Source: Sneathiella aquimaris
Lineage (GTDB): Bacteria > Pseudomonadota > Alphaproteobacteria > Sneathiellales > Sneathiellaceae
Direction of reading: 5' to 3'
Assembly (NCBI RefSeq): GCF_026409565.1
Contig: NZ_CP112881.1
Coordinates: 2,279,501 to 2,343,500, forward strand
DNA length: 64,000 nucleotides
Both the position numbers and the translations under genes were made by a program. Of this stretch, positions 1 to 64,000 are shown piece by piece. Positions within the stretch are counted from its first letter, which is position 1. The number at the start of each line of letters is the position of its first letter. A model generated the notes under the pieces. The model had not been told where the DNA came from. It did not search any database and was given only the letters and a program-made list of their open reading frames with translations.

Positions 1-241
1 TTCCAATTTTTATGATGTCGCCGTAAATACTCACCACATCCCCGGTTTTGATCGGTTGATGAAAGGTCATCGCTTCGACAGCGACAGTGACAACTCTTCC
101 CTTTGCCCGCCTTGCCGCAATGACACCGCCTGCAATATCCATTTGGGATAAAACCCAGCCACCGAAAATGTCTCCATTGTTATTACAATCACGGGGCAAT
201 GGGGCTGTTCTGATAATTGGGTCACGGAATTCCGCAGTCAT
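1..241 (-). CDS. Acyl-CoA thioesterase, YciA-like hotdog protein (3' end beyond window)
   Basis: Reading from the ATG at 241 toward position 1 gives about 80 residues: an N-terminal MTAEFRDPIIRTAPLPRD, then a segment reading NNNGDIFGGWVLSQMD, then VVTVAVEAMTFHQPIKTGD. This is the pattern of YciA/Acot-type hotdog acyl-CoA thioester hydrolases, in which N-x-x-G-x-(I/L)-(F/M)-G-G-x-(V/L)-(L/M)-x-x-(M/I)-D carries the catalytic Asp. Such enzymes release CoA from acyl-CoA esters in the cytoplasm. The gene runs off the left edge, so the C-terminal half is not visible. It is divergent from parE with a 122-base gap. Confidence 0.82.
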   Translation of the reverse strand, partial: MTAEFRDPIIRTAPLPRDCNNNGDIFGGWVLSQMDIAGGVIAARRAKGRVVTVAVEAMTFHQPIKTGDVVSIYGDIIKIG

Positions 242-363
242 ATTTTTTACATCCTGAAATAACTTAAACACTTAATCTGAAATTATACACTTTCCTTGAG
301 CGTAGAGAACAGTATTCTATAGTCTGCAATTTTCAGTTCTTCAGAGTAGTGATCGCATAATCA

Positions 364-2325
364 ATGTCAGACCTTTTTCAGACGCCAAAATCAGAAACTT
401 CCGATTATTCAGCAAAGGATATTGAGGTTCTCGAAGGGTTGGAGCCTGTCCGTAAACGCCCTGGCATGTATATTGGCGGCACGGATGAACGGGCCCGGCA
501 TCATTTGGCTGCCGAAGTCCTCGACAATTCCATGGACGAAGCTGTGGCCGGTTTTGCAACCCGCATCGATGTTGAACTCTTTGCCGACGGGTCTCTTTGC
601 ATTCGCGATAATGGCCGAGGCATACCGATCGACCCGCACCCGAAATACAAAGATAAATCTGCTCTGGAAGTTATTCTGACGACCCTGCATTCGGGCGGTA
701 AATTTTCCAACAAAGTATACCATACAGCCGGTGGCTTACATGGTGTGGGTGTTTCTGTCGTCAACGCGCTTTCTTCCAAAACGATTGTCGAGGTTGCGCG
801 CGATAAGGTTCTTTGGCGGCAGGAATATTCTCGTGGTTTACCACAAACCCCACTTGAAAAAGTCGGCGCCGCCCCCAATCGCCGAGGCACGTCCATCCAT
901 TTTCATCCGGACGAAGAGATTTTCGAAGCAGGTACGGCCTTGCGCCCAAACCGGCTTTATAAACTGGTCAGGTCCAAAGCGTATTTGTTCCGCGGTGTAG
1001 AAATTCGCTGGAAAGCCGCGTCTGAGCTGATTAAAGATGAAACCCCGGCAGAGGCGACCCTTCATTTTCCGGGCGGATTGTCGGACTTTCTATCGGCCAC
1101 GATAGAAGGCCGTCAAACAGTAACAGCGGAACCCTTTTCCGGACGGGTCGAAATCGAAGGTGATCGGGGCCGTGTTGAATGGGCAATTGCTTGGCCAGCT
1201 GACAACATTTCTTTTTTGAATTCATATTGTAATACAGTTCCAACACCAGAAGGTGGCACCCACGAGGCCGGTTTCCGTATGGCACTTGTGCGCGGTCTGA
1301 AAGCATACGGCGAACTTATTAACAATAAAAAAGCGACCCAGATTAATGCCGATGATATTCTGAACGGCGCAACCTCGGTTTTGTCGGTTTTTATTCCGGA
1401 ACCGCAGTTCCAAGGGCAGACGAAAGAAAAACTGGCGACGCCGGAAGCATCTCGTGTGGTTGATCTTGCCATCAAAGACCATTTTGATAATTGGCTCGCC
1501 TCTGCCCCGGATCAGGCAAATAACCTGCTGACCTGGATTATCAACAAATCTGAAGAAAGACTGCGCCGCCGGGCAGAGAAAGAAACAAGTCGTAAAACCG
1601 CGACAAGCCGCATAAGGCTGCCAGGAAAACTGGCCGACTGCTCCCAAAATGGGAAAGAAGGCAGCGAACTGTTTATTGTGGAGGGTGACAGTGCGGGCGG
1701 CTCTGCCAAACAAGGGCGCAATCGGAAAACGCAGGCTATTTTGCCATTGCGCGGTAAAATCCTGAACGTCGCGTCCGCTGTTTCTTCAAAAATCAAGGCA
1801 AACCAGGAACTTTCCGACCTGATGCAGGCCTTAGGCTGTGGCAGCCGCGACAAGTATCGTGAGGAAGACCTTCGGTATGACAAAGTCATCATCATGACGG
1901 ATGCGGACGTTGACGGCGCGCATATCGCATCGCTGCTTATGACGTTCTTTTATCAGGAAATGCCTCAGCTAATCACGGATGGCCATTTATATCTGGCCCA
2001 ACCTCCCTTGTACCGGATCAGCCAGGGTGCGAAGACGTTGTACGCCATGGACGATCCGCACCGTGAAAAGCTGTTGGCAACGGAATTTACGGGCCGCGGG
2101 AAAATCGATATCAGCCGATTTAAGGGTTTGGGGGAAATGCCACCAGCCCAATTAAAAGAAACCACAATGAACCCGGAAAAAAGAACGCTATTAAAAGTGC
2201 AGGTTCCGATGGAAGAATATGCAGAAACGTCTGAGCGGGTTGAAAGCTTGATGGGCAAAAAACCAGAACTACGCTTCACATTTATTCAGGAAAATGCCCG
2301 TTTCGCGGATAATCTGGATATCTAG
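364..2325 (+). CDS. parE: DNA topoisomerase IV subunit B
   Basis: A 653-residue type IIA topoisomerase ATPase subunit. The N-terminal GHKL ATPase domain shows EVLDNSMDEAVAG (ATP/Mg binding) and DNGRGIP. The TOPRIM region shows FIVEGDSAGGSAKQGR, then PLRGKILNV, then the metal-binding DADVDGAHI, followed by the C-terminal gyrase-B-type tail ending RFIQENA-like. Length (about 650) fits ParE rather than the longer GyrB. It pairs with ParC (not in the window) to decatenate daughter chromosomes. The start is the only ATG in good context; the ribosome-binding site is weak. No operon partner is adjacent: the next gene is convergent. Confidence 0.96.
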   Translation: MSDLFQTPKSETSDYSAKDIEVLEGLEPVRKRPGMYIGGTDERARHHLAAEVLDNSMDEAVAGFATRIDVELFADGSLCIRDNGRGIPIDPHPKYKDKSALEVILTTLHSGGKFSNKVYHTAGGLHGVGVSVVNALSSKTIVEVARDKVLWRQEYSRGLPQTPLEKVGAAPNRRGTSIHFHPDEEIFEAGTALRPNRLYKLVRSKAYLFRGVEIRWKAASELIKDETPAEATLHFPGGLSDFLSATIEGRQTVTAEPFSGRVEIEGDRGRVEWAIAWPADNISFLNSYCNTVPTPEGGTHEAGFRMALVRGLKAYGELINNKKATQINADDILNGATSVLSVFIPEPQFQGQTKEKLATPEASRVVDLAIKDHFDNWLASAPDQANNLLTWIINKSEERLRRRAEKETSRKTATSRIRLPGKLADCSQNGKEGSELFIVEGDSAGGSAKQGRNRKTQAILPLRGKILNVASAVSSKIKANQELSDLMQALGCGSRDKYREEDLRYDKVIIMTDADVDGAHIASLLMTFFYQEMPQLITDGHLYLAQPPLYRISQGAKTLYAMDDPHREKLLATEFTGRGKIDISRFKGLGEMPPAQLKETTMNPEKRTLLKVQVPMEEYAETSERVESLMGKKPELRFTFIQENARFADNLDI

Positions 2326-2348
2326 CGCGGCGCAGTACAGCGTCGTTT

Positions 2349-3110
2349 TCAAGACCCTGTAACAACAGTTTGAACGGCGGAGGCCACGGCTGGTATCAGT
2401 TGTGGTTTTCCTGTGTCGCTATGATAATTGGTTTGGGCTCTGCCGTGGAGAAGATCAAGGATAATATGCGGTGCATTTTCACCATCAATAGCCGGTCGAT
2501 CCAACGGCTTACGCGAGAAAAACCGCCCTTCCCTTGCGCCCATTTCCTCTGCCAGCAGCGGCCCCAGTCCAAACAGGATTGCACCATAAATCTGCGCCCG
2601 AACCTGCCCAACGAACTCAACACGTCCACATTCTGCAACACAAAGAATTTTTTTAATCTTCAGGACCTCGCCCTCAAGTGACACGTCGGCAACCTGGCCA
2701 AAAACACATCCATTTTGTTCAATCAGCGCAACCCCGGCGGAGGCTGAAAAAAATTCATTCTCCAGCTCGCCTTTTAATGTTTCAAGCCGGTCCAAAACGG
2801 TTTTATGCCGGATTGACGTGGGTTTCAGGCGTGATTTACGAAATGAAATCGGATCCACCTGTAATGATGCCGCCCTGCGATCCATCAGGCTTTCAATACT
2901 ATAAGGATTATCAAACCGCCCCATCGTGGTCCAAAACCAGGTAAGTACAGCACTGTCCCGCCCAAGATCATCAATTTCATCTGCTGACAGGGAATAAGGG
3001 CATGCCTGCTGGGGGAAATGTTTAAAGACATATGCCGACAGGTCACTCTGATCCGCTTGACTATTGCCGTTTTCGTTTTTTTCAGGTGTATATGATCGTA
3101 ACGTTGTCAC
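2349..3110 (-). CDS. Orphan C-terminal fragment of a molybdopterin-dependent dehydrogenase large subunit (IorB-like)
   Basis: 253 residues that resemble only the last third of xanthine-dehydrogenase-family molybdenum hydroxylases, closest in pattern to isoquinoline 1-oxidoreductase beta-type subunits. The order of motifs matches that region: FWTTMGRFDNPYSIESLMDR (residues about 59-78; compare the usual WRSVG...N.F..E.F.DE), VDPISFRKSRL, GVALIEQNGCVFGQVADVSLE, CGRVEFVGQVRAQIYGAILFGL, and a terminal PQLIPAVASAVQTV. The N-terminal two-thirds, which in intact enzymes supplies much of the cofactor pocket, is missing, and no small [2Fe-2S] subunit is nearby. The frame is open over its full length, so it is either a decayed remnant that has not yet acquired stops or a domain reused alone. 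It is convergent with parE. Confidence 0.6.
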   Translation of the reverse strand: MTTLRSYTPEKNENGNSQADQSDLSAYVFKHFPQQACPYSLSADEIDDLGRDSAVLTWFWTTMGRFDNPYSIESLMDRRAASLQVDPISFRKSRLKPTSIRHKTVLDRLETLKGELENEFFSASAGVALIEQNGCVFGQVADVSLEGEVLKIKKILCVAECGRVEFVGQVRAQIYGAILFGLGPLLAEEMGAREGRFFSRKPLDRPAIDGENAPHIILDLLHGRAQTNYHSDTGKPQLIPAVASAVQTVVTGS

Positions 3111-3339
3111 TGTAGCCTACCCTCGCCCTCGTCCGGTTTGTTGCGCCAAAGCTTTGCAAAAGGGAAGATCCCATTTGACCTTCCTAATGCATTAAACCGG
3201 CTTTGCTCGTTATTCCGTCGCAATAAATCGTTGAGCGCATCTCCATCAAGTCATGGATCACTTTTATCAAAGACGTTTGAACAGATCAGTGGCAATTAAT
3301 ACAATTGGTAAAGAATTAAGCGGGATATAAGACCTGTGA

Positions 3340-4050
3340 TCAGCTTGTCCAGCTTAACCATTCACGAAACAGAGTATTGACCTCAAACGGGCGCTCCATC
3401 GACGGCAGGTGGCCACATTCGGCAATCAGATGAAATTCTGCGTCTGGAATGGCATTGGCCATTTTTTCTTGCAGATCCGGGGAAATCAAGGCGTCTTCAT
3501 TCCCTGAGATAACGATAGTTGGGCATACGATTTTACCCAGTTCAGCGTTCCGATCCTTTCGGTTCATGATTGCCGTTTCCTGACGGATGAACCCTTCCTG
3601 ACCGATATCTTCAGCCATCTGATAAATCCGCGAGGTCAAAGCATCATCCTGAAAACGACTTGGATGGATCAACATCGGCAACAGACTTTCAGTCACGCCT
3701 TTAAAGGTTTTACCCCGTTGAACGAGCCGAATGAAATCTTCACGGCGCTTCCGGTCTTGCGGAGAGTCCGCATCTGCGCGAGTATCCACCAAAGCAAGAT
3801 GCGTCACCCTGTCTGGTGCCTGAAGCACAATTTCGAGTGCAATATAACCGCCCATACTGAGCCCTGCGAGCGCAAATTTTTCTGGTGCATCCTTTAAAAT
3901 CCTGTCCGCAATAAGCGAAATATCATCATCCAGATGATGCTTCGGAATTGAAACGTCGGAAATGTCGGATAACGCCTGAATCTGATCACGCCAGAGTTCA
4001 TCCGTGCATAACAGGCCAGGAATTAAAATCAGGGGATGTTTATCACTCAT
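3340..4050 (-). CDS. Alpha/beta hydrolase
   Basis: A 236-residue alpha/beta-hydrolase. It opens with PLILIPGLLCTDELW (oxyanion-hole strand), carries the nucleophile elbow GLSMGG around residue 83-88, an Asp in the ISGNEDALI segment, and the catalytic His in ECGHLPSMERP near the C-terminus, so the Ser-Asp-His triad is complete. No signal peptide, so probably cytoplasmic. Substrate cannot be read from sequence; 3-oxoadipate enol-lactonase-like and general esterases share this layout. It stands alone between intergenic stretches of about 230 and 250 bases. Confidence 0.8.
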   Translation of the reverse strand: MSDKHPLILIPGLLCTDELWRDQIQALSDISDVSIPKHHLDDDISLIADRILKDAPEKFALAGLSMGGYIALEIVLQAPDRVTHLALVDTRADADSPQDRKRREDFIRLVQRGKTFKGVTESLLPMLIHPSRFQDDALTSRIYQMAEDIGQEGFIRQETAIMNRKDRNAELGKIVCPTIVISGNEDALISPDLQEKMANAIPDAEFHLIAECGHLPSMERPFEVNTLFREWLSWTS

Positions 4051-4300
4051 ACTGCCAAAAACTTTCGCTTAAACAGGTTCAAATAAAAAATTAACCATAA
4101 TAAAAGAACGAATTACTTACTTCATATCGAATAATCACGTAACTTCAAAGTCACCATTTTGAAACAATTTCGCTTTATATTGCTTCTGGAACACTTGGAA
4201 ATCCTTGAAAAATAGAGGAAACGTTTGACAGGGCAGGTTATTTCACTAAATTGCCTTTTTGTTTTAAGCATTTTAAAATATTGGTGGTAGCGCTTTACGC

Positions 4301-5710
4301 ATGACTTTTGCAAATCTAGGCTTGAGCCCTGAAGTTCTAAAAGCAGTTGAAGATTCTGGTTATAACACCCCTACTCCTATCCAGGAAAAAGCGATCCCGG
4401 TCGTTTTGATGGGACGGGACGTGTTGGGAACAGCACAAACCGGAACCGGTAAAACTGCAGGCTTTACACTTCCAATGATTGACATTCTGGCATCCGGACA
4501 GACAAAAGCCCGCATGCCTCGCTCACTCATTCTTGAGCCAACCCGCGAATTGGCGGCCCAAGTCTCAGAGAACTTTGAAAAGTATGGCAAATACAGCAAA
4601 CTTTCCATGGCATTGCTTATTGGCGGCGTCTCGTTCGCCGATCAGGAAGCAAAACTGGACAAGGGCGTTGATGTGCTGATCGCAACACCAGGCCGTCTGC
4701 TGGATCATTTCGAACGGGGCAAAGTCCTGCTCAATGGTGTTAAAACCCTTGTGATTGACGAAGCTGATCGCATGATGGATATGGGTTTCATCCCGGATGT
4801 CGAGCGGATTGTCTCTTTAATGCCGCCCATACGCCAGACATTGTTCTTTTCTGCAACCATGTCAAAAGATATGCGCAAACTCGCTGATCAATTCTTGATG
4901 AACCCTAAAGAAATTGAAGTTGAAGCCCCTTCTTCTGCGGCGCTCACTGTAACGCAGGGGTTGGTCACCGTTAATAACAAAAATGAAAAACGGCCGGCTT
5001 TGCGCAAAATGCTGGCAGAAGAAAACGTGAAAAACTCGTTTATTTTCTGCAATCGGAAAAAAGACGTGGATATCCTTTTGGGATCCCTGACAAAACATAA
5101 ATTTAATGCCGGTGCACTTCATGGCGATATGTCCCAGTCTCACCGGATGGAAACTCTAGAAAAATTTAAAAGCGGCGAGATTCGGCATTTGGTCTGTTCT
5201 GATGTCGCCGCCCGCGGTATCGACATTTCAAATGTCAGCCATGTTTTCAATTTTGACGTTCCTATTCATTCAGAGGATTATGTTCACCGGATTGGTCGTA
5301 CGGGCCGTGCCGGTCAGGAAGGCCACGCCTTCACACTCGCCACTAAAATGGACAAGAAATATCTTGCTGCCATCTACAAAACCATTGGTCGGGAAATCCC
5401 AGCCATTGAAATTGACGGTATGGATGAGATTGCTGAGGAAGCGCGTGAAATCGAAAGCCGTTCCAAACGCGTCTCAAAAGACGATGGCCCTAAACGCCGT
5501 GGTCGAGGTCGCCAGCAATCAAATGCGCCGGTAGAAAAAACCGATAGCGCGAATGCCAAACCGGAAAATGATGATTGGAAGTCAAAAAAGAATACGCGTC
5601 CAAAACGTTCGCGATATTCCAAGGACGAAGACGACGTCCCTGTCATGGGATTGGGCGAACATGTTCCCGCCTTCTTCAATATTCCTTTCCGGAAACCAGC
5701 CACCAAATAA
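4301..5710 (+). CDS. DEAD-box ATP-dependent RNA helicase, RhlE type
   Basis: 469 residues with the full DEAD-box helicase set in order: Q motif (F, then TPIQ around residues 25-28), motif I AQTGTGKT (45-52), PTRELA (80-85), TPGR (129-132), motif II DEAD (153-156), SAT (184-186), then the helicase C domain with ARGIDI and HRIGRTGRAG. A basic, low-complexity tail (KRRGRGRQQ) follows, as is usual in RhlE-type enzymes that remodel RNA in ribosome assembly, mRNA decay or cold adaptation. A 250-base leader precedes the ATG with no clear Shine-Dalgarno. A strong intrinsic terminator follows at once. Confidence 0.93.
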   Translation: MTFANLGLSPEVLKAVEDSGYNTPTPIQEKAIPVVLMGRDVLGTAQTGTGKTAGFTLPMIDILASGQTKARMPRSLILEPTRELAAQVSENFEKYGKYSKLSMALLIGGVSFADQEAKLDKGVDVLIATPGRLLDHFERGKVLLNGVKTLVIDEADRMMDMGFIPDVERIVSLMPPIRQTLFFSATMSKDMRKLADQFLMNPKEIEVEAPSSAALTVTQGLVTVNNKNEKRPALRKMLAEENVKNSFIFCNRKKDVDILLGSLTKHKFNAGALHGDMSQSHRMETLEKFKSGEIRHLVCSDVAARGIDISNVSHVFNFDVPIHSEDYVHRIGRTGRAGQEGHAFTLATKMDKKYLAAIYKTIGREIPAIEIDGMDEIAEEAREIESRSKRVSKDDGPKRRGRGRQQSNAPVEKTDSANAKPENDDWKSKKNTRPKRSRYSKDEDDVPVMGLGEHVPAFFNIPFRKPATK

Positions 5711-5737
5711 AAAGAGAGGCTTCGGCCTCTTTTTTTT
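5711..5737 (+). terminator. Rho-independent terminator of the DEAD-box helicase gene
   Basis: AGAGGC (5715-5720), loop TTCG, GCCTCT (5725-5730), then an uninterrupted T run to 5737. The UUCG tetraloop closing a six-pair GC-rich stem makes this a textbook intrinsic terminator starting directly after the stop codon. Confidence 0.92.
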
Positions 5738-5847
5738 GCCCAATTCAGTCTGATTTTCAGACAATAAGGTTGTGTTTGGGCCGTTCAAAGAACTGTAGTA
5801 TGCTTTCAGGCATGTTGCATTAGGATTAATCTGAAAGGGATCTTACA

Positions 5848-6090
5848 GTGAAAACAATCTTTATCATGGTCAAATGCCAGCTTGGAAAAGCCTATCATGT
5901 GGCGAATGAAGCAGTGGAAAAGGTTGAGAAGGTCTCCGAAGTATATTCTATTTCGGGAGACTATGATCTGATGATGAAGTGTTATCTCGATGACGATCAG
6001 GATATCGGTCATTTTGTAAACGAAGAGATTCAAACGCTGAACAACATCAAAGACACTTTTACTATGATCACCTTCAAGGCCTTTGCCTAA
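5848..6090 (+). CDS. Stand-alone RAM (Lrp/AsnC ligand-binding) domain protein
   Basis: 80 residues beginning at GTG (5848) behind a clear GAAAGGGA site seven bases upstream. The sequence is one RAM/Lrp-AsnC effector domain: MKTIFIMVKCQLGKAY, then EVYSISGDYDLMMKCYL, then TLNNIKDTFTMITFKAF. The helix-turn-helix half found in Lrp and AsnC is absent. Known stand-alone RAM proteins form ring oligomers and bind amino acids, acting as sensors or as modulators of full-length Lrp proteins; which of these applies here is unknown. It is monocistronic after the helicase terminator. Confidence 0.85.
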   Translation: MKTIFIMVKCQLGKAYHVANEAVEKVEKVSEVYSISGDYDLMMKCYLDDDQDIGHFVNEEIQTLNNIKDTFTMITFKAFA

Positions 6091-6455
6091 ATCCTCTCAC
6101 CCCAACCGTTGAACCTTTAACAGGGAACCTTTCAGAGATTCTCTGTTAAAGAAGTGTGTGCGGCGATCAAAACGAACCTTAAAAATGCATATTAATATTC
6201 CTAATATAATTAAATAAAAGAAACTTTATTATTACGATATTATAATAATAACCAGAATCGGTTACTAAAACACACCTATAACAAGAAAATATACACTTCC
6301 TTATCCCAATATACCTAGTACTCACACTAGAAATACGACAGTTTGTAACATTTTTATATGTTAGGTAATACGAATTAACGCGTTGGTAAGTATTTTGTTG
6401 TCTTTTAGGGGCCAGTAAAGAACCCCTCGTAAAATGAATTTTAAAGGACATAGCC
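6091..6455. other. 365-base intergenic region, AT-rich leader of the GGDEF gene
   Basis: No gene found. TTTAACAG (6116-6123) and CTGTTAAA (6143-6150) form an eight-pair inverted repeat that could end the RAM-domain transcript, though no T run follows. From about 6180 to 6370 the sequence is very AT-rich. A small hairpin AGGGG (6407-6411) / CCCCT (6423-6427) lies just upstream of the diguanylate cyclase ribosome-binding site and may sit in its leader. I could not match a riboswitch. Confidence 0.5.
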
Positions 6456-7496
6456 GTGAGAATGGACGATAGCTTTAAAAAAGCTTCTCTCAACGCTTTA
6501 AAAACCATGGCATTGCTTGATGACCGGCAAATCAAGAAAGTTCCGCAGAACTATACGATTTGGTACGAATATCTAAGTGAAGAAAACCCGGCCATTAAAG
6601 AAGCTGTTAACAGGCTGATGAAAGAAAACGGCAAATTCTCGGAAGAGGTCGCCAATCAGATTTACAATGAGTTCTTCTCTCATGAAAAAGAGGGAAAAGC
6701 CATTCGTGAGACCAATAAACTTGTCCAAAAATCCATGGAAGCCGTCCTGAGAGAGATCAGGGCCTCGTCAACCGGGCTTGAAGCATATGGAAACAAGTTG
6801 GAGAATTTTGCGGATAACGCGAATGACATGACCTCCGACGATTTTACGACAATCGTGCAGCAGATCATCGGTGAAACCCGAGATATGTCGCAGCGGTCCT
6901 TTCACCTTAATGAAAGCCTGAGTAAAGCGTCTGCTGAGATCGACGAATTAAGAAAACGTCTCAAAAATGTTGAACAGGAAGCATTGACAGACCCACTAAC
7001 CGGCATTGCCAATCGCAAGCGTTTTGATCGCGAACTTCAGGTTGCTTCTTTGCATGCGAAGGAAAACCAGTCCAAGCTTTGCCTGATTATGTCAGACATT
7101 GATCATTTCAAGCTGTTCAATGATACCCATGGCCATTTGTTTGGCGATCAGGTCCTAAGGCTGGTTGCCCATACGCTCAACAATGAAATTGAAGAGACGG
7201 CTACGACCGCACGTTACGGCGGGGAAGAGTTTGGTATCATTCTGCCAAACACATCGATAGCAAACGCCATTCAGATTGCGAATAAACTCCGTAAAAGCGT
7301 GTCGTCGAAAAAACTTGTGAAACGCAATTCAGGGGATGATGTCGGACGGATCACCATGTCCTTTGGTGTTGCTCAGTTTGATCATCGGGAACATCCGACC
7401 AACCTGGTCTCTCGTGCAGACGATGCGTTATACAATGCCAAAGCAAGTGGACGTGATCAGGTTAAGTTCGAAATGCCGGAACTGGCCTCTGCATAA
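6456..7496 (+). CDS. Diguanylate cyclase (GGDEF domain), soluble
   Basis: 346 residues starting at GTG (6456), preceded by AAAGGA with seven-base spacing, which decides the start over the ATG at 6462. The N-terminal ~170 residues are helical and predicted to be a sensory or dimerisation coiled coil with no transmembrane segment (FADNANDMTSDDFTTIVQQI, then repeating heptads to KNVEQEALTDPLTGIANRKRF). The C-terminal half is a GGDEF domain with active-site ARYGGEEFGIILP, so synthesis of c-di-GMP from two GTP is expected. No RxxD inhibitory motif is placed at the usual spacing as far as I can see. It ends in a strong terminator and has no operon partner. Confidence 0.93.
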   Translation: MRMDDSFKKASLNALKTMALLDDRQIKKVPQNYTIWYEYLSEENPAIKEAVNRLMKENGKFSEEVANQIYNEFFSHEKEGKAIRETNKLVQKSMEAVLREIRASSTGLEAYGNKLENFADNANDMTSDDFTTIVQQIIGETRDMSQRSFHLNESLSKASAEIDELRKRLKNVEQEALTDPLTGIANRKRFDRELQVASLHAKENQSKLCLIMSDIDHFKLFNDTHGHLFGDQVLRLVAHTLNNEIEETATTARYGGEEFGIILPNTSIANAIQIANKLRKSVSSKKLVKRNSGDDVGRITMSFGVAQFDHREHPTNLVSRADDALYNAKASGRDQVKFEMPELASA

Positions 7497-7520
7497 TTCT
7501 TTTTTATTCGAATTCTCAAC

Positions 7521-7553
7521 AAAAACAGCTACCCTCGGGCTAGCTGTTTTTTT
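7521..7553 (+). terminator. Rho-independent terminator of the diguanylate cyclase gene
   Basis: A perfect 11-pair stem, AAAAACAGCTA (7521-7531) with TAGCTGTTTTT (7541-7551), with a nine-base loop and a continuing T run. Because the A and T flanks are symmetrical it could also act on the opposite strand. Confidence 0.9.
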
Positions 7554-7652
7554 ATTACCCAAAACGATACAAAAATCACAACATTACCGATAATTTTGTG
7601 TTATTTAGACAATGAATAAATACAGAAGATCGGGAAAAGGGAGAGATAAATA

Positions 7653-8438
7653 ATGACAACGAGCGACCATACCTACAAAACAATCCGTCTTGATCTCAGT
7701 GAAAAAGTGGCAAAAATCACTTTGAATCGCCCAGAAAAACTGAACGCTTTCAGCGTCGAGATGCATGAAGAACTCAGGGCGATCATGCCAATCCTTGAAA
7801 GTGATGACGTCAGATGTGTGCTTATTACAGGGGAAGGCCGGGCGTTCGGCGCGGGTGCCGACCTCAGCGATGACGACACGAACGATGCTGGCGATACTCT
7901 TGAAAAGAATTATAACCCGTTGATCCGGTTTCTGCGCAACCTGGACAAGCCGGTCATTTCTGCGGTGAACGGGATTGCAGCAGGCGCAAGCATGTCCCTC
8001 GCCCTTGCTGCCGATATCTGTCTGGCTGCGCGCTCTGCGTATTTTTTACAGGCCTTTTGCCATATCGGCCTTATACCAGATGCGGGAAGCACCTATTTTC
8101 TGCCGCGCCTGGTCGGATCCGGAAAAGCAATGGGGCTTGCCATGCTCGGTGATAAAGTTCCTGCGGAAGAAGCCGAAAGGCTTGGCCTGATCTGGAAAGT
8201 TTATGACGATGATGCGCTCATGAACGAAGCTGAATTGCTGGCTAAAAAGATGGCGTCCGGCCCTACCCTTGGCTTTGCATATATAAAACAGGCAATGAAT
8301 GCCAGCCTTTCCAACACACTGGATCAGCAACTGGATGTTGAACGCGACCTTCAAAGCAAGGCAACAAAGACATCTGATTTTGCAGAAGGTGTTGCCGCTT
8401 TCACGGAAAAACGGCCCGCGACCTTCAAGGGGAAATAA
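7653..8438 (+). CDS. paaG: Phenylacetate pathway 1,2-epoxyphenylacetyl-CoA isomerase
   Basis: A 261-residue crotonase. It shows LNRPEKLNAFS, the oxyanion-hole loop AFGAGADLS (residues 65-72) and GIAAGASMSLALAADI, then IGLIPDAGSTYFLPR, where Asp143 corresponds to the catalytic Asp of PaaG rather than the two Glu of ordinary enoyl-CoA hydratases. PaaG converts ring-1,2-epoxyphenylacetyl-CoA to the oxepin. First gene of a tight module with paaI (4-base gap), paaJ and paaK, which fixes the assignment. A GGGAGAG site precedes the ATG. Confidence 0.87.
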   Translation: MTTSDHTYKTIRLDLSEKVAKITLNRPEKLNAFSVEMHEELRAIMPILESDDVRCVLITGEGRAFGAGADLSDDDTNDAGDTLEKNYNPLIRFLRNLDKPVISAVNGIAAGASMSLALAADICLAARSAYFLQAFCHIGLIPDAGSTYFLPRLVGSGKAMGLAMLGDKVPAEEAERLGLIWKVYDDDALMNEAELLAKKMASGPTLGFAYIKQAMNASLSNTLDQQLDVERDLQSKATKTSDFAEGVAAFTEKRPATFKGK

Positions 8439-8442
8439 TTAA

Positions 8443-8910
8443 GTGACAGATATTCCAGAACTTGGTCCACAGGAAGTTGCGAATGCAGTTTCCGAAACCA
8501 TGTACAAAAAAGATAAAGCAGCTCAACATCTTGGCATTGCACTGAAGTCCATCAGTCCTGGCGAGGCAACCATGACAATGCGCGTTACAGATGAAATGTT
8601 GAACGGGCATAACATCTGCCACGGGGGTTATGTCTTTACTTTGGCAGACACCGCTTTTGCTTACGCGTGTAATGCTTATAATCAGAGCACGGTGGCCCAG
8701 GGAGCACAGATTGATTTTCTGAGACCCGTGGCACCGGACAGCCTGCTTACTGCCACTGCTATTGAAAGATCGCGGTCTCGGCAGACAGGTGTTTATGACA
8801 TAACTATAACGGATCAGGATGATCGGACCGTCGCTTTGTTTCGTGGGAATTCCCATACAATAAAGGGGCAGATGATCCCTGGCCTTAATGCCAATAAAGA
8901 AGAAGAATGA
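8443..8910 (+). CDS. paaI: Hydroxyphenylacetyl-CoA thioesterase
   Basis: 155 residues, starting at GTG (8443) behind AAGGGGA. A hotdog thioesterase with the PaaI signature GHNICHGGYVFTLADTAFA; His60-Gly-Gly and Asp69 are the active-site positions. In the phenylacetate pathway PaaI hydrolyses dead-end or inhibitory aryl-CoA intermediates and so releases trapped CoA. Its stop codon overlaps the paaJ start in an ATGA arrangement, indicating translational coupling. Confidence 0.9.
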   Translation: MTDIPELGPQEVANAVSETMYKKDKAAQHLGIALKSISPGEATMTMRVTDEMLNGHNICHGGYVFTLADTAFAYACNAYNQSTVAQGAQIDFLRPVAPDSLLTATAIERSRSRQTGVYDITITDQDDRTVALFRGNSHTIKGQMIPGLNANKEEE

Positions 8911-10115
8911 AAATGAAAAACGTTTTTATCTGCGATGCTATCAGAACCCCAATCGGCCGTTACGGCGGCTCACTTTCTTCTGTTCGTACAGACGATTTGG
9001 GTGCGATCCCCCTAAAAGCACTGATGGACCGCAACGCCAATGTCGATTGGACGAAAGTCGATGATGTCATTTATGGCAATGCCAATCAGGCTGGTGAGGA
9101 CAACCGGAATGTCGCCCGCATGGCCTCGTTACTGGCAGGTCTTCCGCAAGACGTCCCAGGCTCCACGGTAAATCGCCTGTGTGGATCAGGTTTGGATGCC
9201 ACGGCCTCTGCCGGTCGCCAAATCATGACAGGAGAAGCCCAACTGACGATATCAGGGGGTGTTGAAAGCATGAGCCGCGCTCCTTTTGTTATGGGTAAAG
9301 CAACGACAGCTTTTTCCAGAAATGCTGAAATTTTCGACACAACAATCGGTTGGCGTTTCGTCAATAAATTGATGAAAGAAAAATACGGTACAGACAGTAT
9401 GCCTGAGACGGCCGAAAATGTAGCCGATGACTTTGGTGTAAATCGGGAAGACCAGGATCTATTTGCGCTTCGCAGTCAGGAAAAAGCAGCGCAGGCACAG
9501 GCCAACGGGAACCTGGCAGAAGAAATTGTTGCTGTCAGCATCCCGCAACGTAAGGGCGATGCCATTATCGTTGATAAGGATGAGCATCCGCGGGCAACTT
9601 CCCTCGAAAAACTAGGCGCACTGAGACCAATTGTCCGCCCTGACGGGACCGTTACGGCCGGGAATGCATCGGGTGTCAATGATGGCGCCTGCGCGTTGTT
9701 GTTGGCCTCTGAAACGGCAGCAAAAGATTTTGGCCTGACCCCTAAAGCCCGGATCATTGCGACGGCTACAGCCGGTGTCGCACCGCGCGTAATGGGAATT
9801 GGTCCGGCCCCTGCGTCGAAAAAAGCGCTGGCCTTGGCAGGTCTTTCGATTTCAGACATGGATGTAATCGAATTGAACGAAGCCTTCGCCGCACAAGGAC
9901 TGGCGGTCACCCGTGAGCTTGGCATCGCTGATGATGACCCCCGGGTTAATCCGCAAGGCGGCGCAATCGCGCTTGGTCACCCACTGGGAATGTCCGGCGC
10001 CCGTCTTGCGACAACAGCAATGTATCAATTGCAAAGAACAGGTGGCAAATACGCTTTATGCACAATGTGCATTGGCGTCGGCCAAGGAATTGCCATGGTT
10101 ATAGAAAGGGTCTGA
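8907..10115 (+). CDS. paaJ: 3-oxoadipyl-CoA thiolase
   Basis: A 402-residue acyltransferase thiolase. Catalytic residues are visible: nucleophile Cys92 in VNRLCGSGLDA, His358 in GHPLGMSGAR, and Cys388 in the MCIGVGQG loop. The -CIGVGQG- variant (in place of C-x-GGG) together with the N-terminal VFICDAIRTPIGRYGG is the form seen in PaaJ/PcaF, which cleave 3-oxoadipyl-CoA to succinyl-CoA and acetyl-CoA. Location between paaI and paaK favours paaJ over pcaF. Start ATG at 8907 overlaps the paaI stop; a second ATG at 8913 is possible. Confidence 0.9.
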   Translation: MKMKNVFICDAIRTPIGRYGGSLSSVRTDDLGAIPLKALMDRNANVDWTKVDDVIYGNANQAGEDNRNVARMASLLAGLPQDVPGSTVNRLCGSGLDATASAGRQIMTGEAQLTISGGVESMSRAPFVMGKATTAFSRNAEIFDTTIGWRFVNKLMKEKYGTDSMPETAENVADDFGVNREDQDLFALRSQEKAAQAQANGNLAEEIVAVSIPQRKGDAIIVDKDEHPRATSLEKLGALRPIVRPDGTVTAGNASGVNDGACALLLASETAAKDFGLTPKARIIATATAGVAPRVMGIGPAPASKKALALAGLSISDMDVIELNEAFAAQGLAVTRELGIADDDPRVNPQGGAIALGHPLGMSGARLATTAMYQLQRTGGKYALCTMCIGVGQGIAMVIERV

Positions 10116-10148
10116 TAAAAGACCCAGGTTACAAATATCGGAGGAAAA

Positions 10149-11450
10149 ATGTCACGCTTAACACCGCCGCGAAAATCAGATCTTGATCCGATCGAGATTG
10201 CAAGTCGCGACGAAATAACAGATCTGCAAACGACCCGTTTGAAATGGTCAGTATCCCACGCCTATGAAAATGTGGAATTGTTCCGAAAACGGTTTGATCA
10301 GGCAGGCGTGCATCCCGATGATATTAAATCTCTCGAAGATCTTGCCAAACTGCCCTTCTGTAACAAGCAGGATCTTCGGGACAATTATCCCTTTGGCATG
10401 TTTGCCGTCCCCCGCTCTGAAGTTGTTCGACTTCATGCCTCCTCCGGGACAACGGGGCGCGCAACTGTCGTCGGATACACAAAAAATGATATCGACAACT
10501 GGGCCGATCTTGTTGCCCGTAGCATTCGCGCCTCGGGTGGCACCCGGGACCATATGGTTCATGTGACCTATGGGTATGGACTGTTTACTGGTGGTCTGGG
10601 CGCCCATTATGGTGCTGAACGTTTAGGATGTACGGTTGTCCCCATGTCCGGCGGACAAACCGAACGTCAGGTTCAAATCATTCAGGATTTTCAGCCTGAC
10701 ATTATAATGGTCACCCCCTCCTATATGATGGCACTGGCAGAAGAATTTGATCGACAAGGCATTGACCCCCGCAGCTCATCCCTGAAAGCTGGGATTTTCG
10801 GCGCCGAACCCTGGAGTGAAGCCATGCGCGACCAAATCGAAAGCCGATTTGATATCGATGCATTGGATATCTATGGCTTATCGGAAGTCATGGGCCCTGG
10901 TGTTGCAAATGAATGTCTCGAAACAAAAGATGGCTTGACCCTTTGGGAAGACCATTTTTACCCGGAAATTATTGACCCTGAAACCGGCGTTGTTTTGCCT
11001 GATGGTGAACAGGGAGAGCTGGTCTTCACCTCCCTGACAAAAGAAGCGTTCCCGGTTATTCGCTATCGAACGGGCGACCTGACCCGGTTGCTACCCGGCA
11101 CCGCCCGGTCCATGCGGCGCATTGAAAAAATCACCGGCCGCGCCGATGATATGCTGATCATTCGTGGGGTTAATCTTTTCCCAAATCATGTTGAAGATCT
11201 TGTTGTCGCCACGGACGGGCTAACGGCTCATTATTTGATTGAGGTTACCCGTGAAGGTATTCTGGACGAACTGACGGTCAAGGTGGAACGTGATCCCACA
11301 AAAAACACAGATGAAAGCGCCGCGGCCTACCTTCAAAAGCGAATTAAAGGTGTTCTTGGGGTTTCCACCAAAGTCGTCATCTGTGAACCCGGCGAAATTG
11401 AGCGTTCCGTTGGCAAGGCGAAACGCGTTATAGATCACCGAAAACTTTGA
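10149..11450 (+). CDS. paaK: Phenylacetate-CoA ligase
   Basis: A 433-residue adenylate-forming ligase. It shows the P-loop-like LHASSGTTGRATVVGYT, the segment IFGAEPWSEAMR, the A-domain core YGLSEVMGPGVANEC, YRTGDLTRL and the hinge region IIRGVNLFPNHVED. PaaK activates phenylacetate to phenylacetyl-CoA with ATP, the first pathway step. A GGAGG site sits just ahead of the ATG. It is the fourth gene of the paaGIJK run; ring epoxidase genes paaABCDE, paaZ and paaH are not in the window and must be elsewhere if the pathway is complete. Confidence 0.93.
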   Translation: MSRLTPPRKSDLDPIEIASRDEITDLQTTRLKWSVSHAYENVELFRKRFDQAGVHPDDIKSLEDLAKLPFCNKQDLRDNYPFGMFAVPRSEVVRLHASSGTTGRATVVGYTKNDIDNWADLVARSIRASGGTRDHMVHVTYGYGLFTGGLGAHYGAERLGCTVVPMSGGQTERQVQIIQDFQPDIIMVTPSYMMALAEEFDRQGIDPRSSSLKAGIFGAEPWSEAMRDQIESRFDIDALDIYGLSEVMGPGVANECLETKDGLTLWEDHFYPEIIDPETGVVLPDGEQGELVFTSLTKEAFPVIRYRTGDLTRLLPGTARSMRRIEKITGRADDMLIIRGVNLFPNHVEDLVVATDGLTAHYLIEVTREGILDELTVKVERDPTKNTDESAAAYLQKRIKGVLGVSTKVVICEPGEIERSVGKAKRVIDHRKL

Positions 11451-11464
11451 GCGAAGGGCCAATA

Positions 11465-12163
11465 ATGAGCCAGAATTTCAGTGGTTTTTCTGAGGATTTC
11501 CAAGTTTTCTTCAAGGAACTCAAAGAAAATAATAATCGGGACTGGTTTGCAGCCAACAAAAAACGCTATCAGGATATCGTTCAATATCCAATCAGTGATT
11601 TTGTCGCCGATCTAGGCCCTAAACTGGAAGAAATTGCCCCTTGTTATGTGGCCGATCCCAGACCAAACCGGGGGTCCATGTTCCGCATTTACAGGGACAT
11701 ACGCTTCTCCAAGGATCAACGCCCTTATAAAGATCACGCGGCCTGCCAGTTTCGTCATCAGGCGGGAAAAAATGCCCACGCACCCGGTTTTTACATTCAT
11801 CTTGCTGACGATGGTGTTCATTACGGCGGCGGTATCTGGATGCCACCCTCTCCAAAACTGGCGCTCATCCGGCAGGCAATCGATGAAAATCAGGATAAAT
11901 GGCTTTCCATTACGCAGGATGAAACATTTTTAAAAACCTTTGGCGCCCTAAATTCGGAGGGTGCCTTAAAGCGTCCGCCAAAAGGCTTTTCAGAGGACCA
12001 CCCTCTGATTGACGATTTGAAGAAAAAATCCTTTTTCGCCATGCATCGTGCGCCAGCCGCCAATTTACAAAAGGCATCCCTTGTGGATGATGTGATTGAA
12101 ACCTATGAAAAAGCGGTTCCCCTGATGCGGTTTTTAACCAACGCCGTTGGTTTACCCTTTTAG
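11465..12163 (+). CDS. DUF2461 (TIGR02453) family protein
   Basis: 232 residues from the ATG at 11465, which has GAAGG upstream. An in-frame TTG at 11447 inside the paaK stop region is less likely. The sequence matches the DUF2461 pattern: FSEDFQVFFKELKENNNRDWF at the N-terminus, then RIYRDIRFSKDQRPYKDH and FYIHLADDGVHYGGGIW. The family is widespread, cytoplasmic and of unknown biochemical function. It directly follows paaK and is probably co-transcribed, though a role in phenylacetate degradation is not implied by the family. Confidence 0.85.
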   Translation: MSQNFSGFSEDFQVFFKELKENNNRDWFAANKKRYQDIVQYPISDFVADLGPKLEEIAPCYVADPRPNRGSMFRIYRDIRFSKDQRPYKDHAACQFRHQAGKNAHAPGFYIHLADDGVHYGGGIWMPPSPKLALIRQAIDENQDKWLSITQDETFLKTFGALNSEGALKRPPKGFSEDHPLIDDLKKKSFFAMHRAPAANLQKASLVDDVIETYEKAVPLMRFLTNAVGLPF

Positions 12164-12296
12164 GTTTTCGTCTTTTTTGTCGCCTGACCATCCTGTGCAT
12201 AACTAAAATTTCGCCCTGTTTAAATCTACTTACGAGTTATTAATAATTTTCCTCTAAGTTGAGGATCAGGACATTAATTGCGTAAGGAGTGGTATC

Positions 12297-12518
12297 ATGA
12301 TGAATGTTGTTGAATTTCAGCCAGAGTCTGCTGTCGATCTATACAGCACGGCCCATTACATGATCATGCACCAAGGAGAAAACGCTGTTGAGCTTCTGGA
12401 CGACGAGGCAAACAGCCTTCGTCAGCTAGGCGCAGAAGACGAGCTAAACGCTTGCCTGCATCTGCTGCGCGTTGTCAAAGAACTGATCCAGATGGAATAT
12501 AAAGGTCCTATTCACTAA
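12297..12518 (+). CDS. Small unknown protein, 73 residues
   Basis: A short open frame with a strong GGAG site seven bases ahead of ATG 12297 and a dedicated terminator, so it is very likely expressed. The product is acidic and predicted all-helical (AENAVELLDDEANSLRQLG-like heptads, then LHLLRVVKELIQMEY), with no signal peptide, membrane segment or metal motif. I do not recognise a family. Confidence 0.7.
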   Translation: MMNVVEFQPESAVDLYSTAHYMIMHQGENAVELLDDEANSLRQLGAEDELNACLHLLRVVKELIQMEYKGPIH

Positions 12519-12552
12519 AAAAGCGGCCCTGTTTCCAAGTCCGCTTTTTTAT
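12517..12552. terminator. Bidirectional intrinsic terminator
   Basis: AAAAAAGCGG (12517-12526) pairs with CCGCTTTTTT (12541-12550), loop of 14 bases. A and T tracts on both sides allow termination of the small + strand gene and of the convergent alcohol dehydrogenase gene. Confidence 0.82.
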
Positions 12553-12592
12553 TCGATCAGGTGGGTTTCGGGGAAGAAACACCAGCTTTCGA

Positions 12593-13642
12593 TCAGTTCT
12601 TAAGCACAACACGCCCTACGACATTTCCTTTTTGAAGATCTGTCAGCGCATTATACGCTTCGTTCATTGGGCGTTCATCCAAAGTAAGGGCATTCAATTT
12701 GCCCGCTTTGGCAAGCTCCATTAATTCATGCATCTCGGCAAGGCTTCCGACCATGGAACCTTCAATCCCGATTGCCTTAATGGGAAACATGGGAAGCGGA
12801 AGAGAAAAATTCCCACCGAACAAACCGACGATCACCAATCTGCCTGCTTTTGCCAGAATGCTGGCGCCAAATCGGGCACTGCTTTCTGCACCCACAAAAT
12901 CAATGGCCGCATTGACGCCGCCATCTGTCAGGCGCATGATTTCCTTGAACTGATCCCGGTCATTTGGATCAAACGCTGCTTCTGCACCGGCATCAAGGCC
13001 TGCCTGGCGTTTCTCTGGATCAATATCGGCAACATATACTTTTGCGTTGGTCACTGATTTGACAATGGCCATACCCGCCAGCCCGACACCGCCACAACCA
13101 ATGATCATCAATGTGCCATTATCAGCCAAAGGTTTTACCTTTTTAATCGCGCTATACGCGGTCAAACCCGAACAGGTGTAGGTACAAGCAAGTTCTTTAG
13201 GAAGATCACCATAATCCAGAAGATATTTTTCATGTGGCACAAGCAAATGATCGCTATATCCGCCGTCCACATCAACGCCCAGTGCCCGCGGGCGATTACA
13301 CAGATGACCGTTCCCGGCGTCGCAAGTTGGACATTCATCACAACCGATCCACGGATAGACAACATGTTGCTCGCCAACCTTGACGGACGTCACATCGGGA
13401 CCAACCGCAACAACCTCTCCTACAATTTCATGTCCAAGAGTAAAAGGGAGTTTGCGCTTCCCTTTAATATCTAGTTTCTTGTCTCCTCCAAGGCCGAAAT
13501 ATCCCTCCCAAATATGGATATCACTATGGCAAACTCCACAAGCTGAAATTTTTATAAGAACCTGTCCCCCGGCGACAGACGGCTCTGCGGCTACATTTTC
13601 AACCAGTTCTTCGCCATATTCCTCGAATTGATAGCTTTTCAT
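12593..13642 (-). CDS. Zinc-dependent alcohol dehydrogenase
   Basis: A 349-residue medium-chain dehydrogenase. Catalytic zinc ligands are in ACGVCHSD (Cys38) and LGHEIVG, and the structural zinc cluster is the four-Cys segment CDECPTCDAGNGHLC. The Rossmann motif GCGGVGLAG shows NAD(P) binding. Complete domain organisation, so an active dehydrogenase on an alcohol or aldehyde is expected; the substrate is not determinable. It is divergent from a LysR gene (265-base gap), which may control it. Confidence 0.88.
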   Translation of the reverse strand: MKSYQFEEYGEELVENVAAEPSVAGGQVLIKISACGVCHSDIHIWEGYFGLGGDKKLDIKGKRKLPFTLGHEIVGEVVAVGPDVTSVKVGEQHVVYPWIGCDECPTCDAGNGHLCNRPRALGVDVDGGYSDHLLVPHEKYLLDYGDLPKELACTYTCSGLTAYSAIKKVKPLADNGTLMIIGCGGVGLAGMAIVKSVTNAKVYVADIDPEKRQAGLDAGAEAAFDPNDRDQFKEIMRLTDGGVNAAIDFVGAESSARFGASILAKAGRLVIVGLFGGNFSLPLPMFPIKAIGIEGSMVGSLAEMHELMELAKAGKLNALTLDERPMNEAYNALTDLQKGNVVGRVVLKN

Positions 13643-13907
13643 TATTATTGCCCTTTTTTATAATGTCAGATAAGAATCATTCCGACTTTTTTTTCTTCTT
13701 GTTGTCAGCATACCCAATACAACATTTGAGGGAAAGACCTAGTTCCATCTCCCGATCGTTTCAGGGAGAATTCAGTAGCTTAATCTGTTTCTAATTTCTG
13801 GTTTTCTTTTACAAGAATGCCAGTAAGCGTTTTCTCTTGTATGGCCCCCATACACCTTATCGAACACACAAGCTGAATAAGCAATCGAACAACAGGCAGA
13901 GCATTGT

Positions 13908-14795
13908 ATGGCTGAAAATCTTAGTATTACACAGTTGAGAACCTTTTTATGGGTCGCAACACTGGCAAGTTTTAACAAAACTGCGGAAAAAATGAACACG
14001 ACACAGCCAGCCATTTCCTCGCGTATTGCCAAGCTTGAGGAAGTTTTGGGTGCCCGTTTGTTCGACCGCGATACAGGCAACATACAGATTACACCAGCCG
14101 GAGAAGCCCTTCGCCCCTATGCAGAAAACATAATTGCAACAGCAGAGCAACTTCCCGTCATTGTGCAAGGAGATGTATCCAGTTCTGGTCGTATTCAAAT
14201 GGGAATTACCGAATATGCCGTCGCAACCTGGTTTCCTGAATTTTGGGAAAGTCTTTCAACAGTTTTTCCAAATGTCCAAATACAGCTTCATGTGGATGCT
14301 TCCCGTAACCTGCAAATTGGACTTGAAAAAAAATCACTGGATGTTGCGTTCCTGATGGGACCTGTTCAGGACCATCGGATCAATAATCTGGATTTTGCCA
14401 CCTATAAACAATCCTGGGTCGCCGCACCCTCCACCGGATTACGCAATGACCTCCCCTATAATCTTGTTGATCTGAAAAAATACCCGTTGATTACCGGCGC
14501 CAAACTCTCTCAACAGTATCTGGAAGTATCGGGGCATTTGAAAAAGAACCGTCTCGATCAGTTGACCCTTTTCCCGTGTAATTCGTTTGTTGCCACCATG
14601 GAGCTTGCCAAGCAAGGCGTTGGTATCGGAATATTGCCTGAACATTATACGGATCAGGAAGTTGCAAAAGGCTCCTTGATCCGACTGACATGCGACTGGA
14701 CACCGGCGCCCCTCATTTTTACGGGCTCTTACACAGATGGCCCCAATTCAGAGCTGACCAAAAAGCTTATAAATTTCGCTAAATCACTGATATGA
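13908..14795 (+). CDS. LysR-family transcriptional regulator
   Basis: 295 residues. The N-terminal winged helix-turn-helix is clear: LRTFLWVATLASFNKTAEKMNTTQPAISSRIAKLEEVLGARLFDR, followed by a periplasmic-binding-protein-like effector domain. It is divergent from the zinc alcohol dehydrogenase gene, the usual arrangement for LysR and its target. Effector unknown. A bidirectional terminator follows directly. Confidence 0.9.
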   Translation: MAENLSITQLRTFLWVATLASFNKTAEKMNTTQPAISSRIAKLEEVLGARLFDRDTGNIQITPAGEALRPYAENIIATAEQLPVIVQGDVSSSGRIQMGITEYAVATWFPEFWESLSTVFPNVQIQLHVDASRNLQIGLEKKSLDVAFLMGPVQDHRINNLDFATYKQSWVAAPSTGLRNDLPYNLVDLKKYPLITGAKLSQQYLEVSGHLKKNRLDQLTLFPCNSFVATMELAKQGVGIGILPEHYTDQEVAKGSLIRLTCDWTPAPLIFTGSYTDGPNSELTKKLINFAKSLI

Positions 14796-14824
14796 AAAAG
14801 GCCGCTGAAATAGCGGCCCTTTTC
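14796..14824. terminator. Bidirectional intrinsic terminator between LysR and CDGSH genes
   Basis: GCCGCT (14801-14806) with AGCGGC (14812-14817), five-base loop, flanked by an A run upstream and a T run downstream, so it can serve both convergent genes. Confidence 0.85.
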
Positions 14825-14832
14825 TTTAAATT

Positions 14833-15078
14833 TCACTTTCTTAATTCCTTGTGAGTGCCATCGCACAAGGGTTGCTTCGACGTCTTCTTGCAAGTGCAAA
14901 AATAAGCAAAACCATCTTTTTTGGCTTCATATTGAACGGGTGTAAACTCGGTTCCACTGTGAGAGCCATCGCAAAAAGGTTGCTTGCTTGAACGACCACA
15001 AGCACACCAAAAATAGGTCTTTCCTTTTTTTACATCAACGACTGCCGGGGCCGTTCCTGCTACTAATGGTTCACTCAT
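14833..15078 (-). CDS. Double CDGSH iron-sulfur domain protein
   Basis: 81 residues holding two CDGSH motifs: C-x-C-x(n)-FCDGSH (CACGRSSKQPFCDGSH) and CTCKKTSKQPLCDGTH. Each three-Cys/one-His set binds a [2Fe-2S] cluster in the MiNT/CISD3-like bacterial family; the His ligand makes the clusters redox- and pH-sensitive. No signal peptide or membrane anchor, so a soluble electron-transfer or iron-sulfur transfer protein. It is last in an operon after a pirin and a glutathionyl-hydroquinone reductase (17-base gap), a context pointing to redox stress. Confidence 0.9.
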   Translation of the reverse strand: MSEPLVAGTAPAVVDVKKGKTYFWCACGRSSKQPFCDGSHSGTEFTPVQYEAKKDGFAYFCTCKKTSKQPLCDGTHKELRK

Positions 15079-15095
15079 CGCACACTCCAGAAATT

Positions 15096-16073
15096 TTATA
15101 TTTTTTCGCGGTTATGGCGGGCACTCAAATCCATCAACGGTCCCATTGGCACTACCCGCGTTGGGTTGATTGTATCATGACTTTCGTAATAATGCTTTTT
15201 GATATGGTCCATATGAACCGTTTGGGCAATATTTGGACGTTGATAAAGATCCCGCAGATAATTGGACAAATTGGGATAGTCGGCAATACGCTTCAGGTTA
15301 CATTTAAAATGTCCGACATAAACCGGATCAAATCGCACGAGTGTCGTAAACAAACGCCAGTCGGCTTCGGTCAGGCGATCACCGGTCAGATACCTTTGCC
15401 TGGAGAGTTTTTCCTCTACCCAATCCAGTGTTTCAAATAACGGAACGACCGCTTCATCATAGGCTTCCTGCGTTGTTGCAAAACCGGACCGGTAAACACC
15501 ATTATTCAGGGTTTCATAAATCCGTTCGTTAATGGCATCGATTTCAGATCGAAGATCTTCCGGATAATAATCACCTTCCAAAGCACCAACCTGGTCAAAG
15601 GCCGAATTAAACATCCGAATGATTTCAGAGGATTCATTGGACACAATTGTATTCAACTTTTTGTCCCACAGAATAGGAACCGTAACCCGACCAGAATATT
15701 TCGGATCGGCTGCTGTATACACCTGATGCAAGAATTCTGCACGGTGGATCGGATCCTGCACGACACCTTCTGCTTCCTTAAAAGTCCAGCCATTTTCTGC
15801 CATATACCAATGTACGACGGAAAGGCTGATCATCTTTTCCAGGCCTTTCAAGGCTCTGAAAATAACGGTCCGGTGCGCCCAAGGACACGCATGTGAGATA
15901 TATAAATGGTAGCGGTCAGCCTCAGCTTTAAACCCGCTCTCACCGCTGGGGCCTGCAGTCCCATCAGGCGTCACCCAGTTTCTGAAAGCAGACTGTTTTC
16001 GAACAAACCGACCTTTGCTGGATTTTGTGTCATACCACTGATCGACCCAAACACCTTCCTGAAGTAAACCCAT
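15096..16073 (-). CDS. yqjG: Glutathionyl-hydroquinone reductase (omega/xi-class GST)
   Basis: 325 residues with the xi-class glutathione transferase layout. Active-site Cys63 lies in ISHACPWAHRT, followed by the VVHWYMAENGWTF segment, VPILWDKKLNTIVSNESSEII (glutathione-binding SNESSEI) and a C-terminal all-helical domain. These enzymes reduce glutathionyl-hydroquinones, releasing the hydroquinone and glutathione. Upstream pirin gene ends 11 bases away on the same strand; pirins of this type act on quercetin or related aromatic compounds, so the pair fits quinone/aromatic detoxification. Confidence 0.9.
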   Translation of the reverse strand: MGLLQEGVWVDQWYDTKSSKGRFVRKQSAFRNWVTPDGTAGPSGESGFKAEADRYHLYISHACPWAHRTVIFRALKGLEKMISLSVVHWYMAENGWTFKEAEGVVQDPIHRAEFLHQVYTAADPKYSGRVTVPILWDKKLNTIVSNESSEIIRMFNSAFDQVGALEGDYYPEDLRSEIDAINERIYETLNNGVYRSGFATTQEAYDEAVVPLFETLDWVEEKLSRQRYLTGDRLTEADWRLFTTLVRFDPVYVGHFKCNLKRIADYPNLSNYLRDLYQRPNIAQTVHMDHIKKHYYESHDTINPTRVVPMGPLMDLSARHNREKI

Positions 16074-16084
16074 ATTCGTCGCTC

Positions 16085-16930
16085 CTAAAATTTATTTGAC
16101 TGATAATCATGAAAGGCCTGCATGACCTCGGCTCGCGTATTCATCACAAAAGGGCCGCCTCTGGCGACAGGCTCTTTTATCGACTTCGCGGCAACAATCA
16201 GAAAACGGGCACCGGTGTCAGAAGCTTGAACGACTGCGTCTCCAGTATCACTCAGAATGCCAAGCGTGCCTTTAATTAGGGGCGCCTTCTGCTCTCCCAC
16301 CAGGGCACGCCCTTCAATCACGAAGATAAAGGCAGAATGATCGGCCTTAATGAACTGTTTAAAAGTCTCGCCTGCAGGCAACGTAACATCCATAAAAGTG
16401 GGGGTTGTATTTTCGTTGGTGACGGGCCCAACCGTATGGTCAGCAAGCTCACCTGCTACCAGGCGGACCGTTCCGCCATTCTCAAGGGTCACCAGCGGAA
16501 TACTTTCTGGCGGGAACTCCTGATACCCTGGGGCTGTCATCTTTTTCGATGCAGGTAAGTTGACCCAGAGTTGAAACCCTTTTAACAGGCCATTTTCCTG
16601 TTCAGGCATTTCAGAATGAACAATCCCGCGCCCGGCAGTCATCCACTGAACGCCGCCCGGAACTATCACACCTTCATTGCCTGCATTGTCCTTGTGGCGC
16701 ATTTTTCCAGCGAGAAGATATGTGACTGTCTCAAAACCCCGATGCGGATGGGATGGGAACCCGCCAATATAATCATCTGGTTGATCGCTTTCAAAAACGT
16801 CCAGCAGTAGGAAAGGGTCCAGCATTTCAAGTTCCGGTGATCCAATAATCCGGGTCAATTTGACACCATCACCGTCAGAGGCCGGGATGCCTTCTGATTG
16901 ATAAATGAGCCTGCGTGTCTGTTTTTTCAT
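16085..16930 (-). CDS. Pirin family bicupin protein
   Basis: 281 residues from ATG 16930 (GGAG lies 11 bases upstream); an in-frame TTG at 16957 is less likely. The N-terminal cupin has the metal site pattern FPSHPHRGFETVTYLLAG with HPHRG and a later His in GIVHSEMPEQENG; the PGGVQWMTAGRGIVHSE segment is the pirin signature. Bacterial pirins bind Fe or another metal and several show quercetinase activity; YhhW/YhaK-type function is possible. First gene of the pirin-yqjG-CDGSH operon, divergent from a LysR gene whose palindromic operator lies in the shared gap. Confidence 0.88.
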   Translation of the reverse strand: MKKQTRRLIYQSEGIPASDGDGVKLTRIIGSPELEMLDPFLLLDVFESDQPDDYIGGFPSHPHRGFETVTYLLAGKMRHKDNAGNEGVIVPGGVQWMTAGRGIVHSEMPEQENGLLKGFQLWVNLPASKKMTAPGYQEFPPESIPLVTLENGGTVRLVAGELADHTVGPVTNENTTPTFMDVTLPAGETFKQFIKADHSAFIFVIEGRALVGEQKAPLIKGTLGILSDTGDAVVQASDTGARFLIVAAKSIKEPVARGGPFVMNTRAEVMQAFHDYQSNKF

Positions 16931-17017
16931 GGTTCGTCTATCTCCAACCGATGCCAAGGGATGCGATAAACATAATATTTCTTATAATCAGAATAAATAT
17001 AAGATATTGAAAAATAC

Positions 17018-17036
17018 TGTTCTATATTTTAGAACA
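17018..17036. promoter_or_regulatory. Palindromic operator in the pirin/LysR gap
   Basis: TGTTCTA (17018-17024), five-base spacer, TAGAACA (17030-17036): a perfect 19-base palindrome containing the LysR-type T-N11-A geometry. It ends five bases before the LysR ATG, which suits autorepression, and lies about 90 bases from the pirin start. Confidence 0.6.
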
Positions 17037-17041
17037 ATAAA

Positions 17042-17953
17042 ATGGGACAATTTGAAGATATGTCACTGTTCATCCGCATTGCGGACACGGGCAGCATTAC
17101 AGAAACCGCCTACCAGCTGAATATTGCGAAATCGGCTGTCAGTCGGCGCCTTATGAATCTGGAAGACCGTCTTGGCGTCCAGCTGCTGAACAGAACCACT
17201 CGCAAATCCAGCCTGACGGAGGCCGGGAGGCGGTTTTACCGTCAATCTCAGGTCATACTGTCCGATATGGATGAATTATCCAATTCAATGCAACAGCGCA
17301 CCACAGAATTATCAGGAACCCTTAAAGTTGCGGTGCCGTTATCTTTTGGTCTGATGCATCTGTCAAAAGCGGTCATTAAATTCTCTGAGTTGCATCCTGA
17401 ACTGGACATTGATCTGAATTTTGCAGACCGACAGGTTGACTTGGTGGAGGAAGGGTTCGATCTGGCGCTTAGGATTGCTGATCTAGCAGACTCGTCCCTC
17501 GTTGCCCGTAAGCTCACGACTATTCGCCACACTTTGAGTGCCAGTCCTTCATATCTTGAAAAGCACGGGGTTCCTGAAAGCTTTCACGATTTAAAAAACC
17601 ACTCCTTACTCAAATATTCCAGTCCAACGGGCTTAACGCATTTTCTGATGGATGGAGATGGCAACCGTCATGAAATTAAAGGTAAAACAATCATGACTGC
17701 CAACAACGGAGACTTTTTAAGGCAAGCTGCTGTTGAAGGCTGCGGTCTGGTTTTTGGGCCAACCTTTATTGTCTGGAAGGACATTCAGGCAGGATCCTTG
17801 ATCCCTGTCCTTCAAGAGTATGAATATTTGGAATTAGGGGCATTTGCCGTTTACCCACAAACCCGCTTTTTATCCGCACGCGTCCGACAATTTATAGACT
17901 TTCTGGTCGATTATTTTGGCCCGGAACCCTATTGGGATGCCGCTATTCCCTAG
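17042..17953 (+). CDS. LysR-family transcriptional regulator (divergent from pirin operon)
   Basis: 303 residues. DNA-binding domain with DMSLFIRIADTGSITETAYQL, then AKSAVSRRLMNLEDRLGVQLLNRTTRKSSLTEAG, the CrgA/DsdC-like form of LysR, followed by a complete effector domain. Divergent from the pirin-yqjG-CDGSH operon, its likely target. The end overlaps the convergent SDR gene by four bases. Confidence 0.92.
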   Translation: MGQFEDMSLFIRIADTGSITETAYQLNIAKSAVSRRLMNLEDRLGVQLLNRTTRKSSLTEAGRRFYRQSQVILSDMDELSNSMQQRTTELSGTLKVAVPLSFGLMHLSKAVIKFSELHPELDIDLNFADRQVDLVEEGFDLALRIADLADSSLVARKLTTIRHTLSASPSYLEKHGVPESFHDLKNHSLLKYSSPTGLTHFLMDGDGNRHEIKGKTIMTANNGDFLRQAAVEGCGLVFGPTFIVWKDIQAGSLIPVLQEYEYLELGAFAVYPQTRFLSARVRQFIDFLVDYFGPEPYWDAAIP

Positions 17954-18729
17954 CTGACCCGGATCGCCATTCCACCGTCTACCATCAATTCCGCCCCATT
18001 TGTATGGCGGGCTTCATCGGAGGACAAAAACAGAATAGAACGGGCGACATCATCGGGCTCTCCAGCGCCGCCATAACCTTTCACCTTCTCAAATTCACGC
18101 CAGCCTGCGACGGGATCGCCACCGCCCATTTGGCTCATCAATTCATCCCCCATGGCCGTTTTGATCGGGTTTGGATGAACCGAATTACACCGGATGGGGT
18201 AACCTTGGTATAAACAATGACTGGCGACAGATTTGGTAAGATGAGCGACCGCGGCTTTTGAGGCGCCATAGGAAATCAGGTTTGGTGTCGATTGGTTTGC
18301 CGCCACGGACGCGATATTAACGATCACACCGCCCTTTTCCTTCATATGCCTGACCGCCGTCTGACATCCCAGAAAGACGCCTTCCACATTCACACTATTC
18401 ACGGCCCTCCAATGGGCGAGGTCCGTCGTCATAAGCGTTTGCGTAGGAGCGGTTTTCAGCAATCCAGCATTATTCACAAGTATATCGATCCGGCCAAATT
18501 GTTCGATAGTCTGTTCGAAAACAGACTTCCATGCATCTGGTGACGTCACATCATGCGACAAGAACATGGCACCTGCTTCCAGCGCGTTTAATGCAGCCTT
18601 TCCAGCCTCTGCATTTTTGTCCGTGACGACAATCTTTGCGCCTTCAGCCTGAAACAATTTTGCTGTCGCCAGACCAATCCCACCGGCACCGCCCGTTATA
18701 AGGGCTACTTTCTGATTTAACCGTCCCAT
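17950..18729 (-). CDS. Short-chain dehydrogenase/reductase
   Basis: A 259-residue classical SDR: NAD(P)-binding TGGAGGIG (residues 12-19), VTDKN after beta-2 (Asp favours NAD), NNAG, catalytic Ser in IVNIASVAA, and YGASK for the Tyr-Lys pair; C-terminal ELMVDGGMAIR. A GGGGAG site precedes the ATG. Last gene of a three-gene run (dioxygenase, unknown HxD protein, SDR) on the minus strand, so a role in oxidising the product of the dioxygenase step is plausible but inferred. Confidence 0.9.
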   Translation of the reverse strand: MGRLNQKVALITGGAGGIGLATAKLFQAEGAKIVVTDKNAEAGKAALNALEAGAMFLSHDVTSPDAWKSVFEQTIEQFGRIDILVNNAGLLKTAPTQTLMTTDLAHWRAVNSVNVEGVFLGCQTAVRHMKEKGGVIVNIASVAANQSTPNLISYGASKAAVAHLTKSVASHCLYQGYPIRCNSVHPNPIKTAMGDELMSQMGGGDPVAGWREFEKVKGYGGAGEPDDVARSILFLSSDEARHTNGAELMVDGGMAIRVS

Positions 18730-18789
18730 ACTCTCCCCTTATTTATTCTGTGTTCAGAAGAGAGTAGAATCAATTCCGCTTGAAAACAA

Positions 18790-19749
18790 TCAATAGCGCT
18801 GACCACCTTCAGGCGGAGCGTAGTTTTCTGTGATGACTTTTTTCCATGCCAGATCTGTCGCGAAATCACCCGGTTCGCGGAAATCAATGCCACGGCGCTT
18901 CAAATCCGCAGAGAAAATATCTCGAACTCTTTCCGCCGTCAGATCGTCCGAATGATCGTCATAAATCGCAGCCAGCCGTTCATCTTTAAAGCAATGGGCT
19001 TTCCAAAGAATTGAGATCCGCACCTGTCCATAATCGAATGACGCCCGCGTTTCCCCGCCCTCTTTTACATGCCACTGATCATCCGGTCCCAATTCCAGCA
19101 AAGCGTCGTAGCGAATATCATCATATTTTCCATGCTCTGACGCGGGTCCGATAGCGCCCACTCGATGGAACATATATTCGTTATCGGCCAGTACACATCG
19201 GTTGGTAAATGGTGGGCTTTCAGTCAAGGACGGATGATCCAACCCATCCGGCCAATATTCAAACTCACCCCCTTCGCCCTCATAAAACCAGGTAACGGCG
19301 GACGCGATGGGAATTGCCCAATCCTGAAACAGGTTGGAGTACCGCATGGGCGTCAGCATCCAGCTGGGAACTTCTTTATTTTCAGCGCCCCGATAAAATG
19401 GCAGGTCCAGATGAAACGGCGCCCCTGCCGCTGGCAAATTCAGATTTGTCATCATGGCAACCGGTCGAATGACCTCCGCCCTGTAGGTTTCTTTTGCGGC
19501 ATCGATAAAACGCTGGTTATTGAAATACGGCTCCGCCCCCTTAAAAACAACTTTACCACCCAGCGCCCAGAAATTTCGGAACCACCCCCCTGTCGTCTCT
19601 CCTACATTTCTGTGAACGGCAGCCAGTGTTTTATAAGGGCCGCCTTTGCGAATAAGCTTTTCTATTCCTTCCGGATTATCAAAAGCCGGCTCCATAGCGA
19701 CTGGCTTGGTAAGAAATTGATCACTGCGTAATTTGACTTGTGGTTTCAT
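18790..19749 (-). CDS. Unrecognised protein with a possible Fe(II) facial triad (HxD...H...R)
   Basis: 319 residues, no signal peptide, no family I can name. The middle shows an arrangement like a double-stranded beta-helix oxygenase: APFHLDLPF with His113 and Asp115, a GGEFEYWPDG turn (160-169), His195 in NEYMFHRVGAIGP, and Arg244 in GQVRISILWK. In 2-oxoglutarate/Fe(II) oxygenases HxD plus a distal His bind iron and a following Arg binds 2-oxoglutarate; here the His-to-Arg spacing (49) is longer than typical, so the assignment is inference. It sits 20 bases after a TauD-family dioxygenase and 60 before an SDR, so it is probably an enzyme in the same pathway. Confidence 0.55.
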   Translation of the reverse strand: MKPQVKLRSDQFLTKPVAMEPAFDNPEGIEKLIRKGGPYKTLAAVHRNVGETTGGWFRNFWALGGKVVFKGAEPYFNNQRFIDAAKETYRAEVIRPVAMMTNLNLPAAGAPFHLDLPFYRGAENKEVPSWMLTPMRYSNLFQDWAIPIASAVTWFYEGEGGEFEYWPDGLDHPSLTESPPFTNRCVLADNEYMFHRVGAIGPASEHGKYDDIRYDALLELGPDDQWHVKEGGETRASFDYGQVRISILWKAHCFKDERLAAIYDDHSDDLTAERVRDIFSADLKRRGIDFREPGDFATDLAWKKVITENYAPPEGGQRY

Positions 19750-19769
19750 TATTATTATCCGTCAAAAAA

Positions 19770-20630
19770 TTAATAAGGTTTATCTCCAGAAACAGTTGTT
19801 CTGTTAATCACACGATAGGCATCTGGTGGTAGGGTTCGCGTCGTTGCCCGGTGCATCAGGCAACGATTATCCCACATCGCCATATCCCCCTTTTCCCAAT
19901 TTAGGCTAAATTTGAACCTGTCTTGCAGACAATGCTCATACAGGGCGTCAAGGATCGGTTGGCCCTCTTTTTCAGTAAGGCCCTTTATTTTTTGTACAAT
20001 TCCAGGAAAAGAAAAGATTGATCGGGTGCCCGTTTCAGGATGCGTTCGCACGATAGGATGAACGACCTCTGGTGTTGCGGCCAGTTGGGTTTTTGATAGC
20101 GTTACTGATGTACCTTTATCCTTTGATTTATTCGACCGGTAAGCATGGATGGCAAATCGGTCCTTAATTTTCTCCCGCAAATTATCCGGTAACGCCTCAA
20201 AGGCCGCCTGCATATCAACAAATTCTGTATCGGCCCTAATGTCCGGAATTTCTTTTGCATGTAGAATTGTCGCCTTGGCCGGACACTCGTTATAGGACAA
20301 GTCAGAATGCCAATAAGACCCTCCATCCGCCGCCCCGAGTGGATTTCCATTGGCATCTTTTCGATTGCTCAATCTGAAAATTTCGGGATACAGCGGGTGA
20401 TTAAACTGGGAAATAACATGTATTTCCAAAGACCCAAACTGTTTGGAAAATTGAATTTGTTCCGGCTCAGACAGGTTCTGATTTTTAAATACCAACAGTT
20501 TATGGCGGAGAAATGCACGATTAACTGCGTCCTTCAATTGTTGATCAAAAGGAGTCGCCAAGTCAATTCCCCCAACTAAGGCGCCTGCCACTGGACCAAG
20601 TCTTTCAGTACTAAACAGATAATCGTGCAT
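19770..20630 (-). CDS. TauD/TfdA-family 2-oxoglutarate dioxygenase
   Basis: 286 residues from ATG 20630, which has GAAGGTGAG upstream; an upstream in-frame start at 20663 is less supported. The TauD iron triad is complete: His108 and Asp110 in SYWHSDLSY, His260 in NRCLMHRATT, with the 2-oxoglutarate-binding Arg at 273 (AYRVINR). The N-terminal region shows LRHKLLVFKNQNLSEPEQIQF. These enzymes hydroxylate small substrates (taurine, 2,4-D, carnitine-like amines, alkyl sulfates); the substrate is not readable here. First gene of a three-gene operon, divergent from a GcvA-like LysR. Confidence 0.9.
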   Translation of the reverse strand: MHDYLFSTERLGPVAGALVGGIDLATPFDQQLKDAVNRAFLRHKLLVFKNQNLSEPEQIQFSKQFGSLEIHVISQFNHPLYPEIFRLSNRKDANGNPLGAADGGSYWHSDLSYNECPAKATILHAKEIPDIRADTEFVDMQAAFEALPDNLREKIKDRFAIHAYRSNKSKDKGTSVTLSKTQLAATPEVVHPIVRTHPETGTRSIFSFPGIVQKIKGLTEKEGQPILDALYEHCLQDRFKFSLNWEKGDMAMWDNRCLMHRATTRTLPPDAYRVINRTTVSGDKPY

Positions 20631-20772
20631 CGTCTCACCTTCAGACCGCTTTATGAAATACAAAATCAGTCTTCTTTTAATTTATGAGGTGAAATCAAAT
20701 CGATCAAACGACTAATTCTTGCTCAAGGGTAAGAAAATGTTATGCTTCCATTAAAATACTTGTGGATTATCA

Positions 20773-21663
20773 ATGCAACGTAAACTTCCCCCGCTCAACC
20801 AGGTTCGCTCCTTCGAAGCTGCGGCCCGCCATCAGAGTTTCTCTGTTGCGGCCAGCGAATTGGGAGTTACAGCCGCCGCAATCAGCAGTCTTGTAAAATC
20901 TCTGGAAGATTTTTTAGGGGTTCTCCTGTTTCACAGAGGCGCAAGCCATATCCGTCTGACACAATCGGGAAAGCGATATCTGTTACGCTTGACACCAGCC
21001 CTTGACGATATTGCAATTGCCACAGCGGAAGTGACGGGAGACTGGAGGAACAGTTTTACCATCGCAGCGTTTCCATCTGTCGCCCAGCGCTGGCTTATTC
21101 CAAATTGGGCTGAATTCAAAAATGAGAACCCCGAACACACCATTCACATAAAAACCGTTCTTACGGCACCGCGCAGCAATCAGGACGATATCGACGCTGC
21201 GATCCGGGTCAGGCCACCTGATGATACAACGATGATCTGGGACAAAATTCATGACGACGAATTGATACCGGTCTGTCATCCCAAATTTGCTGACGCTCAC
21301 CCTGCAACAGTACAAAGCTTAATAACCCTTCCCCGACTGAAAGTAAGGACACGGCAAACAGACTGGGTAAACTGGTTTCGCCATATGGATATTGACTATG
21401 ATCCGGTCCTGTTGCGCGATGACCCGGAATTTCATGACCTTCCCATGGCGATTGCTGCGGCTGTTCAGGGAATGGGGATTGTCATTGCCATCAAAAGCCT
21501 GATCCAACCCGAACTCAGTTCTGGTCTGCTGGTTCCTTTCATGAAAGATACAGCCCGGATGCTGTGCCCCTTTTACCTGACCTACCCACCGGACAAGGCC
21601 CATCATCCGTCCTTGCAGGCCTTTCATCACTGGATTTTGAACAGTAAAACAAATCAAATGTGA
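20773..21663 (+). CDS. LysR-family regulator, GcvA-like
   Basis: 296 residues. It begins LPPLNQVRSFEAAARHQSFSVAASELGVTAAAISSLVKSLEDFLG, the GcvA subgroup form, with a full effector domain. Divergent from the TauD-HxD-SDR operon and followed by an MFS transporter gene, so it likely senses the substrate of this module. Confidence 0.9.
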   Translation: MQRKLPPLNQVRSFEAAARHQSFSVAASELGVTAAAISSLVKSLEDFLGVLLFHRGASHIRLTQSGKRYLLRLTPALDDIAIATAEVTGDWRNSFTIAAFPSVAQRWLIPNWAEFKNENPEHTIHIKTVLTAPRSNQDDIDAAIRVRPPDDTTMIWDKIHDDELIPVCHPKFADAHPATVQSLITLPRLKVRTRQTDWVNWFRHMDIDYDPVLLRDDPEFHDLPMAIAAAVQGMGIVIAIKSLIQPELSSGLLVPFMKDTARMLCPFYLTYPPDKAHHPSLQAFHHWILNSKTNQM

Positions 21664-21751
21664 CGGCGGGGGGATTGCTCTTGTAAAAAGGGGAGCCTAA
21701 TATCGGGCCTGCTTATCTCTTTTTATCCTCCTTCTGAATTGGTCCCTGCCA

Positions 21752-23008
21752 ATGCCACCTTCCTTCAGTACAGCCTCTCAACAGGGGGTTTCATCAACAG
21801 ACTATCTGGATAGCCGGTATTCATGGGTCCGTTTGTTTGTGTCTGTCTTGCTTGCGACCCTTGGTAGTGGCGGGATGTGGTCGATCATTGTCATTCTTCC
21901 TCAGGTCCAGGACGAATTCGGAATTAACAGAGGGGAAGCCTCCCTTGCCTTTACGGCTGTGATGATCGGTTTTGGTCTTGGAAACCTGATTGTTGGAAGA
22001 CTGGTGGATCGATTTGGTATTTTCATCCCGCTCTTGCTGTCCTGCCTGTTAATCTCTGGCGGTTTTTACCTGTCTACGGTGGTCAGTAGTTTCTGGTTGT
22101 TCTCGGTCATTCAGGGCACGATGATTGGCCTGGGAACCTCGACCCTGTTTGGCCCCCTGATGTCAGATATTTCCCACTGGTTTTTTAAAAGACTGGGGAT
22201 CGCAATCGCAACAGCGGCCAGCGGCAATTATTTTGCCGGCTGTTTTTGGCCATTATTTATAAAGGATATCGTTGCAACAGAGGGCTGGCGAGAGGCGTAT
22301 AGCCTCGTTTCCATTATTCTGTTGGCAACAATGCTGCCATTGGCGATGATGTTAAGAAGAAAGGTTCCTTCAAAGATCCCTACTGCCAGTGCCGCAGACC
22401 AGCCCACTCAAACCATGAGGGGGAAAACCGACCTTCAACCGAATATGTTACAAGGTTTGCTGGTTATTGCGGGGATTGGGTGTTGCGTTGCCATGTCAAT
22501 GCCTCAGGTTCATATCGTGGCCTATTCTGATGATCTGGGATATGGGATTGAGCGAGGTGCGGAAATGCTTTCCCTGATGCTCGCCGGTGGTATTGTAAGC
22601 CGCCTTGCGTCAGGATTCCTCGCAGATTTATTTGGTGGTATCAAAACCCTCCTTCTTGGATCCGTTCTACAGTGTATCGGCCTGATCCTTTATATGCCAT
22701 TTGATGGGTTAATGGCCCTATATATCATTTCTTTCATTTTTGGCCTGTCCCAAGGGGGGATTGTCCCAAGTTACGCCATCATTGTCCGTGAATATTTACC
22801 GGCCCACGAAGCTGGACAGCGTGTAGGGCTGGTTATTCTGGCGACGGTCGCAGGGATGGCTCTTGGTGGATGGCTGTCTGGCCTGATTTATGATCTGACG
22901 CAATCCTACCGGGCAGCGTTCATTAACGGCATTGGCTGGAATTTGCTCAATATTGGCATTATGACATTCGTTTTGTGGCGGTCTCGCCTGACATTACAGC
23001 CCGGCTAA
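21752..23008 (+). CDS. MFS transporter (monocarboxylate/oxalate-like)
   Basis: 418 residues with about twelve hydrophobic segments. The first long helix is WVRLFVSVLLATLGSGGMWS; GRLVDRFGIF supplies the loop 2-3 MFS motif, and ASGFLADLFGGIKTLL is the matching loop in the second half. The layout resembles OFA/MCT-type carboxylate carriers. It is 89 bases after the LysR gene and may import the substrate of the dioxygenase operon. It sits in the inner membrane. Confidence 0.85.
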   Translation: MPPSFSTASQQGVSSTDYLDSRYSWVRLFVSVLLATLGSGGMWSIIVILPQVQDEFGINRGEASLAFTAVMIGFGLGNLIVGRLVDRFGIFIPLLLSCLLISGGFYLSTVVSSFWLFSVIQGTMIGLGTSTLFGPLMSDISHWFFKRLGIAIATAASGNYFAGCFWPLFIKDIVATEGWREAYSLVSIILLATMLPLAMMLRRKVPSKIPTASAADQPTQTMRGKTDLQPNMLQGLLVIAGIGCCVAMSMPQVHIVAYSDDLGYGIERGAEMLSLMLAGGIVSRLASGFLADLFGGIKTLLLGSVLQCIGLILYMPFDGLMALYIISFIFGLSQGGIVPSYAIIVREYLPAHEAGQRVGLVILATVAGMALGGWLSGLIYDLTQSYRAAFINGIGWNLLNIGIMTFVLWRSRLTLQPG

Positions 23009-23019
23009 CCTGCAACCAG

Positions 23020-23056
23020 CCAGAACAGGGGCGCATATTATTGCGTCCTGTTCTGG
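23020..23056. terminator. Long hairpin downstream of the MFS gene
   Basis: CCAGAACAGG (23020-23029) pairs perfectly with CCTGTTCTGG (23047-23056); the inner GCGCA/TGCGT extends the stem with one G-U pair. No T run follows, so it may be an RNA-stabilising or Rho-assisted end rather than a classical terminator. Confidence 0.5.
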
Positions 23057-23211
23057 GTTTCTGCAAAAAGGGTGATCTTACCGACACGCCTCCTGTTTTT
23101 TTGAGAAATTACAGGCAAGCCTACACCCCTTATATTGTCACGATTTTTAACAAAAAAAATCCTCTTTCTACGGAAAATCCTAACCGTTCACCTGTTCTTT
23201 TTTCTTGAAAT

Positions 23212-23226
23212 GTTCTCTTTTTGTTC
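23212..23226. promoter_or_regulatory. LexA (SOS) box upstream of imuA
   Basis: GTTC (23212-23215), seven bases, GTTC (23223-23226): exactly the direct-repeat GTTC-N7-GTTC operator used by alphaproteobacterial LexA. It lies 49 bases before the imuA start, which fits repression of the imuA-imuB-dnaE2 operon until DNA damage. Confidence 0.85.
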
Positions 23227-23274
23227 TATTTTATTATTACCCAGAACAAACACCAAAACAGAAGAAAGATTTTA

Positions 23275-24120
23275 ATGCCCCCTTTTTCACAGCATCAAAA
23301 AACAGACCTAAAAAAGAGCCTGCGCGCTCTTGAACGCTGTTCTGATGCGCAAAAAAAGGAAAAAAGCCCGGCAACAACCTCTTTGGGATTATCTGCCCTT
23401 GATGATGCTTTGCCAGATGCCGGGTTAGAACATGGGGTTATTCATGAAATAGTTCCTCAGAACCATACGGATTTTCCGGCAGCCCTTGGATTTGCCGCAG
23501 GATTGGTAGAGCGCCTTTCCAAAGCACACAACCTTCCTGTGCTTTGGTGTAGCCTGGGGCGGGGACTGGATCACCCGCCCCGGCTCTTTCCGCCTGGATT
23601 GCCCGCCCTTGGTCTTTCACCGGATAAAATCCTGCATATTGATGTTCAGAATGAACGAGAGATGCTGTGGGTTCTGGAAGAAGCCCTTTCCTGCCCCGCG
23701 TGCCCCTTATTGATTGCCGCCCTGAATCAGCCTGAAAAATTATATGATTTTACAGCGAGCCGGCGCCTTTCTTTAAGGGCCGCCCGTCATCAGGGAACAT
23801 TATTTCTGATCCGTCACCATTTGGCCAACCACCATTTGAAAGGCCGCGGGGCAACCGCAGCCGCAACCCGCTGGTCCATCGCAACCCGCCCCAGCCAGCC
23901 CTTTTTTTTTACCAATGCAAAAATGCCCGGATTTTCCCGCCCGCGCTGGCAGGTGGCACTCACCCGTTGCAAACGGGGCCGTCCCAATCTTTGGGAACTG
24001 GAATGGGATCATGAGACGTTTTCTTTCCGTTTGGCTGCCCCGTTGGCCGACCGAACGACAGCACCTGACCTCCCCGCAAGCACAGAGGCCGACATCTACA
24101 AGATCAGCGCGTTCCGATAA
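23275..24120 (+). CDS. imuA: ImuA, SOS mutasome RecA-like protein
   Basis: 281 residues from ATG 23275 (GAAGAAAG upstream); a frame extension to 23221 lacks a start site in good context. The sequence LSALDDALPDAGLEHGVIHEI is the ImuA/SulA-related opening, followed by a RecA-fold core (LPVLWCSLGRGLDHPPRLFPP; LWVLEEALSCPACPLLIAAL). ImuA works with ImuB and ImuC (DnaE2) in damage-induced mutagenic translesion synthesis. First gene of the operon behind a LexA box; imuB starts inside its 3' end with 110 bases of overlap. Confidence 0.9.
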   Translation: MPPFSQHQKTDLKKSLRALERCSDAQKKEKSPATTSLGLSALDDALPDAGLEHGVIHEIVPQNHTDFPAALGFAAGLVERLSKAHNLPVLWCSLGRGLDHPPRLFPPGLPALGLSPDKILHIDVQNEREMLWVLEEALSCPACPLLIAALNQPEKLYDFTASRRLSLRAARHQGTLFLIRHHLANHHLKGRGATAAATRWSIATRPSQPFFFTNAKMPGFSRPRWQVALTRCKRGRPNLWELEWDHETFSFRLAAPLADRTTAPDLPASTEADIYKISAFR

Positions 24121-25609
24121 AACAGCCGGCCTTTCCCCCTTTGCCTTCACCACGCAGGTTGGGAACACCGTTCAAATTACAGCCGTCAATGAGACGGCCG
24201 AGAAAATGGGCGTACATCCTGATATGTCCTTAACAGATGCGCGGGCCCTGTACCCGGCGCTTGAAACACGCCAGGCCACACCAGAAGACGACCTTTCAGC
24301 GCTGCATCGTCTGACTTTATGGTGTCTGCGCTACAGCCCTTTGGTGACCCTCCATCCGCCTGATGGCTTTGCTCTGGATATTACCGGATGTGCCCACCTT
24401 TTTGGGGGCGAAAAAGCCATGTTTCTGGAAATCGAAAATCGTCTGTCAGATTTTGGATTAACCTGTAAAACAGGGGCCGCCGATACCATCGGTGCGGCAT
24501 GGGCCGCTGCGCGTTATGGACGAGAAAACCAGACCCTTGTCCAATCGGGGAATCATATTGCTTTTTTATCCCCCTTGCCGCTTGGCGCCTTAAGGCTACC
24601 AAAAGCTCAGATACAGCGCCTTAATCAACTGGGATTACGGAAAATTGGTCACCTGATCAGGGCCCCGCACGCTCCGCTCACCAGCCGGTTTGGCCCTGAT
24701 CTTATACGGCATCTGCAACAGGCAACAGGGGCCACGCCTGAAACGTTCAATCCACTTTCTGTTCCCCCCACCTATACAGTGCGGCATCCGTTGGTCGAAC
24801 CTGTCCAGCATCTAGCGGCTGTGGAGGCCACCATTGAAATTTTAGCCCGCCAGATTGAAGAGCTTTTAAAAGCGCGTCAGGAAGGCGCTCGGCTGCTGAA
24901 TGTTTTGATTTTTCGCGTGGATGGACATCTGGAAACACTAAGCGTTCAAACGAGCAGCCTGTGTCAGGAAGCGGACCATATTACCCTGCTCTTTCGGGAA
25001 AAAATTGCGATCCTTCATGACGAGCTGGATACCGGTTTCGGTATTGACCTGATCTGCATGTCAGCCTTGAAAACCGAATTTATGCCAGATCAACAATCCT
25101 CGCTTTCGGCTTCAACAACAACATCCCCGGTTGATGTAGAAACCGATCTTGCCACACTTTTGGATCGCTTTGGAAACCGTCTGGGCTTCAACCGCATTAC
25201 CCGTTTTATTCCTTTTGAAAGTTATATTCCCGAAAAATCCGTTCGCTCTTGCCCGGTCACAACCCTGTCGTCACAGAAAAAATCACCCGCCTGGGAGCCA
25301 CCGCACTCCCCACGTCCTTTTCTGCTGTTTTCCCCGGCGGAACCTATCACTGTTATTGCAGAAGTCCCGGATGGCCCACCCCTTCAGTTCAAGTGGCGCC
25401 GCCTGCATCATCATATTACCCGCGCCGAAGGACCAGAACGTCTGGCGCCAGAATGGTGGGATGTTGGAAACCCTCTCTCCGGGTTCAAAACACGCGATTA
25501 TTATCGTGTTGAAAATGCCTTGGGGCATCGTTTCTGGTTATACAGGGATGGCCTGTATGAACGAACAGACGATCGCCCCCGCTGGTATATGCAAGGGCTG
25601 TTTCCATAA
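24011..25609 (+). CDS. imuB: ImuB, non-catalytic Y-family polymerase-like protein
   Basis: 532 residues from ATG 24011 (MRRFLSVWLPRWPTER, the normal ImuB beginning). The frame stays open 32 codons further upstream but that reading lies wholly inside imuA. Y-family architecture is visible: ALDITGCAHLFGG (palm), then LRKIGHLIRAPHAPLTSRFG (helix-hairpin region), but the N-terminal catalytic acids of DinB are absent, as usual for ImuB, which acts as an adaptor between ImuA, DnaE2 and the beta clamp. The C-terminal segment ending RWYMQGLFP is typical. Its stop overlaps the dnaE2 start by one base (TAATG). Confidence 0.92.
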   Translation: MRRFLSVWLPRWPTERQHLTSPQAQRPTSTRSARSDKTAGLSPFAFTTQVGNTVQITAVNETAEKMGVHPDMSLTDARALYPALETRQATPEDDLSALHRLTLWCLRYSPLVTLHPPDGFALDITGCAHLFGGEKAMFLEIENRLSDFGLTCKTGAADTIGAAWAAARYGRENQTLVQSGNHIAFLSPLPLGALRLPKAQIQRLNQLGLRKIGHLIRAPHAPLTSRFGPDLIRHLQQATGATPETFNPLSVPPTYTVRHPLVEPVQHLAAVEATIEILARQIEELLKARQEGARLLNVLIFRVDGHLETLSVQTSSLCQEADHITLLFREKIAILHDELDTGFGIDLICMSALKTEFMPDQQSSLSASTTTSPVDVETDLATLLDRFGNRLGFNRITRFIPFESYIPEKSVRSCPVTTLSSQKKSPAWEPPHSPRPFLLFSPAEPITVIAEVPDGPPLQFKWRRLHHHITRAEGPERLAPEWWDVGNPLSGFKTRDYYRVENALGHRFWLYRDGLYERTDDRPRWYMQGLFP

Positions 25610-28600
25610 TGACAATTTCCCCCGACGCTGCCCGCTATGTTGAGCTGGCGGTCACCAGCAATTTCAGTTTTCTAAGGGGCGGCTCCCATCCACACGAACT
25701 GGTTCTGACCGCCGCAACTCTTGGACATACGGCGCTTGCCATAACGGACCGCAATACATTGGCAGGCATTGTTCGGGCTCATATTGCCGCTAAAGATATG
25801 GGGATACGGCTGATTGTCGGAGTTCGGCTGGTTTTCATGAACGGTTTTGAATGCCTGTGTTTTCCAAAGAACAAAGGAGCCTATAGCCGACTGACCCGCC
25901 TCCTAACCCTTGGAAACCGCAGGGCGAATAAAGGAGAATGTCATTTATTTTTATCTGATCTTGCACATTTCTCTAAAGATCAGGTTTTTGTGGTCATGCC
26001 CCCTGCTATCCTGACACCAGTATTTGAAGAACAGCTGTCAGAATTTTGCACCCTGTTTCCTGAACAAGCCAGCCTCTCCTTATCGCGGTTATTCTCCGGG
26101 AAAGACCAGGAAAGGCTGGAACATCTATCCACATTATCTGATCAGTATAATTGCCCCATGGTCGCAACAAATGACATTCTGTATCACATTCCAAACCGGC
26201 GCCCCTTGCAGGATGTTCTGACCTGCATCCGAAATCATTGCACAATTCAGCAGGCCGGTTTTCGGCTGCAGGCAAATGCCGAGAGATATCTCAAAAAAGC
26301 TTCAGAAATGTATCGGCTGTTTTCCGGATTTGAAGCGGCTGTTCAGCGCAGTCACTTGATTGCTGAAAAATGCACCTTTTCAATGGATGAATTGGCGTAT
26401 CAGTATCCGGAAGAGCCGAACGGCGAAAGTCTGACCCCGCAGGCAGAATTATCGCGGTTAAGCTGGATTGGTGCGAAAGAACGGTTTCCTGATGGCATTC
26501 CTGAAAAAGTAAAACAAGCCATTAAATATGAATTGACGCTGATTGATCAGTTAAAATACGCGCCTTACTTTCTGACGGTCCATGACATTGTTCGATACGC
26601 CCGTTCCTTAACACCGCCCATCCTGTGTCAGGGGCGCGGGTCCGCCGCGAATTCCACGATCTGTTACTGCCTTGGCATTACGGCCGTCAATCCTGCCGAA
26701 ATTGATCTTCTTTTTGAACGTTTCATCTCGGCGGAGCGCGATGAGCCTCCTGATATTGATGTCGATTTTGAACATGAACGGCGCGAAGAGGTCATTCAGT
26801 ATATTTATGCCAAATACGGGCGGCACCGGGCAGGACTGGCGGCCACTGTCATCACCTATCGGTCTCGTAGTGCCGTCCGTGAAGTTGGCAAAGCCATGGG
26901 GTTGTCGGACGATGCGGTCAGTTCATTAGCCGCAAGCGTCTGGGGACGCAGCTCGTCCGGTATTCAGGACCATCAGGTTACAGAAAGCGGACTTGCCGCT
27001 TCTGATCCCACGTTAAACCAGATTTTGAAACTCACACAGCTGTTGATCGGCTTTCCCCGGCATCTATCACAGCATGTCGGGGGGTTTGTCATTACCCGTG
27101 GTCCTTTGGATGAACTATCCCCCATCTCCAATGCTGCGATGGAGAACAGAACCGTTGTTGAATGGGATAAGGATGATCTGGATGCCCTTGGTATCCTGAA
27201 AATCGATGTTTTATCACTGGGAATGCTCACCTGCCTTCGAAAATCCTTCGATTTACTGGAACAGCACTATCATAAGCCCATGCAACTTGCCCATATTCCA
27301 AGGGATGACCCACCAACCTACAAAATGATCCAAAAGGCTGATACCGTCGGTGTTTTTCAGATCGAAAGCCGGGCCCAGATGTCCATGCTTCCCAGATTAC
27401 GACCTGAAAACTTCTATGATCTGGTTATCGAAATTGCCATTGTCCGACCCGGGCCAATCCAGGGGGAAATGGTGCATCCCTACTTGCGCCGCCGGCAGGG
27501 GCTGGAACCGGTTGAGTATCCATCAGAAGAATTAAAAGCGGTCCTTGAGAAAACAAAAGGCGTTCCGTTATTTCAGGAACAGGCCATGAAGATTGCGATG
27601 GTCGGTGCAGGCTTCACTGCATCTGAGGCAGATCAGCTTCGCCGGGCTATGGCAACCTTCAAAAAAACAGGCGATATTGGCAACTTTCGGGAACGGTTTA
27701 TCAATGGCATGATCAATAAGCGATATGATCCGCACTTTGCCGAACTGTGCTTCAAACAGATTGAGGGGTTTAGCGACTATGGCTTTCCTGAAAGTCATTC
27801 AGCAAGTTTCGCCTTGCTAGCCTATGCATCAGCCTGGCTTAAATGTCATTACCCCGATATATTCGCCGCAGCCCTGTTAAATTCACAACCAATGGGGTTT
27901 TATTCCGCCTCCAGTATTGTCCGGGATTTTTTAAGCCATGGCGGCAAGGCGCTGCCTGTCGATATCAACGAAAGCGATTGGGATTACACGCTGGAAACAC
28001 CGGGTCGTGGCGACAGATATCACGCACTGCGTTTAGGGTTCCGTCAGATTAGCGGCCTTAAAAAAGCCGCAGCCCTCACCATAACAGAACAACGCGCAAC
28101 CGGTTATGACAGCGTACGGGATTTATATTTTCGTACAGGGATTGATATGAAATCTCTGGAAGATCTGGCCCATGCCGATGCGTTTCGTTCCATTGGTCTG
28201 GACCGACGAGAAGCGCTTTGGGCTGTTAAAGGGCTGGGCGGTTATTCAGGACGGCGCGCGGCGTTGGAAGAACTTCCCTTGTTTGCGGCCGCTCATGATG
28301 CGGCTTCTGAACTCCAGAATGAAGTGGAAATGCAGCTTCCTACAATGCCTCTTGGACAACATGTGGTCGAAGATTACGCAAGCCTGCGTCTTTCTTTAAA
28401 GGCGCATCCGGTTTCTTTCCTGCGCCCCCTTTTTGATCAACGAAGGGTCTTAAAAGCATCTGATTTACCGCATTGTAAATCCGGCCAAAAAATACAGATC
28501 GCCGGGTTGGTTCTGGTCCGTCAGCGCCCCGGAACGGCGGCAGGCGTAATCTTTATGACATTGGAAGATGAAACAGGCACCTCAAATGTCATTATATGGC

Positions 28601-28854
28601 CGAAGAAATTTGAACAATATCGTCGCATTGTCCTTTCAAGCCGCCTCCTGCTGATTAGAGGAGAGCTTCAAATGGAACAGAATGTAATTCATATCATAGC
28701 CGATCAAATCAACGATATGAGTGCACAACTAGCCACATTGACCGAAGAAGGCAACATCCAGCAATCCGACATGAAGAAAAGCCTGGAAAAGCCAAATCTG
28801 TGGCGCCATCCTCGATCGTCAAACGTCATGCCGAAAGGACGCAATTTTCATTAA
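25609..28854 (+). CDS. dnaE2: Error-prone DNA polymerase DnaE2 (ImuC)
   Basis: A 1081-residue C-family polymerase. N-terminal PHP domain ([31 protein letters not shown]), palm catalytic acids in [14 protein letters not shown] (around residues 381-390), [17 protein letters not shown] upstream, the [16 protein letters not shown] segment, and a C-terminal OB fold ([25 protein letters not shown]). Length and lack of the extended DnaE1 tail identify DnaE2/ImuC. It performs mutagenic bypass of lesions during SOS. Last gene of the LexA-controlled imuA-imuB-dnaE2 operon. Confidence 0.95.
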   Translation: [1081 protein letters not shown]

Positions 28855-28892
28855 CGCCTGAAGAACCCCAAAGACGGACCTTCAGAAAAGCC

Positions 28893-31769
28893 TCAAACCT
28901 CTTTCGTGCTACCCCACCAATGGACCGTTTCCTGAATGGTCCTCTCAAAAGACGGTAAGGAGCCAGATATTTCAGCCCAGTCATCGGGCCGTCCTTCTAT
29001 AAGTTGTGCCTGATTGGCCAGACGTACGGCACAAAGAGAACTCGCCACCCCTTTAATCGTATGGGCCGCTCTTCCCACCCGCTCGGTGTCACGACTAGAT
29101 AGACCTTCCTTGAGGCTAACAAGCTCATTATTTATAGAGTTTGGTGCCTTCTCAAGGAGTACCGACACAACATCCGTCCCAAGCTGTCCTTGAAAGTCAC
29201 TCATATTCTCATCACTTCCGATCGGATCTCGCAACGTTGCTTCGAACAATTCAGGGGCTCCCATATCATCGACGGTGCGGTCGCTCTCGATCTCATCCTG
29301 CTGGACTGATGCGCCCGCAGTATCGCGCCTGTTTCGCGAAATGATATCGTTCAACTGTTTTTCTGTAAAAGGCTTTGTCAGAACGCCATCCATTCCAATT
29401 TCGCGGAACAAAGCATGGCGTTCAGCGAAGGCTTCTGCCGTTAAGCCCACAATCGGAATATGCGCGCCCTTCTTTTGGGCCCGTATCTTCTTGGTTGCTT
29501 CAATTCCATCCATTTCAGGCATATGAACGTCCATCAGAATGAGATCGAAATGACCGGATGCCATTTTTTCAACAGCAACCTTCCCATTTTCTGTCGCCTC
29601 AAAACTATGTCCCAGCTTTGTTAAAGAGGCTTCCAAAATCGCCAAATTAACATCATTGTCTTCGGCAATCAGAATATGAAGCGGCGTAATTAGCGCCGTA
29701 TCCGGTCTGGAAAGCATGTCTGCCAGTCCCACATCACCCCGTTCTAATGCAGCCGGCCCCTCCTTACAGATTTCCAAGGGAAGCAGGACATAAAACCTGC
29801 TCCCTTCTCCTTCTTTACTTTCAAGGCGGATTTTCCCACCCAATATTCCAATTAGTTTTTTTATAATTGTCAGGCCTAAACCTGTTCCTCCAAATTTCCG
29901 GGCAACCGAATTATCGACCTGAGAAAAAGAGTCAAAAATTGCAGATTGCCGATTGGCAGGAATACCCACACCCGTATCTGAAACAAGTATCTGTATGTTT
30001 TGCCTGTTTTCGTCCCCTCCCGGTTCGACAGAAACGCTCAACGTCACATAACCTACCTCTGTAAATTTAAAGGCGTTACTCAACAAATTCATTATGATCT
30101 GACGGATACGGGTTGGATCAGACTTGAATCGGGAAGCAATATTGGATGAAATTTCAGTGTTGAACTGGATATTTTTTTCACTCGCTAAAAATTCGAAGGG
30201 AGATTTTACCGTCTGGATAACTTCCAATAAATCAAATGAAATACATTCAACCTGCAATCCGCCCGCCTCGATTTTACTCATATCCAAAACATCGTTGATC
30301 AAATCAAGCAGCACATTGCCGGATCGCAAAATGGTATCCAGCATGCTCTTTTGTTCTTCATCAAGCGTCGTATCCCCCAGCATACGCGCGACACCGATAA
30401 CACCGTTTAAAGGTGTCCTGATTTCATGGCTGATCGTTGATAAAAAATCTGTTTTCGCCAGATTGGCGGTATTGGCCTGTAGCAACAGGCTTTCCAGTTT
30501 TTCAGCGTCCCTCAGTCGATCGGTAATATCCATATAAGTGGAAACAAAACCGCCACCGGGCATCGGGCGCGTCGACACCTCAATCTGATGATCCGTTCCA
30601 AAATTACTTACAAAGCTTGTCACATGCGGGTTGCCGGCAAATTCCAATTGTTTGTCAAAACTATCCTGTTCGTCAAACTTGCCAAAATCCTCCCGCCCGA
30701 CAAGGTACCCAAGGCAATCCTCAAAGCTGACACCAACTCTAAGCATGTCACCGGGCAGGTTAAGCATATTCTGGGCAAGTTTGTTCACAACGGTCAGTTC
30801 CAGATCTGCATTGAAAACCGTTAAGCCGACAGGCACATTTTCTTTTGTTGTTTCGAGTATTTCACGGCCAAACCGCAGCGCGTCTTCATCCGCTTTTCTT
30901 TGTGTTACATCCCGAATGATGCCCGTGTAAAGCTGCCTTCCGTCCACTTCCATTTTGCGAACCACAAGGTCCATAGGAAATAAAGTGCCATCCTTGCGGC
31001 GGCCCCTTAATTCATTAAGGGCTTCCCGTTCATTCTGTCGTGTTTCACCAAAAAATATTTCGATAAATCCATTCCAACCGCCATGCCCCAGATCCGGCAT
31101 CAGCTGATTGAAATTCATGGTTTCCAATTCATATGTCTCATACCCGAATATCTTGCCAACTCTAACATTGAAACTTTCGATTTCTCCCTGGTCACCAACG
31201 GTAACAATACCATCTGCAATTGTATCCAGAAGCGTATTCAACCGTGACGTTTGCGAGACAAGAAACTTTGCATCATTTTGTAATCTGGACTGGTGAAGCT
31301 GCTGTTCAACGCTGGCACCAAAATCGTTGAGAGCAATAAATTCGTCACTTGTAAACGTGCGAGGCTTCGTATCCATCAAACAAAGTGTCCCGACAGTCAG
31401 TCCCCCGCCCACTTGCAACGGATAGCCGGCATAAAAGCGTATTTCTGACGATCCTAAAACAAATCTTCTACCCTTGAAACGTGGATCCAGTTCTGTATCG
31501 TGCACATAAAGAATGTCGTCACTCAAAATGGCTTCTGCACACAGTGAACCTGCACGTCCAACCTGCTGCACATCAATTCCCTGACAGGATTTGAACCAAA
31601 GGCGGTTTTCATCTACAAGGCTGACAAGGACAATAGGGACATCAAAATATGTTTTTGCTAATCTTGTTAAGCGATCAAACCCTTCCTCGTGAATAGTATC
31701 CAGCAATCCCAATTCCTGGAGAACCTCCAAACGCTGTTCTTCATATTCGGGGATCTCGGATACCGTCAC
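28893..31769 (-). CDS. Hybrid sensor histidine kinase (GAF-PAS-PAS-HK-REC-Hpt)
   Basis: 958 residues from GTG 31769, chosen because GGGAGGG lies six bases upstream; TTG codons at 31775 and 31784 are alternatives. Domain order: GAF (about 15-160, with NRLWFKSCQGID and GTLCLMD), PAS (about 175-295), PAS (about 300-420), HisKA with LSTISHEIRTPLNG, HATPase with MNLLSNAFKFT and GTGLGLTI, receiver with AEDNDVN, LILMDVHMPEMDG and LTKPF, and a C-terminal Hpt with AHTIKGVASS. It has no transmembrane segment, so it senses a cytoplasmic signal and runs an internal phosphorelay. No output response regulator is adjacent. Convergent with dnaE2. Confidence 0.93.
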   Translation of the reverse strand: MTVSEIPEYEEQRLEVLQELGLLDTIHEEGFDRLTRLAKTYFDVPIVLVSLVDENRLWFKSCQGIDVQQVGRAGSLCAEAILSDDILYVHDTELDPRFKGRRFVLGSSEIRFYAGYPLQVGGGLTVGTLCLMDTKPRTFTSDEFIALNDFGASVEQQLHQSRLQNDAKFLVSQTSRLNTLLDTIADGIVTVGDQGEIESFNVRVGKIFGYETYELETMNFNQLMPDLGHGGWNGFIEIFFGETRQNEREALNELRGRRKDGTLFPMDLVVRKMEVDGRQLYTGIIRDVTQRKADEDALRFGREILETTKENVPVGLTVFNADLELTVVNKLAQNMLNLPGDMLRVGVSFEDCLGYLVGREDFGKFDEQDSFDKQLEFAGNPHVTSFVSNFGTDHQIEVSTRPMPGGGFVSTYMDITDRLRDAEKLESLLLQANTANLAKTDFLSTISHEIRTPLNGVIGVARMLGDTTLDEEQKSMLDTILRSGNVLLDLINDVLDMSKIEAGGLQVECISFDLLEVIQTVKSPFEFLASEKNIQFNTEISSNIASRFKSDPTRIRQIIMNLLSNAFKFTEVGYVTLSVSVEPGGDENRQNIQILVSDTGVGIPANRQSAIFDSFSQVDNSVARKFGGTGLGLTIIKKLIGILGGKIRLESKEGEGSRFYVLLPLEICKEGPAALERGDVGLADMLSRPDTALITPLHILIAEDNDVNLAILEASLTKLGHSFEATENGKVAVEKMASGHFDLILMDVHMPEMDGIEATKKIRAQKKGAHIPIVGLTAEAFAERHALFREIGMDGVLTKPFTEKQLNDIISRNRRDTAGASVQQDEIESDRTVDDMGAPELFEATLRDPIGSDENMSDFQGQLGTDVVSVLLEKAPNSINNELVSLKEGLSSRDTERVGRAAHTIKGVASSLCAVRLANQAQLIEGRPDDWAEISGSLPSFERTIQETVHWWGSTKEV

Positions 31770-31956
31770 AATCAACCCTCCCAAGGGTGTCGCAAAGTGC
31801 CAATCAAAGTTGATTAAAATAGAAATTTTGCTCGTTTATTTTATTTTTTCTTAATTACGATAACGTTAATTTAGCAAAATATCGAAAAACGTCTCAGATC
31901 CGTTCTACACCTTGCACCGGCCCGATCAAAGGCATAGTGCAAGGCGGCAAAAATGA

Positions 31957-32595
31957 TCAGGCGACAGGAACCCAAAAATCGAATTCACTGTGTTTTTCAT
32001 CAAACAGCTGAAGAAAGCCGAGGCACTGATCATTTTTCAAATATCCAAAACAAACTTCTCTGGTTTCCGCCAACGAATGACCGAAGGTAATCTCACAAAA
32101 ATCAACTTCGCTTGTTTGCCCAATTACATGACTGAGTGTATTGGAGGTTTGAGACAAATACGCGCTTTCCATTCGTTCTGATTGAGACAAAACCTGCCGC
32201 TGGCCAATGAGTTTCTTGTTTTCTACAGTCATAAAACCAACTTCGATACATCCAAATTTTTCAGGGGGCTGAAACCCGTTTTGGAGGATCTTACCAGACC
32301 GAAGAACAATGCTTTCCGGATTAATTAGTGACAACAATGCCCGCGAACTATCCGCTTCGGAATATTGTTCGTGCATTTGATCAAAAGCCGATTGGTTTTC
32401 GAAAAAAATGATATCCGCAAACCCGCCCTTCATATTGGACAGCAGGGAATGAAACCCAACCCCTTCAATTGGTGCCAGAAATGATCGTTGCCATTGAAGA
32501 GAGGCAGCCAGTATCTTCTCAGTCGTCGCGGTTTCATTCATCTCAAATTTTGCAAAACCAAAAACGGAATAATCAGTTAAATTTTTGTTCAGCAT
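31957..32595 (-). CDS. Unrecognised protein paired with a WYL regulator
   Basis: 212 residues, no signal peptide or membrane segment. The pattern of two similar halves (an aromatic-rich strand then a helix: GFHSLLSNMKGGFADIIFFENQSAFDQMHEQY in pieces) suggests a dimeric alpha/beta-barrel (ABM-like) fold, but I cannot name a family. It is divergent from a YafY-type WYL regulator with 86 bases between, and a perfect inverted repeat in that gap makes it the likely regulated target. Confidence 0.6.
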   Translation of the reverse strand: MLNKNLTDYSVFGFAKFEMNETATTEKILAASLQWQRSFLAPIEGVGFHSLLSNMKGGFADIIFFENQSAFDQMHEQYSEADSSRALLSLINPESIVLRSGKILQNGFQPPEKFGCIEVGFMTVENKKLIGQRQVLSQSERMESAYLSQTSNTLSHVIGQTSEVDFCEITFGHSLAETREVCFGYLKNDQCLGFLQLFDEKHSEFDFWVPVA

Positions 32596-32656
32596 CCAAG
32601 GGTCTCCTATAATGGATATCGTTATAAATCGGTGCCAAAATTAATAGATGTACACC

Positions 32657-32673
32657 CTGACAATTTGTGTCAG
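32657..32673. promoter_or_regulatory. Operator candidate of the WYL regulator
   Basis: CTGACA (32657-32662), five bases, TGTCAG (32668-32673): a perfect inverted repeat in the divergent gap, ending eight bases before the regulator ATG. Well placed for autoregulation and control of the divergent unknown gene. Confidence 0.5.
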
Positions 32674-32681
32674 TATTGGAT

Positions 32682-33359
32682 ATGCGCTTAACGAGACTTT
32701 TTAAAATTCTGGATCTTCTTCGTACCTTGCGCCTGCCCATTTCGGCCCAAAGCCTCGGACAGAAGTTTGGGGTCTCAACACGAACCGTTTACAGAGATAT
32801 CGCCACACTTCAGGAATTAGGCGCGCCGATTAGAGGCGAAAGCGGTCTTGGATATCAGATCGAAAAAGGCTATTTTCTACCACCCCTGCATTTCGATACA
32901 GACGAGCTGGATGCGCTGTCACTGGGCATCCATCTGGTGACCGCCCGCTCAGACGACAACCTGAGCAACGCAGCAAAAAGTGCGTCTGCGAAAATAGCAG
33001 ACGCCCTTCCCGAGCAAATGAAAGGCCAATTCGAAAATGATCCCTTTTGGGCTTACTCCCGAGAAAAAGAGGAAAAACCCCAACAGTTTTCATATCTTAC
33101 TGACATCCGTACAGCCCTTAGGAACAGAAACAAACTGGACCTTCACTACAAATCCCTCAAAGGCGTTCATAGTCGAAGAACAGTTTGGCCTTTGGGATTA
33201 ACGTTTTTTGACGACGCATGGCTTCTGTGCGCTTGGTGTGAAAACAAACAGGATTTCCGGAATTTTCGGGTGGACTTAATTCAAGAGCTTACACGGCTGG
33301 AAACGCTGTTTCACCCCACTCCGGGGCGGACGTTCAACGATTATTTGCGTTTGTGGTAA
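32682..33359 (+). CDS. YafY-type HTH/WYL transcriptional regulator
   Basis: 225 residues from ATG 32682 (RLTRLFKILDLLR is the normal YafY opening); an in-frame GTG at 32667 lies inside the operator and is less likely. N-terminal HTH_11: PISAQSLGQKFGVSTRTVYRDIATLQELGAPIRGE. The C-terminal half is a WYL domain: LHYKSLKGVHSRRTVWPLGLTFFDDAWLLCAWCE, a ligand-sensing Sm-like fold. Divergent from the 212-residue unknown gene. Confidence 0.9.
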   Translation: MRLTRLFKILDLLRTLRLPISAQSLGQKFGVSTRTVYRDIATLQELGAPIRGESGLGYQIEKGYFLPPLHFDTDELDALSLGIHLVTARSDDNLSNAAKSASAKIADALPEQMKGQFENDPFWAYSREKEEKPQQFSYLTDIRTALRNRNKLDLHYKSLKGVHSRRTVWPLGLTFFDDAWLLCAWCENKQDFRNFRVDLIQELTRLETLFHPTPGRTFNDYLRLW

Positions 33360-33395
33360 GCCACCAAAAGATCAGTTTTAAAAAAGTTCATTTTT

Positions 33396-33414
33396 GATAT
33401 TGATAATCATTCTT
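33396..33414. promoter_or_regulatory. Fur box upstream of the imelysin operon
   Basis: The 19 bases GATATTGATAATCATTCTT match the classical Fur box GATAATGATAATCATTATC at 16 of 19 positions. It is 86 bases before the first imelysin ATG, the only candidate promoter region for the four-gene operon, so iron repression is expected. Confidence 0.82.
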
Positions 33415-33499
33415 ATTAGTAATAAGGTGCCCTCAATAGGGTATCTGCTGCTTTTGGCGATGCCTTTCTCCACATTGATTACTTTCCAACGGGATATCC

Positions 33500-34783
33500 A
33501 TGTTTTCACTTCGCAAAACAAAACACTCGCTATTGGCGATTTCAGCTGGTTTGTTTATGGCCACTAATTCAGCTACCGCCGATCCGGTCTCTAAAGACGC
33601 CGTGTTAGAAACCTATTCAAATATTGCGCATGCCATTTTTGAAGACAGCGTGACTACGGCCAAGGCATTGGAGGCCAGCATTCACGCCCTTATTGCAAAT
33701 CCGTCCAGTGCAACCCTCAACGCCGCTAAGGCGGCCTGGATTACGGCGCGGATGCCTTATCAGCAAAGTGAAGCCTATCGTTTTGGTAACCCGATTGTTG
33801 ACGACTGGGAGGGTCGCGTTAATGCATGGCCTTTGGATGAAGGATTAATCGATTATGTGGATCAATCTTATGGAACCGAAGCGGACTCCAACCAGCTTTA
33901 CACAGTGAATGTGATCGCCAATAAAATACTTTCCGTCAACGGAAAAAGGATAGATGCCTCCCTGATAACCCCGCAATTTCTGGCAGAGACACTGCACGAA
34001 GCTGAAGAGGTAGAAGCGAATGTCGCAACCGGGTATCACGCGATCGAGTTTTTATTATGGGGACAGGATACTAATGGTACAGGCGCTGGCGCAGGTGCCC
34101 GCCCGGCAACGGATTTTGACCTTGAAAACTGTACTGGCGGAAATTGTGAACGGCGCATTCAATATCTAACATCTGCCACGACATTGTTGATAAATGACCT
34201 GGAAGAAATGCAGGGCAACTGGTCAGAAAATGGTGCAGCGCGGGCGCATCTATTAAATAATCACGACGCCGGAATTGCCATTATATTTACCGGAATGGGG
34301 TCTCTTTCCTATGGCGAACTTGCGGGTGAACGCATGAAGCTTGGGTTATTACTGGGAGATCCGGAAGAAGAACATGATTGTTTTTCCGACAACACCCATA
34401 ATTCCCACTATTTCGATCAGATTGGCATTCGCAACGTCTATACCGGACATTATAAGCGCATCGATGGCCGCGTTGTTTCAGGTGCCTCTGTTGCTGATCT
34501 GGTAAAGGCTCAGGATGCAACCGTGAATGCCGACCTTTTGGAAAAACTGGACCAAACCGTCTCCGCCATGGCCCGGTTAAAATCCCGCGCCGAAAGCATC
34601 GAAGCCTATGATCAAATGATCGGTGAAGGAAATGCCGCTGGAAATGCTGTTGTTCAAGCTGCGATTGATGGTTTGATTGATCAGACCCGATCCATCGAGC
34701 GGGCTGTATCAACATTAGGGTTAAAAGCCATTGAAATTGAAGGCTCCGATAGTCTGGATAAACCTTCCTCTGTTTTCCAATAA
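33500..34783 (+). CDS. Imelysin family iron-regulated protein (IrpA/ICMP-like)
   Basis: 427 residues with a signal peptide (basic MFSLRKTKHS, hydrophobic core, cleavage likely after residue 27). The imelysin GxHxxE motif is intact: GYHAIEFLLWGQD with Gly178, His180 and Glu183. The family (M75 peptidase-like by fold but usually not a peptidase) is periplasmic or surface exposed and linked to iron uptake. First gene of the imelysin-DUF1111-imelysin-DUF1513 operon under a Fur box. Confidence 0.9.
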   Translation: MFSLRKTKHSLLAISAGLFMATNSATADPVSKDAVLETYSNIAHAIFEDSVTTAKALEASIHALIANPSSATLNAAKAAWITARMPYQQSEAYRFGNPIVDDWEGRVNAWPLDEGLIDYVDQSYGTEADSNQLYTVNVIANKILSVNGKRIDASLITPQFLAETLHEAEEVEANVATGYHAIEFLLWGQDTNGTGAGAGARPATDFDLENCTGGNCERRIQYLTSATTLLINDLEEMQGNWSENGAARAHLLNNHDAGIAIIFTGMGSLSYGELAGERMKLGLLLGDPEEEHDCFSDNTHNSHYFDQIGIRNVYTGHYKRIDGRVVSGASVADLVKAQDATVNADLLEKLDQTVSAMARLKSRAESIEAYDQMIGEGNAAGNAVVQAAIDGLIDQTRSIERAVSTLGLKAIEIEGSDSLDKPSSVFQ

Positions 34784-34790
34784 TATCTGA

Positions 34791-34809
34791 GAGGGCGCAT
34801 GCCCCCTTT
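34791..34809 (+). terminator. Weak intra-operon hairpin after the first imelysin gene
   Basis: GAGGGC (34791-34796), loop GCAT, GCCCCC (34801-34806), then TTT. One mismatch in a six-pair stem. It lies between two genes of the same operon, so partial termination or mRNA processing favouring the first gene is more likely than full termination. Confidence 0.35.
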
Positions 34810-34829
34810 GTTCATTCTGAGTACAGACA

Positions 34830-36359
34830 ATGAAACCTTTAAAATTTGGAGTGTTGGGTGTCGGGATCCCTCTTGCTCTGTTGTTGGCACATACTGTAGC
34901 CGCCGCGCCTGCAAACAACCACCGGACGGATTTGTCACAGAAAGATCAAATACGCGTGTTGTCAGTGACCCGCCCCACGAATGATTTCCAAAATGCCGAA
35001 ACTTTCGAGGAAAAATCTGCGGGGGCCACAACCGATACCGCTCGTCCTTCCTCAAATGCTTTTTCTCAAAGCTCTGCCAATCTTGATTTTGAAGGCCAAA
35101 GAACCTTCAAACTTGGGAACGGTCTGTTTCGTAAAATATGGGTATCATCCCCATCCTCGACACAGGCATCTGATGGCTTAGGTCCCCTTTTCAATGCGCG
35201 TTCCTGCCAACGTTGTCATTTAAAAGATGGGCGCGGGCATCCACCCGAAAATGCATCTGATCACGCCACATCCATGTTTCTGCGACTATCAGTTCCCCCC
35301 AAAACAGAACAGGAAAAAGCCGATATAGCCTCTGGGCGAAAGGCGCTTATTCCAGAGCCCACCTATGGTGGACAGCTACAGGATTTTGCAGTCTCCGGCC
35401 TGAAGGCAGAAGGTAAAATGGTTATCCAGTATACGGAGGTTCCGGTCGAGCTCGGTGATGGAACTGTTGTCTCGTTAAGAAAGCCTGCTTATTCGGTAGC
35501 GGATCCGGGATTTGGGGATCTTTCAAACGACGTTCTTTTATCGCCGCGCATTGCACCGCAAATGATCGGGTTGGGTCTTCTGGAAGCCATACATCCGATG
35601 GACATCAAATCTCAGGCCGATCCTGAAGATCAGGATGGAGATGGGATCTCTGGTCGTATCAGTGAAGTATTTGACTCCGAAAGCGAAGAGAAAAAGCTTG
35701 GGCTTTTTGGTTGGAAAGCATCAACTCCGACGGTTCTTTTGCAATCGGCCAATGCCTTCGCTGGAGACATGGGCATTTCAAGCCCGATGGCCCCGCGTCA
35801 TCATGGGGATTGTACCGCCAATCAGCAAGACTGCCGTAACTTGCCAACCGGTGTACAAAGCCGGCTGGGCGATACCGAAGCCCCCGACCCTGTTTTGGAA
35901 CTTGTCGCCTTTTACGCTCGTAACCTCGCTGTTCCGAAAAGGCGCAATGTCAACGACACCAGGACATTGAAGGGCAAGGAGATATTCTATACAGCCGGCT
36001 GCACCGCCTGTCACACCCCTAAATACGTGACGCGCCGAGATGCCCCGCAAAAAGAGCATCGCTTCCAACTTATATGGCCCTATACAGACATGTTATTGCA
36101 CGATATGGGTCCGGGCCTTTCTGACCAACGTCCTGTTGGTAGCGCCTCCGGATCTGAATGGCGAACAGCCCCTTTATGGGGAATTGGACTAACGGAAACG
36201 GTAAACGGGCACACTTTCTTTTTGCATGATGGACGGGCGAGAAACCTGCTGGAAGCTATTCTCTGGCATGGCGGAGAAGCGCAGGCATCACGGGATGTGG
36301 TTGCCGATCTGGATCAGGAAAACCGGGAAGCTCTTCTTTTCTTTCTGAATTCCTTATAA
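34830..36359 (+). CDS. DUF1111 di-heme oxidoreductase-like protein
   Basis: 509 residues with an N-terminal signal segment (hydrophobic to about residue 26). Two c-type heme sites: CQRCH (Cys126-His130), and CTACH (Cys391-His395). Between them is the DUF1111 pattern FNARSCQRCHLKDGRGHPP and later HDGRARNLLEAILWHGGEA. The family is distantly related to di-heme cytochrome c peroxidases and has been called thiol oxidoreductase; its electron partner is unknown. Its fixed place between two imelysins under Fur control suggests a periplasmic redox step on iron. Confidence 0.9.
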   Translation: MKPLKFGVLGVGIPLALLLAHTVAAAPANNHRTDLSQKDQIRVLSVTRPTNDFQNAETFEEKSAGATTDTARPSSNAFSQSSANLDFEGQRTFKLGNGLFRKIWVSSPSSTQASDGLGPLFNARSCQRCHLKDGRGHPPENASDHATSMFLRLSVPPKTEQEKADIASGRKALIPEPTYGGQLQDFAVSGLKAEGKMVIQYTEVPVELGDGTVVSLRKPAYSVADPGFGDLSNDVLLSPRIAPQMIGLGLLEAIHPMDIKSQADPEDQDGDGISGRISEVFDSESEEKKLGLFGWKASTPTVLLQSANAFAGDMGISSPMAPRHHGDCTANQQDCRNLPTGVQSRLGDTEAPDPVLELVAFYARNLAVPKRRNVNDTRTLKGKEIFYTAGCTACHTPKYVTRRDAPQKEHRFQLIWPYTDMLLHDMGPGLSDQRPVGSASGSEWRTAPLWGIGLTETVNGHTFFLHDGRARNLLEAILWHGGEAQASRDVVADLDQENREALLFFLNSL

Positions 36360-36369
36360 GGAAGGCAAC

Positions 36370-37470
36370 ATGTTTTTTAGAAAAAAAGCAAGCGCGATTG
36401 TCCTTCTCGCCATATCGCTCAGCCTGACCATAAGCCCTGCGCAAGCGCAGGAAAAATTGTACAAAACCGTTATTCATAACGCGATTTCAAAGGCCATTTT
36501 GCCAGGCTATACGCGCCTGCAAAACGCGTCCCGATTGCAGGTTTCAAGCCTGAAGTCGCTGTGCACTCAAAAAACAATCGCCAATCTGGAAACCGCCCAA
36601 TCTGATTTTAAAAGCCTTCTCATCGCATGGTCTAAAGTGGAACTGTATCGGTTTGGTCCCGCCCGCGTTGACAACAGACAGGAAAAATTGTTTTTTTGGC
36701 CAGACCGGCGATCCCGCGGATTGAAACAGATCAAATCCATTTTATTGCAAGAAGATAATCAGGTTCTGATCCCGGAAAATCTAATCGGGAAAAGCGTGGC
36801 TGTCCAGGGTTTAACAGCCTTGGAATATGTGCTGTTTGGAAAAGGAGCCAAAACGCTGTCAAAGTCAGAAAGTAGCCCCTACCGATGTTCATATGGTCTG
36901 GCTATCGCCAAAGTGATTGAACAGAATGCAACCTTTCTGAAAGACGGATGGCAGGAAAACGCGCGCTATCCGTCTATCCTAAGCAATCCTGGTCCGGCAA
37001 ACCCGATTTATAAATCCGCAAAAGAGGTTATTCGTGACTTGCTTCAATATTCCAACGAAATCCTGCAAATTGTGGAGATGCGCAAAATCCAACCGATGCT
37101 AAAGAAGGGTTTTGACAGCGCCGCGCATAAACCGGCTCCGTTCTGGCGCAGCAATATGACCATCCAAACCCTTGTTGCAAACCTTCAGTCCGTTGCAGAA
37201 CTACAAACCCTATCAGACATGCAAGTCCTACTTCCGAAAGATGAAAAGGGTCAGGTATCATCATTACATTTTGAAATTTCTCAAGCCTTGAAGATGCTCA
37301 AGGTGATTAAACAATATGGGACCTTATCCCATATTCTTCAAAATCGCGAAGCCTACGAAAAACTTGTTTATCTTAAAAATCCGATAGGCGGAGCCCAGAA
37401 TATTTTGTCTGAATATTATCCTGAGGCTCTGGGGATTACGATGGGGTTTAACTCACTTGATGGAGATTAA
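36370..37470 (+). CDS. Imelysin family protein, second copy, lacking the motif histidine
   Basis: 366 residues with a signal peptide ending near SPAQAQ (residue about 30). It is imelysin-like (FLLI.WSKVELYRFGPARVDNRQEKLFFWPD) but the GxHxxE position reads GLTALEYVLFG, so the His is replaced by Thr while Glu is kept. This is the usual partner form in DUF1111-containing clusters and may bind a different ligand or act structurally. AAGG precedes the ATG by a few bases, 10 bases after the DUF1111 stop, and the next gene overlaps its end by 11 bases. Confidence 0.85.
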   Translation: MFFRKKASAIVLLAISLSLTISPAQAQEKLYKTVIHNAISKAILPGYTRLQNASRLQVSSLKSLCTQKTIANLETAQSDFKSLLIAWSKVELYRFGPARVDNRQEKLFFWPDRRSRGLKQIKSILLQEDNQVLIPENLIGKSVAVQGLTALEYVLFGKGAKTLSKSESSPYRCSYGLAIAKVIEQNATFLKDGWQENARYPSILSNPGPANPIYKSAKEVIRDLLQYSNEILQIVEMRKIQPMLKKGFDSAAHKPAPFWRSNMTIQTLVANLQSVAELQTLSDMQVLLPKDEKGQVSSLHFEISQALKMLKVIKQYGTLSHILQNREAYEKLVYLKNPIGGAQNILSEYYPEALGITMGFNSLDGD

Positions 37471-38524
37471 CAGGCGTCAATTTATCTGTGCATCAGTCGC
37501 CAGCCCGTTTTTTACAGGATCCGTGATAGCTGCGGGTACCCCTGCTTTCGTGTTAGCCGGAAAAGACAAAGATGGCGGTTACTATTCTGTTCTGTTGGAC
37601 CAGAATGCACGGATTTTGCGTGCTGTTCCTTTGCCTGGCCGGGCTCATGGGGCCGCCTATTGCAGGCAGTCGAACACCCTCATAACATTTGCTCGAAGGC
37701 CAGATCAATTCGCCGTCGCCTACGCGGTTGAAACCACCTCCCCAATATCCGTTATTCAGTCAGCGAAAGGGCGTCATTTTTATGGGCATGGGGCATTTTC
37801 CAAAGACGGAAAATTTCTGTACGCAGCCGAGAATGATTTTGACAATGAAACTGGCGTGATTGGTATTTATGATGCGCAAGACAGGTTTAACCGTCTTGGT
37901 GAATGGCCGAGCGGTGGCATTGGCCCCCATGAAATCAGATGCTCCAACGATGGAAAAAGGCTCATTATTGCGAACGGCGGTATTCTGACCCATCCGGATT
38001 ATCCCCGGCAAAAATTAAATCTGCCAGACATGAGGCCATCCCTGACGATACTGGACTTGCCCACTGGCGATCTGGTCAAACAGGTTGTCCTTGACCCTAC
38101 ATTGCGGCAGGTTTCTCTTCGGCATTTTGCTGAAGATCATCAAGGAACAATTTGGATTGGCGGTCAATATCAGGGACCGCTCATCGATGACGTGCCGCTT
38201 TTATTCAAACTTGGAAAAGCATCCTCTGTGCTGGAACCCCTTATCCTGCCGCGCTCCCTAGGACAGGGCATAAAGCACTATATTGGCTCGGTCGCCGTCA
38301 GCAAACAGGGATCAAAAGTTGCATTTTCCGCACCGAAGGGCAATCGAGTGTTGATTTGGAACCATCAGGAAAGTTCTTTTGAAACCGGTTATTCTGAAAG
38401 CGATATCTGTGGGTTGGCCCCAATGGGATCAGGCTTTCTCATGTCCACAGGGCCCGGTAAGCTCATTCATGAAACCACCGAGCAACTCCCCTTTCAATGG
38501 GATAACCATATCACTGCGCTATAG
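37460..38524 (+). CDS. DUF1513 Tat-exported beta-propeller-like protein
   Basis: 354 residues from ATG 37460, in a reading that overlaps the upstream stop by 11 bases. The N-terminus carries a twin-arginine signal (INRRQFICASVASPFF), so export as a folded protein is expected. The mature part has repeated W-D-like blades (GHGAFSKDGKFLYAAEND; GGIGPHEIRCSNDGKRLIIANGG; SVAVSKQGSKVAFSAPKGN) typical of DUF1513. Last gene of the Fur-box operon; function unknown, presumed iron acquisition. Confidence 0.88.
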   Translation: MEINRRQFICASVASPFFTGSVIAAGTPAFVLAGKDKDGGYYSVLLDQNARILRAVPLPGRAHGAAYCRQSNTLITFARRPDQFAVAYAVETTSPISVIQSAKGRHFYGHGAFSKDGKFLYAAENDFDNETGVIGIYDAQDRFNRLGEWPSGGIGPHEIRCSNDGKRLIIANGGILTHPDYPRQKLNLPDMRPSLTILDLPTGDLVKQVVLDPTLRQVSLRHFAEDHQGTIWIGGQYQGPLIDDVPLLFKLGKASSVLEPLILPRSLGQGIKHYIGSVAVSKQGSKVAFSAPKGNRVLIWNHQESSFETGYSESDICGLAPMGSGFLMSTGPGKLIHETTEQLPFQWDNHITAL

Positions 38525-38537
38525 GGTTCAGGAACTT

Positions 38538-39566
38538 CTAACGGGCCAATGCTTTAAAAACATCCTGCGGAGAAATACTACCAACAGCCTGTTGGCCTTC
38601 AACCACCTGAATAGTCTCAAGCTCCCCTTCCATATGGCTAACCAGCACCTGCAAGGGCGTATCGACGGACACCGCTGCCCCGTCGCCGGCCTTCAAGCCC
38701 GAGGTCAGAGGACGCATCACGTCCTTTGCTCTCAGAACGTTCATCGGGTTCATGTGAGCAACGAAGTCTTTCACATAGTCATCTGCCGGTTTCAGAACAA
38801 TTTCCTGTGGGGTCCCGAACTGAACAATGCGTCCGCCTTTCATAATCGCTATTTTATTTCCAATTTTCATGGCTTCATCAAGATCATGACTGACAAACAA
38901 AATCGTTCTTTTGGATCGCTGCTGAAGATCCAGCAATTCATCTTGCAAATGCGCCCGAATAAGAGGGTCCAACGCACTAAAAGGTTCATCCATCAAAAGA
39001 ATGGGGGCTTCAGTCACAAAAGCACGGGCTAGCCCCACACGTTGACGCATTCCCCCAGACAATTCGGTTATTTTGCGATCTTTCCAGTCAGACAAGCCGA
39101 CGAGCTCCAGCTGATGATCCACTTTCGCCGCACGTTCTTTCTTGGAAAGGCCGGAAAGCTCCAACCCCAGGCCAACATTCTCCGCGACCGTCCGCCAGGG
39201 CAGAAGCGCAAAATTCTGAAAGACCATGGACACAATATCGCGGCGCAAGTGCTGTAGATGCTGTTTATCCGCACAGCCGATATCAATCAGTTCATCACCA
39301 TTGTGAACCTGAACATTTCCATTTGTGATCGGATTAAGACCGTTTACTGTCCGCAACAACGTCGATTTTCCGGATCCGGACAGTCCCATCAACACAACAA
39401 TCTCGCCACGTTCTACAGACAACGTGCAATCAGAAACGCCCAGGACATTGCCAGTTTGCTGTTCAATTTCTTCACGTTCTTTACCGGCATTGGCAAGATC
39501 GAGCGCCGGTCCCGTATCTAGACCAAAAATCACCGAGACATTGTCAAATTGAACTGCAATATCCAT
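38538..39566 (-). CDS. choV: Choline/glycine betaine ABC transporter ATP-binding protein
   Basis: A 342-residue ProV/ChoV-type ATPase: Walker A GLSGSGKST, Q-loop MVFQNFALLPWRTVAENV, signature LSGGMRQR, Walker B PILLMDEPFSALD, H-loop FVSHDLDEA, and a short C-terminal CBS-like part (VSVDTPLQVLVSHMEG). It energises choline import. Five bases after the permease gene and third of the minus-strand choX-choW-choV operon. Confidence 0.92.
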   Translation of the reverse strand: MDIAVQFDNVSVIFGLDTGPALDLANAGKEREEIEQQTGNVLGVSDCTLSVERGEIVVLMGLSGSGKSTLLRTVNGLNPITNGNVQVHNGDELIDIGCADKQHLQHLRRDIVSMVFQNFALLPWRTVAENVGLGLELSGLSKKERAAKVDHQLELVGLSDWKDRKITELSGGMRQRVGLARAFVTEAPILLMDEPFSALDPLIRAHLQDELLDLQQRSKRTILFVSHDLDEAMKIGNKIAIMKGGRIVQFGTPQEIVLKPADDYVKDFVAHMNPMNVLRAKDVMRPLTSGLKAGDGAAVSVDTPLQVLVSHMEGELETIQVVEGQQAVGSISPQDVFKALAR

Positions 39567-39571
39567 CCGGA

Positions 39572-40405
39572 TTAATCCTTCGAAGAACGGATCAGTCGAT
39601 CCAGAATAATGGCAACCAACACGATAGCCACGCCGACCTCAAAGCCTTTTGCGATATTCACCTGATTAAGGGCGCGTAACGTTGGAACACCAAGACCGTC
39701 GGCACCAACCAATGCTGCAATCACGACCATTGAAAGAGACAGCATGATTGTTTGCGTAATACCGGCGCGGATTTGTGGGAGCGCATAGGGAATTTCAATT
39801 TTCCAAAGAACCGCCCAATGACTGCCGCCGAAGGCAACACCGGCTTCCTTAAGATCAGGCGGCGTGCTTGAAATCCCCAACTGTGTCAGTCGAATAGGCG
39901 CTGGCAGGGCAAAAATCACGGTTGCAATCAGTCCCGGCACCATCCCTAAACCAAACAGAATGAGCGCAGGAATGAGATAAACAAAGGTAGGAATAGTTTG
40001 CATCAGATCCAAAACAGGTCTGATTGCCGAATAGAACCAAGGCTTTCGAGCGGCATAAATGCCAAGTGGTATCCCCAGCAGCATGCACACAAAGGTAGAA
40101 CCCAGGACCAACGCCAATGTTTCCGTGGTTTCTTCCCAATAGCCCTGATTAATAATCAATAACATTCCAAGCAGGACAAAAATTGAAAATCCGATCGAGC
40201 GGCGTAAATACCATGACAGGGCAACCGTTACGCCCACAATAATAAAGGGGTGCGGACCTTGAAGGATAAAAAGGATCCCTTCAATAAAGCCTTCAAGTGC
40301 GAAGGCCAGTCCGTCAAAAAACCAAGCACCATTCTCAGTTAGAAAATTCACGAAGGCCTTGGCCCACTTGCCGATCGGAATTTTCTCTTCGGTCAACCAG
40401 TCCAT
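39572..40405 (-). CDS. choW: Choline ABC transporter permease
   Basis: 277 residues, with about six transmembrane helices. The EAA-type coupling loop is near ALPAPIRLTQLGISSTPPDLKEAGVAFGGSHWAVLWKIEIPYALPQIRAGITQ (in pieces). Preceded by a GGGGTGATAG site. It lies between choX and choV and downstream of an intercistronic stem-loop. Inner membrane. Confidence 0.92.
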   Translation of the reverse strand: MDWLTEEKIPIGKWAKAFVNFLTENGAWFFDGLAFALEGFIEGILFILQGPHPFIIVGVTVALSWYLRRSIGFSIFVLLGMLLIINQGYWEETTETLALVLGSTFVCMLLGIPLGIYAARKPWFYSAIRPVLDLMQTIPTFVYLIPALILFGLGMVPGLIATVIFALPAPIRLTQLGISSTPPDLKEAGVAFGGSHWAVLWKIEIPYALPQIRAGITQTIMLSLSMVVIAALVGADGLGVPTLRALNQVNIAKGFEVGVAIVLVAIILDRLIRSSKD

Positions 40406-40422
40406 TCTATCACCCCAAAAGG

Positions 40423-40449
40423 TAAAGGCCGGTCAAACACCGGCCTTTA
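40423..40449 (-). terminator. Intercistronic stem-loop between choX and choW
   Basis: TAAAGGCCGGT (40423-40433) and ACCGGCCTTTA (40439-40449) make a perfect 11-pair stem with a five-base loop, directly after the choX stop and before choW. Within an operon such a structure acts as an attenuator or 3' stabiliser so that the binding protein exceeds the membrane parts. Confidence 0.75.
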
Positions 40450-40458
40450 ACGCATAAA

Positions 40459-41391
40459 TTATAGACCCAAGCTAGCTTTAACAGCGGCAAGGCCGTCTTT
40501 ACCGTCAAGGGTTTTGACTCCGGCAAGCCACTTCTCGAGGACCTCCGGATTTTTCTTTATCCACGCTTTCGCGGCTTTTTCCGGGTCTTCATCATCATTC
40601 AAAATGGCGCCCATGATCTCGTTTTCGAGCTTCAGGCTGAATTCAAGATTTTTAAGAAGCATGCCGACATTTTTGCATTCTTCTGAATATCCTTTACGCG
40701 TATTTGTAAAAACTTCGGCACCCCCAAAATTTGGACCAAAGTAGTCATCGCCCCCCGAAAGATAGGCCATTTCAAAATTCGCGTTCATTGGGTGCGGCTC
40801 CCAACCTAGGAAAACAACATGTTCCTTTTTCTTTTTGGCGCGCGCCACCTGAGAAAGCATTCCCTGTTCTGATGATTCAACCACCTTAAAACCATCCAGC
40901 CCCATGGATTTTTCTTTGATCATATCCTGAATAAGACGGTTCCCATCGTTACCAGGCTCAATACCATAGATTTTACCGTCCAGCTGATCTTTGAATTTTC
41001 CAATATCGGCAAAAGACTTAAGTCCAGCGTCGTACGTGTATTTGGGAACCGCGAGCGTATATTTGGCACCTTGCAGATTTCGGGCAACGGTCTCGACTGT
41101 GCCCGCATCCCGATACGGTTTGATATCCGCTTCCATTGTCGGCATCCAATTCCCAAGGAAAATATCAATATCGCCGTTTGCAAGGGATGTATATGTCACC
41201 GGAACAGACAATACTTTGACATCGGTTTCATAACCAAGTCCCTGAAGGACAGTTGATGCGGTTGCTGTGGTCGCAGTGATATCGGTCCAGCCAACATCAG
41301 AAAAACGCACAGTTGAACAATCTGCATAGGCAGATGCAGATAACGCGGTAAAGCCAGCAACAAATAAGGATGTTTTCAGTGTTGTATTCAT
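40459..41391 (-). CDS. choX: Choline-binding periplasmic protein
   Basis: 310 residues with a signal peptide (cleavage after SASAYA, around residue 23). An OpuAC-type binding protein. The ligand cage of aromatic residues appears as VGWTDI, GNWMPTM and FLGWEPHPMN, the ChoX pattern for a quaternary ammonium group. First gene of the uptake operon, divergent from betI. It likely has the highest expression because a stem-loop follows. Confidence 0.92.
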   Translation of the reverse strand: MNTTLKTSLFVAGFTALSASAYADCSTVRFSDVGWTDITATTATASTVLQGLGYETDVKVLSVPVTYTSLANGDIDIFLGNWMPTMEADIKPYRDAGTVETVARNLQGAKYTLAVPKYTYDAGLKSFADIGKFKDQLDGKIYGIEPGNDGNRLIQDMIKEKSMGLDGFKVVESSEQGMLSQVARAKKKKEHVVFLGWEPHPMNANFEMAYLSGGDDYFGPNFGGAEVFTNTRKGYSEECKNVGMLLKNLEFSLKLENEIMGAILNDDEDPEKAAKAWIKKNPEVLEKWLAGVKTLDGKDGLAAVKASLGL

Positions 41392-41423
41392 TTAGCAGCC
41401 CCCCTTGAGGTCAGTTTTGTTCC

Positions 41424-41441
41424 GTATCGGTCCTGCGATAC
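41424..41441. promoter_or_regulatory. Inverted repeat upstream of choX
   Basis: GTATCG (41424-41429), six bases, CGATAC (41436-41441): a perfect 18-base inverted repeat about 35 bases upstream of the choX start. It could be an operator or a leader hairpin; no protein is assigned. Confidence 0.35.
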
Positions 41442-41547
41442 AGATGGTGCATGTCTTCAGCAAAATCCAAGATCGGTGTCTATCAGCGAAGAAGCGTCTC
41501 AATCATTTATACCCTGTTCCCTTATGCCAACATATTCACCCGCCAAA

Positions 41548-41579
41548 ATCAATGTTTTATTGATTGACCAGTTAATCAA
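41548..41579. promoter_or_regulatory. Overlapping palindromes, probable BetI operator
   Basis: ATCAAT-GTTTT-ATTGAT (41548-41564) overlaps TTGATT-GACCAGTT-AATCAA (41560-41579). TTGAT/ATCAA half-sites resemble known BetI operators. They sit in the choX/betI divergent gap, 60 to 90 bases ahead of betI. Confidence 0.65.
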
Positions 41580-41638
41580 AAAAAAAGTATAAAAAATACA
41601 TCATAGAATTTCTTGTTTTCAGCCACTTAAGGAACATT

Positions 41639-42241
41639 ATGCCTAAAGTTGGAGTTGAAGATTTCCGGAAGAAAAGTCTTATTTCCGCGACGCTTCATAC
41701 AATTCAGGACAAAGGAACAATCGACATTCGGGTTAGTGACGTCGCCCGACATGCTGGTGTTTCATCAGGTCTGGCACACCATTATTTTGGTAATAAAAAT
41801 CAGATGATCCTGGCTGCGCTCCGATTTTTATTAACGGAGTTTCGCGGGCAAGTGAACCATGCGCTGCGGTCAACAACGACCCCTCGCGGCCGGCTGTCCG
41901 CGATCATTTCCGCCAGTCTCAATCAATGCCAGTTCAGTCAGGAAAATATTACAGCCTGGCTTATTTTCTACGCACATGCGCAGGAAAATATCGAGGCACA
42001 GAAGTTATTGCAGGTTTATGTCCGCAGACTGCGCTCCAATTTACTATATGATTTGAAAAAATTAACAGGGGAACAGGCTGGGCCTATTGCCGAAATCGTC
42101 GCTAGCCTGATTGACGGGTTTTATATCCGGCAGGCGCTTCGAATGGGCAAAGCAGATGGTGACTATGCCCGTTCATTAATTGAACATTCTCTTGATTTAC
42201 ATATCCTGGCAGCTGTTGAAGGACCCGGGCATGACGTATGA
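41639..42241 (+). CDS. betI: BetI, TetR-family choline-responsive repressor
   Basis: 200 residues with a TetR N-terminal domain: [35 protein letters not shown], the BetI form (LAHHYFGNK). AAGGA lies ahead of the ATG. BetI represses bet genes and is relieved by choline. It overlaps betA by 11 bases (the ATG at 42231 is inside its end), so the two are one transcript. Confidence 0.93.
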
Positions 42242-43907
42242 TTACATTGTTGTTGGTGCGGGTTCTGCCGGCTGCGTCCTTGCAAACCGATTAAGCGAGG
42301 ACCCCAATAATTCGGTATGCCTAATCGAGTTTGGCAGTTCAGACAGCAGCATTTTTATAAGAATGCCTACCGCTCTTTCCATCCCCATGAATATGGATCG
42401 GTTTAACTGGGGCTTTGAAACAGTGGAAGAACCAGGCCTCAAGGGACGCAAACTGGATTGCCCACGGGGCAAGGTCCTTGGCGGCTCGTCGTCGATCAAC
42501 GGTATGGTTTACGTTCGGGGCCATGCATGCGATTTCGAGGAATGGAAAGAAGCGGGTGCAGACGGTTGGGGATATGCCGATACCCTCCCCTATTTCAAAC
42601 GGGCAGAAGACTGGATTGATGGCCCTGACCCTTATCGCGGGCAAAAGGGTCCATTAAAGACGAATAAGGGGAACAACATGTCCATGAACCCCCTTTACAA
42701 AGCATTTATCGATGCTGGTGTCGAAGCAGGATATCCCGCAACGTCTGATTATAATGGTCAACAACAGGAAGGTTTTGGCCAGATGCACATGACCGTTGGA
42801 AACGGGAAACGGGCATCGACCGCACAAACCTATTTGAAAGCCGCGAAAAAGCGCCCGAACCTGACGATCCTGACACAGTGCCTTGCACATAAGATCGTTA
42901 TTAACAACAAACGGGCCACTGGTGTCGAAATTTCTCAGGCCGGTGCAAGAAAAATCCTGAACGCCACAAAAGAAGTCATCCTGTCCGCTGGTTCGATCGG
43001 GTCACCAACACTTCTGCAACGTTCAGGGATCGGCCCGGCAGAGGATTTGAAAAAAGCAGGGGTCGATCCTATCCATGATCTGCCCGGCGTCGGCCAAAAC
43101 CTGCAAGATCATCTGGAAGTATATTTTCAATTCAGATGCAAAAAACCGATTACCCTGAACAGCCGTTTAAACCCGCTTTCCAAAGGTCTGATTGGCGCGA
43201 GATGGTTGTTGTTTAAAACTGGCCTGGGCGCGACAAATCACTTTGAATCCTGCGGCTTCATTCGCTCTGACGCGGGCCAGAAATGGCCGGACATTCAATA
43301 TCACTTTCTACCTGCTGCCATGCGATATGATGGCCGCACGGCCTTCGATGGGCATGGTTACCAAGTGCATGTGGGTCCCAATAAACCGAAAAGCCGGGGC
43401 TCTGTCATGATCACGTCGGACAAGGCCGAAGACAAACCTGAAATTCGCTTTAATTACCTGACCGAAAAGAAGGATATTGAGGACTGGCGCAAAGTTATTC
43501 GATTAAGCCGCGAAATATTGACGCAACCTGCATTGGATGAATTTCGGGGCGACGAAATACAGCCCGGTGACAGCATCAACAGCGATGAAAAAATAGATCA
43601 GTGGGTTCGGGAAAATGTCGAAAGCGCCTACCACCCGTCCTGCACCTGCAAAATGGGGGCAGACAGCGACCCTATGGCCGTTCTGGACCCTGATTGTTCG
43701 GTTAAGGGCATTCAAAATCTACGGGTTGTGGATTCTTCTATTTTCCCGACGATTACCAATGGAAACCTGAACGCGCCCACAATTATGGTGGCCGAAAAAG
43801 CATCCGATCATATACTGGCCAAACCGCTTCTTGCACAGTCTAATGCTGACTACTGGCTAGACCCTGAATGGCAGACCCGACAACGGCTTGGAAAACCGGC
43901 CCGATAG
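42231..43907 (+). CDS. betA: Choline dehydrogenase
   Basis: 558 residues from ATG 42231 ([14 protein letters not shown]...). GMC flavoprotein signatures: FAD-binding [36 protein letters not shown] (GMC motif 1), [13 protein letters not shown] (motif 2), and the active-site His in [12 protein letters not shown], the choline-dehydrogenase form. It oxidises choline to betaine aldehyde at the membrane, passing electrons to the respiratory chain. betB, the usual partner in betICBA clusters, is not here. Confidence 0.94.
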
Positions 43908-44018
43908 TAAGCCCGGGCAACTGGGTGTCTTGTGAAAGGCTTAGATGTGCCTCCCCTTCTGACGCAAACTCTGTAAAGAGCCCGGGAAGCAGGACCCGAT
44001 GAAAATCAAAAAAGCCGG

Positions 44019-44579
44019 CTAGGTCACATGACCATGATGCCAACTTAGAATATCGGCTTTCAGTTCGTCCAGTTCATCCTGTTCCAGTTGTTCAAACTCA
44101 GGATCATGATGGTCAGCTAAATGCTTGGAAACGTTTTTCCAGTCTTCCCGCTGTAACGCTTGGCGGGCCAATGGAAAAAGAGCTATCTCCTCCATTCGCA
44201 GGTGATTTTTATGGGCCGTACTATATTCCTGAGCGACTGAGGCAAACCACATCCGGGGGATCTCGTTATCCTGTTCGATATTATCAACGGCCTCCAGCAA
44301 ATGATCGGCCAGGAAAGATAATTTTTTATGCTCTATGGGAAGGTCCTCAATTTTCGAGGCTTTTTCCGGACTTCTGACTTTCACCCATTTATAAATCTCG
44401 TCTTCCGCCTTGTGGTGTTTAAACTGACTGGTGCGGGTGAGAAACTCCAAGATAGATTGCACAAGGTGATAATCCAGAACTTTGCCTGATGTAAACTGGT
44501 CGACTTCCTGATCGAGTAAATAGAGAAGCTTCGACATCGTTTTATGATCTTTGGTAAGCTGATCGATAATGACTGACAT
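44019..44579 (-). CDS. Hemerythrin-like HHE domain protein
   Basis: 186 residues from ATG 44579, preceded by GGGAG at nine bases; an in-frame ATG at 44594 has no site. Hemerythrin/HHE cation-binding pattern: LTKDHKTMSKLL, then FKHHKAEDEIYKWV, LPIEHKKLSFL, and TAHKNHLRMEEIALFPLA, with the spaced His and Glu residues of a diiron four-helix bundle. Probably a cytoplasmic oxygen, NO or iron-related protein. Single gene between betA and the RND operon. Confidence 0.88.
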   Translation of the reverse strand: MSVIIDQLTKDHKTMSKLLYLLDQEVDQFTSGKVLDYHLVQSILEFLTRTSQFKHHKAEDEIYKWVKVRSPEKASKIEDLPIEHKKLSFLADHLLEAVDNIEQDNEIPRMWFASVAQEYSTAHKNHLRMEEIALFPLARQALQREDWKNVSKHLADHHDPEFEQLEQDELDELKADILSWHHGHVT

Positions 44580-44689
44580 TGAACAAACTCCCATTTGTTA
44601 AGGATCGATCATCTAACCGTACCCAATGCGGTGTCCAATACATTGATTGAAATCAGCGAACGGTAAATATAAAAATAGCCGCCTGAGGA

Positions 44690-47600
44690 TTAGCCCGTTT
44701 CTGGACGAATGTTGAAGAATACCGCATATAACGTCGGGACCACCGCCAAAGTCAGGATGGTTCCCACGCCCAGTCCAAACGCCATGGCGCTTGCCATTGC
44801 ATAAAATAGTGGGTCCTGCGAGATAATCAGCGGCAACAATCCCAAAACAGTTGTCAGGGATGTAATCATGATCGGCTGCAAACGGGCAAGGCATGCCTTC
44901 ACCAATGCGTCATAAGCCGACTGGCCACGGTCCCGTTCAAAATCAATCCGATCGATCAGAACAATACCATTATTAATAATAATCCCCGCCAAACTGAAAA
45001 ACCCAAGAATTACCATAAAGCCAAACAAGGCGTTCAATGCAAAAAGGCCCGCCGTTGCCCCCACCAGTATCAAAGGGATCGTTAAAAAGATGATGACCGG
45101 TCGGCGGAACGAATTAAATTGCCAGACCAGCAGTAACACAATGATCCCCAGACAAACTGGTAAATTGGCAAACAGCTTTTCGTTGGCTTCTGCCTGACTT
45201 TCAACTTCACCCGCGATTTCCCAACGATGGCCGTCGGGTATATCCAATCCGGCCAGATACCCATCCAAACCGCTAAAGATTTCAGCCGCCGACAAAGTTT
45301 GATGCTTTGCCGTCACCATGATTGCTCTTTCCTGATCCCGCCGTTTGATACGCGCGGTTTCCCATTGTCCATTTATCGTGGCAATCTGATCCAACGGGAC
45401 CCATTCCCCTCTTGAGGATGAGAAGACGACAACGTCAATCAAACCATTAATTGTTCCTCTTTCCTTTTCATCGGACTGGATAACAACGGGAATAACCGTG
45501 TTCCCTTCCCGAAATTCCGTGATGGCGCTTCCTGAAAAATAGATATTCAGGGCATTTGCAACATCTTCCGATGTAACACCGGCTTGCCGGGCCCGCGCCT
45601 GATCCACATCAACAATGATTTTGATAACCGGATTTTCCCAGTTTTGTTTCGCCACCAGCATTCCCGGAATTTTCTTTAGAGTTTCAACCAGGTTATCGGC
45701 CTGGGACCGCAGAAGCAGACTGTCATCGCCGACAAACCGCAACTGGAAAAGTCCAGCTTCAGAGGCCCCCATCCACATTTTTTTCGCTTCGCCGCGCGCT
45801 TCGGGCAAAGCATCCAACATATAGCGCCGTGTTTTAGCAACAAGGCCATCCACATCTTCGGTTGATTTTGTTGTCACCAGAATAAAAGCCCGATGCGGGT
45901 CAGGATCCATTGCTGCAAGCGACAAGAAAAACCGAGGGCCGCCATTGCCCACATAGGCGATATTACTTTCAATCTGGGGATTTATCTCCTGATCAGATAA
46001 CCAGCCCGTCAGTCTGCCGACCACGGCATCTGTTTTTTTAACAGACGTTCCCGCAGGCAAATCCAGATAAATCAAATATTGGTTGCGATCCCCGAGCGGG
46101 AAAAATTCCTTGCCAATGAAATTAAGGAGATAACCGGACAGAAGCAACAGCCCCACCATCCCAAGCAGGAAAAGATAACGAAACTTCAATACAGCTTCCA
46201 ATATAGATCGATAAAGCTGTTCAAACCCACTTTTAAAGCTGTTGGTTTGTACCTGTCCTTCTTCTTTGGGTACCGTTGACTTCGGTGTTTTCATAAACCA
46301 GACGCATAATACAGGCGTCAGAAACAGTGACAGAAACCACGATGACAACAGAACAATTGTAACAACCTGCGCCAAAGAGCCCGTAAATTCACCAGCTCCG
46401 CCTTCAGAGAGGGCCATCGGGACAAAAAACAGGATGGTTGTCAAAGATGAGGTTAGCAACGGCATCGCCAGTGTTTTTGACGCTTCAATCGCCGCCGCTC
46501 GGCGATCTTCTCCCTTCTTCAGTCGCACGCCAATATCTTCTGCGATCACAATGCCATTATCAACCAGCATCCCAAGCGCAATAATCATTGCCGCAATCGA
46601 TACGCGCTGCAATTCAACATCGAACTGGCGCATAATGATGATGCTCATCAACATGGTTATGGGAACAAAAGAACCGACAATCAGCCCGGTTCGCACCCCC
46701 AGGAAAAGCATGACAATAACAAGGACGATCACCAGTGTCTGATAAAGGTTGTTAACCGCTCCTTTAACCGCATCATCCACCAATTCTGGCTGGAAAGTCG
46801 CGAAATCCAGGACATAGCCCCAAGGAAGCTGTTGTTGCAGTGCGTCCACTTTCTCAACAAGCATCTCGCCAAAGGCAACACTATTGATCCCTTCTTTAAT
46901 GGACAGCGAAATAATGATGGCGGGCTTACCGTTGAAATAAACCGGATCTTTTGGCGGATCAATGTAATCCCGTTGAATTACGACTAGATCCTTTAGGCGA
47001 AAGACCTGATCCGTTTCCGGGATATCGATAAAGGTATTTTCAATTTCTTCAACCGTATCAAAATTTCCACTGGGCTCCAGAATGATATTTTGACCCGCAG
47101 CGTCGATTTTTCCGCCGGGCAGAATAATATTCTGTTCTCTCAGCGTGGCAATAACGGTATTCAGATTGATGCCCAACTGTGTGATACGAGAGCGTTTAAA
47201 ATACAGATAGACCCGCTCATCCTGCTCACCAAATCGCTCTACTTTGCTGATCCCGTCCAGCGTATAAAATTTTTCACTGAGATTTTTGGCGGTCTCCTTC
47301 ATTTCTGACAATGAAAAACCATCGCTCCACAAGGCAATCGTAGCGACCGCTGTTTCCCCCACCTGATCATTCACCAGTGGACCGATCGTGCCATCGGGCA
47401 GTTCAGATGTAATATCTGTCATTTTATCCCGAAGATCTGCCCAAACCGGTGCCAAATCATCGACCGAGTCATGCAGGGTAATTTTGATCAGGGAAACCCC
47501 GGTTTTTGAATCCGAGTCGATATGCTTAACTTCGGGTATCTGACGGATTTTTTCTTCCAAAGGGCGGGTCAAAAGGTCTTCAACGCGCCCCGAAGACATT

Positions 47601-47761
47601 CCAGGGAACTGGGTGGTTATGTTCGCATTTCGAATAACAATGGACGGGTCTTCACGGCTTGGATACGTCACAAAAGTCAAGACCCCCATGATCACAATTG
47701 CCAGAACCGACAAGATCGTAATTCGCGAGTTATTCAGCGCAAATTTAGTGATATATGCCAT
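44690..47761 (-). CDS. RND efflux transporter, HAE1-type inner-membrane permease
   Basis: 1023 residues with the duplicated RND plan: helix 1 at about 12-33, a large periplasmic loop, and helices 2-6 with the proton-relay Asp in LGMLVDNGIVIAEDIG, then a second loop and helices 8-12 (GIIINNGIVLIDRIDFER). It pairs with the upstream membrane-fusion protein (28 bases) to form a drug/solvent exporter that would need a TolC-type outer-membrane partner from elsewhere. Substrate unknown. Confidence 0.93.
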   Translation of the reverse strand: MAYITKFALNNSRITILSVLAIVIMGVLTFVTYPSREDPSIVIRNANITTQFPGMSSGRVEDLLTRPLEEKIRQIPEVKHIDSDSKTGVSLIKITLHDSVDDLAPVWADLRDKMTDITSELPDGTIGPLVNDQVGETAVATIALWSDGFSLSEMKETAKNLSEKFYTLDGISKVERFGEQDERVYLYFKRSRITQLGINLNTVIATLREQNIILPGGKIDAAGQNIILEPSGNFDTVEEIENTFIDIPETDQVFRLKDLVVIQRDYIDPPKDPVYFNGKPAIIISLSIKEGINSVAFGEMLVEKVDALQQQLPWGYVLDFATFQPELVDDAVKGAVNNLYQTLVIVLVIVMLFLGVRTGLIVGSFVPITMLMSIIIMRQFDVELQRVSIAAMIIALGMLVDNGIVIAEDIGVRLKKGEDRRAAAIEASKTLAMPLLTSSLTTILFFVPMALSEGGAGEFTGSLAQVVTIVLLSSWFLSLFLTPVLCVWFMKTPKSTVPKEEGQVQTNSFKSGFEQLYRSILEAVLKFRYLFLLGMVGLLLLSGYLLNFIGKEFFPLGDRNQYLIYLDLPAGTSVKKTDAVVGRLTGWLSDQEINPQIESNIAYVGNGGPRFFLSLAAMDPDPHRAFILVTTKSTEDVDGLVAKTRRYMLDALPEARGEAKKMWMGASEAGLFQLRFVGDDSLLLRSQADNLVETLKKIPGMLVAKQNWENPVIKIIVDVDQARARQAGVTSEDVANALNIYFSGSAITEFREGNTVIPVVIQSDEKERGTINGLIDVVVFSSSRGEWVPLDQIATINGQWETARIKRRDQERAIMVTAKHQTLSAAEIFSGLDGYLAGLDIPDGHRWEIAGEVESQAEANEKLFANLPVCLGIIVLLLVWQFNSFRRPVIIFLTIPLILVGATAGLFALNALFGFMVILGFFSLAGIIINNGIVLIDRIDFERDRGQSAYDALVKACLARLQPIMITSLTTVLGLLPLIISQDPLFYAMASAMAFGLGVGTILTLAVVPTLYAVFFNIRPETG

Positions 47762-47789
47762 GCCGATATTCCCTATCCTGAACGCTGCT

Positions 47790-48878
47790 TTAATTCGCTA
47801 CAGTGGTTATTCGTTTGACTTTCTGACCATCCGACAAAAATGAAACGCCTGCAGAAACAACCAGATCCCCGGCATCAACCCCTTTCACCGCGATCAAATT
47901 CCCCCGGACCGTTTCAGGAATAACAGGACGCCGTGACAGCGTTTGAGAAGCCGGATCAAAAATATAAACAAAACTGTCTTTTAAGTTCTCCGACGCAGAA
48001 ATTGCGGTCAGGGGAATTAAAAATCCATGTTCTCCGGGCGCATTCTGGGTCACCAGTAATATCTCACCACTCATACCAGCCCGTAAAGCAGAGGGTGGTT
48101 CAATTAAACTGACTTTAACGGGAAAAACATTACCGGCACCGGCAACCCGCGAGATTTCCGTAACACGCCCCCTGACAGTTTCTCCGGGTAAGGCGCCAAA
48201 TTTTGCCGTTGCGACCATCCCCATATTGAGATTTGAAATGACATTTTCAGGCACCGAAATCGATACTTCAAGAGCGCCTTCAGCATCCAGCGACAAAATC
48301 TGCTTTCCGCCGCCAACCTCTTCATTTGGTTCAGCGAATTTCTCGGCGACGACCCCTTGATAGGGAGCCGTCAACACGGCATCCGCCCGTGCCCTTTTAG
48401 CCTGATTTAACCGGGTTGTTTTAAAGTTGACCTCGCCAAGTGCAGTTTCCAACGCATATTGCGCCTGCTCTAACGCCGCCTTACTTACCCAACCTTTTTC
48501 AAACAACTGCTTGTTGCGCTTGAAATCTTCTTCCTTTTCCGCTGCCGCGGATCTGGCCTTACCAAGCTCCGCTTCAGCCGCCTCTACATCCAACTCAAAC
48601 GGGACAGGATCCAACGTTGCAAGGGTCTGGCCTTTCTCGATTTTGTCACCAATATTAACCGAAATACTTTTTACCGTTCCGGCCAGCGGAAAGCTTAAAT
48701 TTGCGGTATTAGCAGCAATGATCTTACCTGAAAAAGTACGTTCGTTTCCGCCCGCATTCTGCGATACGTCGAACAGTTTAACCGCTCTAATCGGTTCGGA
48801 TTGGTTGATTGCGGGTTCATCACACGCACCAAGCAAAAGAGACGTAACACTGAGCAGAATAACCGACAATGACTTCAT
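47790..48878 (-). CDS. RND efflux membrane-fusion lipoprotein
   Basis: 362 residues from ATG 48878, chosen over ATG 48890 because GGAGG is five bases upstream of it. Lipobox LLLGAC gives lipidation at Cys19. The HlyD/AcrA-like pattern follows: barrel-sandwich LSFPLAGTVKSISVNIGDKIEKGQTLATLDP, coiled coil hairpin, then VVAEKFAEPNEEV, and a beta-barrel domain. First gene of the two-gene RND operon. Confidence 0.92.
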   Translation of the reverse strand: MKSLSVILLSVTSLLLGACDEPAINQSEPIRAVKLFDVSQNAGGNERTFSGKIIAANTANLSFPLAGTVKSISVNIGDKIEKGQTLATLDPVPFELDVEAAEAELGKARSAAAEKEEDFKRNKQLFEKGWVSKAALEQAQYALETALGEVNFKTTRLNQAKRARADAVLTAPYQGVVAEKFAEPNEEVGGGKQILSLDAEGALEVSISVPENVISNLNMGMVATAKFGALPGETVRGRVTEISRVAGAGNVFPVKVSLIEPPSALRAGMSGEILLVTQNAPGEHGFLIPLTAISASENLKDSFVYIFDPASQTLSRRPVIPETVRGNLIAVKGVDAGDLVVSAGVSFLSDGQKVKRITTVAN

Positions 48879-49048
48879 TCTTGCCTCCATAGGTAGCGTG
48901 AATAGCCGTTTGCAGGATTAAGCCACCACCCAGACGCAAGAACAAGTATAATCTGTCTGAAATTGCTGAATATCCAAGTCTGCTTTGCCCTCACACGATA
49001 CTGGCGAGGCCCGTTCTTACTTTTGAAATTAACCATCAGAGCGGCATC

Positions 49049-49429
49049 ATGAAAAACATCTGCAGCAAATGTGGGCAACCCAATTCAATGCCCCCTCAAG
49101 AAAGTGGACGCGGCAAGCACGCCCTGACCGTAGACAATGGGGTGCTCGCAGGATTTGGCCATAAAATCCGTTTATCACCGATCCTGTTTAGACTATTTCA
49201 CCTGTTATACAGGTATCCGTCGAAAACAATCAGTCACGACTTCATTATGCATTCTCTGTATCAGGAAAGACTGGATCAGCCGTTTAGAAGCGCTGTAAAA
49301 ATGCATATCATGAAACTGCGCCGGAAGTTGGCCCCAATCAACATTAAGATCAAATCTGATTGGGGCTATGGGTATCGATTGGAACTTCCGAAACAACCTG
49401 AAAAATCTAAAAACCGGCTTAACGACTGA
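49049..49429 (+). CDS. Orphan OmpR/PhoB-type winged helix DNA-binding protein
   Basis: 126 residues with no receiver domain. From about residue 37 it follows the Trans_reg_C fold: [38 protein letters not shown] (recognition helix) and [10 protein letters not shown] (wing). The N-terminus has [11 protein letters not shown], a CxxC that is half a zinc ribbon at most. It is divergent from the RND operon (170 bases), which it might control. Its 3' end overlaps the chemoreceptor gene by 11 bases on the opposite strand. Confidence 0.75.
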
Positions 49430-50543
49430 GAACCTGTGCCAGTATATCGGCTTGCGCCTTTAAATCACTGGCGACATCCTGTACTTCCTTGGCACTCTCG
49501 CTCACTTGCATCACATTCTGATTAACCTCACCAACGCTGAAAGTGACTTTTTGAACGCCCGAAGCCGCCTCCTGAACGTTTCTCGAAATTTCGTGAGTCG
49601 CCGCCCCCTGTTCTTCTACCGCAGACGCGATTGCAGACGACACCTCGCTTAACTTCCCGATTGATCCACTGATACTCCCAATGGAAGAAACTGCATTCCC
49701 TGCTGCAAGCTGGATGTCCTGCACTTGTTTTTTGATGTCATCGGTCGCTTTTTCAGTTTGTGCTGACAGGCTTTTCACCTCACTTGCAACAACAGCAAAC
49801 CCCTTGCCGGCATCTCCAGCACGGGCGGCTTCGATTGTGGCGTTCAGGGCGAGGAGTTTTGTTTGCCCTGCAATGTCATTGATCAGATTAACAACATCGC
49901 CAATTTTGTCAGACGCATCGGACAACCCAGAGACCAACTCATTGACCTCTTTCGATTGGGCAACGGCCTCTGCGGACATTGTCGCGGAATTTGAGACCTG
50001 CCTGTTGATTTCCTGAATGGAGGAATTTAATTCCTCTGCCGCGGATGCGACCGTCTGGGTGTTGTTGCCGGCTTCATCTGCTGCGGCCGCAACAGTTCTG
50101 GTTTTTTGGCTCGTCACATCAATTGTTTCTCCCATAACCGAGGAACTGGCGTTCAACTGCGCTGATGCACTGGCAATTGACTCAACCACCTCCGAGAAAC
50201 GTTTGATTTTCTGTTCAATCCCATCGGCGGCGGTATTGATCTTTTGTGCGGCATACCCGTAAGAGCCGAGCAGGCCTTCAGGTGCAATTCGTCTAAAATA
50301 CTGATTGTCAGCAATGAACCCGAGGCACGCAGTCGACTCTCGAACATAAGCGTCTGATCGATCAATCATTTCGTTGATTTTCACACATAGATGACGCTCT
50401 AAAGACATTTCGGTCGGTATGTTCTTGATCCGGCTGTCAAAATTACCCTGACAGGTATCTTCAACAACTTTGATAATTTCTAAAATTCGCTCATAGGGTA
50501 TCGATGTATCACTTGATACTTCCGTTTGTGAGTAAGCATTCAT
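49419..50543 (-). CDS. Soluble methyl-accepting chemotaxis protein
   Basis: 374 residues from ATG 50543, which overlaps the upstream PAS stop as ATGA (a GTG at 50558 is an alternative). No transmembrane segment. The C-terminal signalling hairpin is [31 protein letters not shown] with long flanking coiled coils. The N-terminal 120 residues resemble the HAMP-proximal part of Aer-like receptors rather than a sensor. With the coupled PAS protein it looks like a receptor split into two chains. Confidence 0.92.
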
Positions 50544-51067
50544 TGTGGCACTCCCCACATGATTGACGAGACAAATTCGTCATAGGATTTTCCGGCCTTC
50601 GTCAGCATTCCGTTCAAATGAGCGACAGAGTTCTGAATTCCTGTTTTTCGATCAGAAGAACGAGCTTCAATGGTATTTAGCTCCTCATACAAAGGTTCAA
50701 TCGTAGATTTGATCACGGTATGATCTGGAACTCGTCTCGTTGAATGATATCCATTAACGCGCCCATCGTCATAACTTGGCGTAACATGTGCGACAACCCA
50801 GTAATGATCTCCGCTTTTTGTTGCGTTGACAACATAGGCAAAAATCTCCTGTCCGTTTGCAATCTGTCGCCAAAAAAGTTCGAAAACCCCTCGCGGCATA
50901 TTTTCGTGCCGGATCAGATTGTGGGGCTGGCCAATAACTTCAGCCTCATCATATCCCGCGATTTCTAAAAAAGTGTGATTGGCATATGTAATATGCCCTT
51001 TTAAATTGGTTTTGCTCACAATCAGATCATTCTGATCAAAGAAAACCTCTGTCCCCTTGTAATTCAC
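50540..51067 (-). CDS. PAS domain sensor protein, Aer-like
   Basis: 175 residues from GTG 51067, with GGGGGA about nine bases upstream (TTG 51088 is an alternative). A single PAS fold of the Aer type: [37 protein letters not shown] and [27 protein letters not shown]. In Aer this domain binds FAD and reports redox or oxygen status. It has no membrane anchor and is translationally coupled (ATGA) to the soluble chemoreceptor gene, so redox or energy taxis by a two-protein receptor is inferred. Confidence 0.85.
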
Positions 51068-51567
51068 TTTTCCATTCCCCCGATACAACCGAAACAGTCT
51101 ATCAAAAACCGATCGATTACTTCAAAAACCCTGTCTTGGTAGAATTAAATTTTTTAAATTTTGTGTTTTATAGGGAGAGATTGGGAATCTATTGTTAATT
51201 AATAGTAAATCTATATTTATACAATTATAGTCTATTCTTATATAAAAATTATTGTTATTTGCTAATTATATAACCAAAACAAATAAAAATTACGACATAA
51301 AGCCTATGAAGAAAGTTAAAATTTTGGATAAAATTTTAGAAAACCGCCCCCAAAAGATCTAGTTTTTGAGTGGGTTGTCACTTTAGAAAATAAAAATAAA
51401 AAAACTTCAAAAATTACGGAGAATCTTTCAGTGCCGGTAAAAAAATACCGCTCGCACACCTCCAGAATACCAGCTGAAGAATCATCTCCACCAATTTTAT
51501 AATTGATGGTTTTCGAAACCGTATAAACAGGTTAGGCTGTCTTATCCGGTTACAAGAAAAAGAGAAA
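51068..51567. other. 500-base AT-rich intergenic region
   Basis: Between the divergent PAS and iron alcohol dehydrogenase genes. It is strongly AT-rich, mostly from 51130 to 51420. A five-pair repeat CTATT (51189-51193) / AATAG (51201-51205) is the only symmetry I noted. I see no gene, RNA or known operator; it likely holds both promoters. Confidence 0.5.
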
Positions 51568-52728
51568 ATGACCCCATTTACATTTAACACCACACCGCAG
51601 CTGATTTGTAATCCTGGCGCCATGTCAGGCTTGGGTGAGCTCGTGAAATCCAGCATTGGAAACCATATCCTGATCGTAACCGATCCGGGGATTGTTAAAT
51701 ATGGCCTCCTCGAAACAGCTTTGAAAAGCTTAAAAGCAGCAGACATTCAGGTTTCCATCTTTGAGGATGTTGAGGCGGACCCAAAAGAAAGCATTATCCT
51801 CGCTGCGACAAAAATCGCCTTGGAGCGCAAGGTAGATGCGATCATTGGCTTGGGCGGCGGCTCATCCATGGATGTCGCCAAGCTGGTTGCCCTGCTGGCA
51901 AAGGGAGATGAACAACTCGGTGATGTTTACGGGATCGATATGATTAAGGGAAATCGTTTGCCACTTGTTCTGATACCGACGACCGCCGGAACCGGTTCTG
52001 AAGTAACACCCATTTCTATTGTAACTGTCGGTGCAGAAACCAAAAAAGGTGTGGTTTCCCGCAAACTGTTGCCAGACATAGCCATATTGGACGCTGATCT
52101 GACCTTGGGGTTGCCGCCGCATGTGACAGCCGCTACCGGGATCGATGCAATGGTACACGCCATCGAAGCCTTTACCTCTCGCGGTGCGAACAATAACCCT
52201 CTTTCGGCAACATTAGGAAAAGAAGCCCTCAGACTTCTAGGTGCCAATATCCGAACAGCCGTCAAAGAAGGTCAAAACCGCGAAGCCCGCTCAAACATGT
52301 TGTTAGGTGCCTGCCTTGCCGGACAGGCATTCGCCAATTCACCTGTCGCTGCTGTTCATGCTCTTGCCTATCCGATCGGTGGAATTTTCCATGTTCCCCA
52401 TGGACTTTCGAACGCGCTGGTTCTTCCGGAAGTAATGCGGTTCAATGCACCGGAATGTGGGGAAGATTATGCGGCTCTGGCGCCGTTGGTTTTTCCGGAT
52501 ATCGACCAGACAGGCGGTTCACAAAAAATATGTCAGGACTTCATTGACCGCCTTGCTGACCTGTCGCGGGAACTTGGGCTCGAAACTACTTTGCGCGAAG
52601 TCGGCATTCAAGAACAGGACCTTGTTAAACTGGCGGATGCGGCGATGGAGCAAACACGACTTCTGGTCAATAATCCACGGCCCGTCACGCATCAGGATGC
52701 CCTGACCATCTATCAGAAAGCGCTTTAA
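51568..52728 (+). CDS. Iron-containing alcohol dehydrogenase
   Basis: A 386-residue group III dehydrogenase. NAD-binding GLGGGSSMDVAKLVA, PTTAGTGSEVTPI, iron ligands in ATGIDAMVHAIEAF (Asp and His), then AVHALAYPIGGIFHVPHGLSNALVLPEVMRFN (two His). Length matches the 380-390 norm. It reduces or oxidises a small aldehyde or alcohol in the cytoplasm. The next gene starts three bases later, so it is co-transcribed with a thioesterase. Confidence 0.93.
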   Translation: MTPFTFNTTPQLICNPGAMSGLGELVKSSIGNHILIVTDPGIVKYGLLETALKSLKAADIQVSIFEDVEADPKESIILAATKIALERKVDAIIGLGGGSSMDVAKLVALLAKGDEQLGDVYGIDMIKGNRLPLVLIPTTAGTGSEVTPISIVTVGAETKKGVVSRKLLPDIAILDADLTLGLPPHVTAATGIDAMVHAIEAFTSRGANNNPLSATLGKEALRLLGANIRTAVKEGQNREARSNMLLGACLAGQAFANSPVAAVHALAYPIGGIFHVPHGLSNALVLPEVMRFNAPECGEDYAALAPLVFPDIDQTGGSQKICQDFIDRLADLSRELGLETTLREVGIQEQDLVKLADAAMEQTRLLVNNPRPVTHQDALTIYQKAL

Positions 52729-52731
52729 TTT

Positions 52732-53169
52732 ATGAACGCCAGAAAAGATCTGAGTTCCCGCAGGGATTATCCGCATTTCCTGACCATCCCAACACGCTGG
52801 ATGGATAATGACGCCTATGGACATGTGAATAATGTTCAGTATTACAGTTACTTCGATACCGCCGTGAACCAGTTTCTTGTGGTAAACGGTGCGCTGGATA
52901 TTCAAAAAAGTACAGTGATTGGTCTTGTTGTCGAAACACAGTGTCGTTACTCGAAAAGCATCGTCTTCCCCGATATTGTGACAGCGGGCGTCCGAGTCGC
53001 CCATATGGGAAATAGTTCCGTACGATACGAAATCGCCTTATTCAGGGATAAGGAACAGGAAGCCGCCGCTGAAGGTCACTTTATCCACGTATATGTGGAC
53101 CGAATAACCAACCGCCCTGTTCCCTTACCTCAATTTATGAGAGATATCCTCAAAACCATTGCTGTTTAA
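52732..53169 (+). CDS. Hotdog thioesterase (4-hydroxybenzoyl-CoA thioesterase-like)
   Basis: 145 residues, one hotdog domain with the catalytic motif DNDAYGHVNNVQYYSYFD (Asp in the D-x-x-G-H-V-N-N pattern). The 4HBT family hydrolyses acyl- or aroyl-CoA; substrate unknown. Three-base gap after the iron alcohol dehydrogenase suggests the two act on one pathway. Confidence 0.87.
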   Translation: MNARKDLSSRRDYPHFLTIPTRWMDNDAYGHVNNVQYYSYFDTAVNQFLVVNGALDIQKSTVIGLVVETQCRYSKSIVFPDIVTAGVRVAHMGNSSVRYEIALFRDKEQEAAAEGHFIHVYVDRITNRPVPLPQFMRDILKTIAV

Positions 53170-53181
53170 TCAGGCATATCT

Positions 53182-53964
53182 TTATATTTTAGAAAAATCC
53201 CCGCTTCGCCCTAATCCTGAGGCGAAGCGCGCCGCCCCTGTTTGTGCTTCCTGTTTCAAGGCTTTTTCGCCCTCCACTCCTTCAAGACGAAGGGCGTCTT
53301 CCACACTCATCCCCCATTGCCGGTAAGACGTCAACCGGTCCCCCTGCAAACAGGTTTGCGGGAACGAACATAATTGTTCCGCCAATTTAACCGCTTCCGT
53401 ATAAGCCTCTCCTTCCGCCGCCAGACGGTTCGCCAGGCCCATCCGTTCAGCTTCGCCTGCGTCCACTTCACGCCCGGTCAAAATCATATCAAGCGCCCTG
53501 CTATGGCCAATCAATCGAGGTAAACGAACGGTACCGCCATCAATTAACGGAACGCCCCAGCGACGGCAGAAAACGCCGAAACGGGCGGCTTCAGCAACCA
53601 CTCTCAGATCACACCACAGCGCAAGTTCGAGCCCTCCCGCGACGGCATATCCCTCTATCGCAGCGATAACGGGTTTACTGAGAAGTCTGCGTGTCGGCCC
53701 CATCACCCCATCACCCTCCGGTTCGTAAGAAAGCTCACTTGAAGACAGGGATTTCAAATCAAACCCGGCACAGAAATATTTTCCCGCTCCCCGCAGGATT
53801 GCAACCGATTGGCTATCGTCGGCATCGAAATTATCAAAAGCCTCAAGCAAAAGCTGTCCCGTGCGATAATCCACTGCGTTACGCCGTTCTGGCCGATTTA
53901 TTGTTACTGTGGTGATGGCACCCTTTTTTTCAACCAAAACGGTTTCGTTTTCTTGTGCTGGCAT
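53182..53964 (-). CDS. Enoyl-CoA hydratase/isomerase family protein
   Basis: 260 residues from ATG 53964 (AGGAAG upstream); an in-frame start at 54033 has no site. Crotonase pattern: INRPERRNAVDYRTGQ, oxyanion loop KYFCAGFDLKSL, AIEGYAVAGGLELALWCDLRV and WGVPLIDGGTVRLPRLIG. The position usually holding a catalytic Glu reads as Val/Pro-Leu-Ile-Asp, so hydratase activity is uncertain and isomerase or lyase activity is possible. It lies on the minus strand after the DUF3299 gene but with a 74-base gap. Confidence 0.86.
   Translation of the reverse strand: MPAQENETVLVEKKGAITTVTINRPERRNAVDYRTGQLLLEAFDNFDADDSQSVAILRGAGKYFCAGFDLKSLSSSELSYEPEGDGVMGPTRRLLSKPVIAAIEGYAVAGGLELALWCDLRVVAEAARFGVFCRRWGVPLIDGGTVRLPRLIGHSRALDMILTGREVDAGEAERMGLANRLAAEGEAYTEAVKLAEQLCSFPQTCLQGDRLTSYRQWGMSVEDALRLEGVEGEKALKQEAQTGAARFASGLGRSGDFSKI
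53202..53229 (-). terminator. Hairpin inside the 3' end of the enoyl-CoA hydratase gene
   Basis: CGCTTCGCC (53202-53210) and GGCGAAGCG (53221-53229) form a perfect nine-pair stem in the last codons; on the minus strand it is followed by GGGGATTTTTC. It may be the transcript end overlapping the coding region, or simply codon-encoded symmetry. Confidence 0.4.
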
Positions 53965-54038
53965 GGCGGCTTCCTGATTTTTTGTAAGTTTCGTTGCCCA
54001 GAGGATACCCCGAAGCCGAAAACCGTCAACCATACAAC

Positions 54039-54560
54039 TTACAGCGTTGTCGCGTTTTCCAGAAAATAGAAGACACCGGTTTCCTGTTCATATCGCACAG
54101 ATAACGTGCCACGGATTGTAATCGGGTCGAAGGAGAAAGCGATGCCCTTTGGCGCGATCACTTCAATCACATTTTCGGGGCCGATATGATAATGATACGG
54201 ACAGCTTAATGGATACGGTCCGATTAAAAAATTCTTCTGTTCTGCTGTTTGCTCCAAGGGAAACATATATCCCATGATTGTAACCGTGGTTCCATCCAGA
54301 TTTCTAACATCATCGCCATAAACTGGTTTTAAGTAACAGGTATCATATCCGTCTTTTTCGGTCTTGCAGACTTCAAAGGATTTTGTCGCTGCAAAGATCG
54401 TCCAGGGAACTGCATCCCCCGTTACCGCAAGCGGTTTCCAGTTTTGTTCAAAATCCAACCGTTCCTGCTCGGTCAGTTCCTGTTCACTTAAGGCTTGAAC
54501 CTGCAACGAACCGGCAAATGAAAACATCAGGATCAGGCTCAAATAGAAAAATTGCTTCAC
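54039..54560 (-). CDS. DUF3299 periplasmic protein of the zinc locus
   Basis: 173 residues from GTG 54560, which overlaps the permease stop as GTGA. Signal peptide (MKQFFYLSLILMFSFAGSL, cleavage near residue 23). DUF3299 pattern: GTTVTIMGYMFPLEQTAEQKNFLIGPY, then SCPYHYHIGPENVIEV, where the usual Cys/His cluster is Cys-x2-His-x-His and may bind metal. Last gene of the ZnuA-like/ATPase/permease operon. DUF3299 proteins recur beside LolD/FtsX-like zinc-linked ABC genes; biochemical role unknown. Confidence 0.82.
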   Translation of the reverse strand: MKQFFYLSLILMFSFAGSLQVQALSEQELTEQERLDFEQNWKPLAVTGDAVPWTIFAATKSFEVCKTEKDGYDTCYLKPVYGDDVRNLDGTTVTIMGYMFPLEQTAEQKNFLIGPYPLSCPYHYHIGPENVIEVIAPKGIAFSFDPITIRGTLSVRYEQETGVFYFLENATTL

Positions 54561-55744
54561 ACCTGCCCCCCCATCAAGGAATGCCGAATGTCGATTTTAT
54601 AGGCCCTATAGGCCGGCACAAGGCAGATAAGCGCTGATATAACCACAACACTTCCCCATAAATAGAAAAGCTCTGCCTTGTGAAGGAGGGTTTCAACATT
54701 CAGTCCCTCTCCTTTCAGAAATACAGTTACCAAAATTTCAAAACCTACCAGCCCGCCAATACCCCCTAGGATACTACCAATAACGGCAATAAAAAGACCC
54801 TGCATCAAAACAATGGCAAAAATTTTGGAAGGCCGCGCCCCCAGAACACGATAAAGAGCCAAGTCGTATTTACGCTGCTGGATCGCGGACAATAGTCCAA
54901 CAAAAACACCGCCCAGTGACAATAACAGCAACCCTCCTCCGATCCAATTCAACACCGTTTGACCGATACCGATCATGGATGAAAGTCGTGTCATCGCCAA
55001 GGAGGGACTAACCGCCTGGAACGGTGTTTGGGTATTAATTTGACGCGGCAAACCATAGGCAGCCGCCCGGGTTCGATAAAAGACCAGCAAGGCTGTGATC
55101 TCTGGCTTGGATGCCGTACCCTCCGATTGGTGAATATCCAGCACCGATTGCACGGGTGTTACAATCAAACGGTCAATGATACGGCCTGTTGGCTTTAAAA
55201 TTCCAACCACACGATACGGGTGGTCGTCATGACGATGCGCGCCTTTCTGCCCGACAAGACCATGGTTCCCCGAAAAGGCAGAGCCTATGACCATCCCCGT
55301 TTCTTGCGCTACGGTAGAACCAAGAACCACCTGCATCGGATTTTGCCATATGCCGCCGTTTGCAAATTCAGATTCAAAATATTCCAGATATTCTGAGCTG
55401 GTGCCGACGATCCGCCGCCCCCTATATTGATCCCCAAGTGCGAGCGGAATGACTTTCCTGACATGTCGGTTCTGCTTTATCGCCATAGCCCGTTTATAAT
55501 CGATATTTCCAGGGGGAATATCCAGATGATAAATTGACGACAGGACCAGCTGTAACGGACTTCCTTTAGCACCAACCACAAGGTCAATTTCGGCGGCTTC
55601 GTTGAGAAAGCGATGCTGCAAGTAGTCAGAAAAAAGCAGCAATAAAGTAACCATCGCCATTCCAACAGCCATGGAAACGATATGAAGGGTTGTCGCGAAA
55701 GGCCTAAAGCGTAAATACTGCAAGCAAAGCGTTACAAGGGTCAT
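54557..55744 (-). CDS. FtsX/MacB-type ABC permease of the zinc locus
   Basis: 395 residues from ATG 55744, overlapping the ATPase stop as ATGA. One N-terminal transmembrane helix (about 17-40), a periplasmic domain of about 220 residues, then three C-terminal helices starting near IGGGLLLLSLGGVFVGLLSA: the FtsX/MacB/LolC arrangement, not the eight-helix ZnuB fold. The periplasmic domain carries HRHDDH at residues 170-175 in GQKGAHRHDDHPYRVVGIL, a possible metal site. It contains LYRVLGARPSKIFAIVLMQG, the conserved FtsX cytoplasmic loop. Confidence 0.88.
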   Translation of the reverse strand: MTLVTLCLQYLRFRPFATTLHIVSMAVGMAMVTLLLLFSDYLQHRFLNEAAEIDLVVGAKGSPLQLVLSSIYHLDIPPGNIDYKRAMAIKQNRHVRKVIPLALGDQYRGRRIVGTSSEYLEYFESEFANGGIWQNPMQVVLGSTVAQETGMVIGSAFSGNHGLVGQKGAHRHDDHPYRVVGILKPTGRIIDRLIVTPVQSVLDIHQSEGTASKPEITALLVFYRTRAAAYGLPRQINTQTPFQAVSPSLAMTRLSSMIGIGQTVLNWIGGGLLLLSLGGVFVGLLSAIQQRKYDLALYRVLGARPSKIFAIVLMQGLFIAVIGSILGGIGGLVGFEILVTVFLKGEGLNVETLLHKAELFYLWGSVVVISALICLVPAYRAYKIDIRHSLMGGQV

Positions 55745-56391
55745 GCTTTTTCCCAAATTTTTAGATCCAGTCGCTGATCATTTGGAAACATCGCTTTCAA
55801 GCGACTGTCATGGGTGACGATGATAAGGGACGCCCCAACTTTCTCCGCCTCTGCCTTCAGTAGATTGACAGAAAGATTTGCTGAATTATCGTCCAGCGCA
55901 GAAGTTGGCTCATCACACAAGATCCATTTAGGACGCCCGATAACGGCTCTGGCAATGGCAACCCTCTGACTTTCACCGCCGCTCAATATACTGGCTTTCT
56001 TTTGCAAGAGATGGCCTATTTCCAACCGTTCAAGCAACGAAATGATCGCTCCTTCTTCGGGCTCTCTGCCGCTCATCAAGCCAGGCAGCATCAAATTCTT
56101 TTCCACAGTCAGAAACGGAACCATGTGATGGGATTGGAACACAAACCCCATATTGGTTCCGCGAAACCTGTCCACCTCAGTGGCAGACAGGTGATGAAAA
56201 GGAACACCATTAAAATGAATAGTGCCTTCAGTGACCGGGATCAGCCCCGCCAAAAGTGACAAAAGCGTAGTTTTTCCAGAACCGGACGGCCCATGAACAA
56301 GCAGATGAGCTCCCGACTCCAAGGTGACATTCACATCCCTTAATATATGTTGATTATCAAAATGATAGAATACTTTGTTACATTCCAGCAT
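55741..56391 (-). CDS. LolD/MacB-type ABC ATPase of the zinc locus
   Basis: A 216-residue ATPase: Walker A GPSGSGKTT, Q-loop VFQSHHMVPFLTV, signature LSGGESQR, Walker B WILCDEPTSALD, H-loop IIVTHDSR. The MFQSH..P-type Q-loop and TSALD D-loop match LolD/MacB/FtsE ATPases rather than ZnuC. It starts three bases after the ZnuA-like stop and overlaps the permease gene, so the three parts are co-translated. Confidence 0.92.
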   Translation of the reverse strand: MLECNKVFYHFDNQHILRDVNVTLESGAHLLVHGPSGSGKTTLLSLLAGLIPVTEGTIHFNGVPFHHLSATEVDRFRGTNMGFVFQSHHMVPFLTVEKNLMLPGLMSGREPEEGAIISLLERLEIGHLLQKKASILSGGESQRVAIARAVIGRPKWILCDEPTSALDDNSANLSVNLLKAEAEKVGASLIIVTHDSRLKAMFPNDQRLDLKIWEKA

Positions 56392-56394
56392 AAT

Positions 56395-57540
<1,146 letters not shown>

Positions 57541-57561
57541 CACTTTACCTAAAAAATTTTG

Positions 57562-57579
57562 GTTATGTTATAATATAAC
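57562..57579. promoter_or_regulatory. Zur-type palindrome at the ZnuA operon promoter
   Basis: GTTATGTTATAATATAAC, symmetric about TTATAA with one mismatched pair. On the minus strand TTGACT, 16 bases, TAACAT can be read as -35/-10, with the palindrome over the -10. Family type assigned from resemblance to alphaproteobacterial Zur boxes. Confidence 0.75.
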
Positions 57580-57646
57580 TATTCCAAGTCAAGACTATTT
57601 AGCAACCTATTTCAAAGGGGTTCAGACCCATATTTTAAAAAAGGCG

Positions 57647-57676
57647 TTGACAAATTCGCCCATCTAGATTTGTTAT
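57647..57676 (+). promoter_or_regulatory. Promoter of the outer-membrane protein gene
   Basis: Consensus -35 TTGACA (57647-57652), 18-base spacer, -10-like TGTTAT (57671-57676), about 30 bases before the ATG at 57706. The downstream palindrome overlaps the -10, which suits repression. Confidence 0.65.
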
Positions 57677-57689
57677 GTTATAACATTTC
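57672..57689. promoter_or_regulatory. Zur-type palindrome at the outer-membrane protein promoter
   Basis: GTTATGTTATAACATTTC with the perfect core ATGTTATAACAT (57675-57686), overlapping the -10 box. Matches the other palindrome at 57562, so both divergent units probably answer to one zinc-sensing repressor. Confidence 0.75.
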
Positions 57690-57705
57690 ATAAAGTGGAC
57701 TCACA

Positions 57706-58875
57706 ATGCAACCTTTATCTTTTAAAATCTATTCGCTCGTCACTGCACTCAGTTTTCTCCCGGCTCTGGCTGTTGCCGGTGACGGACACGATCACGATCA
57801 CGGCAATGCCTCGTACTCCCCTCACGGTGCCGCTGGATTCTATGGACATCTGGATACCAAGATACACAGCGATGTTGTCTATAAAGCCGAAGAAAAAGAC
57901 GAGGAAATTTCAGAAACCTATAGCCATACTCATCTGGATTTGGGGTATGTTTTCTCTACCGGCCTCTCGCTCAACAGTGTTATCGAACTGGAAGGAGAGC
58001 CTGCGGGCCATGATCATGGCGGCGGCGGAAATGCAGCGGAAGGTAACAGTCGGTTTTTTGACGATCACACCCTCAAAATCAGAGATCTGAATATTCGCTA
58101 TGAAACCGACCATTTTGGGTTGTTGGCCGGTAAATTTTCTCCTGTGGTTGGTTTCGATTATCACCAGTTTCCGGGCATTTACGGATATCAGATTATTCAT
58201 GAATATGCGCTACGTGAGAAAATTGGGCTCGGTGCAAATCTCAAACTTGATGCGGGAGATTTCGGACGGCATAAACTCGAAGCCAGCAGCTTTTTTGCAG
58301 ATACAAGTTTCCTAAGTGGTGCGTTATTAAACCGCCAAGATCCGGTCGAAAAGCAAGATGGCGGTGTTTCAAATACAGAAGATCTGTCCTCGTTTGCAGT
58401 CTCATTAGGCGGGCAGGATTTCTATTCATTAAACAATAATATCGTACAGGGGCTATCCTATCGGATTGGTTTTGCTCATCAGGCCGCCGGTAAAAACAAT
58501 GAAGAGGATGAAAACCGGTATTCTGTTTCGTTGAACTACAAACACCGCTTTACCAAGGATTTCGAAGGCAGAATGATCGGGGAGATCATGCATATTCAGC
58601 ACTTGAACGGCGAAGCCGCCCACGATCGTACCTGGCATACAGCAGGTTTGGAAATCACCTACAAAAATTGGAATGTCGGCTCTACATGGAGCCATATCCG
58701 CAATGACAACCCTGTAGAAATCGACGAAGCCATTGACGGAGACATCGTACAAGCGTCGATCGGTTATGAATTCGATAGCGGGGTGTTTCTGGGAGTTGGT
58801 TACAAATATCAGGACGAAGAAAATGAAGAAAACCACCGGGTTGGTGCACTTGTAAGCTATTCACACCATTTCTAG
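57706..58875 (+). CDS. His-rich outer-membrane beta-barrel, probable zinc porin
   Basis: 389 residues with a signal peptide (cleavage near ALAVA/GDGH, around residue 24). The mature N-terminus is GDGHDHDHGN, with a second His-rich patch GHDHGGGGN (about 103-111). The rest alternates polar and aromatic residues as amphipathic strands (for example VQASIGYEFDSGVFLGVGYKYQ) and ends in Phe (VSYSHHF), the usual outer-membrane insertion signal. No TonB box or plug is seen, so it looks like a porin-type channel rather than a TonB receptor. Its promoter is covered by a Zur-type box and it faces the ZnuA-like operon. Confidence 0.82.
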   Translation: MQPLSFKIYSLVTALSFLPALAVAGDGHDHDHGNASYSPHGAAGFYGHLDTKIHSDVVYKAEEKDEEISETYSHTHLDLGYVFSTGLSLNSVIELEGEPAGHDHGGGGNAAEGNSRFFDDHTLKIRDLNIRYETDHFGLLAGKFSPVVGFDYHQFPGIYGYQIIHEYALREKIGLGANLKLDAGDFGRHKLEASSFFADTSFLSGALLNRQDPVEKQDGGVSNTEDLSSFAVSLGGQDFYSLNNNIVQGLSYRIGFAHQAAGKNNEEDENRYSVSLNYKHRFTKDFEGRMIGEIMHIQHLNGEAAHDRTWHTAGLEITYKNWNVGSTWSHIRNDNPVEIDEAIDGDIVQASIGYEFDSGVFLGVGYKYQDEENEENHRVGALVSYSHHF

Positions 58876-58895
58876 AAGTTGACAAATGATTTGAC

Positions 58896-58939
58896 AAATT
58901 TAGACCAGTCGGTACATTTAAACCAACTGGTCTAAATTT
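58896..58939. promoter_or_regulatory. Tandem TetR operators with a 14-base inverted repeat
   Basis: AAATTTAGACCAGT (58896-58909) pairs with ACTGGTCTAAATTT (58926-58939). Within it are two 16-base sites, TAGACC-N4-GGTACA (58901-58916) and TAAACC-N4-GGTCTA (58919-58934), of the TAGACC/GGTCTA kind bound by LmrA/YxaF-type TetR repressors. They lie just before the regulator start, so autoregulation is expected. Confidence 0.75.
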
Positions 58940-58949
58940 GGAAATCTTT

Positions 58950-59540
58950 GTGTATTCAAAATCATCAAAAACCCGTGAAAAATTACTCGAAGCAACATCC
59001 CTGCTCCTGCGGACAAAGGGTTATAATGCGATGGGGTTATCTGACATTATTGGTCAAAGCGGGGTCCCTAAGGGCTCGCTCTACCACCATTTTCCAGATG
59101 GGAAAGAAGGATTGACCGCTGGCGCCGTCGATTTCGCGGGTCAGAAGATGCTGATATCCTTGCAAAAACTAATCGACAAAACGGGAAGCCCGGTGGCGGG
59201 TATTCAGGCATTCTGCGATTATTATATTCAGCAGCTGGAGGAAAGCGGCTACCGAAAAGGATGCCCTCTTGCCACTGTTGCGTTGGAAACGGCTGCAGAT
59301 GTTCCGATGGTACAAAAGGCCTGTGCCAATGCGTTTTCATCATACGAAAAATTACTCGCCGAGCAAATCCATGTCTTCGGCGCTCCAGAAGAGAAAGCCA
59401 ATCAATTGGCAATTACAACGATATCTGCCATCGAAGGGGCACTTTTGCTTGCAAAAGCACAAAACAGTACCGCCCCCCTGCAAATCATGCGGGACCAGTT
59501 GTCAGATCTCCTGAAACCGTTTCAGTCATCTCAAAAATAA
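58950..59540 (+). CDS. TetR-family regulator, LmrA/YxaF type
   Basis: 196 residues from GTG 58950 (GGAAA seven bases upstream). An in-frame TTG at 58938 lies within the operator and is less likely. TetR N-terminus: TREKLLEATSLLLRTKGYNAMGLSDIIGQSGVPKGSLYHHFPDGKEGL, the LmrA/YxaF subgroup form, with the C-terminal RKGCPLATVALETA pattern. It is followed 12 bases later by an alpha/beta hydrolase gene, likely in the same transcript. Confidence 0.9.
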   Translation: MYSKSSKTREKLLEATSLLLRTKGYNAMGLSDIIGQSGVPKGSLYHHFPDGKEGLTAGAVDFAGQKMLISLQKLIDKTGSPVAGIQAFCDYYIQQLEESGYRKGCPLATVALETAADVPMVQKACANAFSSYEKLLAEQIHVFGAPEEKANQLAITTISAIEGALLLAKAQNSTAPLQIMRDQLSDLLKPFQSSQK

Positions 59541-59552
59541 GGACATAAACCC

Positions 59553-60410
59553 ATGACTGTTATTCAAGAGAACCTTTCGCTTCCGGCAAAAGACGGATAC
59601 CCACTCAGTGCGACCCTTTTCACAGCGAATATACCGTCCTCACATTTTGTGCTGATTAACAGCGCAACTGCCGTTCCGCGTCAGTTCTACAAAAACTATG
59701 CGGAATTTCTGGTTCAGGAGGGTTTTTCCGTTTTGACATACGATTACCGTGGCATTGGCGGCTCCCGGCCTGCAAATCTTCGTGGTTTCACTGCGCGTAT
59801 GAGGGACTGGGCATTGCAGGATATGGCCGGCATGGTCGACTGGCTCAGGTCCGAGAAATGCCCGGACAAAATTTTTATGATCGGCCACAGCTTTGGAGGT
59901 CAGGCCGCCGGCCTTATGGATAATATCGACAATATCGCCGGAATGCTGACCGTATCTGCACAAAGCGGTCATTGGCGCCTGCAGGGCGGGGAACAGAAAT
60001 TGATGGTTCTGCTTCACAGTTGGGTTACACTCCCGGTTACCGGTTTCCTTTTGGGATACATGCCATGGAGTTGGTTCGGGGGCGAAGATTTACCGGGTAA
60101 GGTCAGTTCAGAATGGGCCGGTTGGTGTCGCCATCAGGACTATATTCTAGGCGACAAAACCCTACCCCTTGATCGTTACAATAAATTTAACATTCCTGTT
60201 CTTGCCTACAGCATTGACGACGATAAATGGGGCACTGAAAAATCTGTCGATGCCATGATGAAAGCTTACCCAAATCTTGAAAGACGCCATATCGTCCCTC
60301 AAACAGAAGGGATCAGCTCCCTCGGTCACTTTGGATATTTCCGTGCGAAATCCGAACCTCTTTGGAAGGAAGCTGTGTCCTGGTTAAAAGGACTTCAAGC
60401 AGTTTCCTGA
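59553..60410 (+). CDS. Alpha/beta hydrolase (co-transcribed with TetR)
   Basis: 285 residues, no signal peptide. Nucleophile elbow GHSFGG around residue 111-116 in KIFMIGHSFGGQAAG, an Asp later in SIDDDKWGTE and a C-terminal His in GISSLGHFGYFR. It resembles the predicted hydrolases (COG4757-like) with the long central lid LLGYMPWSWFGG. Substrate unknown. Follows the TetR gene and is probably under its control. Confidence 0.82.
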   Translation: MTVIQENLSLPAKDGYPLSATLFTANIPSSHFVLINSATAVPRQFYKNYAEFLVQEGFSVLTYDYRGIGGSRPANLRGFTARMRDWALQDMAGMVDWLRSEKCPDKIFMIGHSFGGQAAGLMDNIDNIAGMLTVSAQSGHWRLQGGEQKLMVLLHSWVTLPVTGFLLGYMPWSWFGGEDLPGKVSSEWAGWCRHQDYILGDKTLPLDRYNKFNIPVLAYSIDDDKWGTEKSVDAMMKAYPNLERRHIVPQTEGISSLGHFGYFRAKSEPLWKEAVSWLKGLQAVS

Positions 60411-60418
60411 ATGCTACC

Positions 60419-61561
60419 TTATTTTCGAACCAGAAATGCGGTTCCGAACAAAACAGCACTTGTCAGCACGAGGGACAGGGTGAATGTACTGTTCACCTGA
60501 TATAATAAACCGGCGATTAACGGGCCAAACATCTGACCGGCGGCAAATGCTGCGGTCATCGCCGCAATATGGCGAAGCGCATCCGAGGCTGGTGCCAATC
60601 GGTGCGCTTCTTTCATTCCCATCATGGTAATAATCATAAACGTACCGCCAACACATAACCCGGACAATAAAATCATCCCGATATGGCCGGATATCAAAGG
60701 CAACAATAGCCCCGCCCCCAAGACAAGCTGACTGATCCGCCAGATGGTGGCATTTGAAAAGTGACGTTGCAACCGGGCTGCAAGAATGGTCGAAACAAAC
60801 GCAGCCCCTCCAAAAATTGGCCAGCTCCATCCGAAAATCAGCGGATCATTGATAACGGTGCGCGCCATTACTGGCAAATAGGTTGCCGGTATGACATACC
60901 CCACCCCCGTAGCACCATATGCTATAATATTCCGCCAATTCAAAGGGGTCTTTTCAGCGGTAAGCTCAGCGGATTTCGTCGTTTTTTTTCCAGGGATCTC
61001 TTCACCTATCAAAAGGAAAAGAAACGCTGCCGCGATCAATATGACAGCGCCGAAGATAATCCAGCTTTGTGAACTTCCAATGCCCGACTGCATAATCACC
61101 AAGGCGGCCAGGCCAGATAAGGCAATCCCCCCGCCCACGCCAGAAAAAACAACCCCCTGCATCGCCACTTGCCCGTGCCTGGCCAAATACTCGATATAAA
61201 AGCCACCGACCATCACAAGACAAAAAGCGCTCAAGGCACCGGCCAGAAATCTCAGAATTAACCAAAGGGAAATAAGGTCGGTCAGACCCATCAACAGGGT
61301 TGTCAGACCAATGATCACAAGGGATACCTTAAGGACCAGTTTTGGTGCCAGCGGAAGCCGGGAGGCAACCGTCGCGCCAATCCAGTACCCAAGAAAATGA
61401 ACAGAGGCGATCCATCCCCCTTCCGATACCGTCAATAGATTTTCATTCTGCATCAACGGTAAAATCGGGGTAAACACAAAGCGGCCTATCCCCATCGCAA
61501 TGACGAGGGTTGTAAAACCAATAACCGTAATTCTCAGCGAATTATCTTTTTCCATTTCCAT
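60419..61561 (-). CDS. YbfB/YjiJ-family MFS transporter
   Basis: 380 residues from ATG 61561 (ATG 61555 and TTG 61564 are alternatives). About twelve membrane helices, starting with the family pattern ITVIGFTTLVIAMGIGRFVFTPILPLMQ. These proteins are putative drug or metabolite exporters. Divergent from a LysR gene, a common pairing for this family. Confidence 0.88.
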   Translation of the reverse strand: MEMEKDNSLRITVIGFTTLVIAMGIGRFVFTPILPLMQNENLLTVSEGGWIASVHFLGYWIGATVASRLPLAPKLVLKVSLVIIGLTTLLMGLTDLISLWLILRFLAGALSAFCLVMVGGFYIEYLARHGQVAMQGVVFSGVGGGIALSGLAALVIMQSGIGSSQSWIIFGAVILIAAAFLFLLIGEEIPGKKTTKSAELTAEKTPLNWRNIIAYGATGVGYVIPATYLPVMARTVINDPLIFGWSWPIFGGAAFVSTILAARLQRHFSNATIWRISQLVLGAGLLLPLISGHIGMILLSGLCVGGTFMIITMMGMKEAHRLAPASDALRHIAAMTAAFAAGQMFGPLIAGLLYQVNSTFTLSLVLTSAVLFGTAFLVRK

Positions 61562-61680
61562 CAACGCTACTCTTGCCCACCATACAAACCCGAACTTGAT
61601 ACTTGCCGATTATGCCAACCATCGTATATCTTTAAAAGTGAATAATAGTGATAGTTGGTTTCTATAAAAGAGATATTAAA

Positions 61681-62562
61681 ATGCAAAATATAAGCCTTCA
61701 GGCCTTGGAAATTTTTCGAACTGTTGCGGCGGAGGGCAGTGTTTCAAAAGCTGCTCAAAAGCTGGGGCGTGTACAATCCAACATCAGTACGCGGATCAAA
61801 CAACTTGAAGAAAACCTAGGCAAATCGCTGTTCTTACGGAAGAATAGAGGTCTGGATCTCACGGCCGACGGGAAATTGCTTTTATCTTACGCAGAACGTT
61901 TTCATTCTTTGTCTGAAGAAACCACAGAAGCATTTCGCGAGGGAAAGCCTTCCGGATCGTTCCGGATTGGCGCAATGGAAAGCACAGCGGCGGCCCGCCT
62001 GCCCGCTTATATGTCTAAATACCACGCCCTTTACCCGGCAATTGAGATTGAGTTGGTGACGGGAACCGCAGGCGCGTTGCTGACCCGCCTTCAAAAGTAT
62101 GAAATTGAAGCGGCGTTTGTTGCTGAGCCACTGACGGACCCGACCCTTGATAGCCTTTCGGTTTTTGAAGAGCAACTGGTACTGATTGCCCCATCTAACT
62201 ACCCTTCTTTGGAAATTGGCGTTAATTTAAATGGTCGCCCGTTGATCGCGTTTGAAGTTGGCTGCGCCTATCGACGTTATCTGGAGCGATGGTTGATGGA
62301 GAATGAAATTTTTCCGTCCGCAACACATTCGTTAAGTTCTTATCTGGCTATTCTTGCCTCCGTCTCGGCGGGAAGTGGCTTTAGTGTGATCCCCCAGTCC
62401 GTGTTGTCACGGGTGCAATTGGACGGTACATTTCAGACGCTGCCTCTAGACGGTGAGTATGCTCACATTCAGACCCTCCTAGCTTGGCGAAGGGATTTCT
62501 CTTCTCCTCGCCTTGACTGCCTGAAGGCTCTTCTTACACAACAAAATACTAGATCTCGTTGA
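61681..62562 (+). CDS. LysR-family regulator divergent from YbfB-type MFS
   Basis: 293 residues from ATG 61681 (AAGAGAT upstream); an in-frame GTG-region start at 61648 is less likely. Winged HTH: LEIFRTVAAEGSVSKAAQKLGRVQSNISTRIKQLEENLGKSLF, with full effector domain. The gap to the MFS gene holds CCAACCATC (61615-61623) and GATAGTTGG (61650-61658), an imperfect inverted pair that may be the operator. Confidence 0.9.
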   Translation: MQNISLQALEIFRTVAAEGSVSKAAQKLGRVQSNISTRIKQLEENLGKSLFLRKNRGLDLTADGKLLLSYAERFHSLSEETTEAFREGKPSGSFRIGAMESTAAARLPAYMSKYHALYPAIEIELVTGTAGALLTRLQKYEIEAAFVAEPLTDPTLDSLSVFEEQLVLIAPSNYPSLEIGVNLNGRPLIAFEVGCAYRRYLERWLMENEIFPSATHSLSSYLAILASVSAGSGFSVIPQSVLSRVQLDGTFQTLPLDGEYAHIQTLLAWRRDFSSPRLDCLKALLTQQNTRSR

Positions 62563-62584
62563 ACAGACAATACTCAACGAGATC
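62552..62584. terminator. Hairpin between LysR and the OYE gene
   Basis: GATCTCGTTGA (62552-62562) with TCAACGAGATC (62574-62584), perfect 11 pairs, loop of 11 bases, starting in the LysR stop codon. A short T-rich stretch follows about 13 bases later; a shared transcription end for the two convergent genes is likely. Confidence 0.55.
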
Positions 62585-62603
62585 AATAGGGTACGTTTAT
62601 TTT

Positions 62604-63707
62604 TTAGACCAATTCTGCAAGTGATTTAGCAGAGTAATCTTCCAGTTCATCCATGCGGCCTTCGCGCACTTTCTTTGGCCATTCCGGATCCTGAATAAGG
62701 GCGCGGCCAACGGCCACCAGATCAAATTCATCTGTCTCCAGCCGGTCGCCGAGATCCTCAAAACTGCGGGTCCCGGAGTCTTCGCCCTTAAACGATGACA
62801 TCATGTCTTTGGACAGACCAACACTTCCCACCGTGATAGTTGGCAGACCTGTCAGTTTTTTCGTCCATCCTGCAAGATTTAATGGGCTACCCTCAAATTC
62901 CGGTTCCCAATATCGGCGGGTTGAGCAGTGGAAAATATCGACTCCCGCCTCAACCAGTGGCTTAAGAAACGCGGCCAGCTCTTCTGGGCTTTCGGCCAAA
63001 CGGGCACTATAATCCTGCTGCTTCCATTGGGAGAACCGAAAAACAATTGGATATTCATCGCCCGTTGCGGCCCGAATGGCAGCGACAATTCTGGCGGCAA
63101 ATGATGTCCGTTTTACTTGGTCACCACCATATTCGTCTTCCCGCCGGTTCATCTGTTCCCAAAAGAACTGATCGATCAGATATCCATGGGCACCATGAAT
63201 TTCCACGCCGTCAAATCCGATATTCTTGGCGGCCGTTGCGGCATCCGCATAGGCCTTGACCAGAAACTCAATCTCGTCTTCTGTTAAGGGCTCGGCGATT
63301 TTCTTTTCATTGTGCAAGATGCCAGAGGGACTGGCGTTCGGCAGTTCAGGATTAGGTGCCTCGTTTGCCCGCCGTGCCATTCCAACATGCCAGATTTGCG
63401 GCATAATCTTGCCGCCAGCTCCGTGAACAGCCTTTACCACATTTTCCCAGCCGGCCAATGCTTTTTCACCGTAGAAATGAGGAACATTGGGGTGTGGAGA
63501 CGCAACAGGATCGTTCACCACAGTCCCTTCCGTAATGATAAGCCCGGTTCCCCCTTCTACACGGCGACGATAGTAGTCGGCCACATTCTGGCCCGGGACG
63601 CCATCTGGCGAAAAAAACCGGGTCATTGGTGCCATCACCAACCGATTGGGCAACGAAAGTTTTGGAGAAGAAAACGGCGAAAAGAGTTTGTCAAGTTTAC
63701 GGGGCAC
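62604..63707 (-). CDS. NADH:flavin oxidoreductase, old yellow enzyme family
   Basis: A 367-residue FMN-dependent TIM barrel. It begins LFSPFSSPKLSLPNRLVMAPMTRFFSPDG, with the FMN-contact pattern, the substrate-binding His pair in VEIHGAHGYLIDQFFW (His-x-x-His), and the C-terminal phosphate-binding region DLVAVGRALIQDPEW. These enzymes reduce activated C=C bonds or N-oxides with NADH. Single gene. Confidence 0.93.
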   Translation of the reverse strand: MPRKLDKLFSPFSSPKLSLPNRLVMAPMTRFFSPDGVPGQNVADYYRRRVEGGTGLIITEGTVVNDPVASPHPNVPHFYGEKALAGWENVVKAVHGAGGKIMPQIWHVGMARRANEAPNPELPNASPSGILHNEKKIAEPLTEDEIEFLVKAYADAATAAKNIGFDGVEIHGAHGYLIDQFFWEQMNRREDEYGGDQVKRTSFAARIVAAIRAATGDEYPIVFRFSQWKQQDYSARLAESPEELAAFLKPLVEAGVDIFHCSTRRYWEPEFEGSPLNLAGWTKKLTGLPTITVGSVGLSKDMMSSFKGEDSGTRSFEDLGDRLETDEFDLVAVGRALIQDPEWPKKVREGRMDELEDYSAKSLAELV

Positions 63708-63812
63708 AGCTTGTTCCTATTATTTATTCATCGTTAGACTGTTTTTTAATATAGCTACTAAAAACGTAGTTAAAAGTATAGCTTTTTTTCAATCCCCTAT
63801 TTCACCGCCTCT

Positions 63813-64000
63813 TTATAGCTGGGCAGTGTTTGTTTCCACGCCGACAAATAACCTTCCGACCAACTCCAGCGTCGCGTCGCTGACCATCATATGCTGAGTC
63901 GCTACATGGACGTCTCTGAAATGGCGCTGCAACGGGCTTTTAGCATAGACAGACGTTCCTCCGCCCAACCGATACATTCGGTCAATAACCCTGGCGGCCG
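63813..64000 (-). CDS. Acyl-CoA dehydrogenase-like flavoprotein, C-terminal end (partial)
   Basis: Only the last 62 codons are in the window. They read AARVIDRMYRLGGGTSVYAK, then SPLQRHFRDVHVATQHMMVSD and ending FVGVETNTAQL, which is the C-terminal helical domain of acyl-CoA dehydrogenase/flavin monooxygenase (HsaA/SfnC-like) proteins: the SPLQRHFRD segment binds flavin and the preceding GGG...Y is conserved. The N-terminal part is beyond the right edge. Confidence 0.85.
   Translation of the reverse strand, partial: AARVIDRMYRLGGGTSVYAKSPLQRHFRDVHVATQHMMVSDATLELVGRLFVGVETNTAQL

What the first reader, a model, noticed from the sequence alone, without database searches (positions are those of the whole stretch)
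54039..58875. A Zur-boxed zinc system with an FtsX/LolD-type ABC core instead of ZnuBC
Seen: a ZnuA-like binding protein, a LolD/MacB-type ATPase, an FtsX-fold permease and DUF3299 are chained by 3-base or overlapping junctions, and face a His-rich outer-membrane barrel; both promoters carry Zur-type palindromes. Known: ZnuA normally works with ZnuB, an eight-helix permease, and FtsX-type ABC systems usually move lipoproteins or exported molecules. From memory, Vibrio cholerae ZrgABCDE is a zinc-linked system with a similar LolD/FtsX/DUF3299 core but a different binding component. Inference: this locus is a ZrgBCD-like unit that has recruited a ZnuA-type protein and its own outer-membrane channel, giving a complete outer-to-inner route.
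Basis: partly seen in the sequence, partly recalled or inferred. Interest (0 to 1): 0.82.

Follow-up and report, generated by a model that had tools for sequence, protein, structure and literature searches.

The report
Zinc locus with added ABC unit
A zinc-starvation locus in an alphaproteobacterium couples the only classical zinc-binding protein found in the genome to an unusual lever-type ABC unit, but the classical zinc pump is still encoded elsewhere, so the unit looks like an add-on rather than a replacement.

Summary
The anatomy is confirmed: ZnuA, a LolD-like ATPase, a MacB/FtsX permease and DUF3299 are tightly chained, facing a His-rich putative outer-membrane protein, with strong Zur-type boxes on both sides. 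"Instead of ZnuBC" is not supported: the one-contig genome holds a zur-znuC-znuB operon with its own box and no znuA beside it, and the window's ZnuA is the only ZnuA found. Within the genus, a single ZnuA on another contig than znuBC recurs without the LolD/FtsX/DUF3299 core, and one congener has ZnuA followed directly by the same hydratase. The core was most likely added behind a resident ZnuA that serves ZnuBC.

The core belongs to a clade apart from the ZrgA-linked type, found in several phyla, mostly with no ZnuA nearby, and in six class genomes with no ZnuA found. In another family it also follows a ZnuA, opposite zur-znuCB. Its permease has the MacB/LolCE fold and three periplasmic histidines present in 97 of 97 clade rows and 4 of 4 ZrgB-type rows. 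Best reading: a zinc-starvation lever ABC unit that assists zinc or metal-ligand handling in the envelope. New variant of a known kind; direction and substrate remain untested.

The parts
56395..57543 (-). ZnuA-type zinc-binding protein (382 aa; signal peptide by eye; His-rich loop 115-206; motifs around His59, His214, His278; C-terminal Cys pair); the only PF01297 protein found in the genome
56926..57201 (-). coding stretch of the His-rich loop of ZnuA (24 His of 92 residues); holds a 6-base tandem repeat at 56955-56987
55741..56391 (-). LolD/FtsE-like ABC ATPase (216 aa)
54557..55756 (-). FtsX/MacB-type permease (399 aa): four long helices read as membrane helices, domain about 55-250 between the first two, invariant His165, His176, His209
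54039..54560 (-). DUF3299 protein (173 aa; signal peptide by eye), Cys120 invariant; profile matches PDB 4hsp (PA4066)
57706..58875 (+). His-rich putative outer-membrane protein (389 aa), facing ZnuA in eight other genomes of the genus as well
   Evidence: barrel fold inferred, model failed
57562..57579 (.). Zur-type palindrome before znuA
57672..57689 (.). Zur-type palindrome before the facing gene
53182..54033 (-). enoyl-CoA hydratase family gene; directly follows znuA in congener G011 (marks the site without the core); not part of the zinc system

Best explanation
This is a Zur-controlled zinc-starvation locus (boxes shown, control inferred). ZnuA, the only ZnuA found in the genome, is inferred to deliver zinc to ZnuBC, encoded about 1.7 Mb away on the same contig behind its own Zur-type box. 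The LolD-like ATPase, FtsX/MacB-type permease and DUF3299 form a separate ABC unit of the lever (type VII, MacB/LolCDE) fold that was most likely added behind a resident znuA and is now co-expressed with it. Inferred mechanism: ATP hydrolysis moves the periplasmic domain of the permease, which carries invariant His165, His176 and His209, to load or release zinc (or a metal-ligand complex) in the envelope; the facing His-rich protein lets metal into the periplasm, and ZnuA carries zinc to ZnuBC. The core is not a substitute for ZnuB. Gene content, trees, the site without the core and the boxes are shown; the fold is predicted; zinc binding by the permease, direction and substrate are inferred.
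Against: The core occurs without any ZnuA found in six class genomes, five of which also show no ZnuB match, so it cannot depend on ZnuA everywhere and might import by itself. In V. cholerae, ZrgA is needed for growth in low zinc in a znuA mutant (PMC9820375), which favours direct uptake by the related unit. In P. aeruginosa the related PA4064-PA4065 was reported as a pyochelin-cobalt exporter (PMC11481552, passages). The test that keeps window and L060 ZnuAs apart is borderline (AU p 0.0497). G011 also lacks two further genes that the window has between hydratase and PAS gene, and loss in G011 instead of gain in the window is not excluded. G+C of the core (0.46-0.49) is like its surroundings, so composition gives no sign of recent import.
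Confidence: 0.6

Rival explanations
1. One reading: the LolD/FtsX/DUF3299 core is itself the inner-membrane importer fed by this ZnuA, replacing ZnuBC.
For: Tight operon; the same ZnuA-core order in another family (L060) and ZnuA directly after the core in a Geobacteraceae MAG (L135); core in genomes with no ZnuA and no ZnuB found; V. cholerae Zrg works without ZnuA (PMC9820375).
Against: znuBC is present and boxed, with no other ZnuA found; related ZnuAs serve genomes without the core; the core stands behind two different ZnuA lineages (borderline test); MacB/LolCE fold.
Confidence: 0.17
2. The core is an exporter of a metallophore or metal-ligand complex, induced under zinc starvation, as proposed for PA4064-PA4065.
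For: Fold of the MacB exporter family; report on P. aeruginosa (PMC11481552, passages).
Against: No MacA-like gene in the operon (the genome was not searched for MacA, TolC or metallophore genes). Relatives beside zur, a CobW-family gene, TonB receptors or ZnuA/ZnuB-type genes fit uptake, but do not exclude export.
Confidence: 0.15
3. The core is a hitchhiker that came under a Zur promoter by insertion but has no zinc role.
For: Patchy: found in 2 of 25 family genomes.
Against: Zinc-type neighbours in unrelated lineages: a Fur-family gene in 5 of 17 class core loci (L044, L170, L171, L174, L185; Pfam-checked in three), ZnuA in 5 of 80 named loci, Fur-CobW-DksA in Herminiimonas, an ABC-2 unit and TonB receptors in G266.
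Confidence: 0.08

Closest known systems
ZrgABCDE of Vibrio cholerae / V. parahaemolyticus (zinc-regulated ABC system)
   Same: ATPase + four-TM MacB-like permease + DUF3299 under Zur; the three permease histidines are also in the four ZrgB-type class relatives aligned here
   Different: No ZrgA (PF10986) found in the genome; ZnuA in first place; permease in a separate clade from four ZrgB-type rows (100/100)
PA4063-PA4066 of Pseudomonas aeruginosa
   Same: Split MacB-like ATPase and permease, and DUF3299 (4hsp, PA4066, is the only PDB match of our DUF3299 profile)
   Different: PA4063 is a ZrgA homologue, not ZnuA; its reported role is pyochelin-cobalt export
ZnuABC
   Same: Classical ZnuA; zur, znuC and znuB in the same genome with a matching box
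   Different: znuA is not beside znuBC and shares its operon with another ABC unit
LolCDE / MacB (type VII ABC, lever action)
   Different: 14-18% identity in those alignments, Zur-type boxes, invariant periplasmic histidines, DUF3299 partner
znuGHI of Caulobacter crescentus
   Same: Zur-regulated ABC unit that is not of ZnuB type, in an alphaproteobacterium (PMC4176598, passages)
   Different: ABC-2 type permeases; in G266 an ABC-2/DUF3526 unit lies beside a core of our type, so the two are different systems

Membership tests
ZrgABCDE | ZrgA (PF10986) as binding component | tested here: not met
   0 matches in the whole genome. None of the 14 control genomes rang in that search, but the family model does match proteins of class relatives L045 and L047 in hmmscan
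ZrgABCDE | ATPase + FtsX-type permease + DUF3299 in one operon | tested here: met
   (operon inferred from junctions)
ZrgABCDE | Permease in the ZrgB clade | tested here: not met
   Separate from 4 ZrgB-type rows, 100/100; ZrgA was shown beside two of the four; V. cholerae and P. aeruginosa sequences were not in the tree
ZrgABCDE | Zinc and Zur control | tested here: inconclusive
   Boxes found; binding and expression cannot be tested here
ZnuABC | Classical ZnuA binding protein | tested here: met
   PF01297 206 bits, cut-off 29; best PDB match 7rcj ZnuA, other ZnuA chains also; NCBIfam ZnuA 239.7 against cut-off 268, so below it
ZnuABC | ZnuB and ZnuC encoded in the genome | tested here: met
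   (NCBIfam ZnuB and ZnuC are the best matches, below their cut-offs; PF00950 over its cut-off)
ZnuABC | ZnuA physically works with ZnuBC | not testable with these tools
   inferred from gene content
Type VII ABC (MacB/LolCDE/FtsEX) | Four-TM permease with a large domain between TM1 and TM2, and a LolD-like ATPase | tested here: met
   model pLDDT 88, Foldseek and VIA-align matches; LolD and LolCE NCBIfam models below cut-offs
MacAB-TolC exporter | MacA adaptor in the operon | tested here: not met
   None of the seven genes scanned between 53182 and 59540; genome not searched for MacA

The most novel reading that the evidence does not exclude
The Zur-linked LolD/FtsX/DUF3299 clade is a zinc machine of its own: a lever-type ABC unit whose permease binds zinc by an invariant periplasmic histidine set and passes it on in the periplasm without moving it through a ZnuB-like channel. 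It needs no dedicated binding protein in many lineages, supports zinc supply in some genomes without ZnuA or ZnuB, and in this locus has been wired to ZnuA so that ATP-driven loading of ZnuA feeds ZnuBC.
Probability: 0.25. Interest if true: 0.78.

Novelty: new variant of a known kind. Interest (0 to 1): 0.5.

Why it matters
Vibrio studies read Zrg-type units as zinc importers, a Pseudomonas study reads one as a pyochelin-cobalt exporter, and the papers seen do not explain how a MacB/Lol-fold permease would import a metal ion. This locus offers a cleaner case: the unit sits behind the only ZnuA found in a genome that keeps znuBC, close relatives carry a related ZnuA without the unit, and other genomes carry the unit with no ZnuA or ZnuB found. 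The three invariant histidines give a direct point-mutation test.

Tried and rejected
Rejected: ZnuBC absent. Rejected: core conserved in the genus; DUF3299 was found in none of the 24 other genus and family genomes, the permease only in G004. Rejected: the fourth genome-wide box match (C1:2233447, 3 mismatches) as a Zur site; it lies inside a gene that looks like an AMP-binding enzyme by eye. The number of matches with up to 3 mismatches (4 per strand) is below that of the reversed control (8), so only the places of the 0- and 2-mismatch sites carry weight. Rejected: a link between core and presence of ZnuB; 303 of 385 class genomes have a PF00950 match, and by eye 11 of the 61 genomes lack one against 82 of 385 in all; no formal test was run. 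Rejected: Caulobacter znuGHI as the same system (passages, passages of a review).

Led nowhere: first genome-contig scan with the single permease; structure of the facing protein, not searched further; NCBIfam gave nothing for DUF3299 and the facing protein. ZIP (PF02535): 11 of 12 genomes without a match, one weak. A zur-profile hit in L181 (41 bits) was not confirmed by Pfam and is not counted. The zur profile was built from one sequence and misses others, e.g. the Fur-family gene of L069 found by Pfam.

Dropped rows: in the box training 3 of 25 upstream stretches (L033, L034, L036) gave no site; for L034 and L036 the frame starts far upstream, so the true promoter was not read. Some genomes give two of the 25. 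Both G004 loci and the window were left out on purpose. G004's other ZnuA (L013) was not in box training or tree. G008 also has ZnuA and ZnuB on different contigs, but its ZnuA lies at a contig end, so it is not counted as unlinked. One search was given 31 of the 61 genomes: the 29 with the highest scores, G033 and G046. Not all 31 were shown to hold the whole core; the six without ZnuA were.
Full report
Observation. The four minus-strand genes and the facing plus-strand gene are at the stated places with the stated families. From the coordinates, junctions are 3 bases, then overlaps of 16 (or 4) and 4 bases. The ATPase is nearest to LolD and the permease to LolC/E, both below the curated cut-offs. 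DUF3299 is a divergent member, 32 bits in Pfam; a profile of four such proteins matches one PDB sequence, 4hsp, which PMC8561739 names as PA4066 (passages). ZnuA is classical.

Zur boxes. A matrix trained on 22 sites from 25 ZnuA upstream stretches of other genomes of the family scores the window's two sites 30.2 and 26.1; the best separate site in 64 kb reaches 10.4. In shuffled stretches the best match of the starting pattern averaged 10.8 of 18 (95th percentile 13, maximum 14); 22 of 25 real ones had 15 or more. The starting pattern came from the window, so the test is not fully blind. Genome-wide, sites with 0 to 2 mismatches are the two in the window and one before zur-znuC-znuB, which scores 23.6. 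Counted with up to 3 mismatches the pattern is not above a reversed control, 4 against 8 per strand. Promoter-like sites are not clearly above shuffles.

ZnuBC is present. The genome is one contig of 3.94 Mb, given as 100% complete. PF00950 has one place, in a Zur-ZnuC-ZnuB operon. PF01297 occurs only in the window; its two rows are pieces of one protein. ZrgA is not found (no control genome rang in that search). In the family, 22 of 25 genomes have ZnuA and 23 of 25 a ZnuB-family match, one of them weak. In ten genomes one ZnuA faces zur-znuC (G001, G002, G003, G010, G013, G017, G019, G020, G021, G022), and in G024 of another genus. In eight genomes a ZnuA faces the same His-rich protein (G001, G004, G006, G007, G009, G013, G017, G022). 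In G009, 100% complete, that ZnuA is the only one found, and zur-znuC-znuB lies on another contig with no ZnuA beside it. So a ZnuA facing this protein, with znuBC elsewhere, exists without the core.

The core is probably an addition. The permease profile gives 629 bits in the window genome, 200 in G004 (cut by a contig end) and at most 53 in every other match of the 25 genomes. Congener G011 has ZnuA, enoyl-CoA hydratase (78% identity), PAS and MCP genes on one strand, in the order of the window, without the core. It also lacks the two opposite-strand genes that the window has between hydratase and PAS gene (51568-53169), and the facing protein, so the two loci differ by more than the core. 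G011's ZnuA is the next relative of the window/G004 pair (95/88). Gain in the window lineage is the simpler reading because only 2 of 25 genomes show the core; loss in G011 is possible. G+C gives no hint either way.

A second association. Its core is the closest found outside the genus (permease 51% identical; 100/99 with window and G004), but its ZnuA falls with the znuBC-linked ZnuAs, 95/96. Holding the three core-linked ZnuAs together costs 26.5 log units, AU p 0.0497, so a double attachment is likely, not proven. In a Geobacteraceae MAG a ZnuA-family gene follows DUF3299 on the same strand (L135); in two Rhodoferax loci and one Polaromonas locus a ZnuA/ZnuB-type cluster lies beside the core on the other strand (L113, L114, L128; L113 checked).

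The wider clade. Of 80 named loci, 76 have all three core genes together and 5 have ZnuA within the fetched stretch; no ZrgA-profile hit appeared in them. Other kinds of binding protein were not searched. In Herminiimonas the core follows Fur-family, CobW-family and DksA-type genes and precedes a TonB receptor (L069). Of 385 class genomes 61 have a DUF3299-type match. Of 31 of these tested, 25 have ZnuA; the six without are G032, G263, G343, G165 (all family f9), G266 and G389, and all six hold the core. Five of them are not among the PF00950 matches; G266 has a weak one, 2.7e-4. A Fur-family gene lies beside the core in three of the four f9 genomes and in G389. ZIP was not found in the six. 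G266 has an ABC-2/DUF3526 unit and TonB receptors at the same place, which resembles the reported Caulobacter znuGHI/znuK genes (PMC4176598, passages). Completeness of the f9 and G389 genomes is 89-93%, so absences there are not certain.

Relation to Zrg. The 41 permeases of this clade separate from four ZrgB-type permeases with 100/100. ZrgA stands beside two of the four. The core is related to the Zrg core and may work like it, but is not filed as ZrgABCDE here.

Literature. PMC9820375 (abstract, introduction and discussion read) reports that ZrgA of V. cholerae is needed for normal growth under zinc limitation in a znuA mutant; PMC9817125 (passages) reports zinc-starvation induction of zrgABCDE and a role of ZrgA in V. 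parahaemolyticus. PA4063-PA4066 is reported as an exporter unit for pyochelin-cobalt (PMC11481552, abstract and passages). Searches for zrgABCDE (6 papers), DUF3299 with zinc (2 papers), PA4063/PA4064/PA4065 (20 of 27 listed), Zur regulon with FtsX and ZnuA terms (20 of 270 listed), at least four of zinc, DUF3299, LolD, FtsX-like permease, ZnuA, Zur (3 papers), type VII ABC with mechanotransmission and zinc (8 papers) and ZrgB (2 papers) listed no paper whose title or abstract start describes a ZnuA-led LolD/FtsX/DUF3299 operon. Most of those papers were seen as listings only.

Verdict. Real and well framed anatomy; the replacement claim fails on genome content; what remains is a Zur-linked lever ABC clade attached to ZnuA, with a testable histidine set.

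Noticed in passing
L052 10146-11764 (G013); same order by length and first residues in L053-L056, not in L050: In other genomes of the genus the gene facing ZnuA is followed by a DUF1007 gene and a NicO nickel/cobalt-type transporter gene (Pfam checked in L052 only); the window has a TetR-type gene there.
   Followed up: partly
L069 2553-10561 (Herminiimonas contaminans): Compact zinc-type cluster: Fur-family regulator, CobW-family protein, DksA-type protein, LolD-FtsX-DUF3299, TonB receptor.
   Followed up: partly
L074 7871-8269; L139 4804-5175: MerC-family membrane proteins stand beside the LolD-FtsX-DUF3299 core in a Latescibacterota MAG and in Erythrobacter longus.
   Followed up: no
L233 5513-17218 (G266): An ABC-2/DUF3526 transporter and a TonB receptor beside the LolD-FtsX-DUF3299 core and a second TonB receptor, in a genome with no ZnuA found.
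   Followed up: partly
L044 7280-8686 (G032): This f9 permease (468 aa) has a long His-rich insert just after the position of His209; the other three f9 permeases are similarly long, 468-473 aa.
   Followed up: no
window 56955-56987: Perfect 6-base tandem repeat (CGTGTT, 5.5 copies) codes the Glu-His run of the ZnuA loop; loop length could vary there between strains.
   Followed up: no
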